A DNA stretch of 64,000 nucleotides, from contig NZ_CP017415.1 of NCBI RefSeq assembly GCF_001753245.1, positions 2,846,040 through 2,910,039 on the forward strand. Reading direction: 5' to 3'. Below are positions 1 to 64,000 of the stretch, in pieces. The notes beneath the pieces are model-generated. The model saw only the letters and a program-made list of their open reading frames with translations. It did no database searches and had not been told where the DNA came from. Source of the DNA: Acidihalobacter yilgarnensis. GTDB taxonomy: Bacteria; Pseudomonadota; Gammaproteobacteria; DSM-5130; Acidihalobacteraceae. The translations under genes and the position numbers were made by a program. Numbering within the stretch: position 1 is the stretch's first letter; the number at the start of each line of letters is the position of its first letter.

Positions 1-2
1 GC

Positions 3-140
3 TATCACGCAAGGCTGCAGCGGTACCAAGGGCATCAGGCGAAAGCCCGGGCCGAAGAAAGTCGGCTAGAGGCTGAAAAGGATGCGGCGCGGCATTACAG
101 TCCTGCCGACCTGCTTTGCACGATTAATACCGGCGACTAA
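3..140 (+). CDS. 3' end of an unidentified gene (partial, runs off the left edge)
   Basis: An open frame enters from the window edge and ends at a TAA at 138-140. It gives 45 residues that are charged and Ala/Glu/Arg/Gln-rich (…RAEESRLEAEKDAARHYSP…) and end in INTGD. The composition looks like the helical C-terminus of a phage or plasmid-type protein, but I do not recognise it. No start is visible because the gene begins outside the window. The stop overlaps the TAG of a possible minus-strand ORF (137-139), which would make the two genes convergent. It lies in the same accessory segment as the integrase at 1012. Confidence 0.4.
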   Translation, partial: YHARLQRYQGHQAKARAEESRLEAEKDAARHYSPADLLCTINTGD

Positions 141-427
141 GCCGCCTCATCCGCCTCATCCGCCTCATCCGCCTCATCCGCCTCATCCGCCTCATCCGCC
201 TCATCCGCCTCATCCGCCTCATCCGCCTCATCCGCCCCACCCGCCCCACCCGCGCCTACCGCCCTCAACGGCGGCAGGCGCAAATCAGCGCGAACAAAGC
301 CGTGCTTTGCAAGGTAGAGATGAGGTACGAGAGCACCAACGTAAAGACTTGCATAGCGAGAGGCATAGCTATGGGCAACACACAAGGACAACAACCAAGC
401 CGCACCTGACACCACGGCTCGACCCAT
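137..427 (-). CDS. possible small protein with acidic (DEA)n C-terminal tail
   Basis: A 96-residue minus-strand frame begins with a hydrophobic stretch (about residues 6-20), continues through a basic middle (…YLAKHGFVRADLRLPPLRA…), and ends in about nine Asp-Glu-Ala triplets encoded by the 9-bp repeat. The middle part reads like genuine protein, and the acidic tail is the more plausible coding reading of the repeat than Pro-His-Pro on the other strand. No clear ribosome site is seen and I recognise no family. It could equally be a non-coding frame opened by the triplet-periodic repeat. Confidence 0.28.
   Translation of the reverse strand: MGRAVVSGAAWLLSLCVAHSYASRYASLYVGALVPHLYLAKHGFVRADLRLPPLRAVGAGGAGGADEADEADEADEADEADEADEADEADEADEAA
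142..249. repeat. 9-bp tandem repeat, 10 copies plus 2 variants
   Basis: Ten perfect copies of ccgcctcat occupy 142-231, followed by two copies of the variant ccgccccac at 232-249. The array starts directly after the stop codon of the partial left-edge gene. Read on the minus strand it encodes an (Asp-Glu-Ala)n tail, and on the plus strand (Pro-His-Pro)n. The unit is a multiple of 3, so copy-number change would not shift a frame. This is a simple-sequence array expected to vary in length between strains. Confidence 0.95.
252..281. other. GC-rich hairpin beside the 9-bp repeat
   Basis: The arms at 252-263 and 270-281 pair over 12 positions with one A-C mismatch and a 6-nt loop (ctcaac). There is no T-run, so a classic intrinsic terminator is unlikely. 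It lies just downstream of the left-edge gene and the tandem array and may structure the transcript end. Confidence 0.5.
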
Positions 428-456
428 AATGGAATTTGGCGTGAGGATGGGCCTCC

Positions 457-803
457 ATGAGAAATTGGCTCTGCGCAGCTTTAGTGCCCGCGCTGCTGGT
501 TGTTGGCGCTGCTTTCAGCGCCCTCCGCGGCACTCGCTGAATGCGCTGACATCGCGCGCCTGGAAAAGCAGGCCGGGAGCAGGGGCCCTGTAGCTGAAAC
601 GCTCTAGCCAAAGCTTAGGACTTTGCCAGTGCCGTGCGCGTAGATCGCGCAAAGGCTGACTATTGGTACCTCAAGGCGGCCGAGCAGATTAGCAGTACGA
701 GATTGCGGAAAAAACCGGTGCTCAGGACCCTTCGCCGTACTTGCGGAACAGCTGTGCGCAGCGCTTGAAATTTCCGCGACACCTAGTCGATATATCAAGT
801 GCT
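457..803 (+). pseudogene. decayed secreted Sel1-like repeat protein
   Basis: An ATG at 457 starts a Sec signal peptide (MRNWLCAALVPALLVVGAAF). Continuing it needs a frame change near 515, after which it reads APSAALAECADIARLEKQAG, with an AxA-type cleavage site. Further frame changes and stops follow. The stretch AVRVDRAKADYWYLKAAEQ (about 620-690) matches the Sel1-repeat pattern GVxxDxxKAxxWYxKAAEQG. Another frame then gives QYEIAEKTGAQDPSPYLRN. I read this as one small periplasmic Sel1-like repeat gene broken by several indels and stops. The piecewise frames are seen directly; the family rests on one motif. Confidence 0.45.
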
Positions 804-820
804 ATCGATAAAGGACAACG

Positions 821-1015
821 ATGTTTCTGACGCCCGACGAACTGCTCGAACTCACAGATTTTAAAACGAGCCGCAAACAGCTCGAGTGGCTGCGCGCGAA
901 CGGCTACCCCTTCGCGATCGGCGGCCACGGGCGCCCGAAAGTTTTGCGCGACGTTATGCTCGCCCGGTGCGGCTCGCAAGCGGCTACCCAACGCCCGAGA
1001 GTAAGGCTACCATGA
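821..1015 (+). CDS. DUF4224-type protein preceding the integrase
   Basis: This 64-residue protein begins MFLTPDELLELTDFKTSRKQ and contains LEWLRANGYPFAIGG and GRPKVLRDVML. That pattern is typical of the DUF4224 family, short proteins encoded just before tyrosine integrases in prophages and genomic islands. AAGGA lies about 6 nt before the ATG. The last codon overlaps the integrase start as ATGA (1012-1015), so the two are probably translationally coupled. A DNA-binding, excisionase-like role is often supposed for such neighbours but is unproven. The C-terminus after residue 50 is Arg/Gln-rich and not typical. Confidence 0.72.
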   Translation: MFLTPDELLELTDFKTSRKQLEWLRANGYPFAIGGHGRPKVLRDVMLARCGSQAATQRPRVRLP

Positions 1016-1989
1016 GCCTCATGCGCCCCCGTAAAACAGACCGCCACCTTCCCGCATGCATGTATCTCAAGCATGGCGCGTACTGGCTCGTTAAACGCGG
1101 CAAGTGGACGGCTCTTGGAAAGGCTTATGGATCCGCGCTAACTGAGTACGCCCGACTCACGAAGCCCTCCACGGGCGGCATGCCGAACCTGATTGAGCGC
1201 GCCCTCCCGTTCATTCTCAAGGACAAGAGCGCGAGCACGCGCAAGCAATACGAACAGGCTGCTCGGGTGCTGGCCGACGCGTTACAGGAGTTCAACGCCG
1301 ATCAAGTCACGCAGGCCGACATTGCAGACATCAAGAGAGCATACGCAGACCGACCGAACATGGGAAATCGCATCCTGTCGGTGCTGCGCCTGATCTTTCA
1401 TCACGCCGTCGAGTGGGGCGAGATTCCCAACAATCCTGCAATCGGCATGAGGCGATACGTCGAGGCGAAGCGCGATCGGTATCTGTCGGACCAAGAATAT
1501 GCAGCCATCTGGGCTGCGGGAAGCGATTCACTGCGCGCCATCATGGATGTGGCCTACCTGACCGGTCAACGGATTATGGACGTGCTCAGGCTTCGCTTGT
1601 CGGATATCACCGATGGGGGCATCGAAATCAGGCAGGGTAAGCCCGGGCAACGCATGCTTGTCGAGATGACGCCGGGGCTGCGCGATGCGATCGAAGCAGC
1701 GAAGACGCTCATCCGGCCGGCGCGGGCCATGACGCTATTCTGCACGATGCGCGGGGCACGGCCCTACGCCTACCGGACGGTGCGGGATATGTATGCGTCG
1801 GCCTCCGAGAAGGCTGGCGTGGCGAACACGACACTCCATGATTTGAGGGCCAAGGCGCTGACCGACATCGATCGCGAAGGTGGCGATGCACAGGCTCTGG
1901 GCGGACATTCTTCGGCTGCAATGACGAAGCGCTACCTTCGGGTTTTGAAGACGGTCAAAGCCACACCGCCGACGGCAATCAAGCGCTAA
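1012..1989 (+). CDS. tyrosine-type site-specific recombinase (phage/island integrase)
   Basis: The 325-residue protein would catalyse integration and excision of the element whose end occupies 1-2 kb. A short basic N-terminal arm-binding region (to about 50) is followed by a core-binding domain (about 55-150, STRKQYEQAARVL) and the catalytic domain. Catalytic residues are visible: Arg in LTGQRIMDVLRLR, a Lys in the beta-hairpin (QGKPGQR), HDLRAKALTD (H-x-x-R), GGHSS and the nucleophile Tyr in KRYLRV. I chose the ATG at 1012 because it overlaps the DUF4224 stop (ATGA); the frame is open further upstream but that part lies inside the DUF4224 gene. It ends 34 bp before mutS, so the attachment site is probably close by. 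Confidence 0.9.
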   Translation: MSLMRPRKTDRHLPACMYLKHGAYWLVKRGKWTALGKAYGSALTEYARLTKPSTGGMPNLIERALPFILKDKSASTRKQYEQAARVLADALQEFNADQVTQADIADIKRAYADRPNMGNRILSVLRLIFHHAVEWGEIPNNPAIGMRRYVEAKRDRYLSDQEYAAIWAAGSDSLRAIMDVAYLTGQRIMDVLRLRLSDITDGGIEIRQGKPGQRMLVEMTPGLRDAIEAAKTLIRPARAMTLFCTMRGARPYAYRTVRDMYASASEKAGVANTTLHDLRAKALTDIDREGGDAQALGGHSSAAMTKRYLRVLKTVKATPPTAIKR

Positions 1990-1990
1990 G

Positions 1991-2007
1991 TATTAGACAG
2001 TCTAATA
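1991..2007. other. perfect 17-bp palindrome between integrase and mutS
   Basis: The sequence tattagac-a-gtctaata is an 8+1+8 perfect inverted repeat two bases after the integrase stop and 16 bp before the mutS ATG. It could be the core of the attachment site, an operator, or a weak transcription-end hairpin. Its place at the integrase/housekeeping-gene boundary favours an attachment site or a regulatory dyad; nothing here proves either. Confidence 0.5.
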
Positions 2008-2023
2008 GACAGCACATAGACGA

Positions 2024-4621
2024 ATGAGCATTTTAGAAGATAAAACAGCAACTTACACTCACACTCCGATGATGCAGCAGTACCTGCGCATCAAGGCAGG
2101 GCAGCCTGAACGACTGCTGTTCTACCGCATGGGCGATTTTTACGAGCTGTTTTTCGATGATGCGCGCAAGGCAGCGCGGCTGCTCAATCTGACGCTAACC
2201 GCACGCGGGCAGTCTGCAGGCGAACCTATTCCCATGGCCGGCATACCCGTCCACGCCGCTGAGCAATACCTCGCACGCTTGGTACGCCTGGGCGAATCCA
2301 TTGCCATCTGTGAGCAAGTCGGCAATCCGGCAACCAGCAAGGGACCGGTCGACCGCGAGGTCGTGCGCATCGTCACACCCGGCACCGTGACCGATGACGC
2401 CTTGCTCAACGCTCACCAGGACAATCTGCTCGCCGCCGTCACCCGAGGCAAGAGCGGATATGGCCTTGCAGCACTCGACCTCAGCAGCGGGCGTTTCAGT
2501 ATCTGCACGCCGGAAAACGAAGAGGCCCTACTCGGCGAGCTTGAACGCCTGCATCCCGCCGAGCTACTCGTGCCGGACGGGCTCGCCCCGCCCGGCGGTG
2601 AGCGCCAAGGCGTCACTCGCTACCCACCCTGGCACTTCGAACCAGAGACGGCCTTCGAACTACTCACGCGCCAGTTCGGCACTCACGACCTTAGTGGTTT
2701 TGGCTGTGACGACCTGCCTGACGCCATCGGCGCCGCAGGGGCCTTGCTCCACTACGCGGGCGAGACGCAACGTACCGCACTCCCGCATATCACCGGCCTC
2801 GTACTCGAACGCCGCGATGAGGCTGTCATCCTAGATGCCGCCACCCGTCAAAATCTCGAACTCGAACGCAACCTGTCCGGCGGCCAGGAGCACACGTTGG
2901 CAAGTGTGCTCGACCACACCGCAACCCCCATGGGTAGCCGCTGCATGCGTCGCTGGATCAATCGGCCACTGCGCGACACCACGGTATTGCAGGAACGCTA
3001 TCAAGCCATCGGGATGCTGATTGAAACCGCCACCTACACTGGCCTACGCGAACAACTGCGCGGCATCGGCGACATCGAAAGAATTATCGCGCGCATCGCC
3101 CTCAAATCAGCCCGTCCACGTGACCTCACCACATTACGCCGTGCGCTGGACACCCTCCCCACACTGCGCGGCGCGCTCTCACCGCTGGATACGCCGCTAC
3201 TCGACCGATTGAGCACGAAGCTAGATGGGCAACCCGAAGTAACCGAACTGCTGCACCGCGCGCTTATCGACGAGCCGCCGCTGCTGATCCGCGACGGCGG
3301 GGTGATCGCCTCGGCCTATGATAGTGAACTCGATGAGTTACGGGCCTTGTCGGAAAACGCGGACCAATTCCTCGTCGACCTTGAAGCCCGCGAACGCGAA
3401 CGCAGTGGCATCGCCAATCTCAAGGTCGCCTACAACCGCGTCCATGGCTATTACATCGAAATATCCAGGGGACAGGCCGACAAGGCCCCCATCGACTACA
3501 CGCGACGTCAAACCCTCAAGGGCGCCGAGCGCTACATCACGCCAGAACTCAAAAACTTCGAGGATAAAGTTTTGTCGGCGCGCGAGCGCTCGCTCGCACG
3601 CGAAAAATTGCTTTACGATGATCTGCTCGAACGCCTCGAACCCACATTGGACATCTTGCGTAGCACTGCATCTGCACTCGCCGAACTGGACGTACTATGC
3701 GCCCTCGCCGAACGCGCATACAGCCTGGACTACGCCGCACCAGAACTGATCGAATCCCCCGTCCTGTGCATCGAAGGCGGGCGGCACCCCGTAGTCGAGC
3801 AAGTACTGAGCGAGCCCTTCGTGCCCAACGACCTCGACCTTACCGACGCGCGGCGCATGCTGGTCATTACGGGCCCCAACATGGGCGGAAAGTCCACCTA
3901 CATGCGGCAAACTGCATTGATCGTACTGCTCGCCCACATTGGCAGCTACGTGCCCGCTAGCCGCGCGCTCATCGGTCCCATCGATCGCATTTTTACCCGT
4001 ATAGGCGCAGCCGACGACCTGGCCTCTGGCCGCTCCACGTTCATGGTTGAAATGACGGAAGCCGCGAACATCCTCAACAACGCCACACCGAACAGTCTCG
4101 TCCTCATGGATGAAATCGGCCGCGGCACCAGTACCTTTGATGGCCTCTCACTGGCCTGGGCCTGCGCGCAACATCTGGCCGAAACCAATCGCTCGTTCAC
4201 ACTCTTCGCCACACACTATTTCGAACTCACCACCCTACCTGAAGAATGCCTCGGTGTAGCTAATGCGCACACCGAGGCCGTGGAACATGGGGACAACGTC
4301 GTTTTTCTTCACCAACTCAGGCCTGGCCCCGCCAGTCAGAGCTACGGCTTGCAGGTCGCACGCCTTGCTGGCGTACCACCAGCCGTGATCCGCCGAGCGA
4401 AGCACCGCCTAGCCAAGCTTGAGGAGCAGGCAGTCGCAGCCGCGGATACGCGGCAGCAATACAGCCTATTCCCGCCGAGCGCACCAGAAATCGATCCAAC
4501 CGGAGAGGCCCTTGTTCAGGCATTGAACAATACCGATCCAGACACCCTCACCCCACGCCAAGCCTTGGACACCTTGTATCGTTTGCGCGCCTTGATGGTG
4601 GAAACTCAAAAAGAGACCTAG
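2024..4621 (+). CDS. mutS: DNA mismatch repair protein MutS
   Basis: MutS (865 aa) recognises mismatches and small loops and, with MutL, starts strand-specific repair. The N-terminal mismatch-binding domain carries the Phe-x-Glu motif within [14 protein letters not shown] (about residues 33-46). The connector, lever and clamp domains follow. The ATPase domain has the Walker A motif GPNMGGKST (from about 617) and Walker [17 protein letters not shown], followed by the H-loop region FATHYFELT. Length is normal for bacterial MutS (about 850-880). The gene looks intact although an integrase gene ends 34 bp upstream, so the element probably replaced its native promoter region. No strong Shine-Dalgarno precedes the ATG. 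Confidence 0.98.
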
Positions 4622-4670
4622 CCTAGATACTCGCGCCGGCACCGGAAGACGGCGATACCACGGCAACATT

Positions 4671-5057
4671 TCAACGTCGCTCCACCTCGAGCGCACAACG
4701 AAAGGGTGGGGGGACTTCGAGTATCCGTGACAAGGCGTAAGCTGCTGCCGGACGCATATGCACCGCCACCATTTCAATATTGGCGATATTGCAAAGGTCA
4801 TGTACCGCGACCAACCATTGATAGTAAATCGCGTCGATGAACGGCACGTTCTTGAGATCGTAAATCAGACGTTTAGCCGCACGCTTTTGAATGTGCGCAA
4901 GCAACGGTTCCAGATAGGCGTCCGGGTCAGCGGGATCAAGCCCCTCTCCCGGCTCCAACAAAATGTTGCCCTGCCCGATTCGCGTCAGATGCATACCCGA
5001 CAGAACCGGCACCATGGCCGTCCTCATTGATGCCGCTGGATCATCAGGCCCCACCAT
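4671..5057 (-). CDS. RsbS-like single STAS-domain protein lacking the phospho-Ser
   Basis: This 128-residue protein is a lone STAS domain of the RsbS type, which with RsbR builds the stressosome core and sequesters RsbT. The diagnostic strand-loop reads DLKNVPFIDAIYYQWL. In Bacillus subtilis RsbS the matching motif is IDS with phosphorylated Ser59; here Ala76 replaces that Ser. Later residues (NIEMVAVHMRPAAAYAL) match the usual MGAKVVLTGIQPAVA region. The start at 5057 overlaps the upstream rsbR-like stop by 14 bp and has GAGGT about 8 nt upstream. It is last in the four-gene operon. If it is truly RsbS, kinase switching must act elsewhere, for example on the RsbR-like protein. Confidence 0.72.
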   Translation of the reverse strand: MVGPDDPAASMRTAMVPVLSGMHLTRIGQGNILLEPGEGLDPADPDAYLEPLLAHIQKRAAKRLIYDLKNVPFIDAIYYQWLVAVHDLCNIANIEMVAVHMRPAAAYALSRILEVPPPFRCALEVERR

Positions 5058-5922
5058 TAGAGACCTCTATACCCATCTGGCGGAAGGCCAGTTTCAAACC
5101 TTCGGACAACGTCGAGCGCGTTGTGACTGCACCCAGATCGATGTTCAAACTAGTAATTGCACGGGCGATGTCTGGACGAATTCCGGTTAAAATCGCCGTT
5201 GCACCCATCAGACCGATCGCCCGGATCATCTGAATCAGGTGATGCGAAACCTGAGAATCAATCGCGATGACACCCGTGACATCGATAACCACCACTTGAG
5301 CACGTTCTGTCTCAATACGTGATAATAATTTATCCATAACCATCATCGTGCGCGAAGAATCCAAACTACCAATCACCGGCAGCGTCAACACACCATCCCA
5401 TATTTCGGTGATCGGCGTCGCGGTTTGTCGAAGCTCTTCCTGCTGAGCCTGTATCGTTTTTTCTTTTTCTTGTAGATAGACGTGAAATACATCCAGCATG
5501 ATGTCATTGAATACGCTGGCCAACAAAAGTGGGATTTCACGCATCAACTGAACATCAATCCCTTTATCAGTTTCCAAGTTATCCAGGAACACGCGCTGTA
5601 AAAACTGTATATATCTTACAAACTCATCTAGAGAACCGCCGCGCATCAGGATTTGTTGAGAGCATGTCCTGAAAAATTGGCGCAATGCCTTAAATTCCAT
5701 TCCATGACGGTCGATTTCATCTCCCGCCTGAAGAACAACAACAAAAAGCTCCAAAAACTCCAGACTGTAATCGTTTATTTCATCCTTGGATAAAAGATTC
5801 CCCTGACCAAAAATGCCATGACCCTGATCTTCAATAATTGAGGATATTTTCCCGACATTGGTCATCAACTGCTCAATAAGGGCGCGATTAACCGCTTTTT
5901 GAGTATTTTTCTTTGTAGCCAT
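5044..5922 (-). CDS. RsbR-like stressosome sensor/scaffold (N-terminal sensor plus STAS)
   Basis: The 292-residue protein has a helical, globin-like N-terminal half (about 1-155) of the kind that senses signals in RsbR paralogues. A linker helix rich in Gln/Glu (LQEKEKTIQAQQEELRQ) follows, then a C-terminal STAS domain (about 168-285). The STAS motif is VTGVIAIDSQVSHHLIQ, with Ser223 at the position of Thr171 of B. subtilis RsbRA; TTRSTL (267-272) covers the Thr205 position. I chose the ATG at 5922 because AGAGGAA lies at the right distance, inside the last codons of the upstream gene, which stops 2 bp before. It probably forms a mixed STAS core with the downstream RsbS-like protein. Confidence 0.8.
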   Translation of the reverse strand: MATKKNTQKAVNRALIEQLMTNVGKISSIIEDQGHGIFGQGNLLSKDEINDYSLEFLELFVVVLQAGDEIDRHGMEFKALRQFFRTCSQQILMRGGSLDEFVRYIQFLQRVFLDNLETDKGIDVQLMREIPLLLASVFNDIMLDVFHVYLQEKEKTIQAQQEELRQTATPITEIWDGVLTLPVIGSLDSSRTMMVMDKLLSRIETERAQVVVIDVTGVIAIDSQVSHHLIQMIRAIGLMGATAILTGIRPDIARAITSLNIDLGAVTTRSTLSEGLKLAFRQMGIEVSNGGA

Positions 5923-5924
5923 AA

Positions 5925-6965
5925 TTATTCCTCTTCCGGTAACTGCGGGGAACAAATGACGAAAAGCGACTTATCATCATTGCCTCTGGATACAATTTGC
6001 CCCAGGAAAAGAGCGATCATCTGTGGATGTAAACACCACAGCCCCGGGAAAGTCGATATCAACCAATTTCTACGTATGCCATCCGACGCGGTAATAATCA
6101 TGTCCCATGCAGGAAATGTCATGGTTTGGAGTTCCGCCCGTCGATGAGCATGCCCGAGTATACCCGGGGCGAGGGCGATTTCATGTCGAGCATTTTCATT
6201 CACATGGTACGCAAGCATATCGCCGACACCACACAGTGACGCAGTGCCCGCATAGGCATCAACCTCACCAAGCAATCCGACTGCTCCACGACCTCCCCGT
6301 AGCCGTTTACTGATCGCGCCCATCAGTTCATCCAAGGAAACATCCATATCCAACATCTGTCGCAAGGGATGCACAACCTCGGCTGCAGCAATGCCATGCC
6401 CCAGACCATCCAGGTGCAACCAACGCGTCCGCTGGCCCCTGCTCTGGACAAACAGGCCGTCGCCATTATACCGATCGTCCTGGTAAGCCCTCAGATACAT
6501 TCCAACACGAGCAGGGGGAGCCGCTTCAGGCTCAACGCTCCGATCTTGATAGAATCTCGCCCAAACAGACATGCCATGCCAACCAGTCGCAGCGGATGTC
6601 CGCGCCGACTGGCTGTAGAAAGCACTATTGTCCGCAAGCCGTTTGATTGCACCCAGCCCCTTTCCCATCGTGCCTGCCGTGGTATATCCGTCCCTCGATG
6701 CCGCAGGCAAATCAACGATTCCTGGACCGTAGTCGAGCACAAATAGATCAATTGCCGCCGGCCAAGCGGACTCCCATAATTGAACCACACCTGTGCCCGC
6801 GGAGAATTTTATCTGATTACTGGTCATTTCATTACAGACCAGCTCCATGCGTTCTCGTGCCGCACTCGAAAAGCCCATTCTACGCGCCACCGCCCGCAGC
6901 CTGGAGCGCAGAAGAACCTGGCCGCTCTCATCCCGGATGATCTGCTCCAGCAATAGTTTAGTCAT
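5925..6965 (-). CDS. fused RsbT-like ATPase and RsbX-like PP2C phosphatase
   Basis: The 346-residue protein joins two stressosome activities normally encoded separately. Residues 1-about 130 form a GHKL ATPase of the RsbT/RsbW type: N-box ERMELVCNEMTSNQ (39-51), G1 box DYGPGI (78-83) and G2 box TMGKGLGAIKRL (99-110). Residues about 150-346 are a SpoIIE/RsbX-type PP2C with DGLGHG (186-191) and SDGIRRN-type metal-binding loops. RsbT phosphorylates STAS Ser/Thr and is then released to activate an output; RsbX reverses this. A single polypeptide doing both would be an intramolecular reset switch. It sits 12 bp after the diguanylate cyclase gene, a plausible output partner. Fusions of this kind are annotated in some proteobacteria. 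Confidence 0.8.
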   Translation of the reverse strand: MTKLLLEQIIRDESGQVLLRSRLRAVARRMGFSSAARERMELVCNEMTSNQIKFSAGTGVVQLWESAWPAAIDLFVLDYGPGIVDLPAASRDGYTTAGTMGKGLGAIKRLADNSAFYSQSARTSAATGWHGMSVWARFYQDRSVEPEAAPPARVGMYLRAYQDDRYNGDGLFVQSRGQRTRWLHLDGLGHGIAAAEVVHPLRQMLDMDVSLDELMGAISKRLRGGRGAVGLLGEVDAYAGTASLCGVGDMLAYHVNENARHEIALAPGILGHAHRRAELQTMTFPAWDMIITASDGIRRNWLISTFPGLWCLHPQMIALFLGQIVSRGNDDKSLFVICSPQLPEEE

Positions 6966-6977
6966 ACCGTGTCCGTT

Positions 6978-7922
6978 TCAAACCACATGAATTGATGTAT
7001 CGACCACAATTTCATCTGATACAGCAATGCGACCACGTCCGTTACGCTTGGCTTCATATAGTGCAGCATCTGAGCGCCCAACCAGCATCTCAAGGCTGTC
7101 ATTCGGCAACAAAAAAGCAATACCGATACTGACCTTCCCCGACATATCCACCAAAATCTTTTCGGCAATACGTTTCGCAGTCGCCACACCTGCGAAAACG
7201 ATAATTACAAATTCATCGCCTCCCATACGACAGGGGATGTCCACATATTCGCGTACCGATTCCTGCATAATCTGCGCCATACGCTTGAGATACTCATCTC
7301 CATACTGATGGCCATGCTGGTCATTTATTTGCTTAAAATAATCCAGATCCATCAAAATCAGGCACAACGGTTCGCTTTGTCGAGAACACCGCAAAATCGC
7401 CTCCTGCAACCGAGCGTCATAGGCGCCGCGGTTATAGATATTTGTCAGACTATCCACTTCGGCCGCGTGCAGAGATTCACGCAACTCAGCCTTTTTACTT
7501 TCAAGTTTTTCTTCAAGTGCGGATAGTTCTATCGCAGCGCGGGCACGAGCACTGGCCAACTCATCTTCAATTTTTCGGTTTCGGCGGATCAATAAATCAG
7601 GATCCGTAGACTCGCTGGCAAGACGCAATCGTTGACCAAGCTCCGCTAGGATATGTTCCGAAGTTGCCAGCTCGAAACGCGCGATGGGCATTCGACGACC
7701 ACTCCATTCACAGTACAGCGTATCCTCCACCACCATCAGCAATACCTCCAATGAGGTACCCTTGTGAAGGTGATCCGTACGCAGCACCGGCATGATGTCG
7801 ACAAGGGCGGCGGCACATGAAAACACATCGCCATGCAACGCATCGACCGCTTCAAGCACGAAACGTGCGAAGCGGTAACGATCCGGTTCGGCGATAACGA
7901 CCAACCTCAAAAATACGCTCAT
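6978..7922 (-). CDS. diguanylate cyclase (GGDEF) probably controlled by the stressosome
   Basis: It makes cyclic di-GMP from two GTP. The 314-residue protein has an unrecognised N-terminal domain (1-about 115), an alpha-helical coiled-coil linker (about 115-155, Glu/Lys/Ala-rich) and a GGDEF domain (about 156-310). The active site reads MGGDEFV (233-239), with LILMDLDYFKQIND carrying the metal-binding Asp and substrate residues. The allosteric inhibitory RxxD five residues before GGDEF is absent (EYVD instead), so product inhibition is probably lost. As first gene of the operon with RsbT/X, RsbR and RsbS genes it resembles the Moorella thermoacetica stressosome module, whose output is a diguanylate cyclase. 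The N-terminal domain may bind the RsbT part. Confidence 0.88.
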   Translation of the reverse strand: MSVFLRLVVIAEPDRYRFARFVLEAVDALHGDVFSCAAALVDIMPVLRTDHLHKGTSLEVLLMVVEDTLYCEWSGRRMPIARFELATSEHILAELGQRLRLASESTDPDLLIRRNRKIEDELASARARAAIELSALEEKLESKKAELRESLHAAEVDSLTNIYNRGAYDARLQEAILRCSRQSEPLCLILMDLDYFKQINDQHGHQYGDEYLKRMAQIMQESVREYVDIPCRMGGDEFVIIVFAGVATAKRIAEKILVDMSGKVSIGIAFLLPNDSLEMLVGRSDAALYEAKRNGRGRIAVSDEIVVDTSIHVV

Positions 7923-8126
7923 CGTACTTATCCGGCCTCGTTGCTTCAGACAGCTTAGTTATAGCCAACGATCACGCCCGCCGCTCAACACAGGGCATTC
8001 CCACATTCGCAGCATGGACTCGCGCGATCCAGCGAATAGATTTAGTATTATGCTGTCCGGCGAGCGATCTACTTCACCTGTGCGCGCGTGCTGGAACTTC
8101 GTATATTCTGTAATCTGGAGAACATC

Positions 8127-8450
8127 ATGACGTTCGTCGTCACGGAAAACTGCATCAAGTGTAAATACACAGATTGTGTGGAAGTCTGCCCGGTTGACTG
8201 CTTCCACGAAGGACCCAATTTCCTCGTGATCGATCCGGATGAGTGTATCGACTGCACACTCTGCGAACCGGAATGCCCTGCTGAGGCTATCTACCCCGAA
8301 GATGATCTACCGGAAGGTCAGGAACAATTTCTGGAAATCAACGCGGAACTCGCCCGTGGCTGGCCCGTGCTGACGACACGCAAGGAAGCCCCTGCGGATG
8401 CAGAAGACTGGGATGGGAAGCCCGAAAAACTACAGTATCTTGATCGCTGA
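8127..8450 (+). CDS. fdxA: 7Fe ferredoxin FdxA ([3Fe-4S][4Fe-4S])
   Basis: A small cytoplasmic electron carrier of 107 residues. The N-terminal half holds the cluster ligands: [14 protein letters not shown] (C-x2-C-x5-C-x3-C pattern) and [12 protein letters not shown]. The acidic C-terminal half ([19 protein letters not shown]) and the tail ending EKLQYLDR are typical of the FdxA/Azotobacter-type family of about 107 aa. The ATG at 8127 is preceded by CTGGAGA; the open frame begins further upstream but that part is not conserved. It is convergent with the sulfur-oxidation block and could supply low-potential electrons, for instance to the radical-SAM lipoyl synthases nearby; that link is inferred from position only. 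Confidence 0.93.
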
Positions 8451-8505
8451 CTACGGAACAAACGCAACCGCTACACAACTTTACGCAACGGCTTTGAAAC
8501 CGCCC

Positions 8506-8549
8506 GACAGCAGCGGGGCAGGCGCACCGATCGCCCCCCGCTGCATGTC
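8506..8549. terminator. hairpin between convergent fdxA and lipS2
   Basis: The arms at 8506-8518 (gacagcagcgggg) and 8536-8549 (ccccgctgcatgtc) pair through 13 bp with one bulged A and a 17-nt loop. The site lies between the fdxA stop (8450) and the lipS2 stop (8568). It is suitable as a bidirectional transcription-end hairpin, although neither side has a long T-run. Confidence 0.6.
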
Positions 8550-8567
8550 TGATTGAATGTATCGACC

Positions 8568-9719
8568 TCAGTCGTACTGGTCGTGGTCTATCGTACCCAC
8601 ACTCTCCCCATTCATCTGCCGTCTCACAAAACCGACATCCTGCGCGTTAAGCGCAAAAGGGAAGGAACGGATGTCCGTCGGGCTGGAGTCGCCATAAGGT
8701 CGATTACAGGCAGACACCTCCTCATCGGTTTTACCTGGGCAGCCGGAGGTTTGGAATGGTTTGCCGGACGCGATCAGGGCCTCGACTTCTTCGGCACCCA
8801 TGCCGAAATCCACGATCTGTCCCTGCTCGTTAAACCGCATATCGTCAATGCGACCACCGGCATAGTCGATAATGAAGCGCCCCAACTGCACGCGCCGCCA
8901 TTGCTCCTGCGGTACCGCAGGCCATTCCTCCATCAATGAACCCTGCTCAGGGAAGAAGGCAAACATGTGGTTATGCCCTCCCATATCGCGCATCTTCTGA
9001 CAAACCTGCATCATTTCCTGCTCGGTCTCACCCATACCGGCGATCAGATGCGCACCGAATTTCTCCGGCCCGAATATTTCCGCCGCCCACTCAATCGCCT
9101 GCCAGTATTTGGCCCAGCGGTGCGGACTATCCACAGTCTTGCCGCGCGTACGCTCAAAAATCTCAGGTGTTATCGCATCCAGCGCTACCGTAAAAATATC
9201 TGCACCTTCGTCACGTAACGCGACTAGATCTTCGTATTTCATTGTGGTCGGATTGGATAGGATAGAAACCGGGATATGTGGCACCGCCTTCATCCATTTG
9301 CGCAGCAGTACCAATGTATCGTGATCCGAATTCGGATGTGTGATCATGGATATACACATACGTTCGAACTGGCCCTTGTCGGCATTAGCCTTGACACGCT
9401 CAATGACCTCGTCATACCCGACGGTCGGCCAGTCTACTCGGATAAAATTACGGTCAGCATAGTCGCGCGATTCTTCACGGTGGCGCGCCAAACCGCAGTA
9501 GCTGCAATTTGCGCGACAACCTTCTGGATACGTTACCAGTAGGTTCAGACAGTGGGTGCACGATGTCCGATGCATGGTCCCAGGCACAAGACCCAGCGTG
9601 ATGGCGGCAGCGGTCGACAGTTGCACATACTCAGGAGAACGCATCTCCGGCGTCTTCACATGGTAATCCGGGCGATAGAAATTCACCGGGGTCGTCAGGG
9701 TTTCGGCGCTCGCACTCAT
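8568..9719 (-). CDS. lipS2: radical SAM lipoyl synthase subunit, LipS2-like
   Basis: The 383-residue radical-SAM protein carries CRANCSYC (C68, C72, C75) binding the [4Fe-4S]/SAM centre, plus an extra Cys pair SCTHC (C54, C57). With a partner it would insert sulfur into the octanoyl chain on LbpA, making lipoate. In sulfur oxidisers with sHdr, lipS1 and lipS2 replace LipA for this job. The biotin-synthase-like fold is suggested by the motif GLARHREESRDYA. AGGAGGATTG before the ATG is a strong ribosome site. It is the last gene of the sulfur block, 99 bp after lipT. The choice of LipS2 rather than LipS1 rests on position (distal to lbpA) and is less sure than the family. Confidence 0.78.
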   Translation of the reverse strand: MSASAETLTTPVNFYRPDYHVKTPEMRSPEYVQLSTAAAITLGLVPGTMHRTSCTHCLNLLVTYPEGCRANCSYCGLARHREESRDYADRNFIRVDWPTVGYDEVIERVKANADKGQFERMCISMITHPNSDHDTLVLLRKWMKAVPHIPVSILSNPTTMKYEDLVALRDEGADIFTVALDAITPEIFERTRGKTVDSPHRWAKYWQAIEWAAEIFGPEKFGAHLIAGMGETEQEMMQVCQKMRDMGGHNHMFAFFPEQGSLMEEWPAVPQEQWRRVQLGRFIIDYAGGRIDDMRFNEQGQIVDFGMGAEEVEALIASGKPFQTSGCPGKTDEEVSACNRPYGDSSPTDIRSFPFALNAQDVGFVRRQMNGESVGTIDHDQYD

Positions 9720-9818
9720 TTACAATCCTCCAAATATTCACAATCCATAGCAGCGGCCCTGAATTGACCGCGCGTTCTGTTTCGGGCGTCCCGTACAAGC
9801 CGGGTTTCCAAATATTCG

Positions 9819-10892
9819 TCAAGCTTCCGCTGGCGAAAAATACTCCGAAAAAGCGATCCAACCCTTACGCATCGTGTCGTCATGTTGTGCCGACTGGGTA
9901 CGCCAGTGCCGATTGAGATACGCGCGGCGCGAAACCGCACGAGCGATCGTCGCCTCAAACTGATCCCGCACATCCTCTTCGTACTCATCAAATGCATCGG
10001 CCTGGCCATCCAGATAGGCCGCTGCACATTCACCGGCTCTTTCTCCAGAAATGACCGCAGCGGATATCCCGCCACCGGTAATCGGATGTGTCAAACCAGC
10101 CGCATCACCCACAAATAGGCAGCCGTCTTGCACCAGATGCTCGCGTAGCCCCCCAACTGGAATCGCGCCACCAGTACGGGAGAATATCTCCTCCCCTACC
10201 AGCCCTGATTGCACTAATTGGCGGTGCAGTGATTCGAGCGGTGCCTTGAGATCGTCCTCATACCGACGATCCGCTCCCAAGCCCAGATTCGCACGATCCC
10301 CCTTGGGAAACAGCCACGCATAACCGCCTGGATATTCATCGGACAGCCAGATATCGGTATCGGCATATTCACTCAGCAGCGTGACCGTGTATTGCCGTGT
10401 ATTCACCGTTTCCAGCGCCGGCAATCCAAGGAAACGTCCTACCGCCGAATGCGGTCCATCCGCGGCGATCAAAACGTCGTACGACACCTCATCTGACCCT
10501 GCGGCCGAACGTAGTATCGCGCGCCTCGCCACGGGATCGAGTCCATCGATTCGTGTCTGCACGCGTAGATACGCTCCCGCCTCAACCGCCTGCTCCGCGA
10601 TCGCTTGGTCAAACCGTGCGCGATTGATCATGAACCCTGGGAAATCGGACTGATGCACCTCGCCGGAAGGTAAAACGCTCTTCATCCCGCTGATACGCTG
10701 ATACAGCACTCCGTCCGCGCGCGTATATGCCCCCATTGGGCTCGGCACGAATTCGGCGCATTGCACAGGCTCTCCAATCCGGCGAGTACGCTCGACGGCG
10801 AGTACATTGAGACCTGCTTCGGCGGCTCTTCGCGCCGCAGAAGCACCGCCTGGACCAAGGCCCACCACCAACACCTGGACATGAGGAATCAT
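9819..10892 (-). CDS. lipT: FAD-dependent oxidoreductase LipT (geranylgeranyl-reductase type)
   Basis: The 357-residue flavoprotein has an N-terminal dinucleotide-binding motif VVGLGPGGASAARRAAEAG and the C-terminal FAD signature VGDAAGLTHPITGGGIS typical of the geranylgeranyl reductase family. In sHdr gene clusters this protein, LipT, is always found with lipS1, sLplA and lipS2. It is thought to supply electrons for lipoate assembly; the chemistry is not settled. I chose the ATG at 10892 because AGGGGAGGGG lies just upstream and it overlaps the sLplA stop by 4 bp (ATGA); an in-frame start 33 bp further up lies inside sLplA. Basic C-terminal region (RDQFEATIARAVSRRAYLN). Confidence 0.82.
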   Translation of the reverse strand: MIPHVQVLVVGLGPGGASAARRAAEAGLNVLAVERTRRIGEPVQCAEFVPSPMGAYTRADGVLYQRISGMKSVLPSGEVHQSDFPGFMINRARFDQAIAEQAVEAGAYLRVQTRIDGLDPVARRAILRSAAGSDEVSYDVLIAADGPHSAVGRFLGLPALETVNTRQYTVTLLSEYADTDIWLSDEYPGGYAWLFPKGDRANLGLGADRRYEDDLKAPLESLHRQLVQSGLVGEEIFSRTGGAIPVGGLREHLVQDGCLFVGDAAGLTHPITGGGISAAVISGERAGECAAAYLDGQADAFDEYEEDVRDQFEATIARAVSRRAYLNRHWRTQSAQHDDTMRKGWIAFSEYFSPAEA

Positions 10893-12016
10893 CGCCCCTC
10901 CCCTGACGCAGAGTCGGATGTGCATGCCTCGGACACCTCAGTGGTGGCAAGGTGGATCAGATTGATAAAATCCGTCGGGGTCAGACGTAGCATCTGAGCC
11001 GGCCTGTCAGCAAAGAAGCGATGGATATTGTGCTCAAGCGCATTGAGCGGAGTGTCCTTCAGGGATGCCTCAAGATCCAAAATCAACCGATTCGGGCTGA
11101 CGAAAAAATCTCCGGTGATCCAGACCTGTTTGAGATGATTACGCGCACGATCAACTGCTACGCAGGCGCGCATGAGTCCGCCATTTGAACGGTACACGGA
11201 TTCCAGCATGGGTGCTTCATTGACCGGCCTATTGTGCTGATAGACCCAATCGGGAGAATCAATTTCGATCAGCGCCTCCGCGTAGACTTCCTGCTCGCGT
11301 TCGTTCATATCCGCAACAGATTCGAAGCCCACACCAAATGCCTGCGCGAAGGCTTGCGTCATCACTTGCTGCACATGGGACATTCGTGGTGCGGCCCCCA
11401 GCAGCTCACGCAGATTGACGACGCGTTCCCGCGCTGACGCAATCGCCTTGTCGGACAATTTTTCCGCCGGGATGCGCAACACCTTCAGCATGCGCTCCAC
11501 GTCGAATTCGATCAGCAATGTCCCCTGATATAGAATCGAATCACCATCGAAGGCACCGCCAGTCCCGGAAATCTTGCGGCCATCGACCTCGATGTCGTTA
11601 CGCGGACGAAAGCGCGCGTCGACACCCAAGCTGGATATCCCCTCAGCTGCGGCGGTGCAGATGCGGCTCGCGATCGCCCCCATATCTGCGGTACCGAGTG
11701 TGTGCTTGTCCAGATAGAGTTCCCAACCGAGCTGGGTTTCATCGAAATACAACGCACCACCACCGGTAAGGCGGCGTTGTATTTCGATATGCTGCATCTG
11801 GCAGTAATCGACCCGCAGTTCTTGCTCCACATTCTGGTGAAACCCCACGAGCGCTGAAGGCGTGAAGCGTAAAAAACGGAGTGTATGAGGCGACGCGCCT
11901 TCCTGATGGCAAGTCAACAGCGCCTGATTGATAGCAAAATTTTCTGCGGGCCGACGCAAACCGGTGTCGATCACACGCCAAGCAGAGGATGCTCGGTCGT
12001 TCACGTCGAGCAGCAC
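10889..12016 (-). CDS. lipoate/octanoate:protein ligase sLpl(AB)-type
   Basis: The 375-residue protein attaches lipoate or octanoate to the Lys of the lipoate-binding proteins. The LplA-type core is visible: RRLTGGGALYFDETQLGWEL (substrate loop) and NDIEVDGRKISGTGGAF, with the catalytic Lys in RKISG. The C-terminal accessory part (about 255-375) makes it the long, LplA-plus-LplB-like sLpl(AB) form linked to sHdr clusters. The start overlaps the lipS1 stop by 16 bp, indicating coupled translation. It stands between lipS1 and lipT, the usual companions. The specificity for LbpA rather than GcvH or E2 proteins is inferred from context. Confidence 0.85.
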   Translation of the reverse strand: MLLDVNDRASSAWRVIDTGLRRPAENFAINQALLTCHQEGASPHTLRFLRFTPSALVGFHQNVEQELRVDYCQMQHIEIQRRLTGGGALYFDETQLGWELYLDKHTLGTADMGAIASRICTAAAEGISSLGVDARFRPRNDIEVDGRKISGTGGAFDGDSILYQGTLLIEFDVERMLKVLRIPAEKLSDKAIASARERVVNLRELLGAAPRMSHVQQVMTQAFAQAFGVGFESVADMNEREQEVYAEALIEIDSPDWVYQHNRPVNEAPMLESVYRSNGGLMRACVAVDRARNHLKQVWITGDFFVSPNRLILDLEASLKDTPLNALEHNIHRFFADRPAQMLRLTPTDFINLIHLATTEVSEACTSDSASGEGR

Positions 12017-13188
12017 CCGGCTGTCTCAGCACCTGCACTTTGTTCCGTAACAATACGGATACCGTTCAACCCACTGCTCGCCAACTTTGACATACGGCGC
12101 CGATCACGTTCCTGCGTGATGATCGCTTCAAGATCGATATCAAGGCCAGAATCGACACCCTCGAGCGCCATCACTTCATCGCCCACCGCGATCGAACAAC
12201 AAGCCGGCGTGACCTTGACTTGGCGATCCAAGCGAGCTGCAAGCTCAACCGTGCCGTCGGAAGGGTGCGCGATCCCGTTCAAACCGGCCATAACGGCATA
12301 AGTGTCGATCTGCAGCTTGGTCATGCCCGGTGGCCGCGCACAACCTAGCAGCAGAGGCGTTTCCGGCAGCGCTTGCCGCGCATCCATGAAGAATCGCCCG
12401 ACCGCATGTGCGTCTGGCGTGACGAAGGGTCTGCTTTCGGGGGCGTAGAAAGGCATCACCACAACCAGCACGACCGCATCGGGCAGATGGCGGTTAATCA
12501 TATCGAGCGCGTTCCACTCGCCGAGCAGCCGGCCGTAGTGGAGACCAATCACGATGTGCGGAACCACCTTCATATTGGTCGCCACCAGATGTTCCAGCGT
12601 CTGTTCGAAATCATCGACGCTGCGACGCAAGTGGTAAACTTGGGTGATGGTATCCTGCGAGCCGATTACATCCATCATCGCTGCATCGATACCGGCCTGC
12701 TCCATGCTCAGAGCGATATCAGCATCGACGAGTGCCGTATGCATCGCGATTTTAAAGTCCGGGAACTCGTCCTTGATGCGGCGGATTGTTCCGTAATAAC
12801 GGTCATATTCGACCTGATTCTGGTGGTTCGATCCACCAGTGAGCAGCATCCCCTGGGCGCCGTCTTCGATAATTTCGTTGACGACCCGCCACAAATCCTC
12901 CGGCGTCCTGGCCGGCAGCATCGGTTCCAGTATCTTGGCCTTGCAATGATCGCATTGCAATTTGCAGTCACCACCGGTGATCGAAATTGCCGGCCAAGCA
13001 CTCTTACCGCAATCCTTCAGTTCAGATGTCTGAAAAACCTTGAACGTGGGCGTGTAAAAATTGATCCCCTGCGCAGCTCCAGATCCTCTGCGCCCCCAGG
13101 ATTGCTCCAGCTTGTGGACGAGAGACTCGTCAACAGATACATCCTCTAGGGGTTCAACGTGACGCAAACGATCAAGCCAGTCGGACAT
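12001..13188 (-). CDS. lipS1: radical SAM lipoyl synthase subunit, LipS1-like
   Basis: The 395-residue radical-SAM enzyme has the cluster motif CKLQCDHC (C75, C79, C82) inside SITGGDCKLQ. A core with GGSNHQNQVEYDRYYG and VVPHIVIGLHYGR follows, and a Cys pair near the C-terminus (TPACCSIAVGD) may hold an auxiliary cluster. It works with the second radical-SAM protein of the block to thiolate octanoyl-LbpA. It is the first gene of the maturation group, separated from lbpA2 by 163 bp with a strong hairpin. The sequence is unlike classical LipA. Being LipS1 rather than LipS2 is inferred from its place next to lbpA. Confidence 0.78.
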   Translation of the reverse strand: MSDWLDRLRHVEPLEDVSVDESLVHKLEQSWGRRGSGAAQGINFYTPTFKVFQTSELKDCGKSAWPAISITGGDCKLQCDHCKAKILEPMLPARTPEDLWRVVNEIIEDGAQGMLLTGGSNHQNQVEYDRYYGTIRRIKDEFPDFKIAMHTALVDADIALSMEQAGIDAAMMDVIGSQDTITQVYHLRRSVDDFEQTLEHLVATNMKVVPHIVIGLHYGRLLGEWNALDMINRHLPDAVVLVVVMPFYAPESRPFVTPDAHAVGRFFMDARQALPETPLLLGCARPPGMTKLQIDTYAVMAGLNGIAHPSDGTVELAARLDRQVKVTPACCSIAVGDEVMALEGVDSGLDIDLEAIITQERDRRRMSKLASSGLNGIRIVTEQSAGAETAGCCST

Positions 13189-13303
13189 GTGCGCACAACC
13201 TCTTCATGGGGAGCCGTTAGACGGTTCCAGAATCAGCGCCAACGGTGAGAGTCGACCGGCCGGCCGAGCGGATCACACCGTCGATTGGGTAAAATACCGT
13301 GAG

Positions 13304-13339
13304 CCCCCTCTGACGCATCAGACCATGCGCGAGAGGGGG
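13304..13339 (-). terminator. attenuator-like hairpin between lbpA2 and lipS1
   Basis: The arms ccccctct (13304-13311) and agaggggg (13332-13339) pair perfectly over 8 bp, and an inner stem (cgcat/atgcg) extends the structure over 36 nt. In the minus-strand transcript it follows the lbpA2 stop by about 12 nt, and a TATTTTA stretch lies about 7 nt after it. It may act as a partial terminator or RNA-stabilising 3' structure, keeping the abundant sHdr/LbpA mRNA at higher level than the maturation genes. Confidence 0.6.
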
Positions 13340-13351
13340 TTCACTGCCGCA

Positions 13352-13789
13352 TTAGCAGCCGCCGAAACCGTCCCCTTCCATCTTTGCTTCGAAGGCGGCC
13401 ATGGCATCTGCTCCGGCTTTCAGATCGGCGCTGTCGCCGGCCCAATCAGCCGGCTTAATCTTAACCAGCCAGCCTTCCCCATAGGGATCGTCATTGATCA
13501 GTCCAGGCTGAGCAGAAACCGCCTCATTAATCGCGGTGACCTCACCGGCTACCGGCGCCTTGGCTGGCCCCACCCACTTGCCGGATTCAACTGTTGCGCA
13601 GGACTTATCCTTCTTGACATCCTTCCCGACCTTCTTAGGGGTATATGAGACTATCTGTCCAGCAAGCGAGCAAGCATAGGAAGTGAGGCCGATGGTCGCC
13701 GTACCATCGCTCTCCTGGCGTACCCAGACATTGCTATCGACGTTATACATCAGATCTTCAGGAATATTGCAACCACGCACCGCGCCCAT
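13352..13789 (-). CDS. lbpA2: lipoate-binding protein LbpA (second copy, next to lipS1)
   Basis: A GcvH-like protein of 145 residues that carries lipoate on Lys71 in the motif ATVESGKWVGPAKAP. The hammerhead fold is indicated by GLTSYACSLAGQIVSYTPKKVG before and EVTAINEAV…DPYGEGWLVKIKP after. Unlike GcvH for glycine cleavage, LbpA proteins are encoded in sHdr clusters and are essential for the oxidation; the lipoate is thought to receive sulfur or electrons from sHdr. Extra Cys residues (7, 40, 64 and the C-terminal Cys) are notable. TAGGAGGA precedes the ATG by 8 nt, one of the strongest ribosome sites in the block. It follows the dsrE-like gene. Confidence 0.93.
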   Translation of the reverse strand: MGAVRGCNIPEDLMYNVDSNVWVRQESDGTATIGLTSYACSLAGQIVSYTPKKVGKDVKKDKSCATVESGKWVGPAKAPVAGEVTAINEAVSAQPGLINDDPYGEGWLVKIKPADWAGDSADLKAGADAMAAFEAKMEGDGFGGC

Positions 13790-13853
13790 GGAATTCCTCC
13801 TAAGTTTCGTATTGGTAAAAGACTCGCCTATCCAGTTGAGTCAAAATCAGTGG

Positions 13854-14258
13854 TCAGAATGTAATCACATTGTCACAACGCAGTACCAAATCGGCCAGCA
13901 CGCTAGCTCTGGACACATGATCGACTTCTTCAATCAGATCACTATCCTCGTCGAGTTTATATCCCGGCAAAGCGGGCTGGCAAACGTGTAACACCACACC
14001 AGCCCGCTTTGCATCACGGATAAAGTCGATGATTTTCTTGCCGCCTTCCATCGCAGCAAAGGATTCAGCGATACCGCACTGCATTAGGCGGACGCCCTCC
14101 ATCGTAAAGAAAATATGCACCTCGACATCCATGGAGGCCATGATTGCACCCAGATAGAAGGGCGTTGCGCAACGCTGTGGCGTGGAAGGACCGCTGGTCA
14201 TCACGATGACGATGGTCTTTTCATCGTTGTCCAGATAATGGTCTTGATCTTCAGCCAT
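13854..14258 (-). CDS. DsrE-family sulfur-carrier-like protein
   Basis: The 134-residue protein has the DsrE/DsrF-like fold pattern: an N-terminal strand KTIVIVMTSGPSTPQRC, ATPFYLGAIMASMDVEVHIFFTMEGVRLM, and a later VVLHVCQPALPGYKL. The Cys in HVCQPALPG and the one in TPQRCATPF are candidate sulfur-binding residues. DsrE-like proteins in sHdr organisms transfer sulfane sulfur between TusA and the oxidation complex. Here the gene lies between two lbpA genes instead of upstream of hdrC1 with tusA. It starts 2 bp after the lbpA1 stop. The subtype (DsrE3 or other) cannot be decided by eye. Confidence 0.82.
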   Translation of the reverse strand: MAEDQDHYLDNDEKTIVIVMTSGPSTPQRCATPFYLGAIMASMDVEVHIFFTMEGVRLMQCGIAESFAAMEGGKKIIDFIRDAKRAGVVLHVCQPALPGYKLDEDSDLIEEVDHVSRASVLADLVLRCDNVITF

Positions 14259-14260
14259 CG

Positions 14261-14743
14261 TCAGCGCACCTTACGTTGGCAGTGTATGTCTTCATCGCGC
14301 GCACGACGGCAATAGCCCTCATGCGCCTCATCGCCCGTCAGAAACATCTCCAACGCGGCCTCCGCACCGGCGCTTGCTTCGACTCGCGCAATCCATGCAT
14401 TGTAGGGGTCACTATTGAGGAGGACTGGATTTTCAAGCACCTCAATATTTCCTTCCAAAATAACGCAATGGATGAAATTGGGTATCGGCCCAGCCCATTT
14501 TCCACTCTCGATCGTAGCGACCGGTTTTCCAGGGTCGCGCACAGTGCCTGGGCGCCGAACACGCACATGAAGGATTTTCCCGGCTATGGTCTGGGATATG
14601 TCCGTCATACCGACCGTCAACGAGTCATCATGCTCGCGCCGAAGCCAAATCTGATATTCCGAGTCGTAATGAAGCTCAGAGTGAAATTCGCAACCGTTGC
14701 ACTCCATAAAACGCGCTGCCCGTTTGCTGGACGGATTATGCAT
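14261..14743 (-). CDS. lbpA1: lipoate-binding protein LbpA (first copy, after hdrB2)
   Basis: A second GcvH-like lipoate carrier (160 residues) with the attachment site ATIESGKWAGPIPN (Lys82). Compared with the other copy it has a longer N-terminus with the Cys pair ECNGCEF and a Cys/Arg-rich C-terminus (HEGYCRRARDEDIHC). These differences suggest a different partner surface rather than a simple duplicate. I chose the ATG at 14743; another ATG lies 27 bp upstream and one 36 bp downstream, so the exact start is uncertain. It lies 62 bp after hdrB2. Two divergent LbpA proteins in one sHdr block are known from acidophilic sulfur oxidisers. Confidence 0.88.
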   Translation of the reverse strand: MHNPSSKRAARFMECNGCEFHSELHYDSEYQIWLRREHDDSLTVGMTDISQTIAGKILHVRVRRPGTVRDPGKPVATIESGKWAGPIPNFIHCVILEGNIEVLENPVLLNSDPYNAWIARVEASAGAEAALEMFLTGDEAHEGYCRRARDEDIHCQRKVR

Positions 14744-14805
14744 AAGCAATCCGCCAAAAGAACGAAACAAGGGCGGAGGAATCCGCCCTTGTCACTCGAC
14801 GCATG

Positions 14806-15717
14806 TCAGATCACGCCTTTTTCCTTTAAATATCCAATCGAGTCGCTGATATTCTCATGAATACCCAGCTTGCGCGGCGATAGCCCGAGAGCCAACCCCA
14901 GCAACTGCGTGAAATAGAGCACCTTGACGTTAGTCTTGATACCGAATTCAGTCTCTGCACGGATCTGGTGCATTTCAAGACCAGAATGGCAGGTCGGACA
15001 CTCCGTCGCAATCACTTCCGCACCAGCATCCTCAGCTGCCTGGATGATATTGAGGACCAGCTGCGTCGACGTGTCTGAGTCGGATAGCGTATGCGCACCA
15101 CCGCAACAGGCGGTCTTCAGCGGAAAATCGACGTTCACGGCACCGGCTGCGCCTAGGAGATCGTCCATGAAATGAGGTTTGTAGCTCGATTCGGAGCCAG
15201 CCCCCTGATCCTTTTCCGGAAAAATCTGGCGAGGACGGACATACATACAGCCGTAATAATTCGCGATCTTGATGCCATTCAGGCTCTTGCTGATACGTTG
15301 CTTGATGCCTTCCGTACCCAGCTCTTCCATCAACCATTCAAGCAGATGGAGCGTACGAACATCGCCCTTGTAGACCGGATCATCCGACTTGCGCGCAAGA
15401 TCCTGCACGGTTTGCATCGCCTTCTCGGAAGTTGCAGTTTCGTATTCGGCCTTCTTCAGATTGTGGTAGCAGCCATTGCAAGGCGCCATCACGGCATCAA
15501 GCCCCATTTGCTCACTGGCAATCGCCATGTTGCGAGCCGACAAATAGGTCTGCAGCATAGGGTGAATGTTTTTCACCTCCATCGCACCGCAGCAGTTGTA
15601 ATCCTTGAGATTCTCCATCTCCAAGCCGAGCGCTTTGACCAGCGCACGAGTGGATTTGTCGTAAGGTCCACCGGATCCCTCCAGCGCACAACCGGGGTAA
15701 TACGCAACCTTACCCAT
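14806..15717 (-). CDS. hdrB2: sHdr complex subunit HdrB2 (CCG domains)
   Basis: The 303-residue protein carries two cysteine-rich CCG domains, each ligating an iron-sulfur cluster: YNCCGAMEV…PCNGCYHN in the N-terminal half and TACCGGAHTLS…TECPTCHSG in the C-terminal half. In methanogen HdrB such sites hold noncubane [4Fe-4S] clusters that cleave disulfides; in the sulfur-oxidising sHdr the reaction is thought to run in the oxidative direction. The start overlaps the hdrC2 stop by 8 bp. Its length is that of canonical HdrB, in contrast to the longer HdrB1. It is the last core sHdr gene before lbpA1. Confidence 0.94.
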   Translation of the reverse strand: MGKVAYYPGCALEGSGGPYDKSTRALVKALGLEMENLKDYNCCGAMEVKNIHPMLQTYLSARNMAIASEQMGLDAVMAPCNGCYHNLKKAEYETATSEKAMQTVQDLARKSDDPVYKGDVRTLHLLEWLMEELGTEGIKQRISKSLNGIKIANYYGCMYVRPRQIFPEKDQGAGSESSYKPHFMDDLLGAAGAVNVDFPLKTACCGGAHTLSDSDTSTQLVLNIIQAAEDAGAEVIATECPTCHSGLEMHQIRAETEFGIKTNVKVLYFTQLLGLALGLSPRKLGIHENISDSIGYLKEKGVI

Positions 15718-16426
15718 GAGCGGCCTCCTTCTGTTCCTGAACGTACGCCTTCAAGACCTCGCCAGTTCTGCCCCAAGACTTTGTCCGGGGCTTGACGACG
15801 AAATTGAGTCCCATTTTGACCATCTGAGCCACCGGCAGGTACTTCATCATCCTCTTGCCGAACACAACCAACCACTCCTGCATCAGCGGCTGATTCATTT
15901 TCTTGAAGAAACCCATCATCACGCTCGCATCTTCGATACGTCCCGTATGGTAGATTTCTTCCCAGAAGATCTCGTCAAAATGTGTGGATGGGCTCTTTTC
16001 TGTAATGGCCTGCTCTTCCATCCAGTGAGCCAGCGCCTTCATCACCCCTTCAGGGCGAACATCCTTCGGACAAATATTCGTGCACTTATTGCACGAAACA
16101 CATTGCCAAATAATGTCTTTGTCCTTGAGGATTTCATCCTTCAGACCCAAGCGCGTCAGGTAAATCCAATACCGCGGATTGAACTGAACATTCTGTGCGT
16201 ACATCGTGCAAGAATTTGTACACGAGCCACACTGCCAGCATCGGTGAACATTTTCACCACCGGCATATTTTTGTATCACCGCTTCAAAATCATCATCGTA
16301 ATCACGAAGGTATCGCGGGGTGATCATCGTATTCCACGAACCGGAAACGTCGACCCCGTCGACCACGAGTTTTTCTTCGGAAAGAATTCGTTCCGGTTCA
16401 ATCAGTGATTTTTCATGAATCGCCAT
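15710..16426 (-). CDS. hdrC2: sHdr complex subunit HdrC2 (two [4Fe-4S])
   Basis: The 238-residue iron-sulfur protein has two ferredoxin-type motifs: CWQCGSCTNSC (C63, C66, C69, C73) and CVSCNKCTNICP (C109, C112, C115, C119). These sites wire electrons between HdrB2 and HdrA. The C-terminal third is helical with hydrophobic stretches (MKYLPVAQMVKMGLNFV), perhaps a docking surface. I chose the ATG at 16426 because GGAGAG lies about 7 nt upstream; an in-frame start 21 bp earlier has no such site. It overlaps hdrB2 by 8 bp. Confidence 0.94.
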   Translation of the reverse strand: MAIHEKSLIEPERILSEEKLVVDGVDVSGSWNTMITPRYLRDYDDDFEAVIQKYAGGENVHRCWQCGSCTNSCTMYAQNVQFNPRYWIYLTRLGLKDEILKDKDIIWQCVSCNKCTNICPKDVRPEGVMKALAHWMEEQAITEKSPSTHFDEIFWEEIYHTGRIEDASVMMGFFKKMNQPLMQEWLVVFGKRMMKYLPVAQMVKMGLNFVVKPRTKSWGRTGEVLKAYVQEQKEAAHG

Positions 16427-16459
16427 TATGCTCTCCGTAATAATCACACTAGCCAGTGA

Positions 16460-17317
16460 CTAATGCAGCGTCGGCTCCCCGGCTTTATCGATACCACGAC
16501 CCGTGGCCGGATCCACCCCAAGCAACTTCATTAACAGCTCCAAGGGATGATGACTCTCACCAAATTCGACTTGAATCATCCCTAATCCGCTAGACATCGC
16601 CTTCACATAATCCGAGTAGGCTTGCGCATGCACCAAATCAATCAACATCGGCACATCACGGTAAAACCCGGCCTCGGCCAACATCTCCGCAAACCATACC
16701 CTAGCGCCTTCGAAACTTTCCGCTCGGTTGTCGATTGGAATTTCAGGCAACCCATCATTACCGCGGATAAACTCCCGCAGCGCACCACTTGCCGTCGCTT
16801 CGTCCCACACCCAACGGGTCATCAATGGCATGCCCTCTGGGTCGCGGAAATGTAGAATTTCAGCCGCAAGATCACGCATCGCGCGCCGTTCCTTTTTCAG
16901 CTCCTCCGGCATCAGGGAGACAAATGCCAGAAAGCGCTCATGCAACGACGCCGTGCCGTAAACCAAATCGACGGTGCCGTCAATCAGGCCTTGCCGACCA
17001 ACTGCAGCATCAATAGCAGTTAGTTTGCGCCTAACCTGAAAAACAGCCCCGAGTACCGTTTCCAGCGTTTCAGGCAGTAACACCCAACCCACGGGTCTAC
17101 TCGCCGGAAATGCCGCCTCGAAAAGGAGACATTTCGTCTTCAGAGATCCTATCAAGGCCTCAACACCACCGATGTCCTTCGCTTGATCGAGCAAAGCATT
17201 CAGCTTGCTTTCGGCAATTGCCCGATCAAACTTGACAGCAAGCTCGGCGGGGACGACTACATCGTCGCCCTCGCCTTGCCGCATGGCGGCCTCAGCCTGC
17301 TTTTTGTACCAGAGCAT
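16460..17317 (-). CDS. sHdr-cluster conserved protein 'hyp' between hdrA and hdrC2
   Basis: This 285-residue soluble, acidic protein has no Cys-cluster motifs and no signal peptide. It occupies the position of the 'hyp' gene that always sits between hdrA and hdrC2 in sulfur-oxidiser hdrC1B1AhypC2B2 clusters. It is mostly helical, with LAAEILHFRDPEGMPLMTRWVW as a recognisable central part. It has no assigned activity; a scaffold or assembly role is a guess. The ATG overlaps the hdrA stop by 26 bp, showing tight coupling. Identification depends on the synteny, which is exact. Confidence 0.86.
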   Translation of the reverse strand: MLWYKKQAEAAMRQGEGDDVVVPAELAVKFDRAIAESKLNALLDQAKDIGGVEALIGSLKTKCLLFEAAFPASRPVGWVLLPETLETVLGAVFQVRRKLTAIDAAVGRQGLIDGTVDLVYGTASLHERFLAFVSLMPEELKKERRAMRDLAAEILHFRDPEGMPLMTRWVWDEATASGALREFIRGNDGLPEIPIDNRAESFEGARVWFAEMLAEAGFYRDVPMLIDLVHAQAYSDYVKAMSSGLGMIQVEFGESHHPLELLMKLLGVDPATGRGIDKAGEPTLH

Positions 17318-18341
17318 TGAGGTCTGCTACCGCACGCGAAGCCGCAGCTGCACCCTGCGAAATCGAATCATCGATCGTCTCCGGGCCATAGGCTGCGCCC
17401 GCCGCGTAAATCCCACGCCGCGTCGTTCCGCAGGTGTTCGTGTAATGTTCCGCGCGCTCGATAAAGCCATGTTTCTCAAGCGCAATACCGAAAACGGAGG
17501 AAAGCTCTGGATTCTCTTCATTCGGATCCATGCCAATGGCATGAACTACGATATCAAAGGGAATGATGATCGGGCGCTTGACCAGTGTGTCTTCGCCCTT
17601 AACCAATAAGCGGCCGTCTCCAGACGCCGTGACCTCGGCAATACGAGCCTTGACGTACTTGGTCTTGAACTCTTCCTGCGACTTCCAGTAGAACTTGTCT
17701 TCATACAGCCCGAAGGTGCGAATATCCATGTAGTAGATAAACACGTCGGTCTGCGGAGACAACTCCTTGATCTCCATCGCCAGATTCGCGGATACGGTGC
17801 AGCAAATCTTAGAGCACCATTCACGACCGATTTGCCGATCACGAGAACCAACGCACAGCAAGATGGCAACCCGCTCTGGCACGCGCCCATCCGACGGGCA
17901 TGAAATCTTGCCAGCCGATACCATCTGCTCCATCTGGGTCGTGGTCAACACGTCCTCAAACGTGCCAAAACCCCACTCCGGCTTATTGATCGAATCGAAG
18001 TGCGTAAAGCCAGTCGCCAGCACAACCGCACCAGTCGAAACCTTTTCGCCGTTGCTCAGCGTTGCCGTGAAGCTGCCAGGCTCGCCCTCGAACTGGGTCA
18101 CCTTGGCTCCCTTGTGCACGGTCACCGCAGCATCTTCCTCAACGCGACTGACCATGCGGCCAATGGCGTCCTTGGCCCACTCACCAGAAGGTACAAGCTT
18201 GGCGTAACCGGAGAGGATAGGCGCACCGCCCAGGATGTCCTCTTTCTCGACCAGAACCGCCTTGTATCCGGCTGCGCTCACCGTTGCCGCGGCGGACAAG
18301 CCAGCCGGACCCGCCCCCACTATCAGCACTGAATCCTGCAT
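17292..18341 (-). CDS. hdrA: sHdr complex flavoprotein subunit HdrA
   Basis: The 349-residue subunit binds FAD and joins the HdrB and HdrC parts. GAGPAGLSAAATVSAAGY (8-25) is the dinucleotide-binding loop, and GIYAAGAAYGPETIDDSISQ near the C-terminus is the second FAD contact. A cluster site is seen in CVGSRDRQIGREWCSKICC. It is much shorter than methanogen HdrA (about 650 aa), lacking the extra ferredoxin domains, as expected for sHdrA. The start codon shares its base 18341 with the end of hdrB1 and the end overlaps hyp. The fold suggests electrons are passed to or from NAD(P) or a lipoate carrier; the acceptor is not shown by sequence. Confidence 0.95.
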   Translation of the reverse strand: MQDSVLIVGAGPAGLSAAATVSAAGYKAVLVEKEDILGGAPILSGYAKLVPSGEWAKDAIGRMVSRVEEDAAVTVHKGAKVTQFEGEPGSFTATLSNGEKVSTGAVVLATGFTHFDSINKPEWGFGTFEDVLTTTQMEQMVSAGKISCPSDGRVPERVAILLCVGSRDRQIGREWCSKICCTVSANLAMEIKELSPQTDVFIYYMDIRTFGLYEDKFYWKSQEEFKTKYVKARIAEVTASGDGRLLVKGEDTLVKRPIIIPFDIVVHAIGMDPNEENPELSSVFGIALEKHGFIERAEHYTNTCGTTRRGIYAAGAAYGPETIDDSISQGAAAASRAVADLNALVQKAG

Positions 18342-19690
18342 TACGCCTGCCCTCCGTACGCCAGCTCAGGGTTATAGAGATATTCGATATTGCCCTTTTC
18401 AACTTCCTTGAGATATTCCTGGAAATTCTTCTTCGCCTCGGACCAGGAGATACCCATCTTCTCGACCAGGTCCTCGCACGGTGAGGCGTGCCACTGCAAC
18501 TGAACAATCTTGAACGGATCGGCGCCACAGGCAAGTGCAGCGAATTGCACATCCGCCACGATTGGAATTGAGAAATCCTGGTCGTGCGCCTTGCCGATCC
18601 ATTGATTCTTGTCCATGGTCGTCACGCAGCCGGTGTCGTTGGCCAGCATCACATCCGCATTCGCCTCTTCGCGCGCCACCCGGATCTTGCGGTCCATCGT
18701 GAACGAGCGCGTGAATTCACGCTCAGAAATGATGTGCCTGAAGCCGAAACCACAGCAGTCGTACCAGGTCGAGTAGTCGATCACCTGCGCACCCAGCGCC
18801 TGAGCTACCGAGGTGATGATCGCAGTGCGGTTGCCGCCGAGCACCTCGGGATCGTAAACCGCATCCTCGTGGACCATCTTGTAATAATGGCAGGCCACGT
18901 GTGCTGTGGCGCGGATATTGGAAACGTCGATTTTTTGCAGCTCGGATGCGATGCGGTTGCGCATCACATGCACCCATTCGGAGTAGTGGATGATCTCCTC
19001 GGGGATGACCAGCTTGCCGTCGACCAGGCGGCCCAACTTGCCGAGAATCTTGGTGACCTTCTCGCGCAGTGCGGCGGATTCAATCAGATACTTCCTGACT
19101 TCCTTATAGTTCCCGAAGGACGTCCCGCAATGCACTAAGGGGAAAAAATGGCCAAGTTCATGCCCGTGCTGCTTGCCGGAGACGTAGGCCTGATGGAAGT
19201 TCCGCAGGAACACCGCAGACAGTGATTCCACATTCCCAATGCCGGAACCATGGTAGTTCCAGGCGGTACATGAGGTCTGATCGGTCTCGTCAAGATAGTC
19301 CTTGCCTGGCACGAAGCCAAATTCGTTCATGAACCATAATAACGAGGTCGGATACCCAGGGATATTACCGCACTGACCGCAGGACTTGTGGTGCCAAAGT
19401 TGCTTGGTAGGGATTTTTTTCTCCCAACCGAACAGCGTTTTGACCGTCATCGGTTCATGGCCATCCGTGATCCGATGGATGATGATCTCGCCTTCTTTCT
19501 CGAGTTCATACATGTGTTCGCGAACATCATCCATGCGCTCGCCGAGATCCACCGTACGGCGGTCAACGTGTTTGCGCACCCAGTCCGTGGCGCGCACGGC
19601 CTCCTCGCGAGACAGGTTGGTTTCCTGAAAAAAGGAACCGTGTCCGGCAATACCCGCATCTGGGCTGCCATTCTGATCAGTAGGCTTCAT
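18341..19690 (-). CDS. hdrB1: sHdr complex subunit HdrB1 (long form)
   Basis: The 449-residue protein is the long HdrB paralogue of sHdr. An N-terminal extension (1-about 95) precedes the cysteine-rich part: SCGQCGNIPGYPTS, later VACHYYKMVHEDAV, WYDCCGFGFRHI and ANDTGCVTTMDKN, with ALACGADPFKIVQ near the end. These CCG-like clusters differ from those of HdrB2, suggesting different cluster types. AAGGAGAG lies 5-6 nt before the ATG. It follows hdrC1 by 68 bp and abuts hdrA, completing the order C1-B1-A. Confidence 0.94.
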   Translation of the reverse strand: MKPTDQNGSPDAGIAGHGSFFQETNLSREEAVRATDWVRKHVDRRTVDLGERMDDVREHMYELEKEGEIIIHRITDGHEPMTVKTLFGWEKKIPTKQLWHHKSCGQCGNIPGYPTSLLWFMNEFGFVPGKDYLDETDQTSCTAWNYHGSGIGNVESLSAVFLRNFHQAYVSGKQHGHELGHFFPLVHCGTSFGNYKEVRKYLIESAALREKVTKILGKLGRLVDGKLVIPEEIIHYSEWVHVMRNRIASELQKIDVSNIRATAHVACHYYKMVHEDAVYDPEVLGGNRTAIITSVAQALGAQVIDYSTWYDCCGFGFRHIISEREFTRSFTMDRKIRVAREEANADVMLANDTGCVTTMDKNQWIGKAHDQDFSIPIVADVQFAALACGADPFKIVQLQWHASPCEDLVEKMGISWSEAKKNFQEYLKEVEKGNIEYLYNPELAYGGQA

Positions 19691-19758
19691 AGCGACTCTC
19701 CTTGAATGAGGTCAATCCCCTCCTGCACGCATCTCGGCACGAGCAGGACGAACATGGG

Positions 19759-20445
19759 TCAATCGTCGTCTTCCTGTTCCTCAAGCCATTCGTCATACTC
19801 TTCGCGCTTTTCATCGATGAAATCTTCGATGACGTCGAAGAGATTCTCATCCATCAGCTCGAGCGATTTCAGGACACCGGTCATTTCCCAGATGGTGTAC
19901 ATCTCGACAGAGGTCTTCAGCGAAACCTCCCATGCGGTCTCGACGGTCTGTAGCGTCTTGACCGGGATTGCCTTACGCAACACCGAGAGATCGCCCTCAA
20001 CCTTCTGGATGTTCGGGCCCCAGTCTGGAAAATGGTCCGGCTGAATCATGTCTGGCGACAACTGGTTGCCCGTGGTGATCAGCTTAAGCATGACGCGACC
20101 GAAGGGGCGGAGCACGTCCTTGGCGGACTGCATCTCATGCTTGATAGCGACTTCGCGCATGATCGCGACCAAGCCGCCGGGGGAATTCTTGAAGGGACAA
20201 CGTGCAGCGCAGGTCATGCATTGGGCGCAAGCCCATATTTTTTCCTGCATGGCGTCGTAGATCTGCTCGACGTTCTCGGTCCAGAGTAGCTGGACGATCT
20301 CGCGCGGGCTGTAGTCATAGAAATGGGCCGCGGGGCAGGTTGCGGTGCAAATCCCGCAATTGAGACACCCGTTGAGTTCGTTGTCGTACCGGAAATCTCC
20401 ACGAATATCATCGTAGATTTGCTGCATCTCAGCATAAGTCGCCAT
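19759..20445 (-). CDS. hdrC1: sHdr complex subunit HdrC1 (two [4Fe-4S])
   Basis: The 228-residue iron-sulfur protein has CLNCGICTATCP (C27, C30, C33, C37) and CAQCMTCAARCP (C73, C76, C79, C83), both [4Fe-4S] ligand sets. An acidic tail (DEWLEEQEDDD) ends it, possibly for docking of a basic partner. GAGGTG lies 6-7 nt before the ATG. It is the first gene of the core operon, 135 bp after the rhodanese gene; a perfect TATAAT sits about 20 bp upstream, so transcription may start here as well as at the rhodanese. Confidence 0.95.
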   Translation of the reverse strand: MATYAEMQQIYDDIRGDFRYDNELNGCLNCGICTATCPAAHFYDYSPREIVQLLWTENVEQIYDAMQEKIWACAQCMTCAARCPFKNSPGGLVAIMREVAIKHEMQSAKDVLRPFGRVMLKLITTGNQLSPDMIQPDHFPDWGPNIQKVEGDLSVLRKAIPVKTLQTVETAWEVSLKTSVEMYTIWEMTGVLKSLELMDENLFDVIEDFIDEKREEYDEWLEEQEDDD

Positions 20446-20464
20446 ACAAGCACCTCACTTACGA

Positions 20465-20493
20465 ATTATAGGCCAGCATCCTCACTGCATATG
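20465..20493 (-). promoter_or_regulatory. candidate -10 promoter element for hdrC1
   Basis: On the minus strand a perfect TATAAT lies at 20470-20465, about 20 bp before the hdrC1 ATG. At 17-nt spacing the -35 hexamer would be CATATG, a poor match, so the promoter may need an activator or be weak. The implied leader is only about 13 nt plus ribosome site. Confidence 0.4.
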
Positions 20494-20580
20494 ACTTGCC
20501 CGGTCACGCTCCCGCCCACCAAAGGCGAACTCCCTATTGCAGTGACAACAGGCGTGCACGGACGGTTCCTTAACATCAAC

Positions 20581-20925
20581 TCAACCGGATATCGCTTCCG
20601 GAGACGACAAACGGTTACCTGCCGATACCCAACCCATGATGCCAGCTCGGAGATTGTAGACCTCCCCGCCGTGCCGCTGGGCAACAAAAGCGCAAGCCTG
20701 CGCGGAACGCGCACCACTCTGGCAGTAGAAAACCAAGCGGGGCACCTCGCCCTGAACCAGATCATCCATCTTGACCGGTATCAAATGAAGTGGCACCAAC
20801 TGCGCCCCTTCGATGACACCGCGTGACATTTCTGCGGGCGTCCGGACATCCACCAGACAAACGGACTCACCACGCTCCATCCATTGCCTTAAGGTGCCGG
20901 CATCGACTTCATGAAATCCATACAT
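20581..20925 (-). CDS. single-domain rhodanese (sulfurtransferase)
   Basis: The 114-residue protein has one rhodanese domain. The active-site loop is YCQSGARSAQA with the persulfide-bearing Cys68; the early CLVDVRTPAEMSRGVIEGA is the usual CH2A-type motif. It would move sulfane sulfur to a carrier such as TusA or DsrE. It stands at the head of the sHdr block, where rhd-tusA-dsrE-hdr orders are usual, but here no tusA follows. The gene is cotranscribed in direction with hdrC1 after a 135-bp gap. Confidence 0.9.
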   Translation of the reverse strand: MYGFHEVDAGTLRQWMERGESVCLVDVRTPAEMSRGVIEGAQLVPLHLIPVKMDDLVQGEVPRLVFYCQSGARSAQACAFVAQRHGGEVYNLRAGIMGWVSAGNRLSSPEAISG

Positions 20926-21025
20926 GTCGCGGCGCTCCGCTGGGAATTAAGAATATTACCACATTCTGCTTATGTAGCCAGACGTAGGTCAAGCCCCGCC
21001 GCCATCGGGATTGTTGCTTATTAGA

Positions 21026-21044
21026 ATCTAGTGTTACTCTAGAT
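21026..21044. promoter_or_regulatory. dyad in the rhodanese/101-aa-protein divergent region
   Basis: The arms atctag and ctagat flank a 7-nt spacer within the 202-bp region between two divergent genes. It is a candidate operator; sHdr operons are known to be controlled by ArsR-type repressors in some organisms, but no such gene is in the window. No recognised factor site can be assigned. Confidence 0.35.
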
Positions 21045-21127
21045 CAGTTTAGACATCACAGCAATGATGCGCAGGCGAGGTGCCGCGCGGCCACAATCTA
21101 CAGTCCCACTTTGCAGGAGTCGAGGCA

Positions 21128-21433
21128 TTGGACAAAAGCAGCTTTCGTGAAAACACTCGCTACGCCATAGCCCTGAAGGACGACAGCGGCAAGCTTCGTC
21201 CCGCCAATATCTACGTGTACAAACTCCACGATGATTTCTTGGTCGCTCGATTCACGGACCGATCTGGCACTCTGTGCAAGATCGCCTATACCGACGTGAC
21301 CAAAATCGTCAAGACTGTTGAAGTCGACGCAAGCGCCCGCTTCGTCGTTCCCGAAATACTACTGTCTGCCAAGACATGGCAGGGACGCACCTCTATGCAA
21401 GCGTACGGATCCAGCCCCCGCGTCGGCAAATAA
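21128..21433 (+). CDS. 101-aa conserved-looking protein of unknown function, TTG start
   Basis: I do not recognise the family. The protein starts at a TTG with GGAG 8 nt upstream, which suits it better than a more upstream in-frame start at 21080 that lacks a site. The sequence alternates short charged beta-strands (ENTRYAIALKDDSGKL, ANIYVYKLHDDFLVARFTD, GTLCKIAYTDVTKIVKTV), suggesting a small SH3- or Sm-like barrel, followed by an Ala/Ser tail with one Trp. No signal peptide and one Cys. It is divergent from rhodanese-sHdr across a 202-bp shared region and only 9 bp before bepA, so it could be a ligand-responsive or RNA/DNA-binding protein linked to either. Confidence 0.65.
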   Translation: MDKSSFRENTRYAIALKDDSGKLRPANIYVYKLHDDFLVARFTDRSGTLCKIAYTDVTKIVKTVEVDASARFVVPEILLSAKTWQGRTSMQAYGSSPRVGK

Positions 21434-21442
21434 AGTCCGCGT

Positions 21443-22960
21443 ATGCGCGGTCCACCGGGATCGCGCATACCGCATGCCACCAGACACCCTGTGGCCACAA
21501 GACGCGACAACAAGCATCCGTTCGCATATGGCTTGCTGCTCCTCTTGGCCGCGCTGTTTTTGCCACCTGCCTCCCAAGCCGACACCACATCGCGCACGCC
21601 GCCGCTACCCGCACTCGGTGAATCATCGAGTCGCGCCCTAACCATCGAGCAGGAACGCAGGCTGGGCCGCGACGCGCTGAATGAAATACACCGTAAACTC
21701 CCGGTACTCCAAGACCCGCTGTCTAACGCCTATCTCAGCGGGCTTGGCGAACAGCTACTCACCAACACCCAACAACATGTACGCTTCCGCTTCGAGTTTC
21801 TGATCATCAATGCCCCTGAGATCAATGCATTCGCAGCGCCCGGTGGCGTCATAGCGGTCAACACAGGGCTCATCAAAGCGGCCAACAACGAAGCAGAACT
21901 GGCGGCCGTAATCGCGCATGAAATTGCGCATGTCACGCAACGCCATATCGCCCGCACGCTCGATCACAGCGCTCAACTCGGCGTTCCCTCGCTACTGGTG
22001 GCGCTCGGTGCAATCCTCGCTGGCATACACGATCCGGCGCTTGGGCAGGCGGCACTTGCATCCACCATAGCCGGAAATGCGCAGAGCCAATTGAACTTTT
22101 CGCGCGCATATGAGCGGGAAGCCGACGAAATCGGCATGCAAACACTCGCCGACACCGGACTCGATCCAACTGCGATGGCGGGTTTTTTTGCCGAACTCTC
22201 GAAACGTAGCCACACAGACGAGAACACACTCCCCTCGCTGCTACTCACCCACCCCGTCACCAGCGACCGGATTGCGGAAAGCAGCACCAGAAGCGCTCAG
22301 TACCATGGTGATTACCGGCGCAACAGCCTGCGCTTCAGTCTCTTCAAGGCACGAATCATCGCCCTGACAGAACCACCCGAGCAGGTCATCGCGAGGCTCA
22401 CAAGGTCACCGAACGCTGCAGAAAATCCTGCACAGCGCTATCGCGAAGCCATCGCACTATCACGCGCCGGGCGAAATGATGAAGCCATCACGCTACTGGA
22501 GGCGCTTCACCAGGCGCACCCCAAATCCGAGATGCTCACGATCAGCCTCGCTCAAGTGCTCACGTCCGCGCGTCGAGCCGACCTAGCGGTCAAGCTTCTC
22601 CGACACCTCGATGCCCTGTACCCGGAACAGACGCTGGTCATTACCAGCCTAGCCAGGGCACTTCTAGCTTCCGGCAATGCCAAGGCAGCGTACGCCCTAC
22701 TCACGCAGCACATGCGCGGACGTCAAAATCGAGCAGACGTATTACACCTACTCGCCGAGGCTGCGGCCGCATCGGGAAACTCGATAGCGAGCCATGAGGC
22801 ATTGGCGCAGTATTACGTCGAACTCGGTGAGTACACCCCCGCCGCACAACAAATCGAGATTGCCCTCCAGCAACACCCTATCGACCACACCACGCGCGCA
22901 CGCCTGATCGCTGAGAAAACCAGGATCGCACAACAGGCCAAGCTGGACGCAATGGAATAA
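21443..22960 (+). CDS. bepA: periplasmic M48 metalloprotease/chaperone with TPRs (BepA-like)
   Basis: The 505-residue protein acts in the periplasm on outer-membrane protein assembly (LptD/BAM quality control) as both chaperone and zinc protease. A signal peptide lies at about 22-46 (YGLLLLLAALFLPPASQA). The M48 domain carries HEIAH (159-163) and the third ligand Glu in EREADE (224-229). The C-terminal half (about 330-500) forms TPR helices such as QRYREAIALSRAGRNDEAIT. Size and order match BepA/YfgC (about 490 aa). The start is uncertain: the ATG at 21443 leaves a long N-region before the signal peptide, and a GTG at 21491 is an alternative. Confidence 0.88.
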   Translation: MRGPPGSRIPHATRHPVATRRDNKHPFAYGLLLLLAALFLPPASQADTTSRTPPLPALGESSSRALTIEQERRLGRDALNEIHRKLPVLQDPLSNAYLSGLGEQLLTNTQQHVRFRFEFLIINAPEINAFAAPGGVIAVNTGLIKAANNEAELAAVIAHEIAHVTQRHIARTLDHSAQLGVPSLLVALGAILAGIHDPALGQAALASTIAGNAQSQLNFSRAYEREADEIGMQTLADTGLDPTAMAGFFAELSKRSHTDENTLPSLLLTHPVTSDRIAESSTRSAQYHGDYRRNSLRFSLFKARIIALTEPPEQVIARLTRSPNAAENPAQRYREAIALSRAGRNDEAITLLEALHQAHPKSEMLTISLAQVLTSARRADLAVKLLRHLDALYPEQTLVITSLARALLASGNAKAAYALLTQHMRGRQNRADVLHLLAEAAAASGNSIASHEALAQYYVELGEYTPAAQQIEIALQQHPIDHTTRARLIAEKTRIAQQAKLDAME

Positions 22961-23041
22961 ACCCGATCGACCCGACATCTTTAGCTTTGGAGAGAGCATC
23001 TATCAGGGTCTGCGAATCTGACCCGTGGAAGGTGGCCTTCC

Positions 23042-23069
23042 TTGCTTTGCGGGGTGTTCAGGATATAGT
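23042..23069 (+). promoter_or_regulatory. candidate sigma-70-type promoter for soxXYZ
   Basis: TTGCTT (23042-23047) and TATAGT (23064-23069) are separated by 16 bp, in the 229-bp region upstream of soxX. The predicted start would leave a leader of about 110 nt. This is the best match in the region but remains a consensus-based guess. Confidence 0.45.
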
Positions 23070-23189
23070 TATAACGTGCGGTCACATTAAGCTCGGCAGC
23101 CAGATCAGTCATATGTGAATCTGCATGCATCGATATCCGACAACGCCGTTACATTAAGACACAAGGCATAAAACGAAGGAGGCTGACAA

Positions 23190-23570
23190 ATGCGGTATCC
23201 CGCGAAACTCATCTCGACTATGGCTTCTACAGCCGTGTTGATAGGAAGCATGTGCGCTCTACTACCCGGTGTCGCAAGCGCCAGCGAACCCACTGCTAGC
23301 GACATTGCGCAGGGCAAGGCGCTGGCCTTCAATCGCGCGGAAGGCAACTGCCTCGCCTGCCATATGATCAAAGGCGGCAACATGCCTGGTGATATCGGCC
23401 CGCCACTGGTTGCCATGAAAGCCAGGTTCCCAGATCGAGAAAAGCTGTTCGCTCAGATTTGGGATCCACGCCGTAATAATCCACATACGGCAATGCCCCC
23501 CTTCGGCGCCAATCACATCTTGACGAAAGAACAGATCAACAAGATCGTCGACTTCCTATACACATTGTAA
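23190..23570 (+). CDS. soxX: thiosulfate-oxidation cytochrome c SoxX
   Basis: SoxX is the monoheme c-type subunit that with SoxA conjugates thiosulfate to SoxY in the periplasm. The 126-residue precursor has a Sec signal peptide (about 1-31, ending VASASEP), the heme motif NCLACH (C54, C57, H58) and a distal Met in TAMPPFGANHILT. GPPLVAMKARFPDREKL is typical SoxX sequence. An AAGGAGG lies 8 nt before the ATG. It leads a soxX-Y-Z operon that lacks soxA; the partner SoxA must lie elsewhere. Confidence 0.92.
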   Translation: MRYPAKLISTMASTAVLIGSMCALLPGVASASEPTASDIAQGKALAFNRAEGNCLACHMIKGGNMPGDIGPPLVAMKARFPDREKLFAQIWDPRRNNPHTAMPPFGANHILTKEQINKIVDFLYTL

Positions 23571-23591
23571 CGAGAGACGGAGCATCTACGC

Positions 23592-24062
23592 ATGAACATG
23601 AAACGCCGAGTTTTCCTCAGGGGTACGTTTACCGCAAGCGCGATTGGCGTGGCGGTCGGGGCCGGCCTGCTGACACCACAGACAGTGCTCGCCGCCTGGC
23701 CCAAGGACGCATTCCGTACCAAGGACATGAAGGAGGCCATGAAATTGATTGACGGCACCGATGCCGTCGAAAGCGGACACGTCACCGTACGTGCGCCAGA
23801 CATCGCGGAAAATGGTGCCGTGGTGCCCGTCACGATTTCTTCCGACCTCAAGGGTGCGAAAACCGTGTCCATCTTCACGCCGGACAATCCCTTCCCGCTG
23901 AATTCCAGCTATGAGCTAAGCGACGGCGCCATGCCTTATGTGTCTACCCGCATCAAACTGGCCAAGACCATGCAGGTAATGGGCGTCGTACGCGCCGCCG
24001 ATGGCAAGCTGTACAGCGCCAGCAAGGAAGTGAAGGTCACCATCGGTGGCTGCGGCGGCTAA
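23592..24062 (+). CDS. soxY: sulfur carrier SoxY
   Basis: SoxY holds the pathway intermediates on the Cys of its flexible C-terminal GGCGG motif, which ends this 156-residue protein (VTIGGCGG). An N-terminal twin-arginine signal peptide is seen (MKRRVFLRGTF…, cleavage after QTVLAA near 35), as expected because SoxYZ is exported folded. The Ig-like core includes VTVRAPDIAENGAVVPV and SIFTPDNPFPLNSSYEL. Starts 21 bp after soxX and is followed at 35 bp by soxZ, its dimer partner. Confidence 0.95.
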   Translation: MNMKRRVFLRGTFTASAIGVAVGAGLLTPQTVLAAWPKDAFRTKDMKEAMKLIDGTDAVESGHVTVRAPDIAENGAVVPVTISSDLKGAKTVSIFTPDNPFPLNSSYELSDGAMPYVSTRIKLAKTMQVMGVVRAADGKLYSASKEVKVTIGGCGG

Positions 24063-24097
24063 ACCGGCACATATCAAATTCAAGAGGGATCGATCAC

Positions 24098-24415
24098 ATG
24101 CCTAGCAATACCATCAGAATCCGCGCAAGCATCAGTGGCGGTGTTACCGACGTCAAGAGCCTGATCAATCACCCGATGACGACGGGATTACAGAAAGACA
24201 AGAAGACCGGCAAGATAATTCCGGCTCATTTTATCGAACAGGTCACCGCAGAGCTCGACGGCAAGCAGGTTTTTGTCGCCAACTGGAGCATCGGCATTTC
24301 GACCAACCCCTTCCTGTCCTTCAAGGTCGAAGGCGGCAAGTCCGGCCAGAGCCTTAAGCTGAGCTGGGTCGACAACAAGGGCGAGTCTGACTCGACCACG
24401 ACCAAGCTGTCGTAA
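24098..24415 (+). CDS. soxZ: SoxY partner protein SoxZ
   Basis: SoxZ (105 residues) forms the SoxYZ heterodimer and rides with SoxY through the Tat system, hence no signal peptide. Typical features are the start IRIRASISGGVTDVKSLINH PM region, TGKIIPAHFIEQVTAELDG, and GISTNPFLSFKVEGGKSG. AGAGGGA lies about 9 nt upstream of the ATG. A GC hairpin follows it. Because no soxB, soxA or soxCD is here, the cluster is partial in this window; with sHdr downstream, an incomplete Sox pathway feeding sulfur into the cytoplasm is plausible. Confidence 0.95.
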   Translation: MPSNTIRIRASISGGVTDVKSLINHPMTTGLQKDKKTGKIIPAHFIEQVTAELDGKQVFVANWSIGISTNPFLSFKVEGGKSGQSLKLSWVDNKGESDSTTTKLS

Positions 24416-24430
24416 CACGAGCCAGCCGAC

Positions 24431-24468
24431 GCGCGGGGTAGCGGCGCTATCTGCGACCGCCCCCGCGC
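24431..24468 (+). terminator. GC hairpin after soxZ
   Basis: The arms gcgcgggg (24431-24438) and ccccgcgc (24461-24468) pair perfectly; an inner gcgg/ccgc adds to the stem. It lies 15 bp after the soxZ stop and between convergent genes. The following sequence has no T-run, so termination would be weak or Rho-assisted. Confidence 0.5.
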
Positions 24469-24580
24469 CATCCCCCACCTTTCACGGCGCGCCGATTGAC
24501 CTGAGGCCTCTACCCGCCCGGCCATCCGGCCATTGTTACCGTTTTTTCAACAGCACCCTCGGATAGAGATTCGCAGGGAC

Positions 24581-25900
24581 TCAGAAGTAGTGTTCGAGCT
24601 GCAAGGAGTAACGATCACTGCGGTATGAATAAATGCCAAAGGTGGAATTTGCATGGGTATGCTGGTATTCGCCAACCAGATACCACCCCGTCGATAACCG
24701 ATACTGCGCACCGATAGATTCCAGATACCGGTCGTCCACCCTCGTTTTGCTTACCAGCGCCCCACCCGACAGACTAATATCGGGCGAATTGTAACGGCTG
24801 TGCTGATAACTCGCGTGCAAGAATATCTTTGTCCGCAATGTCGCCGGCCAATTAGCTCTCACATAGACTTCGTGGCGCGTCGGTGAGGCGCTATAAAACT
24901 GGTTACCGACATTCAAGTCCGCCCGATTATTCAACTCGACCTCGTAGCCGAGTCGCAAATCGAGTTGACTTGGCCTCCAGCGGGTTTGTATGCCCAGCTG
25001 CTGCTGCCCACCTGTAAGATAGGCGTAAGGCGCAATCCCGGTAATATGGCTATACCGATACCTCAGACGAACCGTCCAGGCATCACCCAGCGGGTGCCAC
25101 GCGCGCAGATCCAGCGAATTGAATTGCTCAAAGGCTGCGCCGTGCAAATAACTGTAATTCACATAACCGGCCACCTCTGTACTCCAGCCCGTCACCGGAC
25201 GGCGGTAGGCAAGCCCCAAGCGCAACAAAGTTTGATTGTAAGTATTCAATGATGGGTAGCTGACGTGATAAACCGTGCTGATCAATCTCAGGCCATGGTC
25301 GGGTGTCCCTTGTAGCTGACCGATCGCGCCTGCTAAAAATTGCGCGAAATACGAGCCTTGTCCGGCAGCCGCGATTAGGTTTGAACGCGACAATAACGAG
25401 ACGTTATTGTCATATCCGCCGCCCAGATTGGCAAAACCGACCCAGCGCGCAGCCCCGCGAACCGACTTGGGATTCAATCGAATAAGCTGCTCGTAAGCCA
25501 GAGCCTTGATTTTCTCGGAATGGGCCGAAGCTGCCGCCAGCTTGAACTCCGATTCAGCAGTCGCTTTTCGGCGCTCACTCAAGGCAATTAACCCAAGATT
25601 GTAATGCGCTAACGCCGCGAGCGCGGGCTCCCGACTTAGCGTCTCGAACTCGCTCTCTGCTTCGCGATAACGCCCCAACTTGAAATAAGTCGACCCCAGA
25701 TCGTAGCGCAGGTTGGTTGAATCTATGCCAGATTCGCGTGCCTTGAGGAAGGCAGACAGGGCAGCTTCATAGTCACCTAAGCGAAAAGCGGAAACCCCCT
25801 TCTCGAAGGCCGCAATCCCCGGAGATGCCTCCGCCGTGCCTATAGACAAGGCTAGGCAAATTGCAATTGCAACTGGTGCGAACTTGAACCCCGGTCGCAT
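24581..25900 (-). CDS. outer-membrane protein: TPR domain plus beta-barrel
   Basis: The 439-residue protein has a signal peptide (MRPGFKFAPVAIAICLALSI…, cleaved near AEAS), three or so TPR units (about 30-145, for example GVSAFRLGDYEAALSAFLKA and LRYDLGSTYFKLGRYREAE), and a C-terminal part (about 160-439) of alternating aromatic/hydrophobic strands ending in YSLQLEHYF, the terminal-Phe signature for BAM insertion. The layout resembles Slam-type (TPR plus DUF560) proteins, which help surface lipoproteins out, though it is somewhat shorter. I chose the ATG at 25900 with AGGGAG upstream. It is the last gene of the sigma-factor operon, so it may export or anchor the small secreted protein before it. 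Confidence 0.78.
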   Translation of the reverse strand: MRPGFKFAPVAIAICLALSIGTAEASPGIAAFEKGVSAFRLGDYEAALSAFLKARESGIDSTNLRYDLGSTYFKLGRYREAESEFETLSREPALAALAHYNLGLIALSERRKATAESEFKLAAASAHSEKIKALAYEQLIRLNPKSVRGAARWVGFANLGGGYDNNVSLLSRSNLIAAAGQGSYFAQFLAGAIGQLQGTPDHGLRLISTVYHVSYPSLNTYNQTLLRLGLAYRRPVTGWSTEVAGYVNYSYLHGAAFEQFNSLDLRAWHPLGDAWTVRLRYRYSHITGIAPYAYLTGGQQQLGIQTRWRPSQLDLRLGYEVELNNRADLNVGNQFYSASPTRHEVYVRANWPATLRTKIFLHASYQHSRYNSPDISLSGGALVSKTRVDDRYLESIGAQYRLSTGWYLVGEYQHTHANSTFGIYSYRSDRYSLQLEHYF

Positions 25901-26001
25901 CAAACACTCCCTGTGCAAGACGGAGAGGCGCCCGGGTCCGGGTGCCTCTCCTTAGTCGATTCGTTCATCCCTGTTTAGACTAAGCGCAAGCGTTCTTCAA
26001 C

Positions 26002-26436
26002 TCAATCTGTATCTACTTCTCTATCTTGCGGTGTCTGGGCGCTTTGTTGCGCCTGATTCATCAATTCCTGGGTCTGATTCTGGTGTTCCACCGACCTTGC
26101 CTCTTGGCTGGCGCTGGTAGCCTGCTGAGAAACTTCTGAGGGCTCCGCTGATCCACCTGCCTCCGAATGCCCATCCAGCCCTTGATGCTCATGCTCACCA
26201 TGTGCCAGAACATCTTGCGTAGCGCCATTGCTCGCGGGCAAGACAATCTCATGCTCAATGACGTCCTTGACATCTTGACTCGGACCTACAACGTTGATGG
26301 TGACATCTAGATCGTTGCCGGCGGCCCGCACCGGAAACGACTGGCTCATACCAATACAGAACAAGATCGCCGCCAGAGCGCCGATCCGTCCTTTTCGCCC
26401 GCGATGTTTTTTTATGTATGAAATTCCGTTCAGCAT
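26002..26436 (-). CDS. secreted small protein, His/Gln/Ser-rich tail
   Basis: I do not recognise a family. The 144-residue precursor begins with a basic N-terminus (YIKKHRGRKGRIG) and a signal peptide (ALAAILFCIGMSQSFPVRA) that cleaves near residue 39. The mature part starts with a beta-like section (DLDVTINVVGPSQDVKDVIEHEIVLP), followed by a low-complexity region with HGEHEHQGLDGHSE and a Gln/Ser/Ala-rich end. The His cluster could bind metal. It lies 32 bp after the anti-sigma gene and 101 bp before the TPR-barrel gene, all on one strand. Confidence 0.6.
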   Translation of the reverse strand: MLNGISYIKKHRGRKGRIGALAAILFCIGMSQSFPVRAAGNDLDVTINVVGPSQDVKDVIEHEIVLPASNGATQDVLAHGEHEHQGLDGHSEAGGSAEPSEVSQQATSASQEARSVEHQNQTQELMNQAQQSAQTPQDREVDTD

Positions 26437-26468
26437 TATCCCACGTCCATTCGCCCGGGTGTTGAGAT

Positions 26469-27110
26469 TCAAATATTGGACATCGCATTCGGGCCTCTTA
26501 CATGCACGCCAACTTGTATTTCACGCGCATATTGCCCGTATTGGACCTCTGCACGCAGCACACCGTGCCCGGTCCGCTCGGCAACCAACGGCAGGCTTAG
26601 CAAGTTACGCCCCTGCTTGAGCTTGCCGTGCCAGACAATCTCTCGCTCGCCGGGATGGCCGGCAACCTCGACGCCCACCGGTAACATAACGGTAAAACGA
26701 ACGCCATCTACCGGCTTGGAAGCATTGAACACGAGTCTGATCGTGTCCTTACCCTGTGCAAGCTGGACCATCGGTGTGGCGTTTTCCTGGGCTTGCCGCT
26801 GCACACCGATACCGATACCGATACCCGCCAGCAAGCTTGCCGCAATCGCGAGTCCGACCATACGTTGACGAATGGGCTTACGCGTCGGCGGCTGCCGGAC
26901 AGCGGTGGCGATGGCCCGTTCGGAAAACCCCTGACGCATGGGTGGCACTGGCAGTTTGCGCAGGTCGTTCCACACGCGGCGCTCCCAGCTCAAATGCTCA
27001 CGACAGGCCGGGCAGTAGGCCAAATGTCCATCCAGCTCGCGACGATCCTCCGAAGAGATCGTGCCATCCAGATACCGATCAAAACGCCTACGATAGACTG
27101 GGCAGTTCAT
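26469..27110 (-). CDS. membrane anti-sigma factor with zinc-finger domain
   Basis: The 213-residue protein begins with a zf-HC2 anti-sigma domain (GHLAYCPACREHL carries the His-x3-Cys-x2-Cys zinc site). It continues through a Pro/Arg-rich linker, a single transmembrane segment (about 85-105, MVGLAIAASLLAGIGIGIGV) and a periplasmic beta-rich domain (about 118-213). It would hold the cognate sigma factor at the membrane until a signal arrives. Its ATG overlaps the sigma gene's end by 23 bp. The periplasmic domain (VRFTVMLPVGVEVAGHPGER) resembles folds that sense surface proteins. The signal is unknown. Confidence 0.85.
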   Translation of the reverse strand: MNCPVYRRRFDRYLDGTISSEDRRELDGHLAYCPACREHLSWERRVWNDLRKLPVPPMRQGFSERAIATAVRQPPTRKPIRQRMVGLAIAASLLAGIGIGIGVQRQAQENATPMVQLAQGKDTIRLVFNASKPVDGVRFTVMLPVGVEVAGHPGEREIVWHGKLKQGRNLLSLPLVAERTGHGVLRAEVQYGQYAREIQVGVHVRGPNAMSNI

Positions 27111-27729
27111 CGGTCATCACCTCGTCCAAAAAATAGAGTTCCTTCTGGCCGACCTTGCGGGCCATCAGGCTGTCCTTAAGCGCGCGGCGCGCGCGGAACA
27201 AACGCGACTTCAGGGTGCCGACCGGCACGTCCAGGGTTTCCGCCAACTCCACCAGGCTGTAACCCTCGACGTCGTGCAACATCAGCACCGCTTTCTGCTC
27301 TTCGTTGAGTGCCTCCATGGCCTCCATGATATGGCCTTCGAGAAGTCCATGTTCGACGGAGGTCTCAGGGCCGGCCTCAGGGGAGGCCATACGGTCCCAC
27401 ACGCCCATGCAGCCCCCATCTTCGTCCGATTCGCCATGTTTATCGAGATGCCCCTGTGGGCTTCTCGCATGCCGCCGGCGTCCGTCGACGAATAAATTGT
27501 ACAAGGCACGCATTAACCAAGGCTTCAACACATCGATGCTAGCCAGCTCTGCCGACTTGGGATAAAGCTTGATCAGCAGATCCTGCACGAGATCCTCAGC
27601 ATCCTCCTGGTGCCCGGTAAAGCGATAGGCTACCCGGTACATTGTCTCGACATGAGGCGCGATCAGCGCCTCGAAGTCATCGGGCGGCAGCGGCCTGCTA
27701 AACCATTTGCTGAGTCGTTGACTGTTCAT
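27088..27729 (-). CDS. ECF-family RNA polymerase sigma factor
   Basis: The 213-residue sigma factor has region 2 (about 22-90: VETMYRVAYRFTGHQEDAEDLVQDLLIKLYP, WLMRALYNLFVDGRRR) and region 4 (about 145-195: LNEEQKAVLMLHDVEGYSLVELAETLDVPVG), separated by an acidic linker. It would direct transcription of its own operon in response to an envelope signal relayed by the membrane anti-sigma. I chose the ATG at 27729; a GTG directly before it is in frame too. The C-terminus is longer than usual, with ELYFLDEVMTDELP. The family subgroup cannot be set by eye. Confidence 0.92.
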   Translation of the reverse strand: MNSQRLSKWFSRPLPPDDFEALIAPHVETMYRVAYRFTGHQEDAEDLVQDLLIKLYPKSAELASIDVLKPWLMRALYNLFVDGRRRHARSPQGHLDKHGESDEDGGCMGVWDRMASPEAGPETSVEHGLLEGHIMEAMEALNEEQKAVLMLHDVEGYSLVELAETLDVPVGTLKSRLFRARRALKDSLMARKVGQKELYFLDEVMTDELPSLS

Positions 27730-27853
27730 CACCTACTGACACGACGGATACAACGAAAAGGTTCCACGGGCGAACACGCGCGTGATAGGCGATAGATTAT
27801 CTGGATTCAAGGATAGTTTGAACTGATTGATGTCCAGGCAAATAGTCGCGTGA

Positions 27854-29092
27854 TCAGAAACCCGTGTGCACGCTCCCCAGATAGGCATTTGCGGGATAGC
27901 CCTGCCGCTCCCAGGTCCCGGCGACCGGATGCCTCGTGGCGACGATACGATTTACCCATTTGACTGACTTGTAGCCATACATGGCAGGAACGACCAATCG
28001 CAGCGGGAATCCCCCTCTCGTGCTCAGCGGGGTTCCGGCGATCCCGTAAGCCAGCAACACGCCATCCGCGCGCGCCTGTTCAAGACTCAGACAATCCACG
28101 TAGACGCCATCTGCGGAATAGAAGACCAGATAGCGAGCATTCGGCAACAATCGCGCCTGCGCCAGCAGGTTATCCGTAGTCACCCCATCCCAGGGTACGT
28201 CGGGCACGCTCCACCCGGTGACGCAGTGGAAGGTTTTGCGCTCGCGCGTCAGCGTCAAGCGTCGGATTTCGTCTAGACGAAGCGTAGCGGGTTGCGCCAC
28301 CAAACCCTCGATCGCGAGCCGATACCCTACCGGCTCGATGCTCGGGAAAGCACCCGTATAGCTGTAGCGTTCGGGGAAGGCCCACTGTGCTGCAGCATCG
28401 CTACTGTCGATACCATCGCCGCTACCTGGCGCGCCGTCCATTCGACGCCGTCCGCCGACTAAGCCGAGAAAACCGAAACTCGCGGCCACCATCGATGCAC
28501 CCAGTGTAATGAAGCGGCGCCGCGTGAAATCGATACGCCAGTTCAGTGGGTGATCGGTCCGCTGAAAGGACACCGTGCGCAACAACGCATGTATCGTCAA
28601 CCAGCCCATGAGGCCGTAGGCGACCCAGCCATGCCAGCCGAAGGCAACGGCATTCCAGCGCACGGGGAAGCTCGCATCGAACCACAGCACATAACCGCTG
28701 ACGCCCAAAAACAGGCCGCCGGCGGAAACCAACGCCCAGTCGACCAGACGCACCCGCCGCAATAATCGCGGTGACGACAGCAGTGCCGTCATCAGGGCGA
28801 TCAGAAAGGCTGAACCCAGCCACACGTGCAGTGCGTAGATCCGCTGCAGCCAGGGCAGTAAAACGGCGTGCAAAGCCGGCAAGTAGATCGCTACGCCGCT
28901 CAGCATCAGCACGATGAACGACACAAGCAGGAAGACATGAGTCAAACGCAACGTTAACGGCCAGCTACGGCGTCGCAGCCAGTGGCCGAGCGCCGGCCAG
29001 TGCGCCGCCAAGGTCTTGTGGGCCAGCAATCCCACACCCAGCAAGGCGAAAGGCAGTAGCCCCCATAGATAAACAGGCGATGGCACGGTCAT
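27854..29092 (-). CDS. cytochrome b / molybdopterin-oxidoreductase fusion
   Basis: The 412-residue protein joins an N-terminal b-type cytochrome membrane domain to a C-terminal sulfite-oxidase-like domain. Residues 1-about 185 contain four to five transmembrane helices with candidate heme His in LRLTHVFLLV, IYALHVWLGS, FGWHGWVAYG and WLTIHALLR. A twin-Arg-like motif (FTRRRFITLGAS) precedes another hydrophobic segment, then the Oxidored_molyb domain (about 245-412) with Cys in FHCVTGWSVPDVPWDGV, the likely Mo ligand. MsrP and MsrQ are separate proteins; here similar parts are fused. Substrate unknown: sulfite, sulfoxides or protein methionine sulfoxide are options. The end is in a tight place before a divergent gap, with GAGGAAG before the ATG. 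Confidence 0.8.
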   Translation of the reverse strand: MTVPSPVYLWGLLPFALLGVGLLAHKTLAAHWPALGHWLRRRSWPLTLRLTHVFLLVSFIVLMLSGVAIYLPALHAVLLPWLQRIYALHVWLGSAFLIALMTALLSSPRLLRRVRLVDWALVSAGGLFLGVSGYVLWFDASFPVRWNAVAFGWHGWVAYGLMGWLTIHALLRTVSFQRTDHPLNWRIDFTRRRFITLGASMVAASFGFLGLVGGRRRMDGAPGSGDGIDSSDAAAQWAFPERYSYTGAFPSIEPVGYRLAIEGLVAQPATLRLDEIRRLTLTRERKTFHCVTGWSVPDVPWDGVTTDNLLAQARLLPNARYLVFYSADGVYVDCLSLEQARADGVLLAYGIAGTPLSTRGGFPLRLVVPAMYGYKSVKWVNRIVATRHPVAGTWERQGYPANAYLGSVHTGF

Positions 29093-29176
29093 GTTGCTTC
29101 CTCAAGCGTACGGCCAATCAGCCGCTTTCCGCCTTTAGACGCGACGAGCCGGGAAATATTACAGTGTAGCGGCAAG

Positions 29177-30580
29177 TTACTGCGCCTCTCTGGGATGACG
29201 GCCCTTGAGTTTGCTCAGAATCTCCTCGCGCGCCTCGCGCAGGATCGAATCCCGATCAAGCGAATCGAGAATTTCCCGCACCATACGCTTGGGCCCACCC
29301 TCGCCCCAAGACTTGCCTGCCGCCAAGTAGCGCTCGGCTGCCTGACCCACGACGTAAGTTGCAAAGTAAGCCACCGCCCCCTGAGCCGTACCCGTGGCCA
29401 ATGTCGAAAACCCACCGCTGCCGAGCTTGAGTAATCCGGAAACCAGGTTCAGTGCCCAGGCCGTACCCATCAACGCGGCCAGCTGCCCGGAGATCACCGC
29501 TACCAGACGTCCAGCCTCGACGCGCGAAAAAGGCATACCGTACACACGGCTCAGATGTACCACCATGCCGATATCGAGCATGACGGCCGCCACCAGATCG
29601 GCACCAGGGATCGGATTGAACCCCACGGCCACACCTTTGGACAGGCAATACAAGCGTATCACCCGTTCACCTATCGCATGCTTGGCGGCAAGTATGCGCT
29701 CCGCCACGCGGTCGCTCAGGCGGCCTGCGAACAGGCCCGCGTTCAAGGCGGCCAAGGTCTTGCCCTCGGCCTCCAGCACAGACCAGAGACGCAGCTTGAG
29801 ATCATCGATATCCACTGGGGGACGGAAGCGTTCCTCGGTCTCTTCACCGGCGGCATCCACGCGTACGCGTACGCGGACGCGTTCAGCGGGCGCGGCGGCG
29901 GTCAGTACCAGACGCTCGGGCGCCAATTGGTCCTTCACGCGCGACAACAATACCTCACGCAACGTGGTCCGTTCGTCGGCGGTATAACGATCTGCCTTGT
30001 TGAGGACCAGGATCACGGCCGCCTGTTCGCGCAATACCCAGCCCAGCGCCTCAAATTCGGAGGCAGTCATGTCGCCGTCGATGACGAACAAGATCAAATC
30101 GGATTCCGTTGCGACTTCCCGGGCCAATCGTTCGCGTGCCTCGCCCGCCACCTCGTTGATGCCCGGCGTGTCGATCAAATAGACGCCACCGGCATCGAAG
30201 GACTCCCAGCGGGCCTCGGCACTGTGGCGGGTTTCGCCGTGCAGTGGGCTGGTGGCGAAACGCTCGTCACCGAGCAACGCGTTGAGCAATGCTGACTTGC
30301 CGACGCTGACGCGGCCGAACACGGCCACATGCACATGACCGTGCTCGATCTTGTCCAGCAAACGCTGCACGCGGGCGTAATCTTCCGCCAGCTCCGCTCG
30401 GACGACAGCCGGCACGCGCTCGTCATCGAGCAGTTCGCGCAGACTTTCACGCGCCAGCGACAGGTGCCGTTCGCCGCCGCGATCCTGCACAGCGGTCGGC
30501 TCGCCCTCAGTCTCCGCGCTCGCGCTGGGTTTTGACCAACCATTCGGCCAGGCGGCGCGCACGCGCTTCCAGATCTTCAC
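29177..30580 (-). CDS. dynamin-like/Era-type GTPase with DUF697 domain (first of a pair)
   Basis: The 467-residue protein has a G domain with P-loop GRVSVGKSALLN, switch region DTPGINEV and NKAD guanine motif, followed by a membrane-associated C-terminal region of the DUF697 type (GVAVGFNPIPGADLVAAVML…). DUF697 proteins such as YcjF are linked to membrane stress. The listed ATG overlaps the upstream GTPase gene by 74 bp; a GTG at 30490 would remove most of that overlap, so the true start could be there. It is the last gene of the long minus-strand series starting at 38507. The role is unknown; the pairing with a second similar GTPase suggests heteromer formation. Confidence 0.75.
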   Translation of the reverse strand: MKIWKRVRAAWPNGWSKPSASAETEGEPTAVQDRGGERHLSLARESLRELLDDERVPAVVRAELAEDYARVQRLLDKIEHGHVHVAVFGRVSVGKSALLNALLGDERFATSPLHGETRHSAEARWESFDAGGVYLIDTPGINEVAGEARERLAREVATESDLILFVIDGDMTASEFEALGWVLREQAAVILVLNKADRYTADERTTLREVLLSRVKDQLAPERLVLTAAAPAERVRVRVRVDAAGEETEERFRPPVDIDDLKLRLWSVLEAEGKTLAALNAGLFAGRLSDRVAERILAAKHAIGERVIRLYCLSKGVAVGFNPIPGADLVAAVMLDIGMVVHLSRVYGMPFSRVEAGRLVAVISGQLAALMGTAWALNLVSGLLKLGSGGFSTLATGTAQGAVAYFATYVVGQAAERYLAAGKSWGEGGPKRMVREILDSLDRDSILREAREEILSKLKGRHPREAQ

Positions 30581-31994
30581 CCAACACCTCCCTGAATGCC
30601 TGCTCGACCATGCCCTGGCTCAGCTGTCCTCGACTTTCGAGTGTACGCGCGACGGCACGCCCCAGGGCATCGAAGATCAATCCATAGGCGATTGCCTGCA
30701 CCACACCGCCCACCACCGTACCCAAACCTGGAAATGCCTTGAGACCGTTGCCGACTACGCTCAGCACCAGCGGCAATACGCGTCCAACGCGACTCTGCAC
30801 ACCCTTGAGAAATTGCTGAATATCGAGAGCCTGCACCGGCACCTCGTACAGCTCGCACAATTCGCGCACCAGTGCGGTGCCCAGATAACCCTGCACCAGT
30901 ACGTCAGCACCTGGGGCCACCGTGGCCATCGCCGCCAAGGCCGCCTTGCGCGAGCTGCTACGGATCAGACGATCCGCAGCCTGACGCCGCCAGTCACGCT
31001 CGGCGATGGCCAGACGCTCGGCGGCCAGGGCAAAGATCGCGCCGTCGCGCAACTGCTCCAGCAGTTGCGGATCGCCGTCGACCGAGCGCTGCAGTGCGTC
31101 ACGCAAGGCGGCCACTTCCGGGGGTGTCGCACGAAGCTCGCGCACCTCGCCGCCGCCGGCCAACTCGCGAACGACCTCACGCTGCCCGCCGGCGCTCACT
31201 GCCACCACCGGTGCCACCACGCCCTCCGTCGCCAGCCGTTCACGCACTCTCGCGGCAATCTCCGTCAACAACTCGGCAGAATGCCGATCACTCTTGTTGA
31301 TCGCGAGCACCAGCGGCTTGTGTAGGGCCGCTAGCCGCGACAAACCGGACTGCTCGCTGCGAGTGAGATCGCCCTCGACCACGAATACCACCAACTGCGC
31401 ACGCTGCGCTTCCGCCGTGGCCAATTCGTCCAACCGACCGCCGATCTCGCCGGTACCCGGGACATCGGCCAGCACCAGTTCGTCGCCTGCCGGACTCTGC
31501 CAGTGGTAATGCGTCACCGTACGCGTCACACCAGCCCGTACGCCGACTTCCGCCTCCGCGCCCGGCACCAAAGCCCGGATCAGGCTGCTCTTGCCCACGC
31601 TGACCTCGCCGAACAGGGCCACGTAAAGCCGCCCGCTCGCTCGGCGCGCACCCAGTTCGGCCAGTTCAGCACGAGCACTGGCCACATCGATGCCTCGCGT
31701 TTCGGCCGATTGCAGGCGCGCCTCAAGCCCGATTTCCCCTAGATCACCATTCGTCTGTTGCGAGTGCCGGCCGCGCGGCGCTCGCAACAGACGGAACACA
31801 AGCCAGGCTCCAGCACCCAAAAACGCCAGCAACAGAACGAAATAGGTCGCATAAACCCAGGGCGGCAACTCGGATAAGCGCTGCCATACGCGCAGGACAA
31901 GATCGGTGATCGCGAGCGAAAGCAACAATGCCAGCAACAGAACGAGCGCGAGGCCCACGCCGAGGAGCTGTCGAAGGGTTGGTTTGAGATTCAT
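30507..31994 (-). CDS. membrane GTPase with DUF697-like C-terminus (second of a pair)
   Basis: The 495-residue protein starts with two transmembrane helices (about 8-32 VGLALVLLLALLLSLAI and 45-70 YATYFVLLLAFLGAGAW). A G domain follows: P-loop GEVSVGKSSLIRA, DVPGTGEIGG and NKSD. A helical region ends in a DUF697-like part (ATVAPGADVLVQGYLGTALV) and a C-terminal acidic-basic tail. Its last 74 bp are shared with the next GTPase in another frame. It starts 31 bp after the histidine-kinase gene, in the same direction. The two GTPases resemble each other in order of domains and are probably ancient duplicates. No substrate process is shown by sequence. Confidence 0.78.
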   Translation of the reverse strand: MNLKPTLRQLLGVGLALVLLLALLLSLAITDLVLRVWQRLSELPPWVYATYFVLLLAFLGAGAWLVFRLLRAPRGRHSQQTNGDLGEIGLEARLQSAETRGIDVASARAELAELGARRASGRLYVALFGEVSVGKSSLIRALVPGAEAEVGVRAGVTRTVTHYHWQSPAGDELVLADVPGTGEIGGRLDELATAEAQRAQLVVFVVEGDLTRSEQSGLSRLAALHKPLVLAINKSDRHSAELLTEIAARVRERLATEGVVAPVVAVSAGGQREVVRELAGGGEVRELRATPPEVAALRDALQRSVDGDPQLLEQLRDGAIFALAAERLAIAERDWRRQAADRLIRSSSRKAALAAMATVAPGADVLVQGYLGTALVRELCELYEVPVQALDIQQFLKGVQSRVGRVLPLVLSVVGNGLKAFPGLGTVVGGVVQAIAYGLIFDALGRAVARTLESRGQLSQGMVEQAFREVLGEDLEARARRLAEWLVKTQRERGD

Positions 31995-32025
31995 GCCGCG
32001 ATTGTAGCGAGCCCTGCGACGCGCG

Positions 32026-33462
32026 TCAGAGCGCGGGGAAATCGAGCGTCACGCTCAGCCCCGGTTGCGCATCACCCAGGCTCACCGTGGCACTGTGCAG
32101 CTGCGCCACGGCCTTGACCAGTGCGAGGCCCAAACCGTTCCCGGGTGTGCTGCGTGCGGTATCCAGACGGACAAAACGCTGCATCACCCGCGCATGCTCC
32201 GCATCCGGTATCCCCGGCCCGCTATCGCTGACGGTCAAGCGCACCCGCCCCGGTTCGCGGCTCAATGCCAAACGCACGTGACCACCGGTCGGTGTGTACT
32301 TGATTGCATTGTCCAACAGATTACCGACGGCCTGGGCGATCAGATCCCGATGCCCGCTGACGCAGGCTCCGGCTACCCGGTCGAAATCAAGTTGCAGTCC
32401 CGCTTCTTCGGCCAACGCGCCGTAGAGTTCGCCAAGATCGGCAGCCAATGCGTCAAGGTCCACCGGCGAGAAATCCTTACGCCGCATGCCCGCTTCTGCC
32501 TGGGCGATACTCAGCAGGGCATTGAAGGTCTGGATGATGCCCTCCAGATCCGCCACCGCACCCTCGATCACCTCACGATATTCGGTCGCCTCCCGCGCCT
32601 CCAGCAGCGCCACCTCAAGCCGGTTGCGCAGGCGCGTCAATGGGCTGCGCAGGTCGTGCGCGACGTTGTCGGTGACCTCGCGCATGCCACAAACGAGTTG
32701 GTCGATACGACTGAGCATGGCGTTGAGCCGCTCGGCCAACTCGTCGAACTCGTCGCCCCGGCCAGCAACCGGTATACGCTGCGACAGACGCCCCGCCATG
32801 ATTTCGCCGGCAGCTTCGCTCACGGATTCCAGTCGGCGCAAGACATTCCGCCCCATCAACACACCGCCCAGCAACGACATCAACGCAACCACGCCGACCC
32901 CCCAGGCGATCGAGGCGAAGGTATGATCGGCCAGTTGTTCCTCGCTGCTAAGTGCCTGTCCGATCAGTAGTCTCGCGCCCTGTTTGAGTGGCGTCGTCAA
33001 GGTCCGAACGTCCACATCGTCGTCGTCGGCGCGCTGATCCTTCGGGATACTCAGGTTGTCGAGATTGATGTAACCGAAGCCGTGTCCCCCGTCGAGCCCT
33101 GACGGCCAGAACAGGAAATTGCCGGCCAGCCGTTGATCGCCTGCGCCGAGTATCAACCAGAAATGCCCACCGCTGACGTCGTCGCGAGCGCGTCGGTTTA
33201 CCGTTGTCGCCAATGCTGACAGCCCGCCTTTATGGTACTCATGAATCAGCCCGTCACGCTCCATGATCAGCGCCGCATCCACCTGAGCGGTGATATAACG
33301 CGTGGTCGACCAATAGATCACCCCCAACGTCACCGCGGTCAACAAGCTGTACAGCAGCGCATAGAACAGCGACAGACGGAAGGCCGTGGTCTGAAACAGC
33401 GCATAGCGTCTCTGCAACCTTCGCAACGGGGCCACGCCGTCAATGCCACGCGCGCCACGCAT
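32026..33462 (-). CDS. sensor histidine kinase (EnvZ/QseC-like)
   Basis: The 478-residue membrane kinase has a short N-terminal cytoplasmic stretch, one TM helix (about 32-54, ALLYSLLTAVTLGVIYW), a periplasmic sensor region, a second TM (IAWGVGVVALMSLLGGVLMG), a HAMP domain, the H-box VAHDLRSPLTRLR and a GHKL ATPase (NLLDNAIKYTPTGG; SDSGPGIP; GNGLGLALVKA). I chose the ATG at 33462, which overlaps the opgG stop as TGATG. Its probable response regulator is at 37827-38507, at the head of the same operon with opgH and opgG between. This suggests that it senses osmolarity or envelope state and tunes glucan synthesis. Confidence 0.93.
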   Translation of the reverse strand: MRGARGIDGVAPLRRLQRRYALFQTTAFRLSLFYALLYSLLTAVTLGVIYWSTTRYITAQVDAALIMERDGLIHEYHKGGLSALATTVNRRARDDVSGGHFWLILGAGDQRLAGNFLFWPSGLDGGHGFGYINLDNLSIPKDQRADDDDVDVRTLTTPLKQGARLLIGQALSSEEQLADHTFASIAWGVGVVALMSLLGGVLMGRNVLRRLESVSEAAGEIMAGRLSQRIPVAGRGDEFDELAERLNAMLSRIDQLVCGMREVTDNVAHDLRSPLTRLRNRLEVALLEAREATEYREVIEGAVADLEGIIQTFNALLSIAQAEAGMRRKDFSPVDLDALAADLGELYGALAEEAGLQLDFDRVAGACVSGHRDLIAQAVGNLLDNAIKYTPTGGHVRLALSREPGRVRLTVSDSGPGIPDAEHARVMQRFVRLDTARSTPGNGLGLALVKAVAQLHSATVSLGDAQPGLSVTLDFPAL

Positions 33463-35282
33463 CAGTCGCGGGGCAGCTCGGCAACCCAAGTTTCGGTCAG
33501 GGGACGCTTATCGTAGACCAGTTGCGCATGCACACGTACCGGGGCATCGCCCTTGGGTTTAAGCGTGAACTCCAGGCGCCAATCGCCGGTCACGGCGTTT
33601 TTCGCCACCCAAGCCTTGACCAGCGTGGCAGGCCCATCGATGCTGACGGAAGGCTCCAAATGGACCCACGTGGGCAGATTATTGAGATCGCCACCACGGA
33701 AGTTGATCACGTAGGTCTCCTGGCCGCCGTCAATCGAGGCATAACGCGTGCTGGCCACATGGCCCAGCGGCGGCAAAGTCTGTTTATCCCCCTGCCAAGC
33801 AATGCGATAGCTCAACTTCATCGCCTGACCGGGTTTCGGTTGCGTCGCAGGCTCCCAGAAAGCGGTAATGTTGTCATTGGTCTGGGTACGCGTGGGCAGC
33901 TCCACCAGGACGACGCGGCCCTTGCCCCAGTCACCCCCGGTTGGGGTGACCCAGGCACTCGGGCGCTTCTGGTATTCCATGCCCCAGGCTTGGTAATCGG
34001 CATATGCGCGCGCGCGCTGCATCAACCCAAATCCCTTGATGCCATCGAAGGGCATCTCATCAACGACCAGACGCTTTGGATCGCGCAGGGGTATCCACAA
34101 CCAATGTCCCTCGGCGGTTTCGATGGATAGACCATCAGAGTCGTGCGCCGCCCGCACCAACGGATCGAAACGCGGTCCGCCATCACGCCCCTGCAGATAC
34201 ATGCTGGTCAGCGGCGCAATACCCAAGCGCTTTACCGGCTTGCGCGCGAACAACACCATGTCCACGTCCACGGTGGTCTCCACGCCCGGATGTACCACGA
34301 AGTGATACGCGCCGGTGAAGCTCGGGCTGTCGAGCTCCGCGTAGAAACTCAGCGTGCTCGCACCCGGTTTGGGCTGCACAATCCAAAAGGCGCGGAAATA
34401 CGGGAATTCTTCGGCGTGGTGCGGTACGGCCGTATCCACCGCCAACCCGCGCGCGGACAAGCCCCAGGCTTGCCCCTCACCCAATGCGCGGAAATAGCTG
34501 GCACCCAGGAAGGACAGGAACTCGTTCACGCCGGCACCCGGCTTGAACGGGTAATAGAGACTAAAGCCGGCCAGCGGTACCGGCCCGGATAACTGCTTGG
34601 CGATGGCCGCGTCGAAATTGAAATCGGTCTTCGGAAAATTCAGTTCCACGGGCTTGCCGTTTTCGAGCAGGTAGACGCTCACCGGGTGGTGAAAGAGATA
34701 ACCTGCCGGGTAGAAATTCGGCTTTAGCAGCGCGGTATTTGGCCAACCCGGCACACTGCCATTGAAACGCAGGCGCTCATAAGCAGGGAAATCCAGTCCG
34801 GTCAATGTCGACGAGACCGTCGGCAAGGGCTTGTAGGGATGCGCCGCGCCCTCGCGTACACGCTTGACCAATACGGCCATGAAATCGTTGGCCGGGCCCG
34901 TTGCCGTGGCCTGTGAAACGACGGAGGGCAAGCTGGGCATGGCCTTGATCTGCGCGATTTGGTGCCGGTAACGCGCCTCGTCGGCCGCCAATCGCGCGTC
35001 GGTTGACGCCAACCGTCGGCGTAGTTGCGTCTGCCCGTCGCTCAGTGACTTGAGGCGTGCGTCTAGATTCGCCGCCAGTGCCTCGCGTGCCTGCCTTTCT
35101 GCGGCAACCTGATGATTGGCCACCTCACTGCGGGACAGGGCCTGATGTGCATCCGCCGAAGCGCGCTCCACCGCCTGCTGGGTCGCACATCCGCCCAACA
35201 ACAGACTACTGGCAAGCGCCAATGCCCAAGCGCCGACACGCACGGCCGCGTCACCCTTCACCTGATACTCGTCGTGCCTCAT
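33462..35282 (-). CDS. opgG: periplasmic glucan biosynthesis protein OpgG, lipoprotein form with coiled coil
   Basis: OpgG is needed with OpgH for osmoregulated periplasmic glucan synthesis, probably for branching. The 606-residue precursor has a lipobox (SLLLGGCATQ), so it is membrane-anchored. A coiled coil (about 35-120, QVAAERQAREALAANLDARLK…) follows, then the two-part OpgG beta-sandwich (about 130-606, for example LNFPKTDFNFD, FLSFLGASYFRALG, EEFPYFRAFWIVQP). The ATG overlaps the opgH stop as ATGA, showing coupling. The gene order opgH-opgG is opposite to opgGH of enterobacteria. The lipoprotein anchor and coiled coil are additions to the usual family form. Confidence 0.92.
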   Translation of the reverse strand: MRHDEYQVKGDAAVRVGAWALALASSLLLGGCATQQAVERASADAHQALSRSEVANHQVAAERQAREALAANLDARLKSLSDGQTQLRRRLASTDARLAADEARYRHQIAQIKAMPSLPSVVSQATATGPANDFMAVLVKRVREGAAHPYKPLPTVSSTLTGLDFPAYERLRFNGSVPGWPNTALLKPNFYPAGYLFHHPVSVYLLENGKPVELNFPKTDFNFDAAIAKQLSGPVPLAGFSLYYPFKPGAGVNEFLSFLGASYFRALGEGQAWGLSARGLAVDTAVPHHAEEFPYFRAFWIVQPKPGASTLSFYAELDSPSFTGAYHFVVHPGVETTVDVDMVLFARKPVKRLGIAPLTSMYLQGRDGGPRFDPLVRAAHDSDGLSIETAEGHWLWIPLRDPKRLVVDEMPFDGIKGFGLMQRARAYADYQAWGMEYQKRPSAWVTPTGGDWGKGRVVLVELPTRTQTNDNITAFWEPATQPKPGQAMKLSYRIAWQGDKQTLPPLGHVASTRYASIDGGQETYVINFRGGDLNNLPTWVHLEPSVSIDGPATLVKAWVAKNAVTGDWRLEFTLKPKGDAPVRVHAQLVYDKRPLTETWVAELPRD

Positions 35283-37372
35283 CCTGCCTCCTCAGTGATT
35301 ACCGGGCGCCAGCGTCGTGCCAGCTCTTCGCGCAGGGACCAGACGGCCCAGTGCAATTCTGTCAATGCCTCGCCATCAGCCAGGAGCATCATGCGCTCCC
35401 GTCGATCCAATGCCTCTGGGCCTTGCTTGAGCGCATCGAGCATAAGCCTGCGCCGGCTCATGGCGACCTCCTCGCTGATGCTGCCTGCGCGATCGCGCAG
35501 GAGTGCGCAGTGCAAGGCATTCACGCCTGGGTCGACGACGGCAGCAATAAATCCGCTACTCGACCCGCGCACCTCGCTCGCCAGATTTCTCTGAATCGTG
35601 TGGAACTCGTTCAGTAGCAGCGGTGGAGCAACCTCTTCCGGCGTTAGCAGCAAACCGACTCGGCGCAGTGCCGTTCCGGTCTCGACCCGACTGGTCCATA
35701 CGGAAACCGGAATCGCGATCACCCAGGCACCCATCACCGGGATGAGCCACCAGAAATATCCGGGATTAAGCAGATAAACCGCCGTTGCCCAACCCACACC
35801 CAGCAGTGTTCCGGGGGCATGGTGACGTAACGCGTCGCGCCAGCCGGTACTCGCGTCGCCGCGCGTCTGCATACCCCAGCGCACTTGGCGGCCAAGGAAA
35901 ATCGCAAGCACAAATAGCGTGTGAAACAGCATTCTGACCGGTGCGAGCACCACCGAGAACAGGCTCTCGACCAACGCGCTCGCGATCAGACGAAAAACAC
36001 CGCCGAATTCGCCCGCACGTCCACGCACAAGCGCCAGCAACACCGCCAGTACCTTGGGTAGAAACAGGACGGCGAGGGTGAAGCTGGCGAGAGTCATCGC
36101 CCAGTGCGGATGCCATACCGGCCAGACGGGAAACAACACATGTTTATCCGGGAAATAGTCCGGTGGAATCAGGGCGTGCAGCATGGCCTCCAGACTTGAA
36201 AGCAGCAGGAAGACGAACCATAGCAGGGAGGACATATAAGCCATGATGCCGTTGAGGAATACGGCGCGGTGCGTGGGCTTCAACCCGCTGGCGAACAGCA
36301 GCCGCATGTGTTGCAGATTGCCCTGTGCCCAGCGCCGATCCCGCTTGAGTTCGTCCAGCAGGGTCGGCGGCGCCTCCTCGAAGCTGCCGTCAAGATCGTG
36401 CGCCAGCCACACGCTCCATCCGGCCCGACGCATTAACGCAGCCTCGACAAAGTCGTGACTGAGAATATCGCCGCCGAGCATACCTTTGCCGGGCAACCGT
36501 GGTAGGGCGCAGTGACGCATGAAGGGTTCGATACGGATAATCGCGTTATGCCCCCAGTAATGGCCTTCGCCCAGCTGCCAAAAGTGCATGCCGGCGGAAA
36601 AGACCGGCCCATAGAGGCGATTGGCGAATTGCTGCAATCGCCCGAACAGGGTGTTCTGATGCACGGTTGAAGGGACGGTCTGGATCAATCCCACACCGGG
36701 ATTGGCGTGCATCGCGTCGGCCAGACTCGCCAGCGTATCGCCACTCATCAGGCTGTCGGCATCGAGCACCACCATGAAATCGTAGTGTGCGCCCCAGCGT
36801 CGGCAAAAATCGGCAACATTGCCACTCTTGCGCTTGATGTTATTGCGACGTCGACGATAGAAAATACGCGCCGCGCTACCCAGGCGCTGTCGCAGCCGCA
36901 CCCAAGCAACCTCCTCGTCAACCCAGGCATCGGGGTCGTCACTGTCGCTCAGCAGGAAGAAGTCGAAATCGTCAATCCGGTTGATGGTACGCAGCGAGCG
37001 GTACATCGCCTCCAGCCCAGCCACGACCCGCTCGGGTTGCTCACGATAAGCAGGCATGATGATCGCGGTCCGTGCGCCACCGGGCGAGGCTTCCACCTCC
37101 GGGGGAGCGAGCACGATCCAGCGCCGCGAACCGAACAGCAACACCAACGTGCCGAAGACCGATGTCCACAAGCCGATCGATACCCATCCGAACAACAGAC
37201 CAAACACGACCGCCAAGGCATCGTCGATTACGGCGAAACCCGGATGCGGCAGAATCCCCACCATAAATTCGCTGGCTACGACACTGGGAATCAATACCAA
37301 CAGCGCCAACAACGCGCGCCGCCACAGTGCGGCTCGCGCCCAGGGATACGCGTGTGCGGGCGTCTCGTTCAT
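35279..37372 (-). CDS. opgH: glucans biosynthesis glucosyltransferase OpgH
   Basis: This inner-membrane GT2 enzyme (697 residues) polymerises the beta-1,2-glucan backbone from UDP-glucose and moves it across the membrane. Two TM helices at about 17-80 precede the catalytic domain: TAIIMPAYREQPERVVAG, the metal-binding VVLDADSLMSG, GEGHYWGHNAIIRIEPF and the acceptor motif RDRRWAQGN (QxxRW-type). Further TM helices lie in about 370-540 (FLNGIMAYMSSLLWFVFLLL and others). I chose the ATG at 37372, 5 bp after the small upstream gene's stop, with GGAG about 11 nt upstream. Shorter than E. coli OpgH (847 aa), lacking the long N-terminal region, part of which may be the separate small gene upstream. 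Confidence 0.94.
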   Translation of the reverse strand: MNETPAHAYPWARAALWRRALLALLVLIPSVVASEFMVGILPHPGFAVIDDALAVVFGLLFGWVSIGLWTSVFGTLVLLFGSRRWIVLAPPEVEASPGGARTAIIMPAYREQPERVVAGLEAMYRSLRTINRIDDFDFFLLSDSDDPDAWVDEEVAWVRLRQRLGSAARIFYRRRRNNIKRKSGNVADFCRRWGAHYDFMVVLDADSLMSGDTLASLADAMHANPGVGLIQTVPSTVHQNTLFGRLQQFANRLYGPVFSAGMHFWQLGEGHYWGHNAIIRIEPFMRHCALPRLPGKGMLGGDILSHDFVEAALMRRAGWSVWLAHDLDGSFEEAPPTLLDELKRDRRWAQGNLQHMRLLFASGLKPTHRAVFLNGIMAYMSSLLWFVFLLLSSLEAMLHALIPPDYFPDKHVLFPVWPVWHPHWAMTLASFTLAVLFLPKVLAVLLALVRGRAGEFGGVFRLIASALVESLFSVVLAPVRMLFHTLFVLAIFLGRQVRWGMQTRGDASTGWRDALRHHAPGTLLGVGWATAVYLLNPGYFWWLIPVMGAWVIAIPVSVWTSRVETGTALRRVGLLLTPEEVAPPLLLNEFHTIQRNLASEVRGSSSGFIAAVVDPGVNALHCALLRDRAGSISEEVAMSRRRLMLDALKQGPEALDRRERMMLLADGEALTELHWAVWSLREELARRWRPVITEEAG

Positions 37373-37376
37373 GACT

Positions 37377-37802
37377 TCAATCGCTCCATTGCTCCGGGAG
37401 CATCGAACGACGCCATATGTCCGGCAGATCGAACAACGCATCGATACGAAGTGGGCAATCCGTCGCCTCTCCGGCAGCTTCCGCCGTCAGCCAGCGGCAC
37501 AGACGAAACTGAGCAACCGCCGCAGCCTCGCCCCCCCGTGGCGGCACCTCGGCCCGCGATTGCCAATACTCGGCCATCAATGCGCGCAGACGTTCGAAGA
37601 CCAACCCCGCGTCCGCCTCTCCCTGCCGGGCACGACGGATCCAGTCGGCGATCAGTGCCTCGGGCAAACCCAGAGTCACTAGATAATCTCGCAGACGTCG
37701 GTCCAGGCGCTCGCCAGCGGGCTCGTGGAGCGCGACCCTGCGGACGCGGGGTATCGAGTCTAAGGCTTCAATCGGTAAATCCATGGGCTTGATGGGTTCC
37801 AT
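37377..37802 (-). CDS. small protein between response regulator and opgH
   Basis: The 141-residue protein is not a family I recognise. It is helical, rich in Arg, Leu and Glu with several Trp (DWIRRARQGEADAGLVFERL), without signal peptide or TM. It lies 4 bp before the opgH ATG. Because E. coli OpgH has a long cytoplasmic N-terminal region that this OpgH lacks, the small protein might replace it as a regulatory subunit; this is inference. A TTG start 9 bp earlier is also possible. Neither has a clear ribosome site. Confidence 0.65.
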   Translation of the reverse strand: MEPIKPMDLPIEALDSIPRVRRVALHEPAGERLDRRLRDYLVTLGLPEALIADWIRRARQGEADAGLVFERLRALMAEYWQSRAEVPPRGGEAAAVAQFRLCRWLTAEAAGEATDCPLRIDALFDLPDIWRRSMLPEQWSD

Positions 37803-37826
37803 CCGGAGCAATCCGGGGAGATTTCG

Positions 37827-38507
37827 CTATTCGACGGGGCCGAGTCGATAACCGGCTCCCCTCACGGTGTGGAGCAGGGGCGACGTGAAATCACGATCCA
37901 TTTTGGCTCGAAGGCGGGACACGTGCACGTCGATGACATTGGTCTGCGGATCGAAATGATAGTCCCATACGTGCTCCAGCAACATGGTGCGCGTCACCAC
38001 ATGCCCGGCATGACGCATCAGGTATTCGAGTAATCTGAACTCCCGAGGTTGCAAATGAATTGCCTGACCTGCGCGTGTCACGCGATGTCGGGCACGGTCG
38101 AGCACCAGATCGGCCACCTCCAACCGGTCCTCGATGGACTGGTCGGCCCGTCCGCGGCGCTGCAGCGCCTCCAGGCGCGCAAGCAGCTCGGAAAAAGCAT
38201 AAGGTTTGGCGAGGTAGTCGTCGCCACCCGCCTTGAGACCGGTCACACGATCATCGACCTCGCCCAACGCCGAGAGGATCAGCACCGGCGTGGTACGGCC
38301 AGCCGCACGCAGCGCCGAGATCAGGGAAAGCCCGTCAAGTCCGGGCAACATGCGGTCGACCACAAGCACCTCATGCTCGCCGGAAACCGCACGCGTCAGT
38401 CCCTCGGCGCCATCGGCAACAAGGTCCACTTCGTAGCCGCTTTCCCGCAATCCTAGCGCGAGATAGGCGGCGGCCTCTCGGTCATCCTCAATTACGAGTA
38501 CACGCAT
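37827..38507 (-). CDS. OmpR-family response regulator
   Basis: The 226-residue regulator has a receiver domain (1-about 120: VLVIEDDREAAAYLALGL; phospho-acceptor Asp in VVDRMLPGLDGLSL; conserved Lys in LAKPYAFSELLARL) and a winged-helix DNA-binding domain (about 130-226: LQPREFRLLEYLMRHAG and VIDVHVSRLRAKMD). It heads the operon small gene-opgH-opgG-kinase-two GTPases, all on the minus strand with gaps of 24 bp or less to the kinase. It is likely the partner of the kinase at 32026. Its targets probably include its own operon. Confidence 0.95.
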   Translation of the reverse strand: MRVLVIEDDREAAAYLALGLRESGYEVDLVADGAEGLTRAVSGEHEVLVVDRMLPGLDGLSLISALRAAGRTTPVLILSALGEVDDRVTGLKAGGDDYLAKPYAFSELLARLEALQRRGRADQSIEDRLEVADLVLDRARHRVTRAGQAIHLQPREFRLLEYLMRHAGHVVTRTMLLEHVWDYHFDPQTNVIDVHVSRLRAKMDRDFTSPLLHTVRGAGYRLGPVE

Positions 38508-38684
38508 GGCCGCATTCTACTCAAGCCATCACGGGTGCGCATTGCGATCCGTTAATTATTCGGTAATGACCGTTGTGGTGCGGTCGATGGCAAACTGGAA
38601 AGGTATTATCACTGGCCGCCCCAGAGATAACAGGGTGCTCCCGAGCCCTATAAGCATCACACCACCAGACATAAGGATGACCGC

Positions 38685-39263
38685 ATGAGCTTTGCATCGA
38701 AATGGAGTCAGCCCATACGCTGGCTACACTTGGGCCTGTTCCTCACGATTACCGCCCAGCTGTTCCTGAGCCTGGTCATGGCCGGCCCCGACGACAAGCA
38801 TCAGAGCTTCCTCGAACACAGCACCCTGATCACACACGAATACGTCGGTCTGGTCGCAGCGACGATCATTCTCGCGCACTGGCTATATCTGGCACTGGCC
38901 GAGCGCATCACCTTCGAGCACCTGTTCCCCTGGTCCGCCGCCGGCATCCGCAGCGTGATCTCCGAGGTCAGCGGTCTGCTGCGCGGACGCTTACCCGACG
39001 ACAACGAGCAGGCCGGCCTCGCCGGCTTCATCCATGGCCTAGGCCTCTTGCTCGCTACCGCCATGGGCTTCACCGGCACCGTCATGTATTTCCTGTTGCA
39101 GGCCGGCCAGATGGAGAGTACCCGCTATGGCATCGCGGTCTATATCCACGGCACGCTCGCCAACGTCATGTGGGCCTACTGGATCGGCCACGGGCTGATG
39201 GCCATCATGCATCAGCTCCTCGGCCACGACACCCTGCGCGGCATCTTCCGCCTGGGCCGCTGA
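38685..39263 (+). CDS. cytochrome b561-family membrane protein
   Basis: The 192-residue protein is a four-helix b-type cytochrome. Histidines suitable for heme are in RWLHLGLFL, THEYVGLVA, LAHWLYLAL, GFIHGLGLL, YIHGTLANV and GHGLMAIMHQ. It would carry electrons from quinol to an unknown partner. It is the first gene of a tight cluster with a TolC-like protein (stop and start overlap as TGATG), a membrane-fusion protein and an RND pump, unusual company; a redox coupling of the export system or chance proximity are options. Confidence 0.85.
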   Translation: MSFASKWSQPIRWLHLGLFLTITAQLFLSLVMAGPDDKHQSFLEHSTLITHEYVGLVAATIILAHWLYLALAERITFEHLFPWSAAGIRSVISEVSGLLRGRLPDDNEQAGLAGFIHGLGLLLATAMGFTGTVMYFLLQAGQMESTRYGIAVYIHGTLANVMWAYWIGHGLMAIMHQLLGHDTLRGIFRLGR

Positions 39264-40603
39264 TGTCGCGGCTCACGTTCATGGGCACGCGCGCACTGCC
39301 GGCGATGGTCGCGGCCTTGCTGCTGGGCGGCTGCGCGAGCTACCACCCGGCCCCGCTGCCAACACACCCCGATCTGGCCACCGCCCCGACCGACGCCGCC
39401 GGCCGGCCGCTGACCCGTCTCAATCTTGCACAGACCGCACGACACGCAGTCGTCGGCGATCCCACCTTGCGGGCGGCGCGCATGAAGGCCGGCATCAGCG
39501 CCGCGGCACTCTACAACGCGGGACTGATTCCTGACCCCAGCCTAGGCTACAGCTTTGATCGGGTGACCTCGACCGGCCCTGGCCTGGTCAACGCCTACAG
39601 CGGCGGGCTATCCGAAGACCTCAAATGGTTGGTTACCCGCGGCGCCCACGTGGATGCAGCCCGTGCCGCGCACTTGCAACAAATACTGGAAATCGCCTGG
39701 CAATCCTGGCAGGTCAGTCAGCGGGCGCAGCAGCTCTATGTCCGGCTCTGGTCGTTGCAGCAACAGGCAAATCTACTGATGCGTAATCGGATGCTCGACC
39801 GCGAACGCCAACATCGCGTGGAGCGAGCGCTCAAGCGTGGCGACGTCACCCTGGATACCGCCGCCGCCGACCTGGTGACGCTGACCAATACCGAATCGCA
39901 ACTCGCTCAAGTACGCGAATCCGTAATCACCACGCGCAGCGCGCTCAATAGCCTGCTGGGCCTGCGCGCCGGTGCCACCTGGCACCTCCAAGTCCCACAC
40001 CCCGCACCTGCCCCGTCTCCGCAAGCGGTCAACGCCGCGCTACGCACGCTTCCGCGGCACCGCCCCGACCTACTCGCGCTGCAGGCTGGCTACCGCAGTG
40101 CGGACGACCGCTATCGGGCCGCCATTTTGGGCCAGTTTCCCGCGCTCAATGTCGGCATCACCCGCGCCTCCGACACCTCCGGCATCAAGACCGCTGGTAT
40201 CGGCATCACGCTCAGTCTGCCGTTCTTCAATGGCAACCGTGGACAGATTGCCATCGCCCACGCCACGCGCCGACTACTCCGCGCCCAGTATCAGGCACGC
40301 CTCGACATGGCCGCGAGCCAGGCGCGGACCCTGTCCGAACAACTGCGCACCGTCTCCGCCACGCAGCAAACCCTTGCGGATCGTCTGCCCGAGCTGCGGC
40401 GGCTAGCGGCGAATGCCAGCCGTGCCTTCGCCGCCGGCAACCTCGGCGGCGCAAGTTATATCGCCATTCAATCCAGTCTGATCGCCCGCGAACTGGAAGC
40501 CATCCGACTGGATCAACAGCACCTGGAAGGCGAGATCGCGCTGAACACCTTGCTCGGACACCTCCCCGCCGGCGCGGCACCACTCAAACGTACGCCACAA
40601 TGA
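39263..40603 (+). CDS. TolC-like outer-membrane efflux lipoprotein
   Basis: The 446-residue precursor carries a lipobox (ALLLGGCASYH) and two outer-membrane-efflux repeats (about 45-230 and 245-440), with coiled-coil helices such as RNRMLDRERQHRVERALKRG and QLRTVSATQQTLADRLPELR. It would form the trimeric outer-membrane channel of the RND pump next to it. I chose the ATG at 39263, which overlaps the cytochrome stop (TGATG); a longer frame upstream lies inside that gene and is not protein-like. The end overlaps the fusion-protein start as ATGA. Confidence 0.88.
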   Translation: MSRLTFMGTRALPAMVAALLLGGCASYHPAPLPTHPDLATAPTDAAGRPLTRLNLAQTARHAVVGDPTLRAARMKAGISAAALYNAGLIPDPSLGYSFDRVTSTGPGLVNAYSGGLSEDLKWLVTRGAHVDAARAAHLQQILEIAWQSWQVSQRAQQLYVRLWSLQQQANLLMRNRMLDRERQHRVERALKRGDVTLDTAAADLVTLTNTESQLAQVRESVITTRSALNSLLGLRAGATWHLQVPHPAPAPSPQAVNAALRTLPRHRPDLLALQAGYRSADDRYRAAILGQFPALNVGITRASDTSGIKTAGIGITLSLPFFNGNRGQIAIAHATRRLLRAQYQARLDMAASQARTLSEQLRTVSATQQTLADRLPELRRLAANASRAFAAGNLGGASYIAIQSSLIARELEAIRLDQQHLEGEIALNTLLGHLPAGAAPLKRTPQ

Positions 40604-41682
40604 CTGCTCGCAAGTCCAGATACGCCACTCTGATGGCCGGTCTCGCGCTGTGTGGGTCGCTGGGCCTTGGCGTCGTCCGCGCAGACACTCCTCCCGATAC
40701 CCAACCAACGCCGAGCGTGCTGATTGAAACCGGGCAGGTACGCAACCAGTCAGTGGGCGAATACCTCACCGTCTACGGCCAAGTCGTCCCCGACCCCGAG
40801 CGTGTGATCGGGGTCAGCGCAGCGCATGGCGGACAAGTCACCCAGCTGCGCGTGGGCCTCGGTCAGCAGGTCACCGCCGGGCAAATCCTGCTCCAGCTGG
40901 CCACCGATCCAACCGCGCGTCTGGCCTACGAGCAGGCGCGGGCACAGGTCGCCTATGCACACAAAAATTTGGCCCAGGTCAAGGCGCTGTTCGCCGAACA
41001 GCTGGCCACGCGCGCCGAGCTGGCCAAGGCCGAACAACAACTCACCAATGCACGCAACGCCCTGCAGGCCCAACGCAGGCTGGGCGCTAACCATGCTGAA
41101 CAAATCATCCGCGCCCCGCAGGATGCGATTGTCACCCAACTCAATGTCGCCGCCGGCGACCGCGTCCAGGCCGGCGCCGCCTTGCTCGCGCTGGGCGCGC
41201 GTCACCGCCTCTGGATCAAACTCGGCATTGAGCCGGAGGATGTCGCCCGACTGCACCCGGGCATGATGGTTGCCCTGCAGCCCGTCTTCGGCACAAAAGC
41301 GCCCTTCCGGGCAACGCTGAGCCAAGTACACGCCGTCATCAATCCGGCCACTCATCTGGTCGACGCCATCGCGCCACTCTCGGGCAACATTACTCACGGG
41401 TTGATCCCTGGCATGTGGATGCGCGGGCATATCACGCTCGTACGTCATCCAGCCCTGACCGTACCGCAATCGGCCGTATTGCATGACGCCCACGGCGCCT
41501 ACCTGTTTGCGGTCACGGCCGAACATCGCGCCCGGCGTATCGACGTTACCACGGGCCTGACCCAGGACGGACGCATCGCCGTGCAAGGGCGCGGACTGCA
41601 CGCAGGTCAGACGATCGTTACCGTTGGCAATTACGAACTCGATAACGGCATGTCCGTACGCCTCGCGCCCGGCCGGCCATGA
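40600..41682 (+). CDS. RND efflux periplasmic adaptor (membrane fusion protein)
   Basis: The 360-residue adaptor has a signal peptide (TLMAGLALCGSLGLGVVRA), then the barrel-sandwich half GHGGQVTQLRVGLGQQVTAG-like part (about 65-100), an alpha-hairpin (about 105-160, AQVAYAHKNLAQVKALFAEQ), the second lipoyl half (IIRAPQDAIVTQLNVAAGDR), and beta-barrel and membrane-proximal domains. It joins the RND pump to the TolC-like channel. Both ends overlap neighbours by 4 bp (ATGA). The substrate is unknown: metal or organic export are the usual roles. Confidence 0.9.
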   Translation: MTARKSRYATLMAGLALCGSLGLGVVRADTPPDTQPTPSVLIETGQVRNQSVGEYLTVYGQVVPDPERVIGVSAAHGGQVTQLRVGLGQQVTAGQILLQLATDPTARLAYEQARAQVAYAHKNLAQVKALFAEQLATRAELAKAEQQLTNARNALQAQRRLGANHAEQIIRAPQDAIVTQLNVAAGDRVQAGAALLALGARHRLWIKLGIEPEDVARLHPGMMVALQPVFGTKAPFRATLSQVHAVINPATHLVDAIAPLSGNITHGLIPGMWMRGHITLVRHPALTVPQSAVLHDAHGAYLFAVTAEHRARRIDVTTGLTQDGRIAVQGRGLHAGQTIVTVGNYELDNGMSVRLAPGRP

Positions 41683-44600
41683 GCGCACGTGACCGCAGCT
41701 TTGCGGGCTGGCTGCAGGCCCATAGCCGCTCAGTCCTGTTCCTGATGGCGCTGCTGGTCCTCGGCGGCATTTATTCGGCGCTGCGCATGCCGGTGTCGCT
41801 GTTCCCGGCCATTGCATTCCCCCGCGTGGAGGTCTACCTGGACGCCGGCGACCGCCCCGCAAGCCAGATGGAGCTTGAAGTCACGCGCGTCGTCGAACAA
41901 TCCCTTCGGGGCGTACCCAAGGTCACCGGGATCAGCTCGGCTACTAGCCGCGGTTCGGCCAACGTCGATGTACGCTTTAACTGGGGCACCGATATGCCCC
42001 GCGCCGTGCTCCAGGTCGAGGCCGCGCTGAATCAGGTATTGCCGCAATTGCCCGCTGGCACCCGCTTCAAGGTCCAGCGCATGGACCCGACCAAATTTCC
42101 CGTACTCGCCTACAGCCTGACTTCCAAACACCTGAGTCAGACCCAGCTCCGTGACATCGCGCGCTACCAGCTTGTGCCACTGCTCTCCAGTGTCCAGGGC
42201 GTGCGCCGCATCGGCGTGATGGGCGGGCAAACCGCCGAGTACCGCGTCACCGTGGATCCCGCGCGCCTGGCCGCACTGGGGCTGTCGATGACCAACGTCG
42301 AGCAGGCGCTCACTGCCGCCAATATCATCCGCGCAGTGGGTCGCCTGCAGGCGCACGACAAGCTGTTCTTGCTGCTCTCCGACACCCGCTTCAAGAATCT
42401 GGCCGAAATCCGCCATACCGTGCTGCGCACCGGCAAGGATGGCGTCGTCACGCTGGACGACGTCGCCACCGTACGCCTGGCCACGCGTCCGCAGTGGATC
42501 ACCGTCACAGCCGACGGCCACCGTGCCGTGCTGGTCACGGTCTACCAGCAACTCGGCGGCAATACCGTGGCCATTGACCGCGCCATCCAGGCCAGCCTCA
42601 AAACCATCGAAGGGCGCCTGCCTGCCTCGCTGCACATCCACCAGTGGTACAACCAGAGTGGGTTGATCCTCGACTCTGCCGGCTCCGTGCGCGATGCCAT
42701 CATCCTCGGCGTGCTGTTCGCGACCCTGGTGCTGTTCATTTTTCTGCGCAACTGGAAGCTGACGCTGATCGCCCTGCTCGTCGTCCCCGGCGTACTCGCC
42801 GCCGCCAGCGCCATGCTCTACGCCCTCGGCATGAGCTTCAACATCATGACCCTCGGCGGCATGGCCGCGGCGGTCGGACTGATCATCGACGACGTGATCG
42901 TGATGCTCGAACACCTCGTCCGTCGCCTGATCCAGCAGGGACACGGCCCGCGCACGGTGCTCGACGCGGCACGTGAGTTCACCCAGCCGCTGGCCGGCTC
43001 CAGCACCGCGACGGTAATCATTTTCGTACCACTGGCCTTCCTCTCCGGGGTCACCGGCGCCTTCTTCAAGGCCCTAGCGCTGACCATGGCGACCTCGTTG
43101 ATCATCTCCTTCCTATTCGCCTGGCTGGCCCTGCCGCTGATTGCCGCACGCATGCTGGGCCCCAAGGACGCGCAACACGAGGCGGGTGGGCGCATCACCC
43201 ACGCCACACAACAGGTCTATCGTCGCCTGATGCAGCACCTGATGCGTCGCCCCATCTGGCTGCTCGCCGGGCTGATCCCCCTACTGGTCGCGGGCGCGCT
43301 CGCCTTCGAACAGGTGCCGTCGGGCTTCATGCCACAGATGAACGAGGGCGGTTTCGTGCTCGATTATCAGACACCCCCAGCACCTCGCTCGCGGAGACCG
43401 ACCGGCTGCTCGATCAGGTTGCGCACATCCTACGCACCACGCCCCAAGTCGATACCTGGTCGCGGCGCACCGGGACCCAGCTCGGCGGCGGTCTCACCGA
43501 GGCCAATCAGGGCGATTTCTTCGTGCGCCTCAAGAGCCCACGCGGCCAACAAGCGGTCATGGATCGTATCGCACAACGGATTCACGACAACGTACCCGGC
43601 CTGACCGTGCAGGACATGAACCAGCCGATGCAGGATCTGATCGGCGATCTCACCGGCTCGCCGCGCCCGGTGGTCATCCGTCTATTCGGGGATGACTGGA
43701 ACCAACTCGTCAAGCTCTCACCGGAGGTTGCGGCGCGGATCAAGCAAATTCGCGGACTCAAGGAAGTGCAGGACGGGCTGGTGATCGCCGGCGACGCATT
43801 GAACATCCGCGTCGACCGCATCAAGGCTGCGCTGGAAGGTCTGACGCCGGCCGCCGTCACCGCCCAGCTCAATGCCTACCTGAGCGGCGTCGTGACCACG
43901 CACATCCAGCAAGGCCAACAGATCATCGGTGTACGCGTGTGGACCGCCAAGAGCCTGCGCCAAAGCCGACACCGTATCGAACGTCTGCTGCTGCGCGCCC
44001 CCGACGGCCATCTGGTGCCACTCTCGCGCATCGCCACCATCCAGCGCGTCACGGGTGTGCCCGAGATCACGCGCTACAACCTCAAACCCATGGTCGCGGT
44101 CTCCGCCCGCATTGAGGGGCGCGGCTACGGCGGCGCGATCGCCCAGGTGCGCCAGGCATTGGCAACGCCGGGACTGTTGCCCAAAAATGTCTACTACACG
44201 CTCGGCGGTCTGTATAAGCAGCAACAAATCGCCTTCCACGCCCTCGGCCTCGTATTCATTGCCGCTGCGGCCTTGCTATTCCTGGCCTTACTGTTCCTGT
44301 ACGAACGCTTTCGGGTCGCACTGGCCATCATCTGCGCGCCCCTACTTGCCGTCTCGGGTGTCTTCATCGGTCTTTGGATCGGGGGGCAGACCCTGAACAT
44401 CACGGCACTCATGGGCATGACCATGATCCTCGGCATTGTCACCGAGGTTGCCATTTTCTATTTCTCGGAACTGGTGCTGCTCAGCGCCAGCCTGCCACCC
44501 GGCGAAGCGCTGATCGAGGCAGGCGTCAACCGGCTGCGCCCCATCGCAATGACCACACTCGCCGCGATCCTAGCGCTCCTCCCGCTGGGCCTGGGCATCG

Positions 44601-44740
44601 GCCAAGGCTCGGCCATGCAACAACCGCTCGCGGTGGCCATCATCGCCGGACTGGTCGTGCAAATGCCGCTGGTCCTGATCGCCGTACCCGTGATTTTCAG
44701 CCGTGTCTTGCGCGCCAAGCCGGAGGAGCTGCTATCCTAA
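41679..44740 (+). pseudogene. RND efflux pump inner-membrane transporter, single-base frameshift
   Basis: The gene encodes a proton-driven RND pump of about 1020 residues in two frames. Residues up to about 567 are in one frame (GGIYSALRMPVSLFPAIAFP; TM helices near 340-470; GFMPQMNEGGFVLDYQTPP). After the C5 run at 43374-43378 the frame changes and continues PSTSLAETDRLLDQVAHILR … through 44740, ending near LRAKPEELLS. Related proteins read YQTPPGTSLAET, so one base (a G of a GG pair) is missing at about 43380. This is a recent inactivation or a sequence error. Everything else, including the TM segments 4-12, is intact. The upstream adaptor and channel are whole. The proton-relay region is in FNIMTLGGMAAAVGLIIDD. 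Confidence 0.9.
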
Positions 44741-44848
44741 TGCCCCAAATTTGCTGGGCTTATCCACGCCGGCCGTACACGAATCCCGCGAATCGGGTAT
44801 CGTCACGCGAGCAACCACCACGCACATAACAATGAGGCAAGCGAGCGT

Positions 44849-45412
44849 ATGATCCAAAGCCGAGGGTTCTGGCATTTCGCACGCGAATTCATCTCTCATC
44901 CAAGACAGATGGGCGCGCTGTTCCCCAGCTCACGTGCGCTGGCCAAACGTATGGCGGGTCAAGTACCCGAAGGCGAAGGCATCGTGGTCGAACTCGGGCC
45001 GGGACTGGGCTCCGTGACCGCAGCGCTCCTGGCCCGCGGTATTCCCGCGGAGAATATCTGGGCGATTGAATATTCCCCTCGCCTCGCCCTGCAACTGCGG
45101 CAGCGGTTTCCCGGCGTGCATGTGATCGAGGGCGATGCCAGCCACCTCTCGCAATTGATCGGGCCGCATCCAGAGCGCATCCGCGCCATCGTCTCCAGTC
45201 TGCCATTGCGCAGCCTGCCCAAACCGACGGTACAGGCCATCTTCGCCGAGTTGCGCAAGGTCGCCGAACCCAGCACCGTATTCGTTCAGTTCACCTATCA
45301 CTTCCGCAGCGCCTGCTCCCATCTGCCGCTGGCCTTCGTCCCCTGCCACCGCAGCTTCGTTCCGCTTAATATCCCGCCGGCGCGCGTGGATGCATACTGC
45401 TACCACGAATGA
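44849..45412 (+). CDS. class I SAM-dependent methyltransferase, PmtA-like
   Basis: The 187-residue protein has a SAM-binding motif I VVELGPGLGSVTAALLARG, motif II (WAIEYSPRLALQLRQRFPG), EGDASHL, and SSLPLRSLP replacing the usual NPPY loop. The start FWHFAREFISHPRQMGALFPSS is like phospholipid N-methyltransferases (PmtA), which convert phosphatidylethanolamine to its methylated forms. An rRNA adenine dimethylase relative is a less likely alternative. GAGG about 14 nt upstream is a weak ribosome site. It is followed 37 bp later by a GST gene. Confidence 0.8.
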   Translation: MIQSRGFWHFAREFISHPRQMGALFPSSRALAKRMAGQVPEGEGIVVELGPGLGSVTAALLARGIPAENIWAIEYSPRLALQLRQRFPGVHVIEGDASHLSQLIGPHPERIRAIVSSLPLRSLPKPTVQAIFAELRKVAEPSTVFVQFTYHFRSACSHLPLAFVPCHRSFVPLNIPPARVDAYCYHE

Positions 45413-45449
45413 TGCGCGATACGCCGGCGGCCGCCAGGAGGAACCCGAC

Positions 45450-46046
45450 ATGCGACTTTACGACCTAGAAGTATCCGGCAACTGTCACAAGATCCGTCTG
45501 ATGCTCGGGCTGCTGTCCCTCGACTACACCTTGCAATCGCTGCAGCGCGAAGACACCACCACCGAGGCCTTCCTCGCCCTCAGCCCGCGCGGGCAAGTCC
45601 CCGTGCTGGAAGACGAAGGCGAAGCCGTATGGGATTCGATGGCCATACTCGTCTATCTGGCCCGCCGCTACGGCGCCGCCGAATGGCTGCCGACCGAACC
45701 ATTGCCCATGGCCCGAGTGATGCAGTGGCTGGCCGTCTCGGAAAACGAAATTCTCTACGGCATCGCACGCGCGCGCGCCGTGCTCAAGCTCGGTCGTCCA
45801 TTTGACTTGTCCGCCTGCCAGCACATGGGGCGACAGGCGCTGGATATCATGGAAACGCACCTCACCGACCGCGAATGGCTCGCCTCCGAGGGACATCCCA
45901 CCATTGCCGACGTCGCCTGCTATCCCTATGTTGCGCTCGCGCCCGAAGCTGGCCTACCGCTAGCCTCCTACCCTTCGATCCGGGCTTGGCTCGGACGTCT
46001 CCAGGCGCTGCCAGGTTACGTCGGCATGGCCGGTATCGAAGCGTAA
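45450..46046 (+). CDS. glutathione S-transferase family protein
   Basis: The 198-residue protein has the thioredoxin-like N-terminal half (RLYDLEVSGNCHKIRLMLGL; RGQVPVLEDEGEAVWDSMAI with the GSH-contacting Glu/Asp-Ser) and an all-helical C-terminal half ending in the N-capping-box region TIADVACYPYVAL. The Cys of SGNCHKIR suggests a beta- or omega-like subclass. I chose the ATG at 45450 because AGGAGGA lies 6 nt upstream. Role in peroxide or electrophile detoxification is general; no specific substrate is implied. Confidence 0.92.
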   Translation: MRLYDLEVSGNCHKIRLMLGLLSLDYTLQSLQREDTTTEAFLALSPRGQVPVLEDEGEAVWDSMAILVYLARRYGAAEWLPTEPLPMARVMQWLAVSENEILYGIARARAVLKLGRPFDLSACQHMGRQALDIMETHLTDREWLASEGHPTIADVACYPYVALAPEAGLPLASYPSIRAWLGRLQALPGYVGMAGIEA

Positions 46047-46740
46047 TCGAGTTCGCTGCGTCCTCCAGCATTACGCTACGGTACAGCCGCCCAGTAAACA
46101 CGCAGTCTTTCAACTATCACCGCAGTAGCTCAGCATGACCCATTATTCGGTGACGCATACAATCTGCGAGGCAGATGCGCTACGTTTACATGTTACGGCC
46201 GTGTCGCGCTGGTTCTTTACACCCGTAAGCAAAGTCGAGATAAAGCGATCTACCGGCTGCGGCGACGGCCATTTGACCCGCGTCGTAATCGCATTAGGCT
46301 GAAAATATCCAAGCGACTCGCTATATGCCGCGTTACTCGCGCCCCCTCCTAAAATAGTCGTTAGGCGCACACCTTCTGGATAGATGAAGTAGTTACCAGA
46401 CGGTATTTCGTTGGGATTATCTGCCCAAGCATAACCAAACAATTCGTTTTTACCCAGCCCATTTTCCTTCAGCGGGAGATTTTGGCTCCCAAGATAGACT
46501 AACCAGCGGCCGTTCGGCGTCACCAATGCGCTACTACCTGCATTGTTTTCAAACCCACCCTCAGTTACGACAATCAGCGCGTTACCATTATCCGTAGCTC
46601 CCAGTGTGCCGTTCAGAGTCACGACACCGGACGCCTTCGCAACTAATGATTTTGAGTGAATATTACCCAATGATAACGTACCCCCCTGAATCCTCACCGA
46701 ATTGGCATTAATCCCAGGGTTATTTGCGCTGCCAACCGTC

Positions 46741-47280
46741 TGCGTCACCGCGCCAGTCGTATCTATCTGTAAGTTCTTACCCGCCCCCAGCGTCAGTGCC
46801 CCATTCAGCGCCACTCCACCAGATCCCGTACCGCCGCTCAGCAGGCTCAAATCCGTCATCGCCGGTACGGTCAAACCCGCTGAGCCCAACGTGATCTGAC
46901 CTGTCCCCGTCGTACTACCTATCTCGATCACACCAAAATTACTGATGTTCGACAGATCGCTCGTCGTCAGCGTGTACGTACCCGAACCTCCCGCCAAGCC
47001 AATGCTGGCCGACGTGTTCAGCGGGCTCAGTCGTAGCGTTGCGCCAGCGTTGCCATTCAGCGCGTTTGTCAAACTCAGACTTGGCGCATTCAGTCCAACG
47101 TCTCCGGTCGCCGTCAGACCTACCACTCCGCCCACCGTGCCTACCGTCAGACCATTCGTGTCTACCAACTCCAGGGCACCCGTCGTCCCCGCCACCGTGC
47201 CAACCGCGTTGCCCGCATTCGTCAACGTGACCGGACCGCCTCCCTGAAGTAATAGGTTCCCAGCCGTCAAACCCGCCGTC
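46741..47280 (-). repeat. 540-bp repeat unit in tpsA (copy A; copy B at 48676-49215)
   Basis: Two 540-bp (180-codon) segments, 46741-47280 and 48676-49215, are nearly identical. Each encodes the same run including NAPSLSLTNALNG, GSGTYTLTTSDLSNISNFG and LSLLSGGTGSGGVALNG. They bracket the five shorter 279-bp units. Single-base differences are few (for example KAGAT versus NAGAT and GSTG versus GSAG). Confidence 0.9.
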
Positions 47281-48675
47281 TGCGTCACCGCGCCAGTCGT
47301 ATCGAGCTTCAGTAGGTTGCTGCCTACGTTTACGTCGGCGTTCAACGCCAAACCACCACTACCCGTCTGCAACCCAACGTCTCCGGTCGCCGTCAGGCCT
47401 GCAACTCCGCCCACCGTGCCTACCGTCAGACCATTCGTGTCTACCAAGTCCAGGGCACCCGTCGTCCCCGCCACCGTGCCAACCGCGTTGCCCGCATTCG
47501 TCAACGTGACCGGACCGCCTCCCTGAAGTAATAGGTTCCCAGCCGTCAAACCCGCCGTCTGCGTCACCGCGCCAGTCGTATCGAGCTTCAGTAGGTTGCT
47601 GCCTACGTTTACGTCGGCGTTCAACGCCAAACCACCACTACCCGTCTGCAACCCAACGTCTCCGGTCGCCGTCAGGCCTGCCACTCCGCCCACCGTGCCT
47701 ACCGTCAGACCATTCGTGTCTACCAAGTCCAGGGCACCCGTCGTCCCCGCCATCGTGCCAACCGCGTTGCCCGCATTCGTCAACGTGACCGGACCGCCTC
47801 CCTGAAGTAATAGGTTCCCAGCCGTCAAACCCGCCGTCTGCGTCACCGCGCCAGTCGTATCGAGCTTCAGTAGGTTGCTGCCTACGTTTACGTCGGCGTT
47901 CAACGCCAAACCACCACTACCCGTCTGCAACCCAACGTCTCCGGTCGCCGTCAGGCCTGCCACTCCGCCCACCGTGCCTACCGTCAGACCATTCGTGTCT
48001 ACCAAGTCCAGGGCACCCGTCGTCCCCGCCACCGTGCCAACCGCGTTGCCCGCATTCGTCAACGTGACCGGACCGCCTCCCTGAAGTAATAGGTTCCCAG
48101 CCGTCAAACCCGCCGTCTGCGTCACCGCGCCAGTCGTATCGAGCTTCAGTAGGTTGCTGCCTACGTTTACGTCGGCGTTCAACGCCAAACCACCACTACC
48201 CGTCTGCAACCCAACGTCTCCGGTCGCCGTCAGGCCTACCACTCCGCCCACCGTGCCTACCGTCAGACCATTCGTGTCTACCAAGTCCAGGGCACCCGTC
48301 GTCCCCGCCACCGTGCCAACCGCGTTGCCCGCATTCGTCAACGTGACCGGACCGCCTCCCTGAAGTAATAGGTTCCCAGCCGTCAAACCCGCCGTCTGCG
48401 TCACCGCGCCAGTCGTATCGAGCTTCAGTAGGTTGCTGCCTACGTTTACGTCGGCGTTCAACGCCAAACCACCACTACCCGTCTGCAACCCAACGTCTCC
48501 GGTCGCCGTCAGGCCTACCACTCCGCCCACCGTGCCTACCGTCAGACCATTCGTGTCTACCAAGTCCAGGGCACCCGTCGTCCCCGCCACCGTGCCAACC
48601 GCGTTGCCCGCATTCGTCAACGTGACCGGACCGCCTCCCTGAAGTAATAGGTTCCCAGCCGTCAAACCCGCCGTC
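47281..48675 (-). repeat. five tandem 279-bp units in tpsA
   Basis: The block has five direct copies of exactly 279 bp (93 codons) starting at 47281, 47560, 47839, 48118 and 48397. Each encodes GLTATGDVGLQTGSGGLALN followed by DVNVGSNLLKLDTTGAVTQ and the stretch NAVGTVAGTTGALDLVDTNG. Copies differ by single bases (one has Met for Val in GTVAG; VV versus VA at the unit boundary). The length and near-identity indicate recent duplication or homogenisation, so copy number may vary. Confidence 0.95.
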
Positions 48676-51345
48676 TGCGTCACCGCGCCAGTCGTATCTA
48701 TCTGTAAGTTCTTACCCGCCCCCAGCGTCAGTGCCCCATTCAGCGCCACTCCACCAGATCCCGTACCGCCGCTCAGCAGGCTCAAATCCGTCATCGCCGG
48801 TACGGTCAAACCCGTTGAGCCCAACGTGATCTGACCTGTCCCCGTCGTACTACCTATCTCGATCACACCAAAATTACTGATGTTCGACAGATCGCTCGTC
48901 GTCAGCGTGTACGTACCCGAACCTCCCGCCAAGCCAATGCTGGCCGACGTGTTCAGCGGGCTCAGTCGTAGCGTTGCTCCAGCCTTGCCATTCAGCGCGT
49001 TCGTCAAACTCAGACTTGGCGCATTCAGTCCAACGTCTCCAGTCGCCGTCAGACCTACCACTCCGCCCACCGTGCCTACCGTCAGACCATTCGTGTCTAC
49101 CAACTCCAGGGCACCCGTCGTCCCCGCCACCGTGCCAACCGCGTTGCCCGCATTCGTCAACGTGACCGGACCGCCTCCCTGAAGTAATAGGTTCCCAGCC
49201 GTCAAGCCCGCCGTCTGCGTCACCGCGCCAGTCGTATCGAGCGTCAGATTTCGACCCGCCGCCACGTTTAACGGGCCATCCAGCGCCACTCCAGCCGAGC
49301 CTATTCCGCCATTTTTTAATTCAATATTAGAATTTGCCGGAGCCGACCAACCAGCTGAGCCCAATTTGATCGCGCCGGTACCCAGAGGAGAACCGATACT
49401 AATCGTGGCGAAATTTCCACCGGAATTAAGGAGACTGGTGCTAATCTGCAAGGTACCTGAACCGCCGGCAATGCCAATACTCGTGCCCAATGTGAGAGGT
49501 TGAAAACTCAGAGTTCCAGTCCCACCATTCAACGTATTACTAGCACCCAAACTGACGTTATCAGTTTTCAAGATTAAATTTCCGGACCCGGTCGTGAATG
49601 CGGTATAGGTGCCGTGTATTCCATGATAAATATTACTATTCTTAGAAGACTCGCCATTCAGAGTTATCGCCCCTCCAGCTGAGTCGATAGTGATACCACT
49701 TACACTTGTACCATTAAAATTAATTCCGTCAGCGGTAGCATCGAGCCCCCCCACAGATCCACCATAACCTTGCGCGCTCGATGTTGGAAGGCCAGCACCA
49801 TCAAGTCCACCCCCACCCATGTAAATAAATCCACCATTGGTCTTTATCGAAGCACCGCCAGCTACCTGGATGCTACCGCCAGAAGATGAGCCTGATGCAT
49901 TGGCATCAAGAATGATATTTAATTTCCCCTGACCCGGCAACAATGCATCTTCTATTTTTGCGTTCCCGGTAAGGATGACATTCTGGTCTGCCATCAACGT
50001 TAGCGTGGCGTTCAAACCTTGGGTCTTGATAATCGACGCATCCAAAGTAAGATTGCCAGGGTCGGCACCATTGACCGCAGCATATTGCGTTACCGATGTT
50101 CCTAGATTAAGCGCCGTTGAAATCGCAAGCGCGGTTGATGAATTTATCGTAAAACTACCTGGATCCAAAATCCATAATCCACCACGTCCTGACGGAGCCC
50201 CTGCATCAATAATTGCAGAAGCGACATCCAATTGCTTCCCGGAAGTTTCTATTAAGCCCCCTCCTCCTCCTTGGGCACCCCCGCGCGCGCTAATTTTTCC
50301 ATATATCATCGTAGCCGCAGAGTTATTCTTACCAAGGTCAACACGCCCTCCATTACCCATTACCATTGCATCTGCATTGATGCTAGCACCCTTCTTCATA
50401 TTTACTATACTACCGGCGCCTCCCACTTCAACGCGCCCTCCGCCCGCAGCTCCCGATGCGTACAGTTTCGCCTTATTTCCTAATTCAACTGATCGTGCTT
50501 GAATACTTATTTTACCGCCACTCGCCCCCACACCAACACCAGACACATCAAGAGAATTGTTAACATCAACCGTTCCGCCACTCGCACTCAGAACAATGGT
50601 CCCAGCATGATTTTCTATGCTACCGGCCTCGATAACACCCGTATTATTTACGACGGAATTAAGTAACGTCTGTGTAGATTTTGCAGACAATACAACCCGC
50701 CCAGACCGCGAATTTATCATGCCACTGTTTTTAACTAGCGCGTTAACAACGCCAACTGGAACCTCCAATCCAATCAATCGATCACCCAGAATAGAAACGC
50801 TCACAGTCGACCCAGAAACCAATCCAACCAGACCATCAGGAGAATAAATATTCCCAGAATTCTCGACATGCCCACCCAAAAAAACGACATACCCCCCACT
50901 CGAAGATGACAAATCTCCATAATTAACCACACCAGTCCCGCCATCCCCAGAAAAACGATAATCACCAGCAATGAAATTTTTATTACTAAGGCTAAGCGTA
51001 CTCGCAACCAAGCCGCCCACATTAACCCTGGATCCAGACCCAAAAATTACGCCATTCGGATTAATAAGAAACACCTGGCCATTTGAAAACAGCCCACCAA
51101 AAATTGAACTTTTCGAATACCCAACAACCCGATTCAGAGCTACACTAGACGACGACGGCTGTATAAACCTAACATTTTCATTTTTTGAAATGTCAAAGGA
51201 GTTCCAATTTAATATAATTTTACTGCTACGTTGATTGATGTATAAATCACTCCCTGCTGACAGAACTGGACCCACCTGATTGGACAGTGATTGAACGCTG
51301 ATAAGTGCTTCCTTCATCATGAGCGAGACGCTCTGGAGAGAAGCG

Positions 51346-51651
51346 ATGAGACGGAAAAGACGAAACCATTCGCCTGAGTTCAAGGCCAAGGTAGCGCTTG
51401 CAGCGCTACAGGGTGACCTGACGATGGCTGAGTTGGTCAAGAAGTTCGATGTACATGCCAATCAGATCGCGGACTGGAAGAAGCAGCTGCTGAGCAACGC
51501 CTCGGATGTGTTCGGCAAGGGCGCACAGAAGGCTGAACAGTCGGCCGAAACCATTGAGCAGTTGCACGCCAAGATCGGCCAGCTGACGATGGAGAATGAT
51601 TTTTTAGAACGCGGGCTCGAACGGATTCACGGGCCCAGAGGAAAGCAATGA
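51346..51651 (+). CDS. IS3-family transposase OrfA (helix-turn-helix)
   Basis: The protein of 101 residues binds the IS ends. The N-terminal helix-turn-helix (RRNHSPEFKAKVALAALQGD; LVKKFDVHANQIADWKKQLL) is followed by a leucine-zipper region (ETIEQLHAKIGQLTMENDFL). I chose the ATG at 51346 with GGAGAG upstream; an ATG 27 bp earlier is in frame. The end overlaps orfB by 4 bp, and a programmed frameshift near GAGGAAAGC could yield the OrfAB transposase. Confidence 0.92.
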   Translation: MRRKRRNHSPEFKAKVALAALQGDLTMAELVKKFDVHANQIADWKKQLLSNASDVFGKGAQKAEQSAETIEQLHAKIGQLTMENDFLERGLERIHGPRGKQ

Positions 51652-52472
51652 TAGATCGTCAGGATCCGCTGCCGGTAAGGCGGCAATGCGCGTTGCTGGA
51701 CCTGCCGCGCTCGACGTTCTACCGCGTGGCCAAGCCGGTTACAGACGAGGAACTGGAACTCATGGCGCTGATTGATCGCTGCCACCTGAAGTATCCTTTC
51801 TATGGCAGCCGACGCATCCACGACTGGTTGGAAGACCAGGGTCACCGCGTAAACCGCAAGCGGGTTCAGCGCCTGATGCGCACGATGGACCTGAGGGCAC
51901 AGTACCCGAAGCGCAACCTCAGCTTGGCCAATCAGGCGCACAAGGTCTATCCGTACCTGCTGCGGGATCGGGTTATCGACCGCCCGAACCAGGTCTGGGC
52001 GACCGACGTGACCTACATCCCGATGGCGCGGGGCTTTGTGTATCTGGTGGCCATCATGGACTGGCACTCGCGCAAGGTGCTCTCCTGGCGCGTATCGAAC
52101 ACGCTCGATGTGAGCTTCTGCGTCGATGCGCTTGAGGAGGCGATCGAGGCCTACGGCGCCCCGGAGATCTTCAATACCGACCAGGGGAGTCAGTTCACGA
52201 GCGAGGCGTTCACCGGCGTTCTCAAGCACCATGGCATCCGCATCAGCATGGATGGCAAGGGTCGGTGGGTCGATAACGTGTTCGTCGAGCGCCTGTGGCG
52301 CAGCGTGAAATATGAGGAGGTGTATCTGAAGGCCTACGACAATATCGCCGATGCACGAAGGTCACTGGGGCGATACCTGGCCTTCTACAACGCTGAGAGG
52401 CGGCACCAGTCACTGGACCGGCGCACCCCCGACAGCGTGTACTACGAATCCGCCGCCAGACTGGCGGCATAA
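51648..52472 (+). CDS. IS3-family transposase OrfB (DDE integrase core)
   Basis: The 274-residue catalytic part has the HTH_21 region (YPFYGSRRIHDWLEDQGH) and the rve integrase core. The DDE triad is visible: Asp in WATDVTYIPMA, Asp in FNTDQGSQFTS and Glu in VERLWRSVKYEEVYL. Length is normal and no stop interrupts it. It ends with FYNAERRHQSLDRRTPDSVY, a standard C-terminal motif. It lies 46 bp before the right terminal repeat end. Confidence 0.95.
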   Translation: MIDRQDPLPVRRQCALLDLPRSTFYRVAKPVTDEELELMALIDRCHLKYPFYGSRRIHDWLEDQGHRVNRKRVQRLMRTMDLRAQYPKRNLSLANQAHKVYPYLLRDRVIDRPNQVWATDVTYIPMARGFVYLVAIMDWHSRKVLSWRVSNTLDVSFCVDALEEAIEAYGAPEIFNTDQGSQFTSEAFTGVLKHHGIRISMDGKGRWVDNVFVERLWRSVKYEEVYLKAYDNIADARRSLGRYLAFYNAERRHQSLDRRTPDSVYYESAARLAA

Positions 52473-52734
52473 CCCGAGAGAGCACTTAGCGGGCTGTCCA
52501 ATTTCCCGGGTCCACTTCTGACACCACAGAACCCCTGCCAGACACCACACTACCACCCAGAGGAAGCGCCCAAGCAGGAGCCAACCCACCCACCACAAAA
52601 ATAGTCAAACAGCTTATAGTCAAAAAACCGGAGCGCGTCGAAACCCATTCTAGACGGGGAGTATAAATTAATTGACTCATCCCACCACCTCGTTAAACTG
52701 ACATTAATTCATCCGCAGATTATTTAATTACCGC

Positions 52735-54463
52735 CTAAAATGTCACTGCGACCCGACCCCATACCTCACTACCCCTAGATGGCCCGACCGACGCCACATA
52801 AGGCCCAATACGATTCGCGTAGGCAAGCGATAATGAATAGCGACGCCAAAACCAATCCATAGCAAATCCAACCCCACCTAACGAGCTCCTATTGGAACCC
52901 GGAAATCCTGGATATTTTTTCTTCAAAAGTTCAACACGCCCATATTGGGAAAACCCGCTTATCACCCAACGCCCAGGCAAATGGAATGGTTTCACAATAT
53001 GCGAAAGAACAAGGCTAGCAAGATAACCCTGCGAACCTTCGCCCTCACCCACAGGATACGCCATGACCCCATCAGGCCCACCCAAAAAATATTGCTCGGA
53101 AGAATCTAAATTCTTACTCGCCCATTGCACTGAAAACATTCCACGCAAAACAAAACCCATAGGAAATTTTTGGTTTCGCGATAAAACCCCATCTATTTTT
53201 GCGTAACGCCCTACTGAATTGATTGTGATTTTATCAAGCGCATAAGCTGATTCCGGTAAAATTCCGAGGCTACCATACGTCAACTTTAGACTACCGCCCG
53301 CATTTCCCCCAAGCCCAAAATCATCATCCTCACTTCCAGAAACACTAGCTTCCATATAGGTGGATTTTTTATTAACAAACCCACCTGTAATACCAATTAT
53401 ATCGCTCATAAATCTCTCCCCAACGCCATACTTAATTCTTATTATTGACCTAGAATGAAGCCACAATGGGTATCTCAAAAACAAATCAACTGATTTCGCC
53501 GACCCGTGAGCGTGCAACGCATAAAACGATTTTCCAAGATGATAGTTTAGTGATGACATTGAAACTCCAGCCCGGAGCCCATCAATAATATTGGGGGTAA
53601 GATAGTTAACTTCTCCGAATAGAACCCCACCCCCCTCTGAATTTAATACGTGCAATCCAAGCTGATCCCCATACCCACTTGGATTATTAACGGTTATATC
53701 AATACCAGATCGAAACTGACCCGAGTAATATCCTCCATGATTGTCTACATAGACATCTCCTGAAACTGCAGGTTTTGACCCGAGGTCGAAGATAGCATCG
53801 GTAGTCCCCGCAGATAACCCAGGCATCAACCTAACTCTAGAATACACAGAAGGGGTAAAATTCAGCAGCGCCAACGCGCGCTCCAACGGTTCTTGCTTAA
53901 CTGGGTCTCCAGATGCAACATCAGATATCGTGTGGCGCACCATTTTATTATCTAATTTAGAATTGTTTTTGATAGAAACCCCCCCCATACACAACCTCTA
54001 CAACATCTATCTCGACAATACCATTATTGATCGTTTGCGCCGGAACATAAGCTCTAGATAAAAAATACCCTCTATCGCGATACAGATCGGTTATTTTCCC
54101 AGCCAGCGACTCAAGCTCTCGCAAGCTGAGCAACCTACCTTCAGCAGGATCGACCACCGACCTCAACACCCCGGAAGGAATAATTTTATTTCCCACTATT
54201 ATTATTTTTTTAATCGGTATCTTTATGCCGATCTTAGAATTCGAGTAAATCTTGTGTTTTTTATCATTTATTTCTATTTTTTTTATTTTTTCATGACTCC
54301 TATCCATCGGACTTATTTGACGCAATAAAGAACCTGCGGTTGGAGTAGAAAAATTGCCTATAGATGCCGCTTCCACAGCACCAGGGAATACGCCAATACC
54401 ACCTGCGCCGAGCACCAACAGCCACGTTACCAAGCCCTCTATTCGCGTGAATATTTTACGCAA
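52735..54463 (-). pseudogene. TpsB-type outer-membrane transporter, frameshifted at a G8 tract
   Basis: TpsB (FhaC/ShlB family) exports its TpsA partner. The N-terminal part (54463-53957) has a signal peptide (LVTWLLVLGAGGIGVFPGAVEA) and POTRA domain (IIIVGNKIIPSGVLRSVVDP; YRDRGYFLSRAYVPAQTI; GIVEIDVVEVVYG). It ends early after a run of eight G (minus strand, 53979-53986). The remaining part (to 52735) includes GDVYVDNHGGYYSGQFRSG, the barrel and a terminal VAVTF. With seven G the frame reads VYGGVSIKNNSKLDNK and gives about 575 residues, the family length. So the gene is off by +1 in a homopolymer: phase variation, decay or sequencing error. It lies 54 bp before tpsA. Confidence 0.88.
53979..53986 (-). 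repeat. G8 homopolymer within tpsB
   Basis: Eight consecutive C on the plus strand (eight G in the gene) mark the exact point where the tpsB frame shifts. Tracts of this length are prone to slipped-strand change. It is the only G/C run of this size I noticed inside a gene here. Confidence 0.8.
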
Positions 54464-54825
54464 CTCAAAACCCTCTAAGTTTTGTTATTAATCAGATCAC
54501 CCCAATCGCAGACACAGGATCACATGCACCTAATAAATGCTCGCCACCACTTTTTTTAAAGTACCCTGATCCAAGGCTAACCACGCACCACCCAACGTCG
54601 CGCCAAGTATCAGCCAAATATCAAAATAACGCTCAACTACAGCCACACCAACGAAATAACCATATTTTTTTAATGCCATTTGGCGCGATCATTCCAAGTA
54701 ACACCGCCATCAAAGCAACCTATACAGAGGATAGGCCAGATTAAGCAAAATGCCAGGCGCTACAGAACATCCAAAAAAGCAATGACGTTGGGACTCTCTA
54801 CTTAGCACTCAACATCTACCACGAC
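54464..54825. other. AT-rich intergenic region upstream of tpsB
   Basis: No convincing gene is seen on either strand. It is AT-rich with several T-runs and likely holds the tpsB promoter on the minus strand, but no clean -10/-35 pair stands out. The composition contrasts with the GC-rich flanks and fits horizontal acquisition of the tps genes. Confidence 0.5.
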
Positions 54826-56062
54826 AGACAGAAGCGGGTCCGGAAATATGGGCCGTTGGGTAAGTACAATGAACGGCGCAAGACGTCTGTCAAGGATTAG
54901 AAGCCAAACGAAAACCTCGCTGTTACACACCAAGACCAAGGTGGCCATCGCCACGCTCAAGGGCAACCACACACTCGCTGAGCAGTTCAACGTCCACCCC
55001 AACTAGATCGCGCAATAGAAGACGCACTTGCTGGATAATCCCTCGGGTGTTTTCGCAACGTTGGTCGACATGCAAGCAGGGACACCGGACCTCTAGGAGT
55101 TGCACGAAAAAATCGGCCCGCAGGCCTTGGAAATGGATTTTTAGCCGGCACGTGCGCTCGCATCGTCGATGTGAGCGCGCTCACAAGCCCCCCGTGCTAC
55201 GCCAAACGAAGCTTCTGGATGTCTCCACGTTAGTCGGTCTATTACTTGCCGCAAACGACACCCGATGCGGATCTGCGATTGATACGGCGGATCGATCCAC
55301 TACATCTTGATCATCCGCTTACGTGTGCTTGCATGCCGCGTGATCTGTTAAAACTGGAAGGCTTAGAAGTGGGTCGCAAGCACCTCGCGACGCTGATGAA
55401 AAGATGAACATCGAGGCGCTCTACCGCAAGGCCAATACGATCCGCCGCAACAGTTCGCGCCGGATCTATTCGTATCGGGTACGCGGCCCTATCATCGACC
55501 GTGCAACCGAGCCTGGACGATGGACACGACCTACTTCCCGATGAGTCGCGGCTTTGTCTATTTGACCGCAGTGCTAGACTGGGCAGTGCGCCGGGTATTG
55601 GCCTGGTGTTTGCCCAACACACTGACACCCAAGGCCTGTGTTGATGCGCTGGAGGAGGCGATCCTGAAATACGCTGCGCCAGAAATCATGAATACCGGTA
55701 GGACAGTCAGTTCACCAACTCTGTGTCATCGGAGTCCTCCAACAACGGCATATCCAGATCAGCATGGATGGCAAAGGGTGCTGGCGGGACAACGTCTTCG
55801 TCGGCGAGCGGCCCTGGAAGATGATCAAGTACGAGGAGGCCTACCTGCATGGCTACGACACCGTCGCCAGTGCACGCCAAGCCTTGGCCATTTACTTTGA
55901 CTTCTACAACCGACGCCGGCCGCAATCCGCACTTGACGGTAAAACACCGGACAGGCCCACTTTGAGCCGCCGTTGCGGACAGCAGCAGCCTAACCCGTAG
56001 AGGACTCACTAAAAAAAACCGAAATACGGGCCAACTCACTGGGCCATTTTTGGACAAACTGG
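54826..56062 (+). pseudogene. degenerate IS3-family insertion sequence
   Basis: A second IS3-type element is present but dead. OrfA remains as KTKVAIATLKGNHTLAEQFN and VHPN, then stops in place of Gln/Trp, later ELHEKIGPQALEMDF (about 54928-55143). OrfB remains in pieces: GPIIDRATEP, DTTYFPMSRGFVYLTAVLDW, CVDALEEAILKYAAPEIMNT, then after a frameshift SMDGKGCWRDNVFVGERPWK (extra residue) and YEEAYLHGYDTVASARQALA (to about 56000). The ends GTCCGGAAATATGGGCC and (reverse) GTCCAAAAATGGCCC suggest terminal repeats. It differs clearly from the intact copy, so it is an independent older insertion. Confidence 0.85.
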
Positions 56063-56075
56063 TCAATCGTTTCAA

Positions 56076-57272
56076 TTACTGATCGTATTTAGGTGTAGCG
56101 CTGATCCTGTGGATGCTCAGATCGGCGCCCTGGTATTCCTGCTCCTGATCCAAACGGATGCCAACCGTGTACTTGAGTCCACCATAAACGACCAGCCCCC
56201 CGACAAAGGCGATTACCACGCCGACGCCGGTGCCGATCAGCTGCGACCACAGACTGACCCCACCCGTCCCACCCAAGGCCTTGAGGCCGAAGATGCCGGC
56301 AGCAATGCCGCCCCAGGCGCCGCACAGGCCATGCAGCGGCCATACGCCCAGCACGTCGTCGATGCGCCAGCGATTCTGCGTCAGGGTGAACAGCCATACG
56401 AACAACCCACCGGCCACCGCGCCGGTAACGAGGGCGCCTACCGGGTGCATCAGGTTCGAGCCGGCGCAAATCGCGACCAAGCCGGCGAGCGGACCGTTAT
56501 GCACGAAGCCAGGGTCGTTACGGCCGGCCAGCAACGCTGCCAGAATTCCACCTGCCATCGCCATCAGGCTGTTCACCGCCACCAGCCCACTGATCTGCCG
56601 TATGTCTTGCGCGGACATCACATTGAAACCGAACCAGCCAACGGTCAATATCCAGGCGCCCAACGCCAGGAAGGGTATGTTCGACGGCGGATGGGCGGAC
56701 AACTCGCCATCCTTGCCATAGCGTCCGTGTCGCGGCCCCAGCATCAGCACCGCGGCCAGCGCGATCCAGCCACCCATCGCATGCACCACCACCGAACCAG
56801 CAAAGTCGTGAAAGGGCGCGCCGAATTGATGGGTCAGCCAAGCCTGGAAACCAAAGTGATCGCCCCACACCAGACCTTCATAGAAGGGGTACACCAACGC
56901 CACGAGCAGAAAAGTTGCAGCGAGCTGCGGATAGAAGCGCGCACGCTCGGCGATACCGCCGGAAACGATGGCTGGGATCGCTGCGGCAAAGGTGAGCAGG
57001 AAGAAAAAGCGGACCAATTCCTTGCCGTTATCCAACGACAGGTTACCTGCGTCACGCATGAAATCCGTGTGATAGGCGACGTAATAGCCGATGAAAAAAT
57101 ATGCCAAGGTGGAGATCGCAAAATCGACCAAGATCTTGACCAGTGCATTGACCTGATTCTTGCGCCGGACGGTGCCCACCTCTAGAAAGGCGAAACCCGC
57201 ATGCATGGCCAGCACCAGGATGGCGCCAAGCAGTAGAAACAGGGTATCTAGGGCCGGATTGAGATTATTCAT
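56076..57272 (-). CDS. amt: ammonium transporter Amt
   Basis: The 398-residue channel moves ammonium/ammonia across the inner membrane. Eleven TM segments can be traced. The twin His of the pore are His164 in VVVHAMGG and His314 in WPLHGLCGAWGG. The Phe gate region is in FFFLLTFAAAIPAIVSGG. Residues such as NIPFLALGAWILTVGWFGFN are typical. No signal peptide is apparent, and no glnK gene is adjacent. It ends just after the dead IS element, whose insertion may have displaced any downstream gene. Confidence 0.95.
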   Translation of the reverse strand: MNNLNPALDTLFLLLGAILVLAMHAGFAFLEVGTVRRKNQVNALVKILVDFAISTLAYFFIGYYVAYHTDFMRDAGNLSLDNGKELVRFFFLLTFAAAIPAIVSGGIAERARFYPQLAATFLLVALVYPFYEGLVWGDHFGFQAWLTHQFGAPFHDFAGSVVVHAMGGWIALAAVLMLGPRHGRYGKDGELSAHPPSNIPFLALGAWILTVGWFGFNVMSAQDIRQISGLVAVNSLMAMAGGILAALLAGRNDPGFVHNGPLAGLVAICAGSNLMHPVGALVTGAVAGGLFVWLFTLTQNRWRIDDVLGVWPLHGLCGAWGGIAAGIFGLKALGGTGGVSLWSQLIGTGVGVVIAFVGGLVVYGGLKYTVGIRLDQEQEYQGADLSIHRISATPKYDQ

Positions 57273-57350
57273 CGAGGATGCACCGATAGCGACGCCAAAA
57301 GCGCACTATCTTAGTGCATTAAAAGACTCATGCACAGATAGAGTGCACCC

Positions 57351-57917
57351 TCAGGTCTGCGGCAGAGTGACGCCTCGCTGTCCCTGGTATTTGCCGCCAC
57401 GATCCTTGTAAGACACCTCGCAAACTTCGTCAGACTCCAGAAACAACATCTGAGCGATACCTTCGTTGGCGTAAATTTTGGCAGGTAACGGCGTGGTATT
57501 GGAGAACTCCAGTGTCACATGCCCCTCCCACTCTGGTTCCAGCGGCGTCACATTGACGATGATGCCGCAGCGCGCATAAGTGGATTTTCCGAGGCAAATG
57601 GTGAGCACGTTGCGCGGAATGCGGAAATATTCGACCGTGCGCGCCAGCGCGAAGGAGTTCGGCGGGATGATGCAAACGTCAGATTTGACGTCAACGAAGC
57701 TGTTCTGATCGAAACCCTTGGGGTCGACGATCGCCGAATTGATGTTGGTGAATATCTTGAATTCGTCGGCACAACGCACGTCGTAGCCGTAGCTGGAGGT
57801 ACCATAGGACACAATCCGCTGTTCACCGCTGTGCCGCACCTGCCCCGGCTCGAAGGGATCGATCATATCGTGCTCAGCGGCCATACGGCGGATCCAGCGA
57901 TCAGACTTAATGGACAT
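57351..57917 (-). CDS. dcd: dCTP deaminase
   Basis: The 188-residue enzyme converts dCTP to dUTP for thymidylate synthesis. Typical sequences are [59 protein letters not shown] with the catalytic Glu/Ser area, and [22 protein letters not shown]-type C-terminus. I chose the ATG at 57917 ([13 protein letters not shown]), the conserved family start. It lies 49 bp after the mrp gene on the same strand. Length is normal. Confidence 0.97.
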
Positions 57918-57966
57918 GCGGCGGGCTCCGGGCCTGAGCGGGGCGTCGTGCGCCCCACGTATCGGG

Positions 57967-59058
57967 TCAGTTGTTCTGGATGACGATGTTAGGGAACTTG
58001 CCACTGTAGTCCTTGGACTGGCGGGCAAGCTGTGCGGCGGTATGGCGAGCGATATCGCGATAAATCTCGGCAACCCGTCCTCCCGGATCGGCCACAACGG
58101 TCGGTTTGCCGCTATCGGCCTGCTCCCGGATACGGATATCCAGCGGCAGTGAACCGAGCAGCTCCACGCCGTAGTCGTCCGACATGCGTTGACCGCCCCC
58201 TTCGCCGAAGATACGTTCTTCGTGGCCGCACTTCGAACAAATGTGGATGCTCATGTTTTCCACGATGCCAAGCACCGGCACTTCGACCTTCTCGAACATC
58301 TTCAGGCCCTTGCGCGCGTCCAGCAGGGCGATGTCCTGCGGGGTGGTAACGATCACCGCACCACTGACCGGAATCTTCTGCGACAAAGTCAGCTGGATGT
58401 CGCCGGTACCCGGTGGCAGGTCGATGACCAGATAGTCCAACTCGCCCCAGCGGGTTTCGGAAAGGAGTTGCTCCAGCGCCTGCGTCACCATCGGCCCGCG
58501 CCAGATCATCGGCGTTTCTTCCTCAATGAGGAAGCCGATGGACATCGCCTTGATGCCATAGTTTTCCATCGGCTCGAGCATCCGCCCGTCCTTGGTCTCC
58601 GGCTTACCCGAAATACCCAGCATGCGCGGCTGGCTCGGGCCATAGATATCGGCATCGAGCAAGCCCACGCTGGCGCCCTCGGCGTACAACGCCAGCGCCA
58701 GGTTCACCGCCGTGGTGGACTTGCCGACACCGCCCTTGCCCGATGCCACGGCGATAATGTTCTTGACCCCGGCAAGTGGCTTGAGGTTGCGTTGCACGGC
58801 ATGGGACACGATCTCCCATTTCACGTCGACCTCAACCTTGTCGACACCGGCGACACGCCCGGCATGCTCACGAATCTCCGCCTGGATCGCCGGCACCAAC
58901 TCTTTGGCTGGGTAACCCAGCACCACGTCCACAACCACCTTCGATCCGTCGATACGAATGTCGCGGATCTGGCCGGCAGCGACTCTATCCTTTTCAAGGT
59001 AAGGGTCCTGAATAACCTTCAGGGCCGTTTCAATCTGCAAACGGGATACCTCAGCCAT
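57967..59058 (-). CDS. mrp: Mrp/ApbC-type iron-sulfur cluster carrier ATPase
   Basis: The 363-residue P-loop ATPase delivers Fe-S clusters to apoproteins. An N-terminal MIP18-like domain (about 1-90, [20 protein letters not shown]) precedes the deviant Walker [24 protein letters not shown], and the CxxC pair ICSKCGHEE that bridges the dimer. I chose the ATG at 59058 with GGAGG 9 nt upstream; earlier in-frame ATGs lie before this site. It is divergent from metG. Its role suits the many Fe-S proteins of the sHdr and radical-SAM genes. Confidence 0.95.
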
Positions 59059-59236
59059 CGCGTACGCGCCTCCAAAAACGTTCCGGGCCAGATGGCCCAA
59101 GCTGCAGCGATTGTACACCATGCCCCCACCCCCGATAAACCGCATAAATGCGGGGTTTGAGCGCACGCGCGCATGGCCGGCGGGCGTCGGACCTGATATG
59201 TTTAACCGCTTTTCGAAACGCAGACGAGCCTCCCCC

Positions 59237-61252
59237 ATGACGCGCGACATCCTGGTCACCAGCGCCCTGCCCTACGCCAATGGGCCAATCCATATCGGCC
59301 ACCTTGTCGAGTACATCCAGACCGATGTCTGGGTACGCTTCCAGCGCATGCACGGTCACCGCTGCTTCTACGTCGGCGCCGACGACGCTCACGGCACCCC
59401 GGTGATGTTGCGGGCCCAAGGCGAAGGGATATCTCCTGAATCGCTGATTGAACGCGTCGGCGCGGAGCACCGCGCGGACTTCGACGCCTTCGGCATCAGC
59501 TTCGACAATTACTACAGCACCCATTCAGAGGAAAACCGCGCGTTCGCATCCGACATCTATCTGAAGCTGCGCGAGGCCGGACACATCGCACGACGTACCA
59601 TCAGCCAGTTCTACGACCCCGAACAGAAAATGTTCCTCCCAGACCGCTTCATCAAGGGCGGCTGCCCGCGCTGCGGCGCGGCGGATCAATACGGCGACAA
59701 CTGCGAAGTCTGCGGCGCCACCTACGACGCGGCCGAACTCAAGGACCCGCGTTCGGTGCTCAGCGGCGCCACGCCGGTGAAAAAGGACTCCGAGCATTAC
59801 TTCTTCAAGCTCTCCAACTTCGAGGCCATGCTGCGCGAATTCGTGCGTGACGCCACGCAGACGGAAGTGGCAAATAAAATGAACGAGTGGCTGTCGACCG
59901 GCCTGAACGACTGGGACATCTCGCGCGACGCGCCCTATTTTGGCTTTGAAATTCCAGACGCGCCGGGCAAGTATTTCTACGTCTGGCTGGACGCGCCCAT
60001 CGGTTACATGGCGAGCTTCAAGAAGCTCAGTGAACGCTTGGGCCTGGACTTCGACGCTTGGTGGAACACCGACGCCAAGACTGAGCTGTATCACTTTATC
60101 GGCAAGGACATCCTGCGCTTTCACACCCTGTTCTGGCCAGCCGTGCTCAAGGGTGCGGGGCTACGCACGCCGACCGCCATCTACGCGCACGGCTTCCTCA
60201 CTGTGGATGGCCAGAAGATGTCCAAATCGCGCGGCACCTTCATCAAGGCGCGCACCTATCTGGACCATCTCGACCCCGAATATCTGCGCTACTACTTCGC
60301 CGCAAAACTCGGGGCCGGCGTCGATGACCTCGACCTGAACCTCGACGACTTCGTCGCGCGGGTCAATTCCGACCTCGTCGGCAAAGTCGTCAACATCGCC
60401 AGCCGCTGCGCCGGGTTCATCCACAAACACTTCGACGACACGCTTGCCGATATCCTGCCTGATCCGGGGCTGCATCAAACGGTCGCCGCCGCAGGCGCGA
60501 CCCTCGCGGGCCACTACGAGCGTCGCGAGTACGGCCAGGCCATGCGTGAAATCATGGCGCTTGCCGACCTTGCCAACCAGTACATCGACGAGCACAAACC
60601 TTGGGCACTGGCCAAACAGCCCGGGCAGGAAGCACAGATCCAGGCCGTATGCACTCAAGGCATCGACCTGTTCCACCAGCTGATCGTGTACCTCAAGCCG
60701 GTACTCCCCGCCTTGGCCGCACGCGCCGAAGCTTTTCTCTGCATCGAGGCACAGAACTGGGAAGATGCCGCCACCCCGCTATGCGGCCACAAAATTCAGC
60801 CCTACGCGCCTCTACTCACCCGCATCGACCCGAGTGCTATTGAAGCCATGACCGAAGCCGCCAAGGTAGACCTGCAGGCCGCCGCGCCCGCGCCAACCGG
60901 CCCACTGGCCGACGACCCAATCCGCCCTGAGATCGCCTACGACGATTTCGCCAAGGTAGACCTGCGCGTTGCGCGTATTGCCAAGGCCGAACACGTGGAA
61001 GGCGCCGAAAAACTGCTGCGTTTGACCCTCGACCTCGGCGGAGAGACGCGCAACGTCTTCGCGGGCATCAAGTCCGCCTACGCGCCCGAGGATCTCGAAG
61101 GCCGACTCACCGTCATGGTCGCCAACCTCGCCCCTCGCAAGATGCGCTTTGGCATCTCCGAGGGCATGGTCCTTGCCGCCGGCCCCGGCGGCAAGGACCT
61201 GTTCGTGCTCGGCCCCGACGACGGCGCTAAACCCGGCATGCGAGTGAAATAG
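59237..61252 (+). CDS. metG: methionyl-tRNA synthetase
   Basis: The 671-residue class I synthetase charges tRNA-Met. [10 protein letters not shown] is the HIGH motif and [11 protein letters not shown] the KMSKS loop. The zinc knuckle reads [20 protein letters not shown]-terminal tRNA-binding EMAP/Trbp111 domain (about 570-671, [20 protein letters not shown]) gives the dimeric, long form. I chose the ATG at 59237 ([16 protein letters not shown]), the family's usual start. Length agrees with E. coli MetG (677). Confidence 0.98.
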
Positions 61253-61311
61253 GCTGGCTTCCCGATCCAGCCTCGCAGGCACCCCACCACCGCATTGAGG
61301 AGGCAGATCGG

Positions 61312-62028
61312 ATGAACCCGGAAAAACCACTCGCCATAGTCGCCGGGGTCGGCCCCGGTTTGGGCGCAGCGCTATGTCGCCAATTCAGCGCGGCCGGCTA
61401 TGCCGTCGCAGGGCTTGCGCGCACGCGCCACCACACCAACGCGTTAGCCGCAGAACTTGAGGCGGGCGGCGGCTCCACGCTCATGCTGGCCTGCGACCTC
61501 ACTGACGAAGCCGCCGCACACACGGCGATGGAGGAGGCGACCGACAGACTCGGTCCACCGGAGATACTGGTCTATAACGCCGGCGCCATCGCCATGCACG
61601 CCTTCGCCGAAACACCCGTGGAGGACTTCGACAGGCTATGGGCGATTAACTGCCGGGGCGCCTTTCTATGCGCTCGCCACGTCGTACCAGCCATGCAGGC
61701 GCGCGGCCAGGGCACCATTATTTTCACCGGCGCCAGCGCCGCAACCAAACCGGCCGCCCGCTTCGCCGCCTTCGGCGCGGCCAAGTTCGCCCTGCGTGGC
61801 ATGGCGCAGGCTATGGCGCGAGAACTGGGCCCGCAGGGCATCCACGTCGCACATGTCATCATCGACGGCATGATCCTCACGCCGAAAAACCGCGACCGCC
61901 CCGGCGTCACCACCGACAACACGCTGGACCCGGACGCGATCGCGCAAACCTATCTGGCTCTAATCCGCCAAAACCGCTCCGCCTGGACGCAGGAAATTGA
62001 TCTGCGGCCGAATGTAGAGACCTTCTGA
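61312..62028 (+). CDS. short-chain dehydrogenase-like protein with Tyr-to-Phe change
   Basis: The 238-residue protein has the SDR fold: glycine motif VAGVGPGLGAALCRQF, CDLTD, VYNAG (NAG) and a catalytic region with Ser142, Phe154 where Tyr is expected and Lys158 (AAFGAAKFALRG). The exchange of Tyr for Phe is seen in a recurrent SDR subgroup with ARELGPQGIHVAHVIIDG, so the function may be non-dehydrogenase. GAGGAGG lies just upstream of the ATG. It follows metG by 59 bp and converges with thrC. Substrate unknown. Confidence 0.85.
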   Translation: MNPEKPLAIVAGVGPGLGAALCRQFSAAGYAVAGLARTRHHTNALAAELEAGGGSTLMLACDLTDEAAAHTAMEEATDRLGPPEILVYNAGAIAMHAFAETPVEDFDRLWAINCRGAFLCARHVVPAMQARGQGTIIFTGASAATKPAARFAAFGAAKFALRGMAQAMARELGPQGIHVAHVIIDGMILTPKNRDRPGVTTDNTLDPDAIAQTYLALIRQNRSAWTQEIDLRPNVETF

Positions 62029-62162
62029 GCGCTCGCTGACCTCCAGGTAGGACAGCGGGGCTATTCGGATCTTCAACAGACAACACCTAAGACCACGCGA
62101 CCGATAGCAAAACGACGCCGCGGGAACCTTCCATACACACTGCTCGCGCATAGCGAACGAGT

Positions 62163-63632
62163 TTAGAGGAAGCTCAAAACCGCCTGCTCGATATCGCTCT
62201 TGTCGATTACGGTGTCTTGGGTGACCGGCTTGCCGAACAAGGCCCGGATCCGCGCCGGGATAGGGGTGCCGGCTTTCGCGGCAACGGCTCCGAGCGCCTC
62301 GACGTCGTGCGTGCCGACTTCACCGGTCAACGCATTGGCAATCGTCGGCGAGAACTTGGTCCACTCGGCCGTCGAATAAGCGATGGTAACCAGCGGCTGA
62401 GTACGACAGGTGTCATAAGCCTTGAAGCAGGTGGCGGTGTGTGGGTCCATCAGGTAGCCGGCAGCAAAGGCTTGTTGGATGTACCGACGCCCCTCGTCAT
62501 CATCGCAATAATCCGCGGAAAAGATTGCCTGCAGAGCCGCCCGTTCGTCGCTCCTCAGTTCGTAGTGACGTTCGGCATCCAATTGCTGCATCAGCGCCCT
62601 TGTCCGATCCCCACCGAATAGGTCGAACAGCACGCGCTCGATGTTTGACGATTTGAGGATGTCCATCGCCGGGGCATGGGTAGCGATCACACTACGATCA
62701 CGCAAGTCGTAGCGCCCCGTGTTGATCAACTCGGTCAACACATTATTGCGGTTGGAAGCTATCAGGATCTTCTCCACCGGCAACCCCATTTTCATCGCGT
62801 AGTAACCGCCCAGGGCGTTGCCGAAATTACCGCTAGGCACATCGAGATAAACCTTATCACCGAGCACAATGGCGCCTTGGCGCACCAATTCCAGATAGCT
62901 ATGGATATGATAGATCTGCTGGAAGATGATGCGGCCGAAGTTCACCGAGTTGGCCGCCGACAGCAGAGTGTTCTTCTCCTTCAGCTTGGCGCGAAAAGTG
63001 TCGGAGCCAAGTAGGGTCTTGAGGGCATTCTGAGCGTCGTCGAAGTCGCCGTGGATGCCAATCACTTTGAGATTCGCCGCATCTTCGGTAACCATCTGTA
63101 GCCGCTGAACGTCAGAGGTCCCACCGTCCGGGTACAGACAGGCGACCTTAACGTTCGGGCGATTCTTGAAAGTTTCCAGCGTAGCCGGGCCGGTATCGCC
63201 GCTGGTGGCGGCCAGAATTAGGTAATGCTCGCCACGTCGCTGCGCCAACGCTGAAAGAATCGTGCCGAAAGGTTGCAGAGCCATGTCTTTGAAGGCGCGC
63301 GTAGGACCATGATAGAGCTCGCTGACATAGAGATCCTCGCTCACCCTCACCACCGGCACCGGATTGGCCGGGTCGTCGAAATCGTCGTATAGCGCCAAGG
63401 CCTCGTCGATCAGCGCCGCATCGATATCCAGCTCGAAGGCTACCAGCACGTCGCGCGCCAAGGTTTTGTAATCGACGCTCACGTGCTTCGCAAGAAAATC
63501 ACCACCCAGGTCCGGCAGGTGCTCGGGCACGTAAATGCCGCCAAAGGACGACATGGGGTTGAGGATAGCGTCTGAAAAGCCTATTCGAGCGGGGCGCTGG
63601 CCGTCGTTACCACGAGTTTCGATGAAGTACAT
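62163..63632 (-). CDS. thrC: threonine synthase
   Basis: The PLP enzyme of 489 residues makes threonine from O-phosphohomoserine. The PLP-binding Lys115 is in HGPTRAFKDMALQPFG. LAATSGDTGPATLETF is the phosphate-binding region, and VPSGNFGNALGGYYA supports cofactor binding. The start (MYFIETRGNDGQRPAR) is the family's usual one; an open frame continues 93 bp upstream. It is the long (about 480) class I-like bacterial form. Upstream lies 300 bp without a clear gene. Confidence 0.96.
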   Translation of the reverse strand: MYFIETRGNDGQRPARIGFSDAILNPMSSFGGIYVPEHLPDLGGDFLAKHVSVDYKTLARDVLVAFELDIDAALIDEALALYDDFDDPANPVPVVRVSEDLYVSELYHGPTRAFKDMALQPFGTILSALAQRRGEHYLILAATSGDTGPATLETFKNRPNVKVACLYPDGGTSDVQRLQMVTEDAANLKVIGIHGDFDDAQNALKTLLGSDTFRAKLKEKNTLLSAANSVNFGRIIFQQIYHIHSYLELVRQGAIVLGDKVYLDVPSGNFGNALGGYYAMKMGLPVEKILIASNRNNVLTELINTGRYDLRDRSVIATHAPAMDILKSSNIERVLFDLFGGDRTRALMQQLDAERHYELRSDERAALQAIFSADYCDDDEGRRYIQQAFAAGYLMDPHTATCFKAYDTCRTQPLVTIAYSTAEWTKFSPTIANALTGEVGTHDVEALGAVAAKAGTPIPARIRALFGKPVTQDTVIDKSDIEQAVLSFL

Positions 63633-64000
63633 AATAAGCCCTGAAGCGCTGTGGCGGAACGCGTGATTATAACCGTGCAGCCGGTCTACGGGCGAGCCTG
63701 CGGCGGCTACAATATCGTCATACACACGCTCGGTGTCTGCCGTGGAGCTCCTAATCAGCCGCCCTGCCTATGGATGCACGAAACTTTGCATCCATACGAA
63801 CAGGCGACAAGCCATCCGTCTCCTCACCCAAGTCACCAGCGCCATCACCGAACCGGTGACGCGCGTAGCCATCAATCAGACTCAATCTGCCCTGGCTCAC
63901 AAAACGACAGGAGGACGGATGTAAAAATATCCCAGTCAATCAATAACCGATAAAGCAAGGCCGTGACGACAGCCAGCTACGAGTTCGCCCTCGCAACATG
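63633..64000. other. 368-bp region after thrC; no convincing gene
   Basis: Several short open frames exist on both strands (63 to 100 codons), but none has protein-like sequence with a good ribosome site. An inverted repeat atggatgca…tgcatccat lies at 63770-63778 and 63787-63795. A GTG at 63963 (VTTASYEFALAT…) with AAGG nearby could open a plus-strand gene that continues beyond the edge. The thrC promoter must be in the first 100 bp of this region on the minus strand. Confidence 0.5.
63963..64000 (+). CDS. possible 5' end of a gene at the right edge
   Basis: A GTG at 63963 begins an open frame (VTTASYEFALAT) that runs past the window end. AAGG lies 5 nt upstream. Only 12 codons are visible, too few to judge the product. 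Confidence 0.25.
   Translation, partial: MTTASYEFALAT

What the first reader, a model, noticed from the sequence alone, without database searches (positions are those of the whole stretch)
24581..27729. ECF sigma, anti-sigma, secreted His-rich protein and TPR-barrel cassette
Four collinear genes look like a self-regulated surface-export unit: a membrane anti-sigma with a periplasmic domain, a small secreted low-complexity protein, and an outer-membrane barrel with TPRs, similar in layout to Slam translocators. The secreted protein is of unknown family and could be the cargo and the signal.
Basis: inference. Interest (0 to 1): 0.6.

Follow-up and report, generated by a model that had tools for sequence, protein, structure and literature searches.

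The report
Self-regulated export-like unit with disordered cargo
Four neighbouring genes (a stress-type gene switch, its membrane-bound off-switch, a small secreted disordered protein, and an outer-membrane barrel distantly related to protein exporters) are inherited together in a range of environmental bacteria, and the switch appears to control other secreted proteins elsewhere in the genome, so they look like an unstudied surface-export circuit.

Summary
The quartet is real: ECF sigma, zinc-finger anti-sigma, small secreted protein, TPR plus outer-membrane barrel. It is conserved: 47 of 56 strong-barrel loci hold all four genes; in six of the other nine the barrel is within 2.5 kb of a contig end. 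The secreted protein is not a His-rich family: it has a conserved ~30-residue head (45 of 49 held-out members found) and a variable, usually acidic, low-complexity tail. The barrel models as TPRs plus 14 strands. By profile it aligns full length with Slam barrels (99.4%; seven controls 1.5% or less), though the window protein has no Pfam SlipAM match. A GGAAC-N17-CGTGT site lies just before sigma. Five of seven such genome sites recur at matching features in both congeners: sigma, an unlinked head-bearing paralogue, two other secreted low-complexity proteins, a non-coding block. Best reading: an autoregulated sigma circuit making head-and-tail secreted proteins and a Slam-like barrel that probably exports or anchors them. 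Export and head-to-anti-sigma signalling are inferred. Six literature searches showed no description of it.

The parts
27739..27765 (-). ECF-type promoter GGAAC-N17-CGTGT, ending 6 nt before the GTG and 9 nt before the ATG of sigma (possibly leaderless mRNA; inference)
   Evidence: exact match; same arrangement in both congeners
27088..27732 (-). ECF sigma factor (GTG at 27732 or ATG at 27729)
   Evidence: Sigma70_r4_2 9.6e-16, Sigma70_r2 2.6e-11
26469..27110 (-). zinc-finger anti-sigma factor: cytoplasmic zf-HC2, one membrane helix (by eye), periplasmic all-beta (macroglobulin/Ig-like) domain
   Evidence: zf-HC2 3.1e-9; family alignment; fold modelled on the relative L065
26002..26472 (-). 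small secreted protein: signal peptide (by eye), conserved head DLDVTINVV...IEHEIVLP, low-complexity Q/E/S tail; probable start ATG 26436
   Evidence: (head profile E 1.2e-9, but this head is one row of that profile)
24581..25918 (-). outer-membrane protein: signal peptide (by eye), TPR helices (residues ~33-154), 14-stranded barrel (159-444), remote Slam homologue

Best explanation
An autoregulated ECF sigma circuit controls a small set of secreted proteins with disordered tails and the outer-membrane barrel encoded with them. Sigma binds GGAAC-N17-CGTGT sites at its own operon and at unlinked genes. The membrane anti-sigma holds sigma in check and senses the periplasm through an Ig/macroglobulin-like domain. 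The locus protein and its paralogue are exported by Sec (no lipobox seen by eye), carry a conserved head and a disordered tail, and the Slam-like barrel, with its periplasmic TPR domain, most likely recognises the head and passes or anchors the tail at the surface. Shown here: conserved linkage, a promoter with conserved further sites, a confident barrel model and remote homology to Slam. Inferred: sigma binding to the sites, export by the barrel, what the tail does at the surface, and how the anti-sigma is switched off.
For: Linkage: 47 of 56. Three desulfobacterial loci (L026, L030, L032) keep the four genes in another order, barrel-sigma-anti-secreted. Head: among 3827 mechanical ORFs of 73 loci, 50 matched below E 0.2, 49 of them the locus gene and one a second copy in L075; 30 of the 50 were training rows. 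In two-fold cross-validation 45 of 49 held-out heads were found with one unrelated ORF. Promoter: GGAAC-N16..18-CGTG exact in 10 of 52 sigma upstream regions versus 2 of 1040 shuffles and 11 of 1040 random segments; with one mismatch 14 of 52 versus 55 and 63 of 1040 (near relatives included). Five of 7 N17 sites in G000 recur at the matching feature in G001 and G002: sigma; a second head protein, first seen through its promoter and then found by the head profile alone in all three genomes (E 1.1e-5 to 9.2e-7); two other secreted low-complexity proteins, one followed by a Dyp-type peroxidase (PF20628 3e-35 in G000); a conserved non-coding block. Barrel: pLDDT 92.8; hhalign barrel-only vs 6 Slams 99.4% over 272 columns, 97.3 and 96.7 with three Slams each; controls BcsC 0.0, reversed 1.5 and 1.4, three shuffles 0.1, an unrelated OMP 0.3. 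The BcsC control works: its halves find each other at 100%.
Against: No export was shown. Genome-wide counts of the promoter pattern are at or below the backwards-read control in G000 (16 vs 17), G023 (5 vs 8), about equal in G002 (11 vs 10) and G026 (9 vs 8), and clearly above it only in G001 (12 vs 4). Only position and conservation support the sites. 17 of 52 sigma upstream regions had no site even with mismatches, and 11 had only two-mismatch sites, which are as common in controls. Foldseek's top PDB matches are BcsC, a polysaccharide exporter, then OmpG and other porins, and 30 of 47 family members match Pfam BBP2_2, 'putative beta-barrel porin 2', more than match SlipAM (6), so a pore or sugar exporter is possible. 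G014 has sigma, anti-sigma and secreted gene but no barrel match in its genome with the window protein; L075/G005 has secreted gene and barrel but no anti-sigma match. So no single partner is obligatory. The two other secreted proteins do not significantly match the head profile (E 0.19-1.4; one of three copies of the PEV protein unlisted even at E 100).
Confidence: 0.5

Rival explanations
1. The secreted protein stays in the periplasm as a co-regulator of the anti-sigma (as RseB or CpxP do elsewhere, recalled), its charged tail sensing ions, pH or misfolded proteins. The barrel is only one of the envelope proteins under control and does not export it.
For: The secreted gene directly follows the anti-sigma in all 47 four-gene loci, even where the barrel is moved, and in G014, where no barrel was found. 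In a read-through model of anti-sigma plus secreted protein the head forms two strands, pLDDT block mean 81 at residues 281-290; 28 of the 50 VIA rows listed have alignments that run from the Ig domain to residue 274-292 (my count).
Against: The rest of the head is at 56-67 and the tail's own end reaches 70 in that model, so the hint is weak. L075 keeps secreted gene and barrel with no sigma or anti-sigma in about 5.9 kb on either side. An unlinked paralogue fits several cargoes better than one regulator.
Confidence: 0.25
2. A general envelope-stress regulon: protective hydrophilic proteins and a porin or polysaccharide channel are co-induced, with no direct contact between the parts.
For: The conserved sites include a Dyp-type peroxidase operon and other secreted proteins. 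BcsC is the top fold match and BBP2_2 porins the most frequent Pfam barrel match (30 of 47).
Against: Tight four-gene linkage across families and into desulfobacteria; a head that stays conserved while tails diverge; the barrel matches Slam and not BcsC by sequence profile.
Confidence: 0.2

Closest known systems
Slam / type 11 secretion system outer-membrane proteins (PF04575, DUF560)
   Same: Periplasmic TPR domain plus 14-strand barrel; barrel domains align full length by profile; Sec-secreted, non-lipidated cargo is known for one subgroup (PMC8406197, passages read).
   Different: Window protein has no SlipAM match; 6 of 47 family members match at E<=0.01, best 1.2e-4. The neighbouring secreted protein is a short head plus low-complexity tail, not a TbpBBD barrel cargo. 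Coupled to an ECF sigma; 'sigma' occurs 0 times in the main text of two T11SS papers (PMC12282271, PMC8406197).
Pfam BBP2_2 (PF10082), putative beta-barrel porin 2
   Same: 30 of 47 members match at E<=0.01, best 2.1e-7; L052 is over the cut-off (28.1 vs 23.7 bits).
   Different: Matches shown cover only the last strands (L052 342-426); the window protein is below cut-off (14.3 bits); TPR domain extra.
Cell-surface signalling (FecI/FecR/TonB-dependent transducer; recalled, one abstract start seen, PMC11637429)
   Same: ECF sigma, membrane anti-sigma and an outer-membrane barrel encoded together.
   Different: No TonB-dependent receptor in the quartet and no FecR domain in the window anti-sigma; barrel is TPR type.
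BcsC/PgaA-type TPR-barrel polysaccharide exporters
   Same: TPR plus barrel; BcsC is the top Foldseek match.
   Different: 14 strands here; PgaA described as 16-stranded (PMC8406197, passage); no profile similarity to BcsC barrels (0.0).
RcsF/outer-membrane-protein/IgaA surveillance (recalled, not from a call)
   Same: A flexible secreted protein, an outer-membrane barrel and an inner-membrane inhibitor with a periplasmic domain.
   Different: The secreted protein has no lipobox (by eye); the output is an ECF sigma; no threading shown.

Membership tests
Slam / T11SS (PF04575) | SlipAM domain over its curated cut-off | tested here: not met
   Window barrel has no SlipAM match at E<=1; none in its genome. 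6 of 47 family members match at E<=0.01.
Slam / T11SS (PF04575) | N-terminal periplasmic TPR plus 14-strand outer-membrane barrel | tested here: met
   AlphaFold2 model, pLDDT 92.8; strand count mine.
Slam / T11SS (PF04575) | Barrel homologous to Slam barrels at profile level | tested here: met
   99.4% over 272 columns; seven control comparisons at 1.5% or less; 97.3 and 96.7 with Slam subsets.
Slam / T11SS (PF04575) | Neighbouring cargo with a TbpBBD-type C-terminal barrel | tested here: not met
   Window secreted protein and seven relatives have no such domain in Pfam.
Slam / T11SS (PF04575) | Barrel-dependent movement of a protein across the outer membrane | not testable with these tools
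   Needs an experiment.
BBP2_2 porins (PF10082) | Profile match over the curated cut-off | tested here: not met
   Window protein 14.3 bits, cut-off 23.7; at least one relative passes (L052).
ECF sigma / zinc anti-sigma pair | Sigma regions 2 and 4 next to a membrane anti-sigma with zf-HC2 | tested here: met
   alignment.
ECF sigma / zinc anti-sigma pair | ECF-type promoter before the sigma gene (autoregulation) | tested here: met
   By sequence only.
Cell-surface signalling (FecIR type) | FecR-family anti-sigma and TonB-dependent transducer | tested here: not met
   No FecR in the anti-sigma, no TonB receptor in the quartet.

The most novel reading that the evidence does not exclude
The conserved head of the secreted protein is both the export tag read by the Slam-like barrel and the ligand of the anti-sigma's Ig-like domain, docking as added beta strand(s). 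The cell would thus read the export or surface state of its own disordered cargo and adjust sigma accordingly: an export-coupled sigma circuit with a dedicated regulon of low-complexity surface proteins.
Probability: 0.2. Interest if true: 0.8.

Novelty: new variant of a known kind. Interest (0 to 1): 0.6.

Why it matters
If the reading holds, the Slam/T11SS superfamily extends to an environmental branch with a new cargo type (short head plus disordered acidic tail) and a built-in ECF sigma control. It gives a concrete pair of tests (does the head bind the TPR domain, the anti-sigma domain, or both) and a conserved regulon to measure. How bacteria display disordered proteins at the surface and sense whether export works would become testable.

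Tried and rejected
A single-protein scan of genome contigs found nothing; the profile scan found 73 loci, of which those from L080 on are mostly short TPR matches. An idea that the head imitates a strand of the anti-sigma's own Ig domain (suggested when MAFFT misplaced head-only rows) failed: hhalign 9.5% over 16 columns. The two further secreted proteins of the regulon look head-like in one case by eye but do not match the profile, so I do not call them homologues. A first head picker (regex) missed 24 loci and mispicked two (L023, L039); I replaced it by a profile and recomputed tail charges. No recurring neighbour beyond the quartet: the largest flanking clusters span 8 of 55 loci. Rfam gave one sub-threshold CRISPR-repeat match and nothing at the conserved non-coding block. 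No Slam appeared among the 50 listed PDB or VIA rows; that does not exclude the family. The read-through model cannot show contacts because no coordinates are returned; one search is only a hint and had no control run. Alignments A9 and A10 were built and not folded. Literature: the searches (5 papers; 9; 7; 10 of 110 listed; 8 of 27; 12 of 26) listed no paper that I recognised, from titles and abstract starts, as describing this quartet; most subscription papers are not held, and supplements were not searched.
Full report
1. The observation. ORF listing and Pfam confirm four collinear minus-strand genes: ECF sigma, zf-HC2 anti-sigma, a small secreted protein without a known family, and a TPR protein with an outer-membrane barrel. 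They lie between soxXYZ (plus strand, beyond the barrel) and, upstream of sigma, a molybdopterin oxidoreductase with a sub-threshold cytochrome-b-like membrane part. 'His-rich' is overstated.

2. Conservation. In 37 relatives the anti-sigma was found in 6 genomes and the barrel in 8, some of the latter by short TPR matches; both are in the three genomes of the genus (own included) and in G023 and G026. A profile scan of named genomes gave 73 loci. I scored L023-L095: 56 have a barrel-profile match below 1e-25. In 44, sigma, anti-sigma, head-profile protein (E<=0.022) and barrel are all present; in 3 more (L076-L078) the secreted gene is there by eye but the head profile missed it: 47 of 56. 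Of the other nine, L031, L042, L044, L053 and L069 have the barrel within 1.3 kb of a contig end and L040 within 2.5 kb (contig ranges); L023 has anti-sigma and secreted gene about 5 kb from the barrel; L075 has no sigma or anti-sigma; L083 (a planctomycete, 376 aa) has none of the others. Three desulfobacterial loci have the order barrel-sigma-anti-secreted (L026, L030, L032). From the anti-sigma side, 42 of 369 class genomes match at 1e-8, a few only at the zinc-finger part, and 4 of 398 in a phylum sample at 1e-20, own genome included: the system is patchy. Of the 29 loci L096-L124, four come from genomes used for the profile or from the window's genus (L096, L097, L098, L100). In the other 25, sigma is present in 25; the head by profile in 19, and in the other 6 a signal-peptide plus low-complexity gene by eye, L120 with the weakest head; a same-strand barrel within the 1.5 kb held in 22. 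L101 and L107 show no barrel in the stretch held and L124 has a barrel on the other strand. Some of these genomes recur among L023-L079 (for example L108 and L061, by identical gene coordinates), so the two surveys are not independent.

3. The secreted protein. After a signal peptide (by eye) comes a head of about 30 residues, roughly DVT(I/M)xV(V/M)...IxLP, in several lineages followed by a helical-looking stretch. A head profile searched against 3827 mechanical ORFs hit 50 below E 0.2: 49 locus genes and a second copy in L075; 30 of the 50 had been training rows. Two-fold cross-validation found 45 of 49 held-out heads (23 of 24 and 22 of 25; missed L075, L050, L055, L070) and one unrelated ORF. 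Tails are low complexity; net charge is -10 or lower in 40 of 49, with a range of -90 to +10; the window's is mild, -15 and Q-rich. None of seven representatives has a Pfam family over its cut-off.

4. The barrel. The AlphaFold2 model (47 sequences) has mean pLDDT 92.8, pTM 0.74, helices 33-154 and 14 long strands within 159-444 (strand count mine). Foldseek ranks two BcsC structures first, then OmpG and other porins; VIA-align gives Z 20.1-21.1 to OmpG and CymA (3.1-4.2 A over 227-279 residues) and Z about 16-17 between the TPR part and designed TPRs and type III secretion chaperones. By Pfam the window protein has no SlipAM match; of 47 members, 30 match BBP2_2, 10 TPR_Slam and 6 SlipAM at E<=0.01. 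I took six SlipAM proteins over the cut-off from a search of 274 class genomes (27 with a match at 1e-3) and compared barrel-only profiles: 99.4% over 272 columns; BcsC 0.0, reversed profiles 1.5 and 1.4, three column shuffles 0.1, the regulon's other secreted OMP-like protein 0.3. Each half of the Slam set alone gives 97.3 and 96.7, and the two BcsC halves find each other at 100%, so that control is able to ring. Full-length comparison with a second, weakly SlipAM-like TPR-barrel set gave 99.9%. hhalign pair E-values are not calibrated; the contrast with the controls is what counts.

5. The promoter and regulon. A count of two-part words upstream of 52 sigma genes was topped by GGAAC-N17-CGTG and its one-base shift (11 each, maximum in five shuffles 5). 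Sites GGAAC-N16..18-CGTG are exact in 10 of 52 and have one mismatch in 14, against 2 and 55 of 1040 shuffles and 11 and 63 of 1040 random segments; 11 have two mismatches, no more than chance gives, and 17 none. Near relatives are among the 52. In the window the site is 27739-27765, so close to the start codon that the mRNA may be leaderless; sites with at most one mismatch at -32 to -36 occur in 17 of 52 (my count). G000 has 16 sites with N17-18 (control 17) and 7 with exactly N17; G001 12 (control 4), G002 11 (10), G023 5 (8), G026 9 (8). So counts alone mean little. But five of the seven recur at the matching feature in both congeners: (a) sigma; (b) a second secreted protein with the same head and a Q-rich tail, far from the locus. 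I first saw it through its promoter; the head profile then found it alone in all three genomes (the window's own head was one row). (c) A ~109-aa secreted protein followed by a Dyp-type peroxidase (Pfam tested in G000 only). (d) A secreted PEV-repeat protein followed by a ~267-aa secreted protein of no Pfam family. (e) A conserved AT-rich block without a clear ORF. A sixth (G000 3546606) has a possible counterpart in G001 (566840) that I did not examine; the seventh (2216237) was not compared. In G023 and G026 a further exact site lies at the end of the sigma gene, just before the anti-sigma start.

6. The anti-sigma. In the relative L065 the periplasmic part is all-beta with block-mean pLDDT 93-97 for residues 131-210; Foldseek's best matches are complement C3 chains (4.2e-6) and VIA-align's best are macroglobulin-type domains, Z up to 8.9, a common fold. 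In the same model, a read-through of anti-sigma and secreted gene (pTM 0.44), the head forms two strands with block means 67, 66, 81 and 56; the tail is at 48-54 over most of its length but 59-70 in its last 29 residues. 28 of 50 VIA rows run from the Ig domain to residue 274-292 (count mine). This fits head strands lying against the domain, but without coordinates or a control it is only a hint.

7. Interpretation. Shown: a conserved four-gene unit, an ECF-type promoter, conserved further sites before secreted low-complexity proteins, and remote barrel homology to Slam. Inferred: that sigma uses those sites, that the barrel exports or anchors the secreted proteins, and that the head reports to the anti-sigma. 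It should not be filed as T11SS, because the family model is not met by the window protein and the cargo type differs, but it may well work like one. Of two T11SS papers, passages only: PMC8406197 speaks of 14-stranded barrels and of non-lipidated cargo, PMC12282271 lists some soluble predicted cargo; neither has 'sigma' in its main text.

Noticed in passing
L145 4155-4733 (+), G000 3547754: Unlinked paralogue of the secreted protein with the same head, a Q-rich tail and its own GGAAC-N17-CGTGT site; conserved in both congeners (L191, L192).
   Followed up: yes
L143 1001-2398 (+): Small secreted protein with conserved C-terminus EARDIDND followed by a Dyp-type peroxidase, behind the same promoter; conserved in L200 and L203.
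   Followed up: partly
L141 1657-3006 (-): Secreted PEV-repeat protein plus a ~267-aa secreted protein without a Pfam family, behind the same promoter; conserved in L197 and L199.
   Followed up: partly
L144 995-1130 (+), L196, L198: Conserved AT-rich block of about 100 nt just downstream of the promoter with no clear ORF and no Rfam family: possible small RNA.
   Followed up: partly
window 27729-27765 and upstream of other sigma genes: Promoter so close to the start codon that the sigma mRNA may be leaderless, with similar spacing in 17 of 52 upstream regions (count mine).
   Followed up: no
L049 5002-5799: A secreted FecR-domain protein gene sits between the head gene and the barrel in a betaproteobacterial locus.
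   Followed up: no
window 27854-29092 (-): Molybdopterin oxidoreductase domain with an N-terminal, sub-threshold cytochrome-b-like membrane part, directly upstream of sigma.
   Followed up: no
L021 13910-14155 (-) (same as L075 12321-12566): A second, short head-bearing secreted protein in a genome whose locus has the barrel but no sigma or anti-sigma beside it.
   Followed up: no
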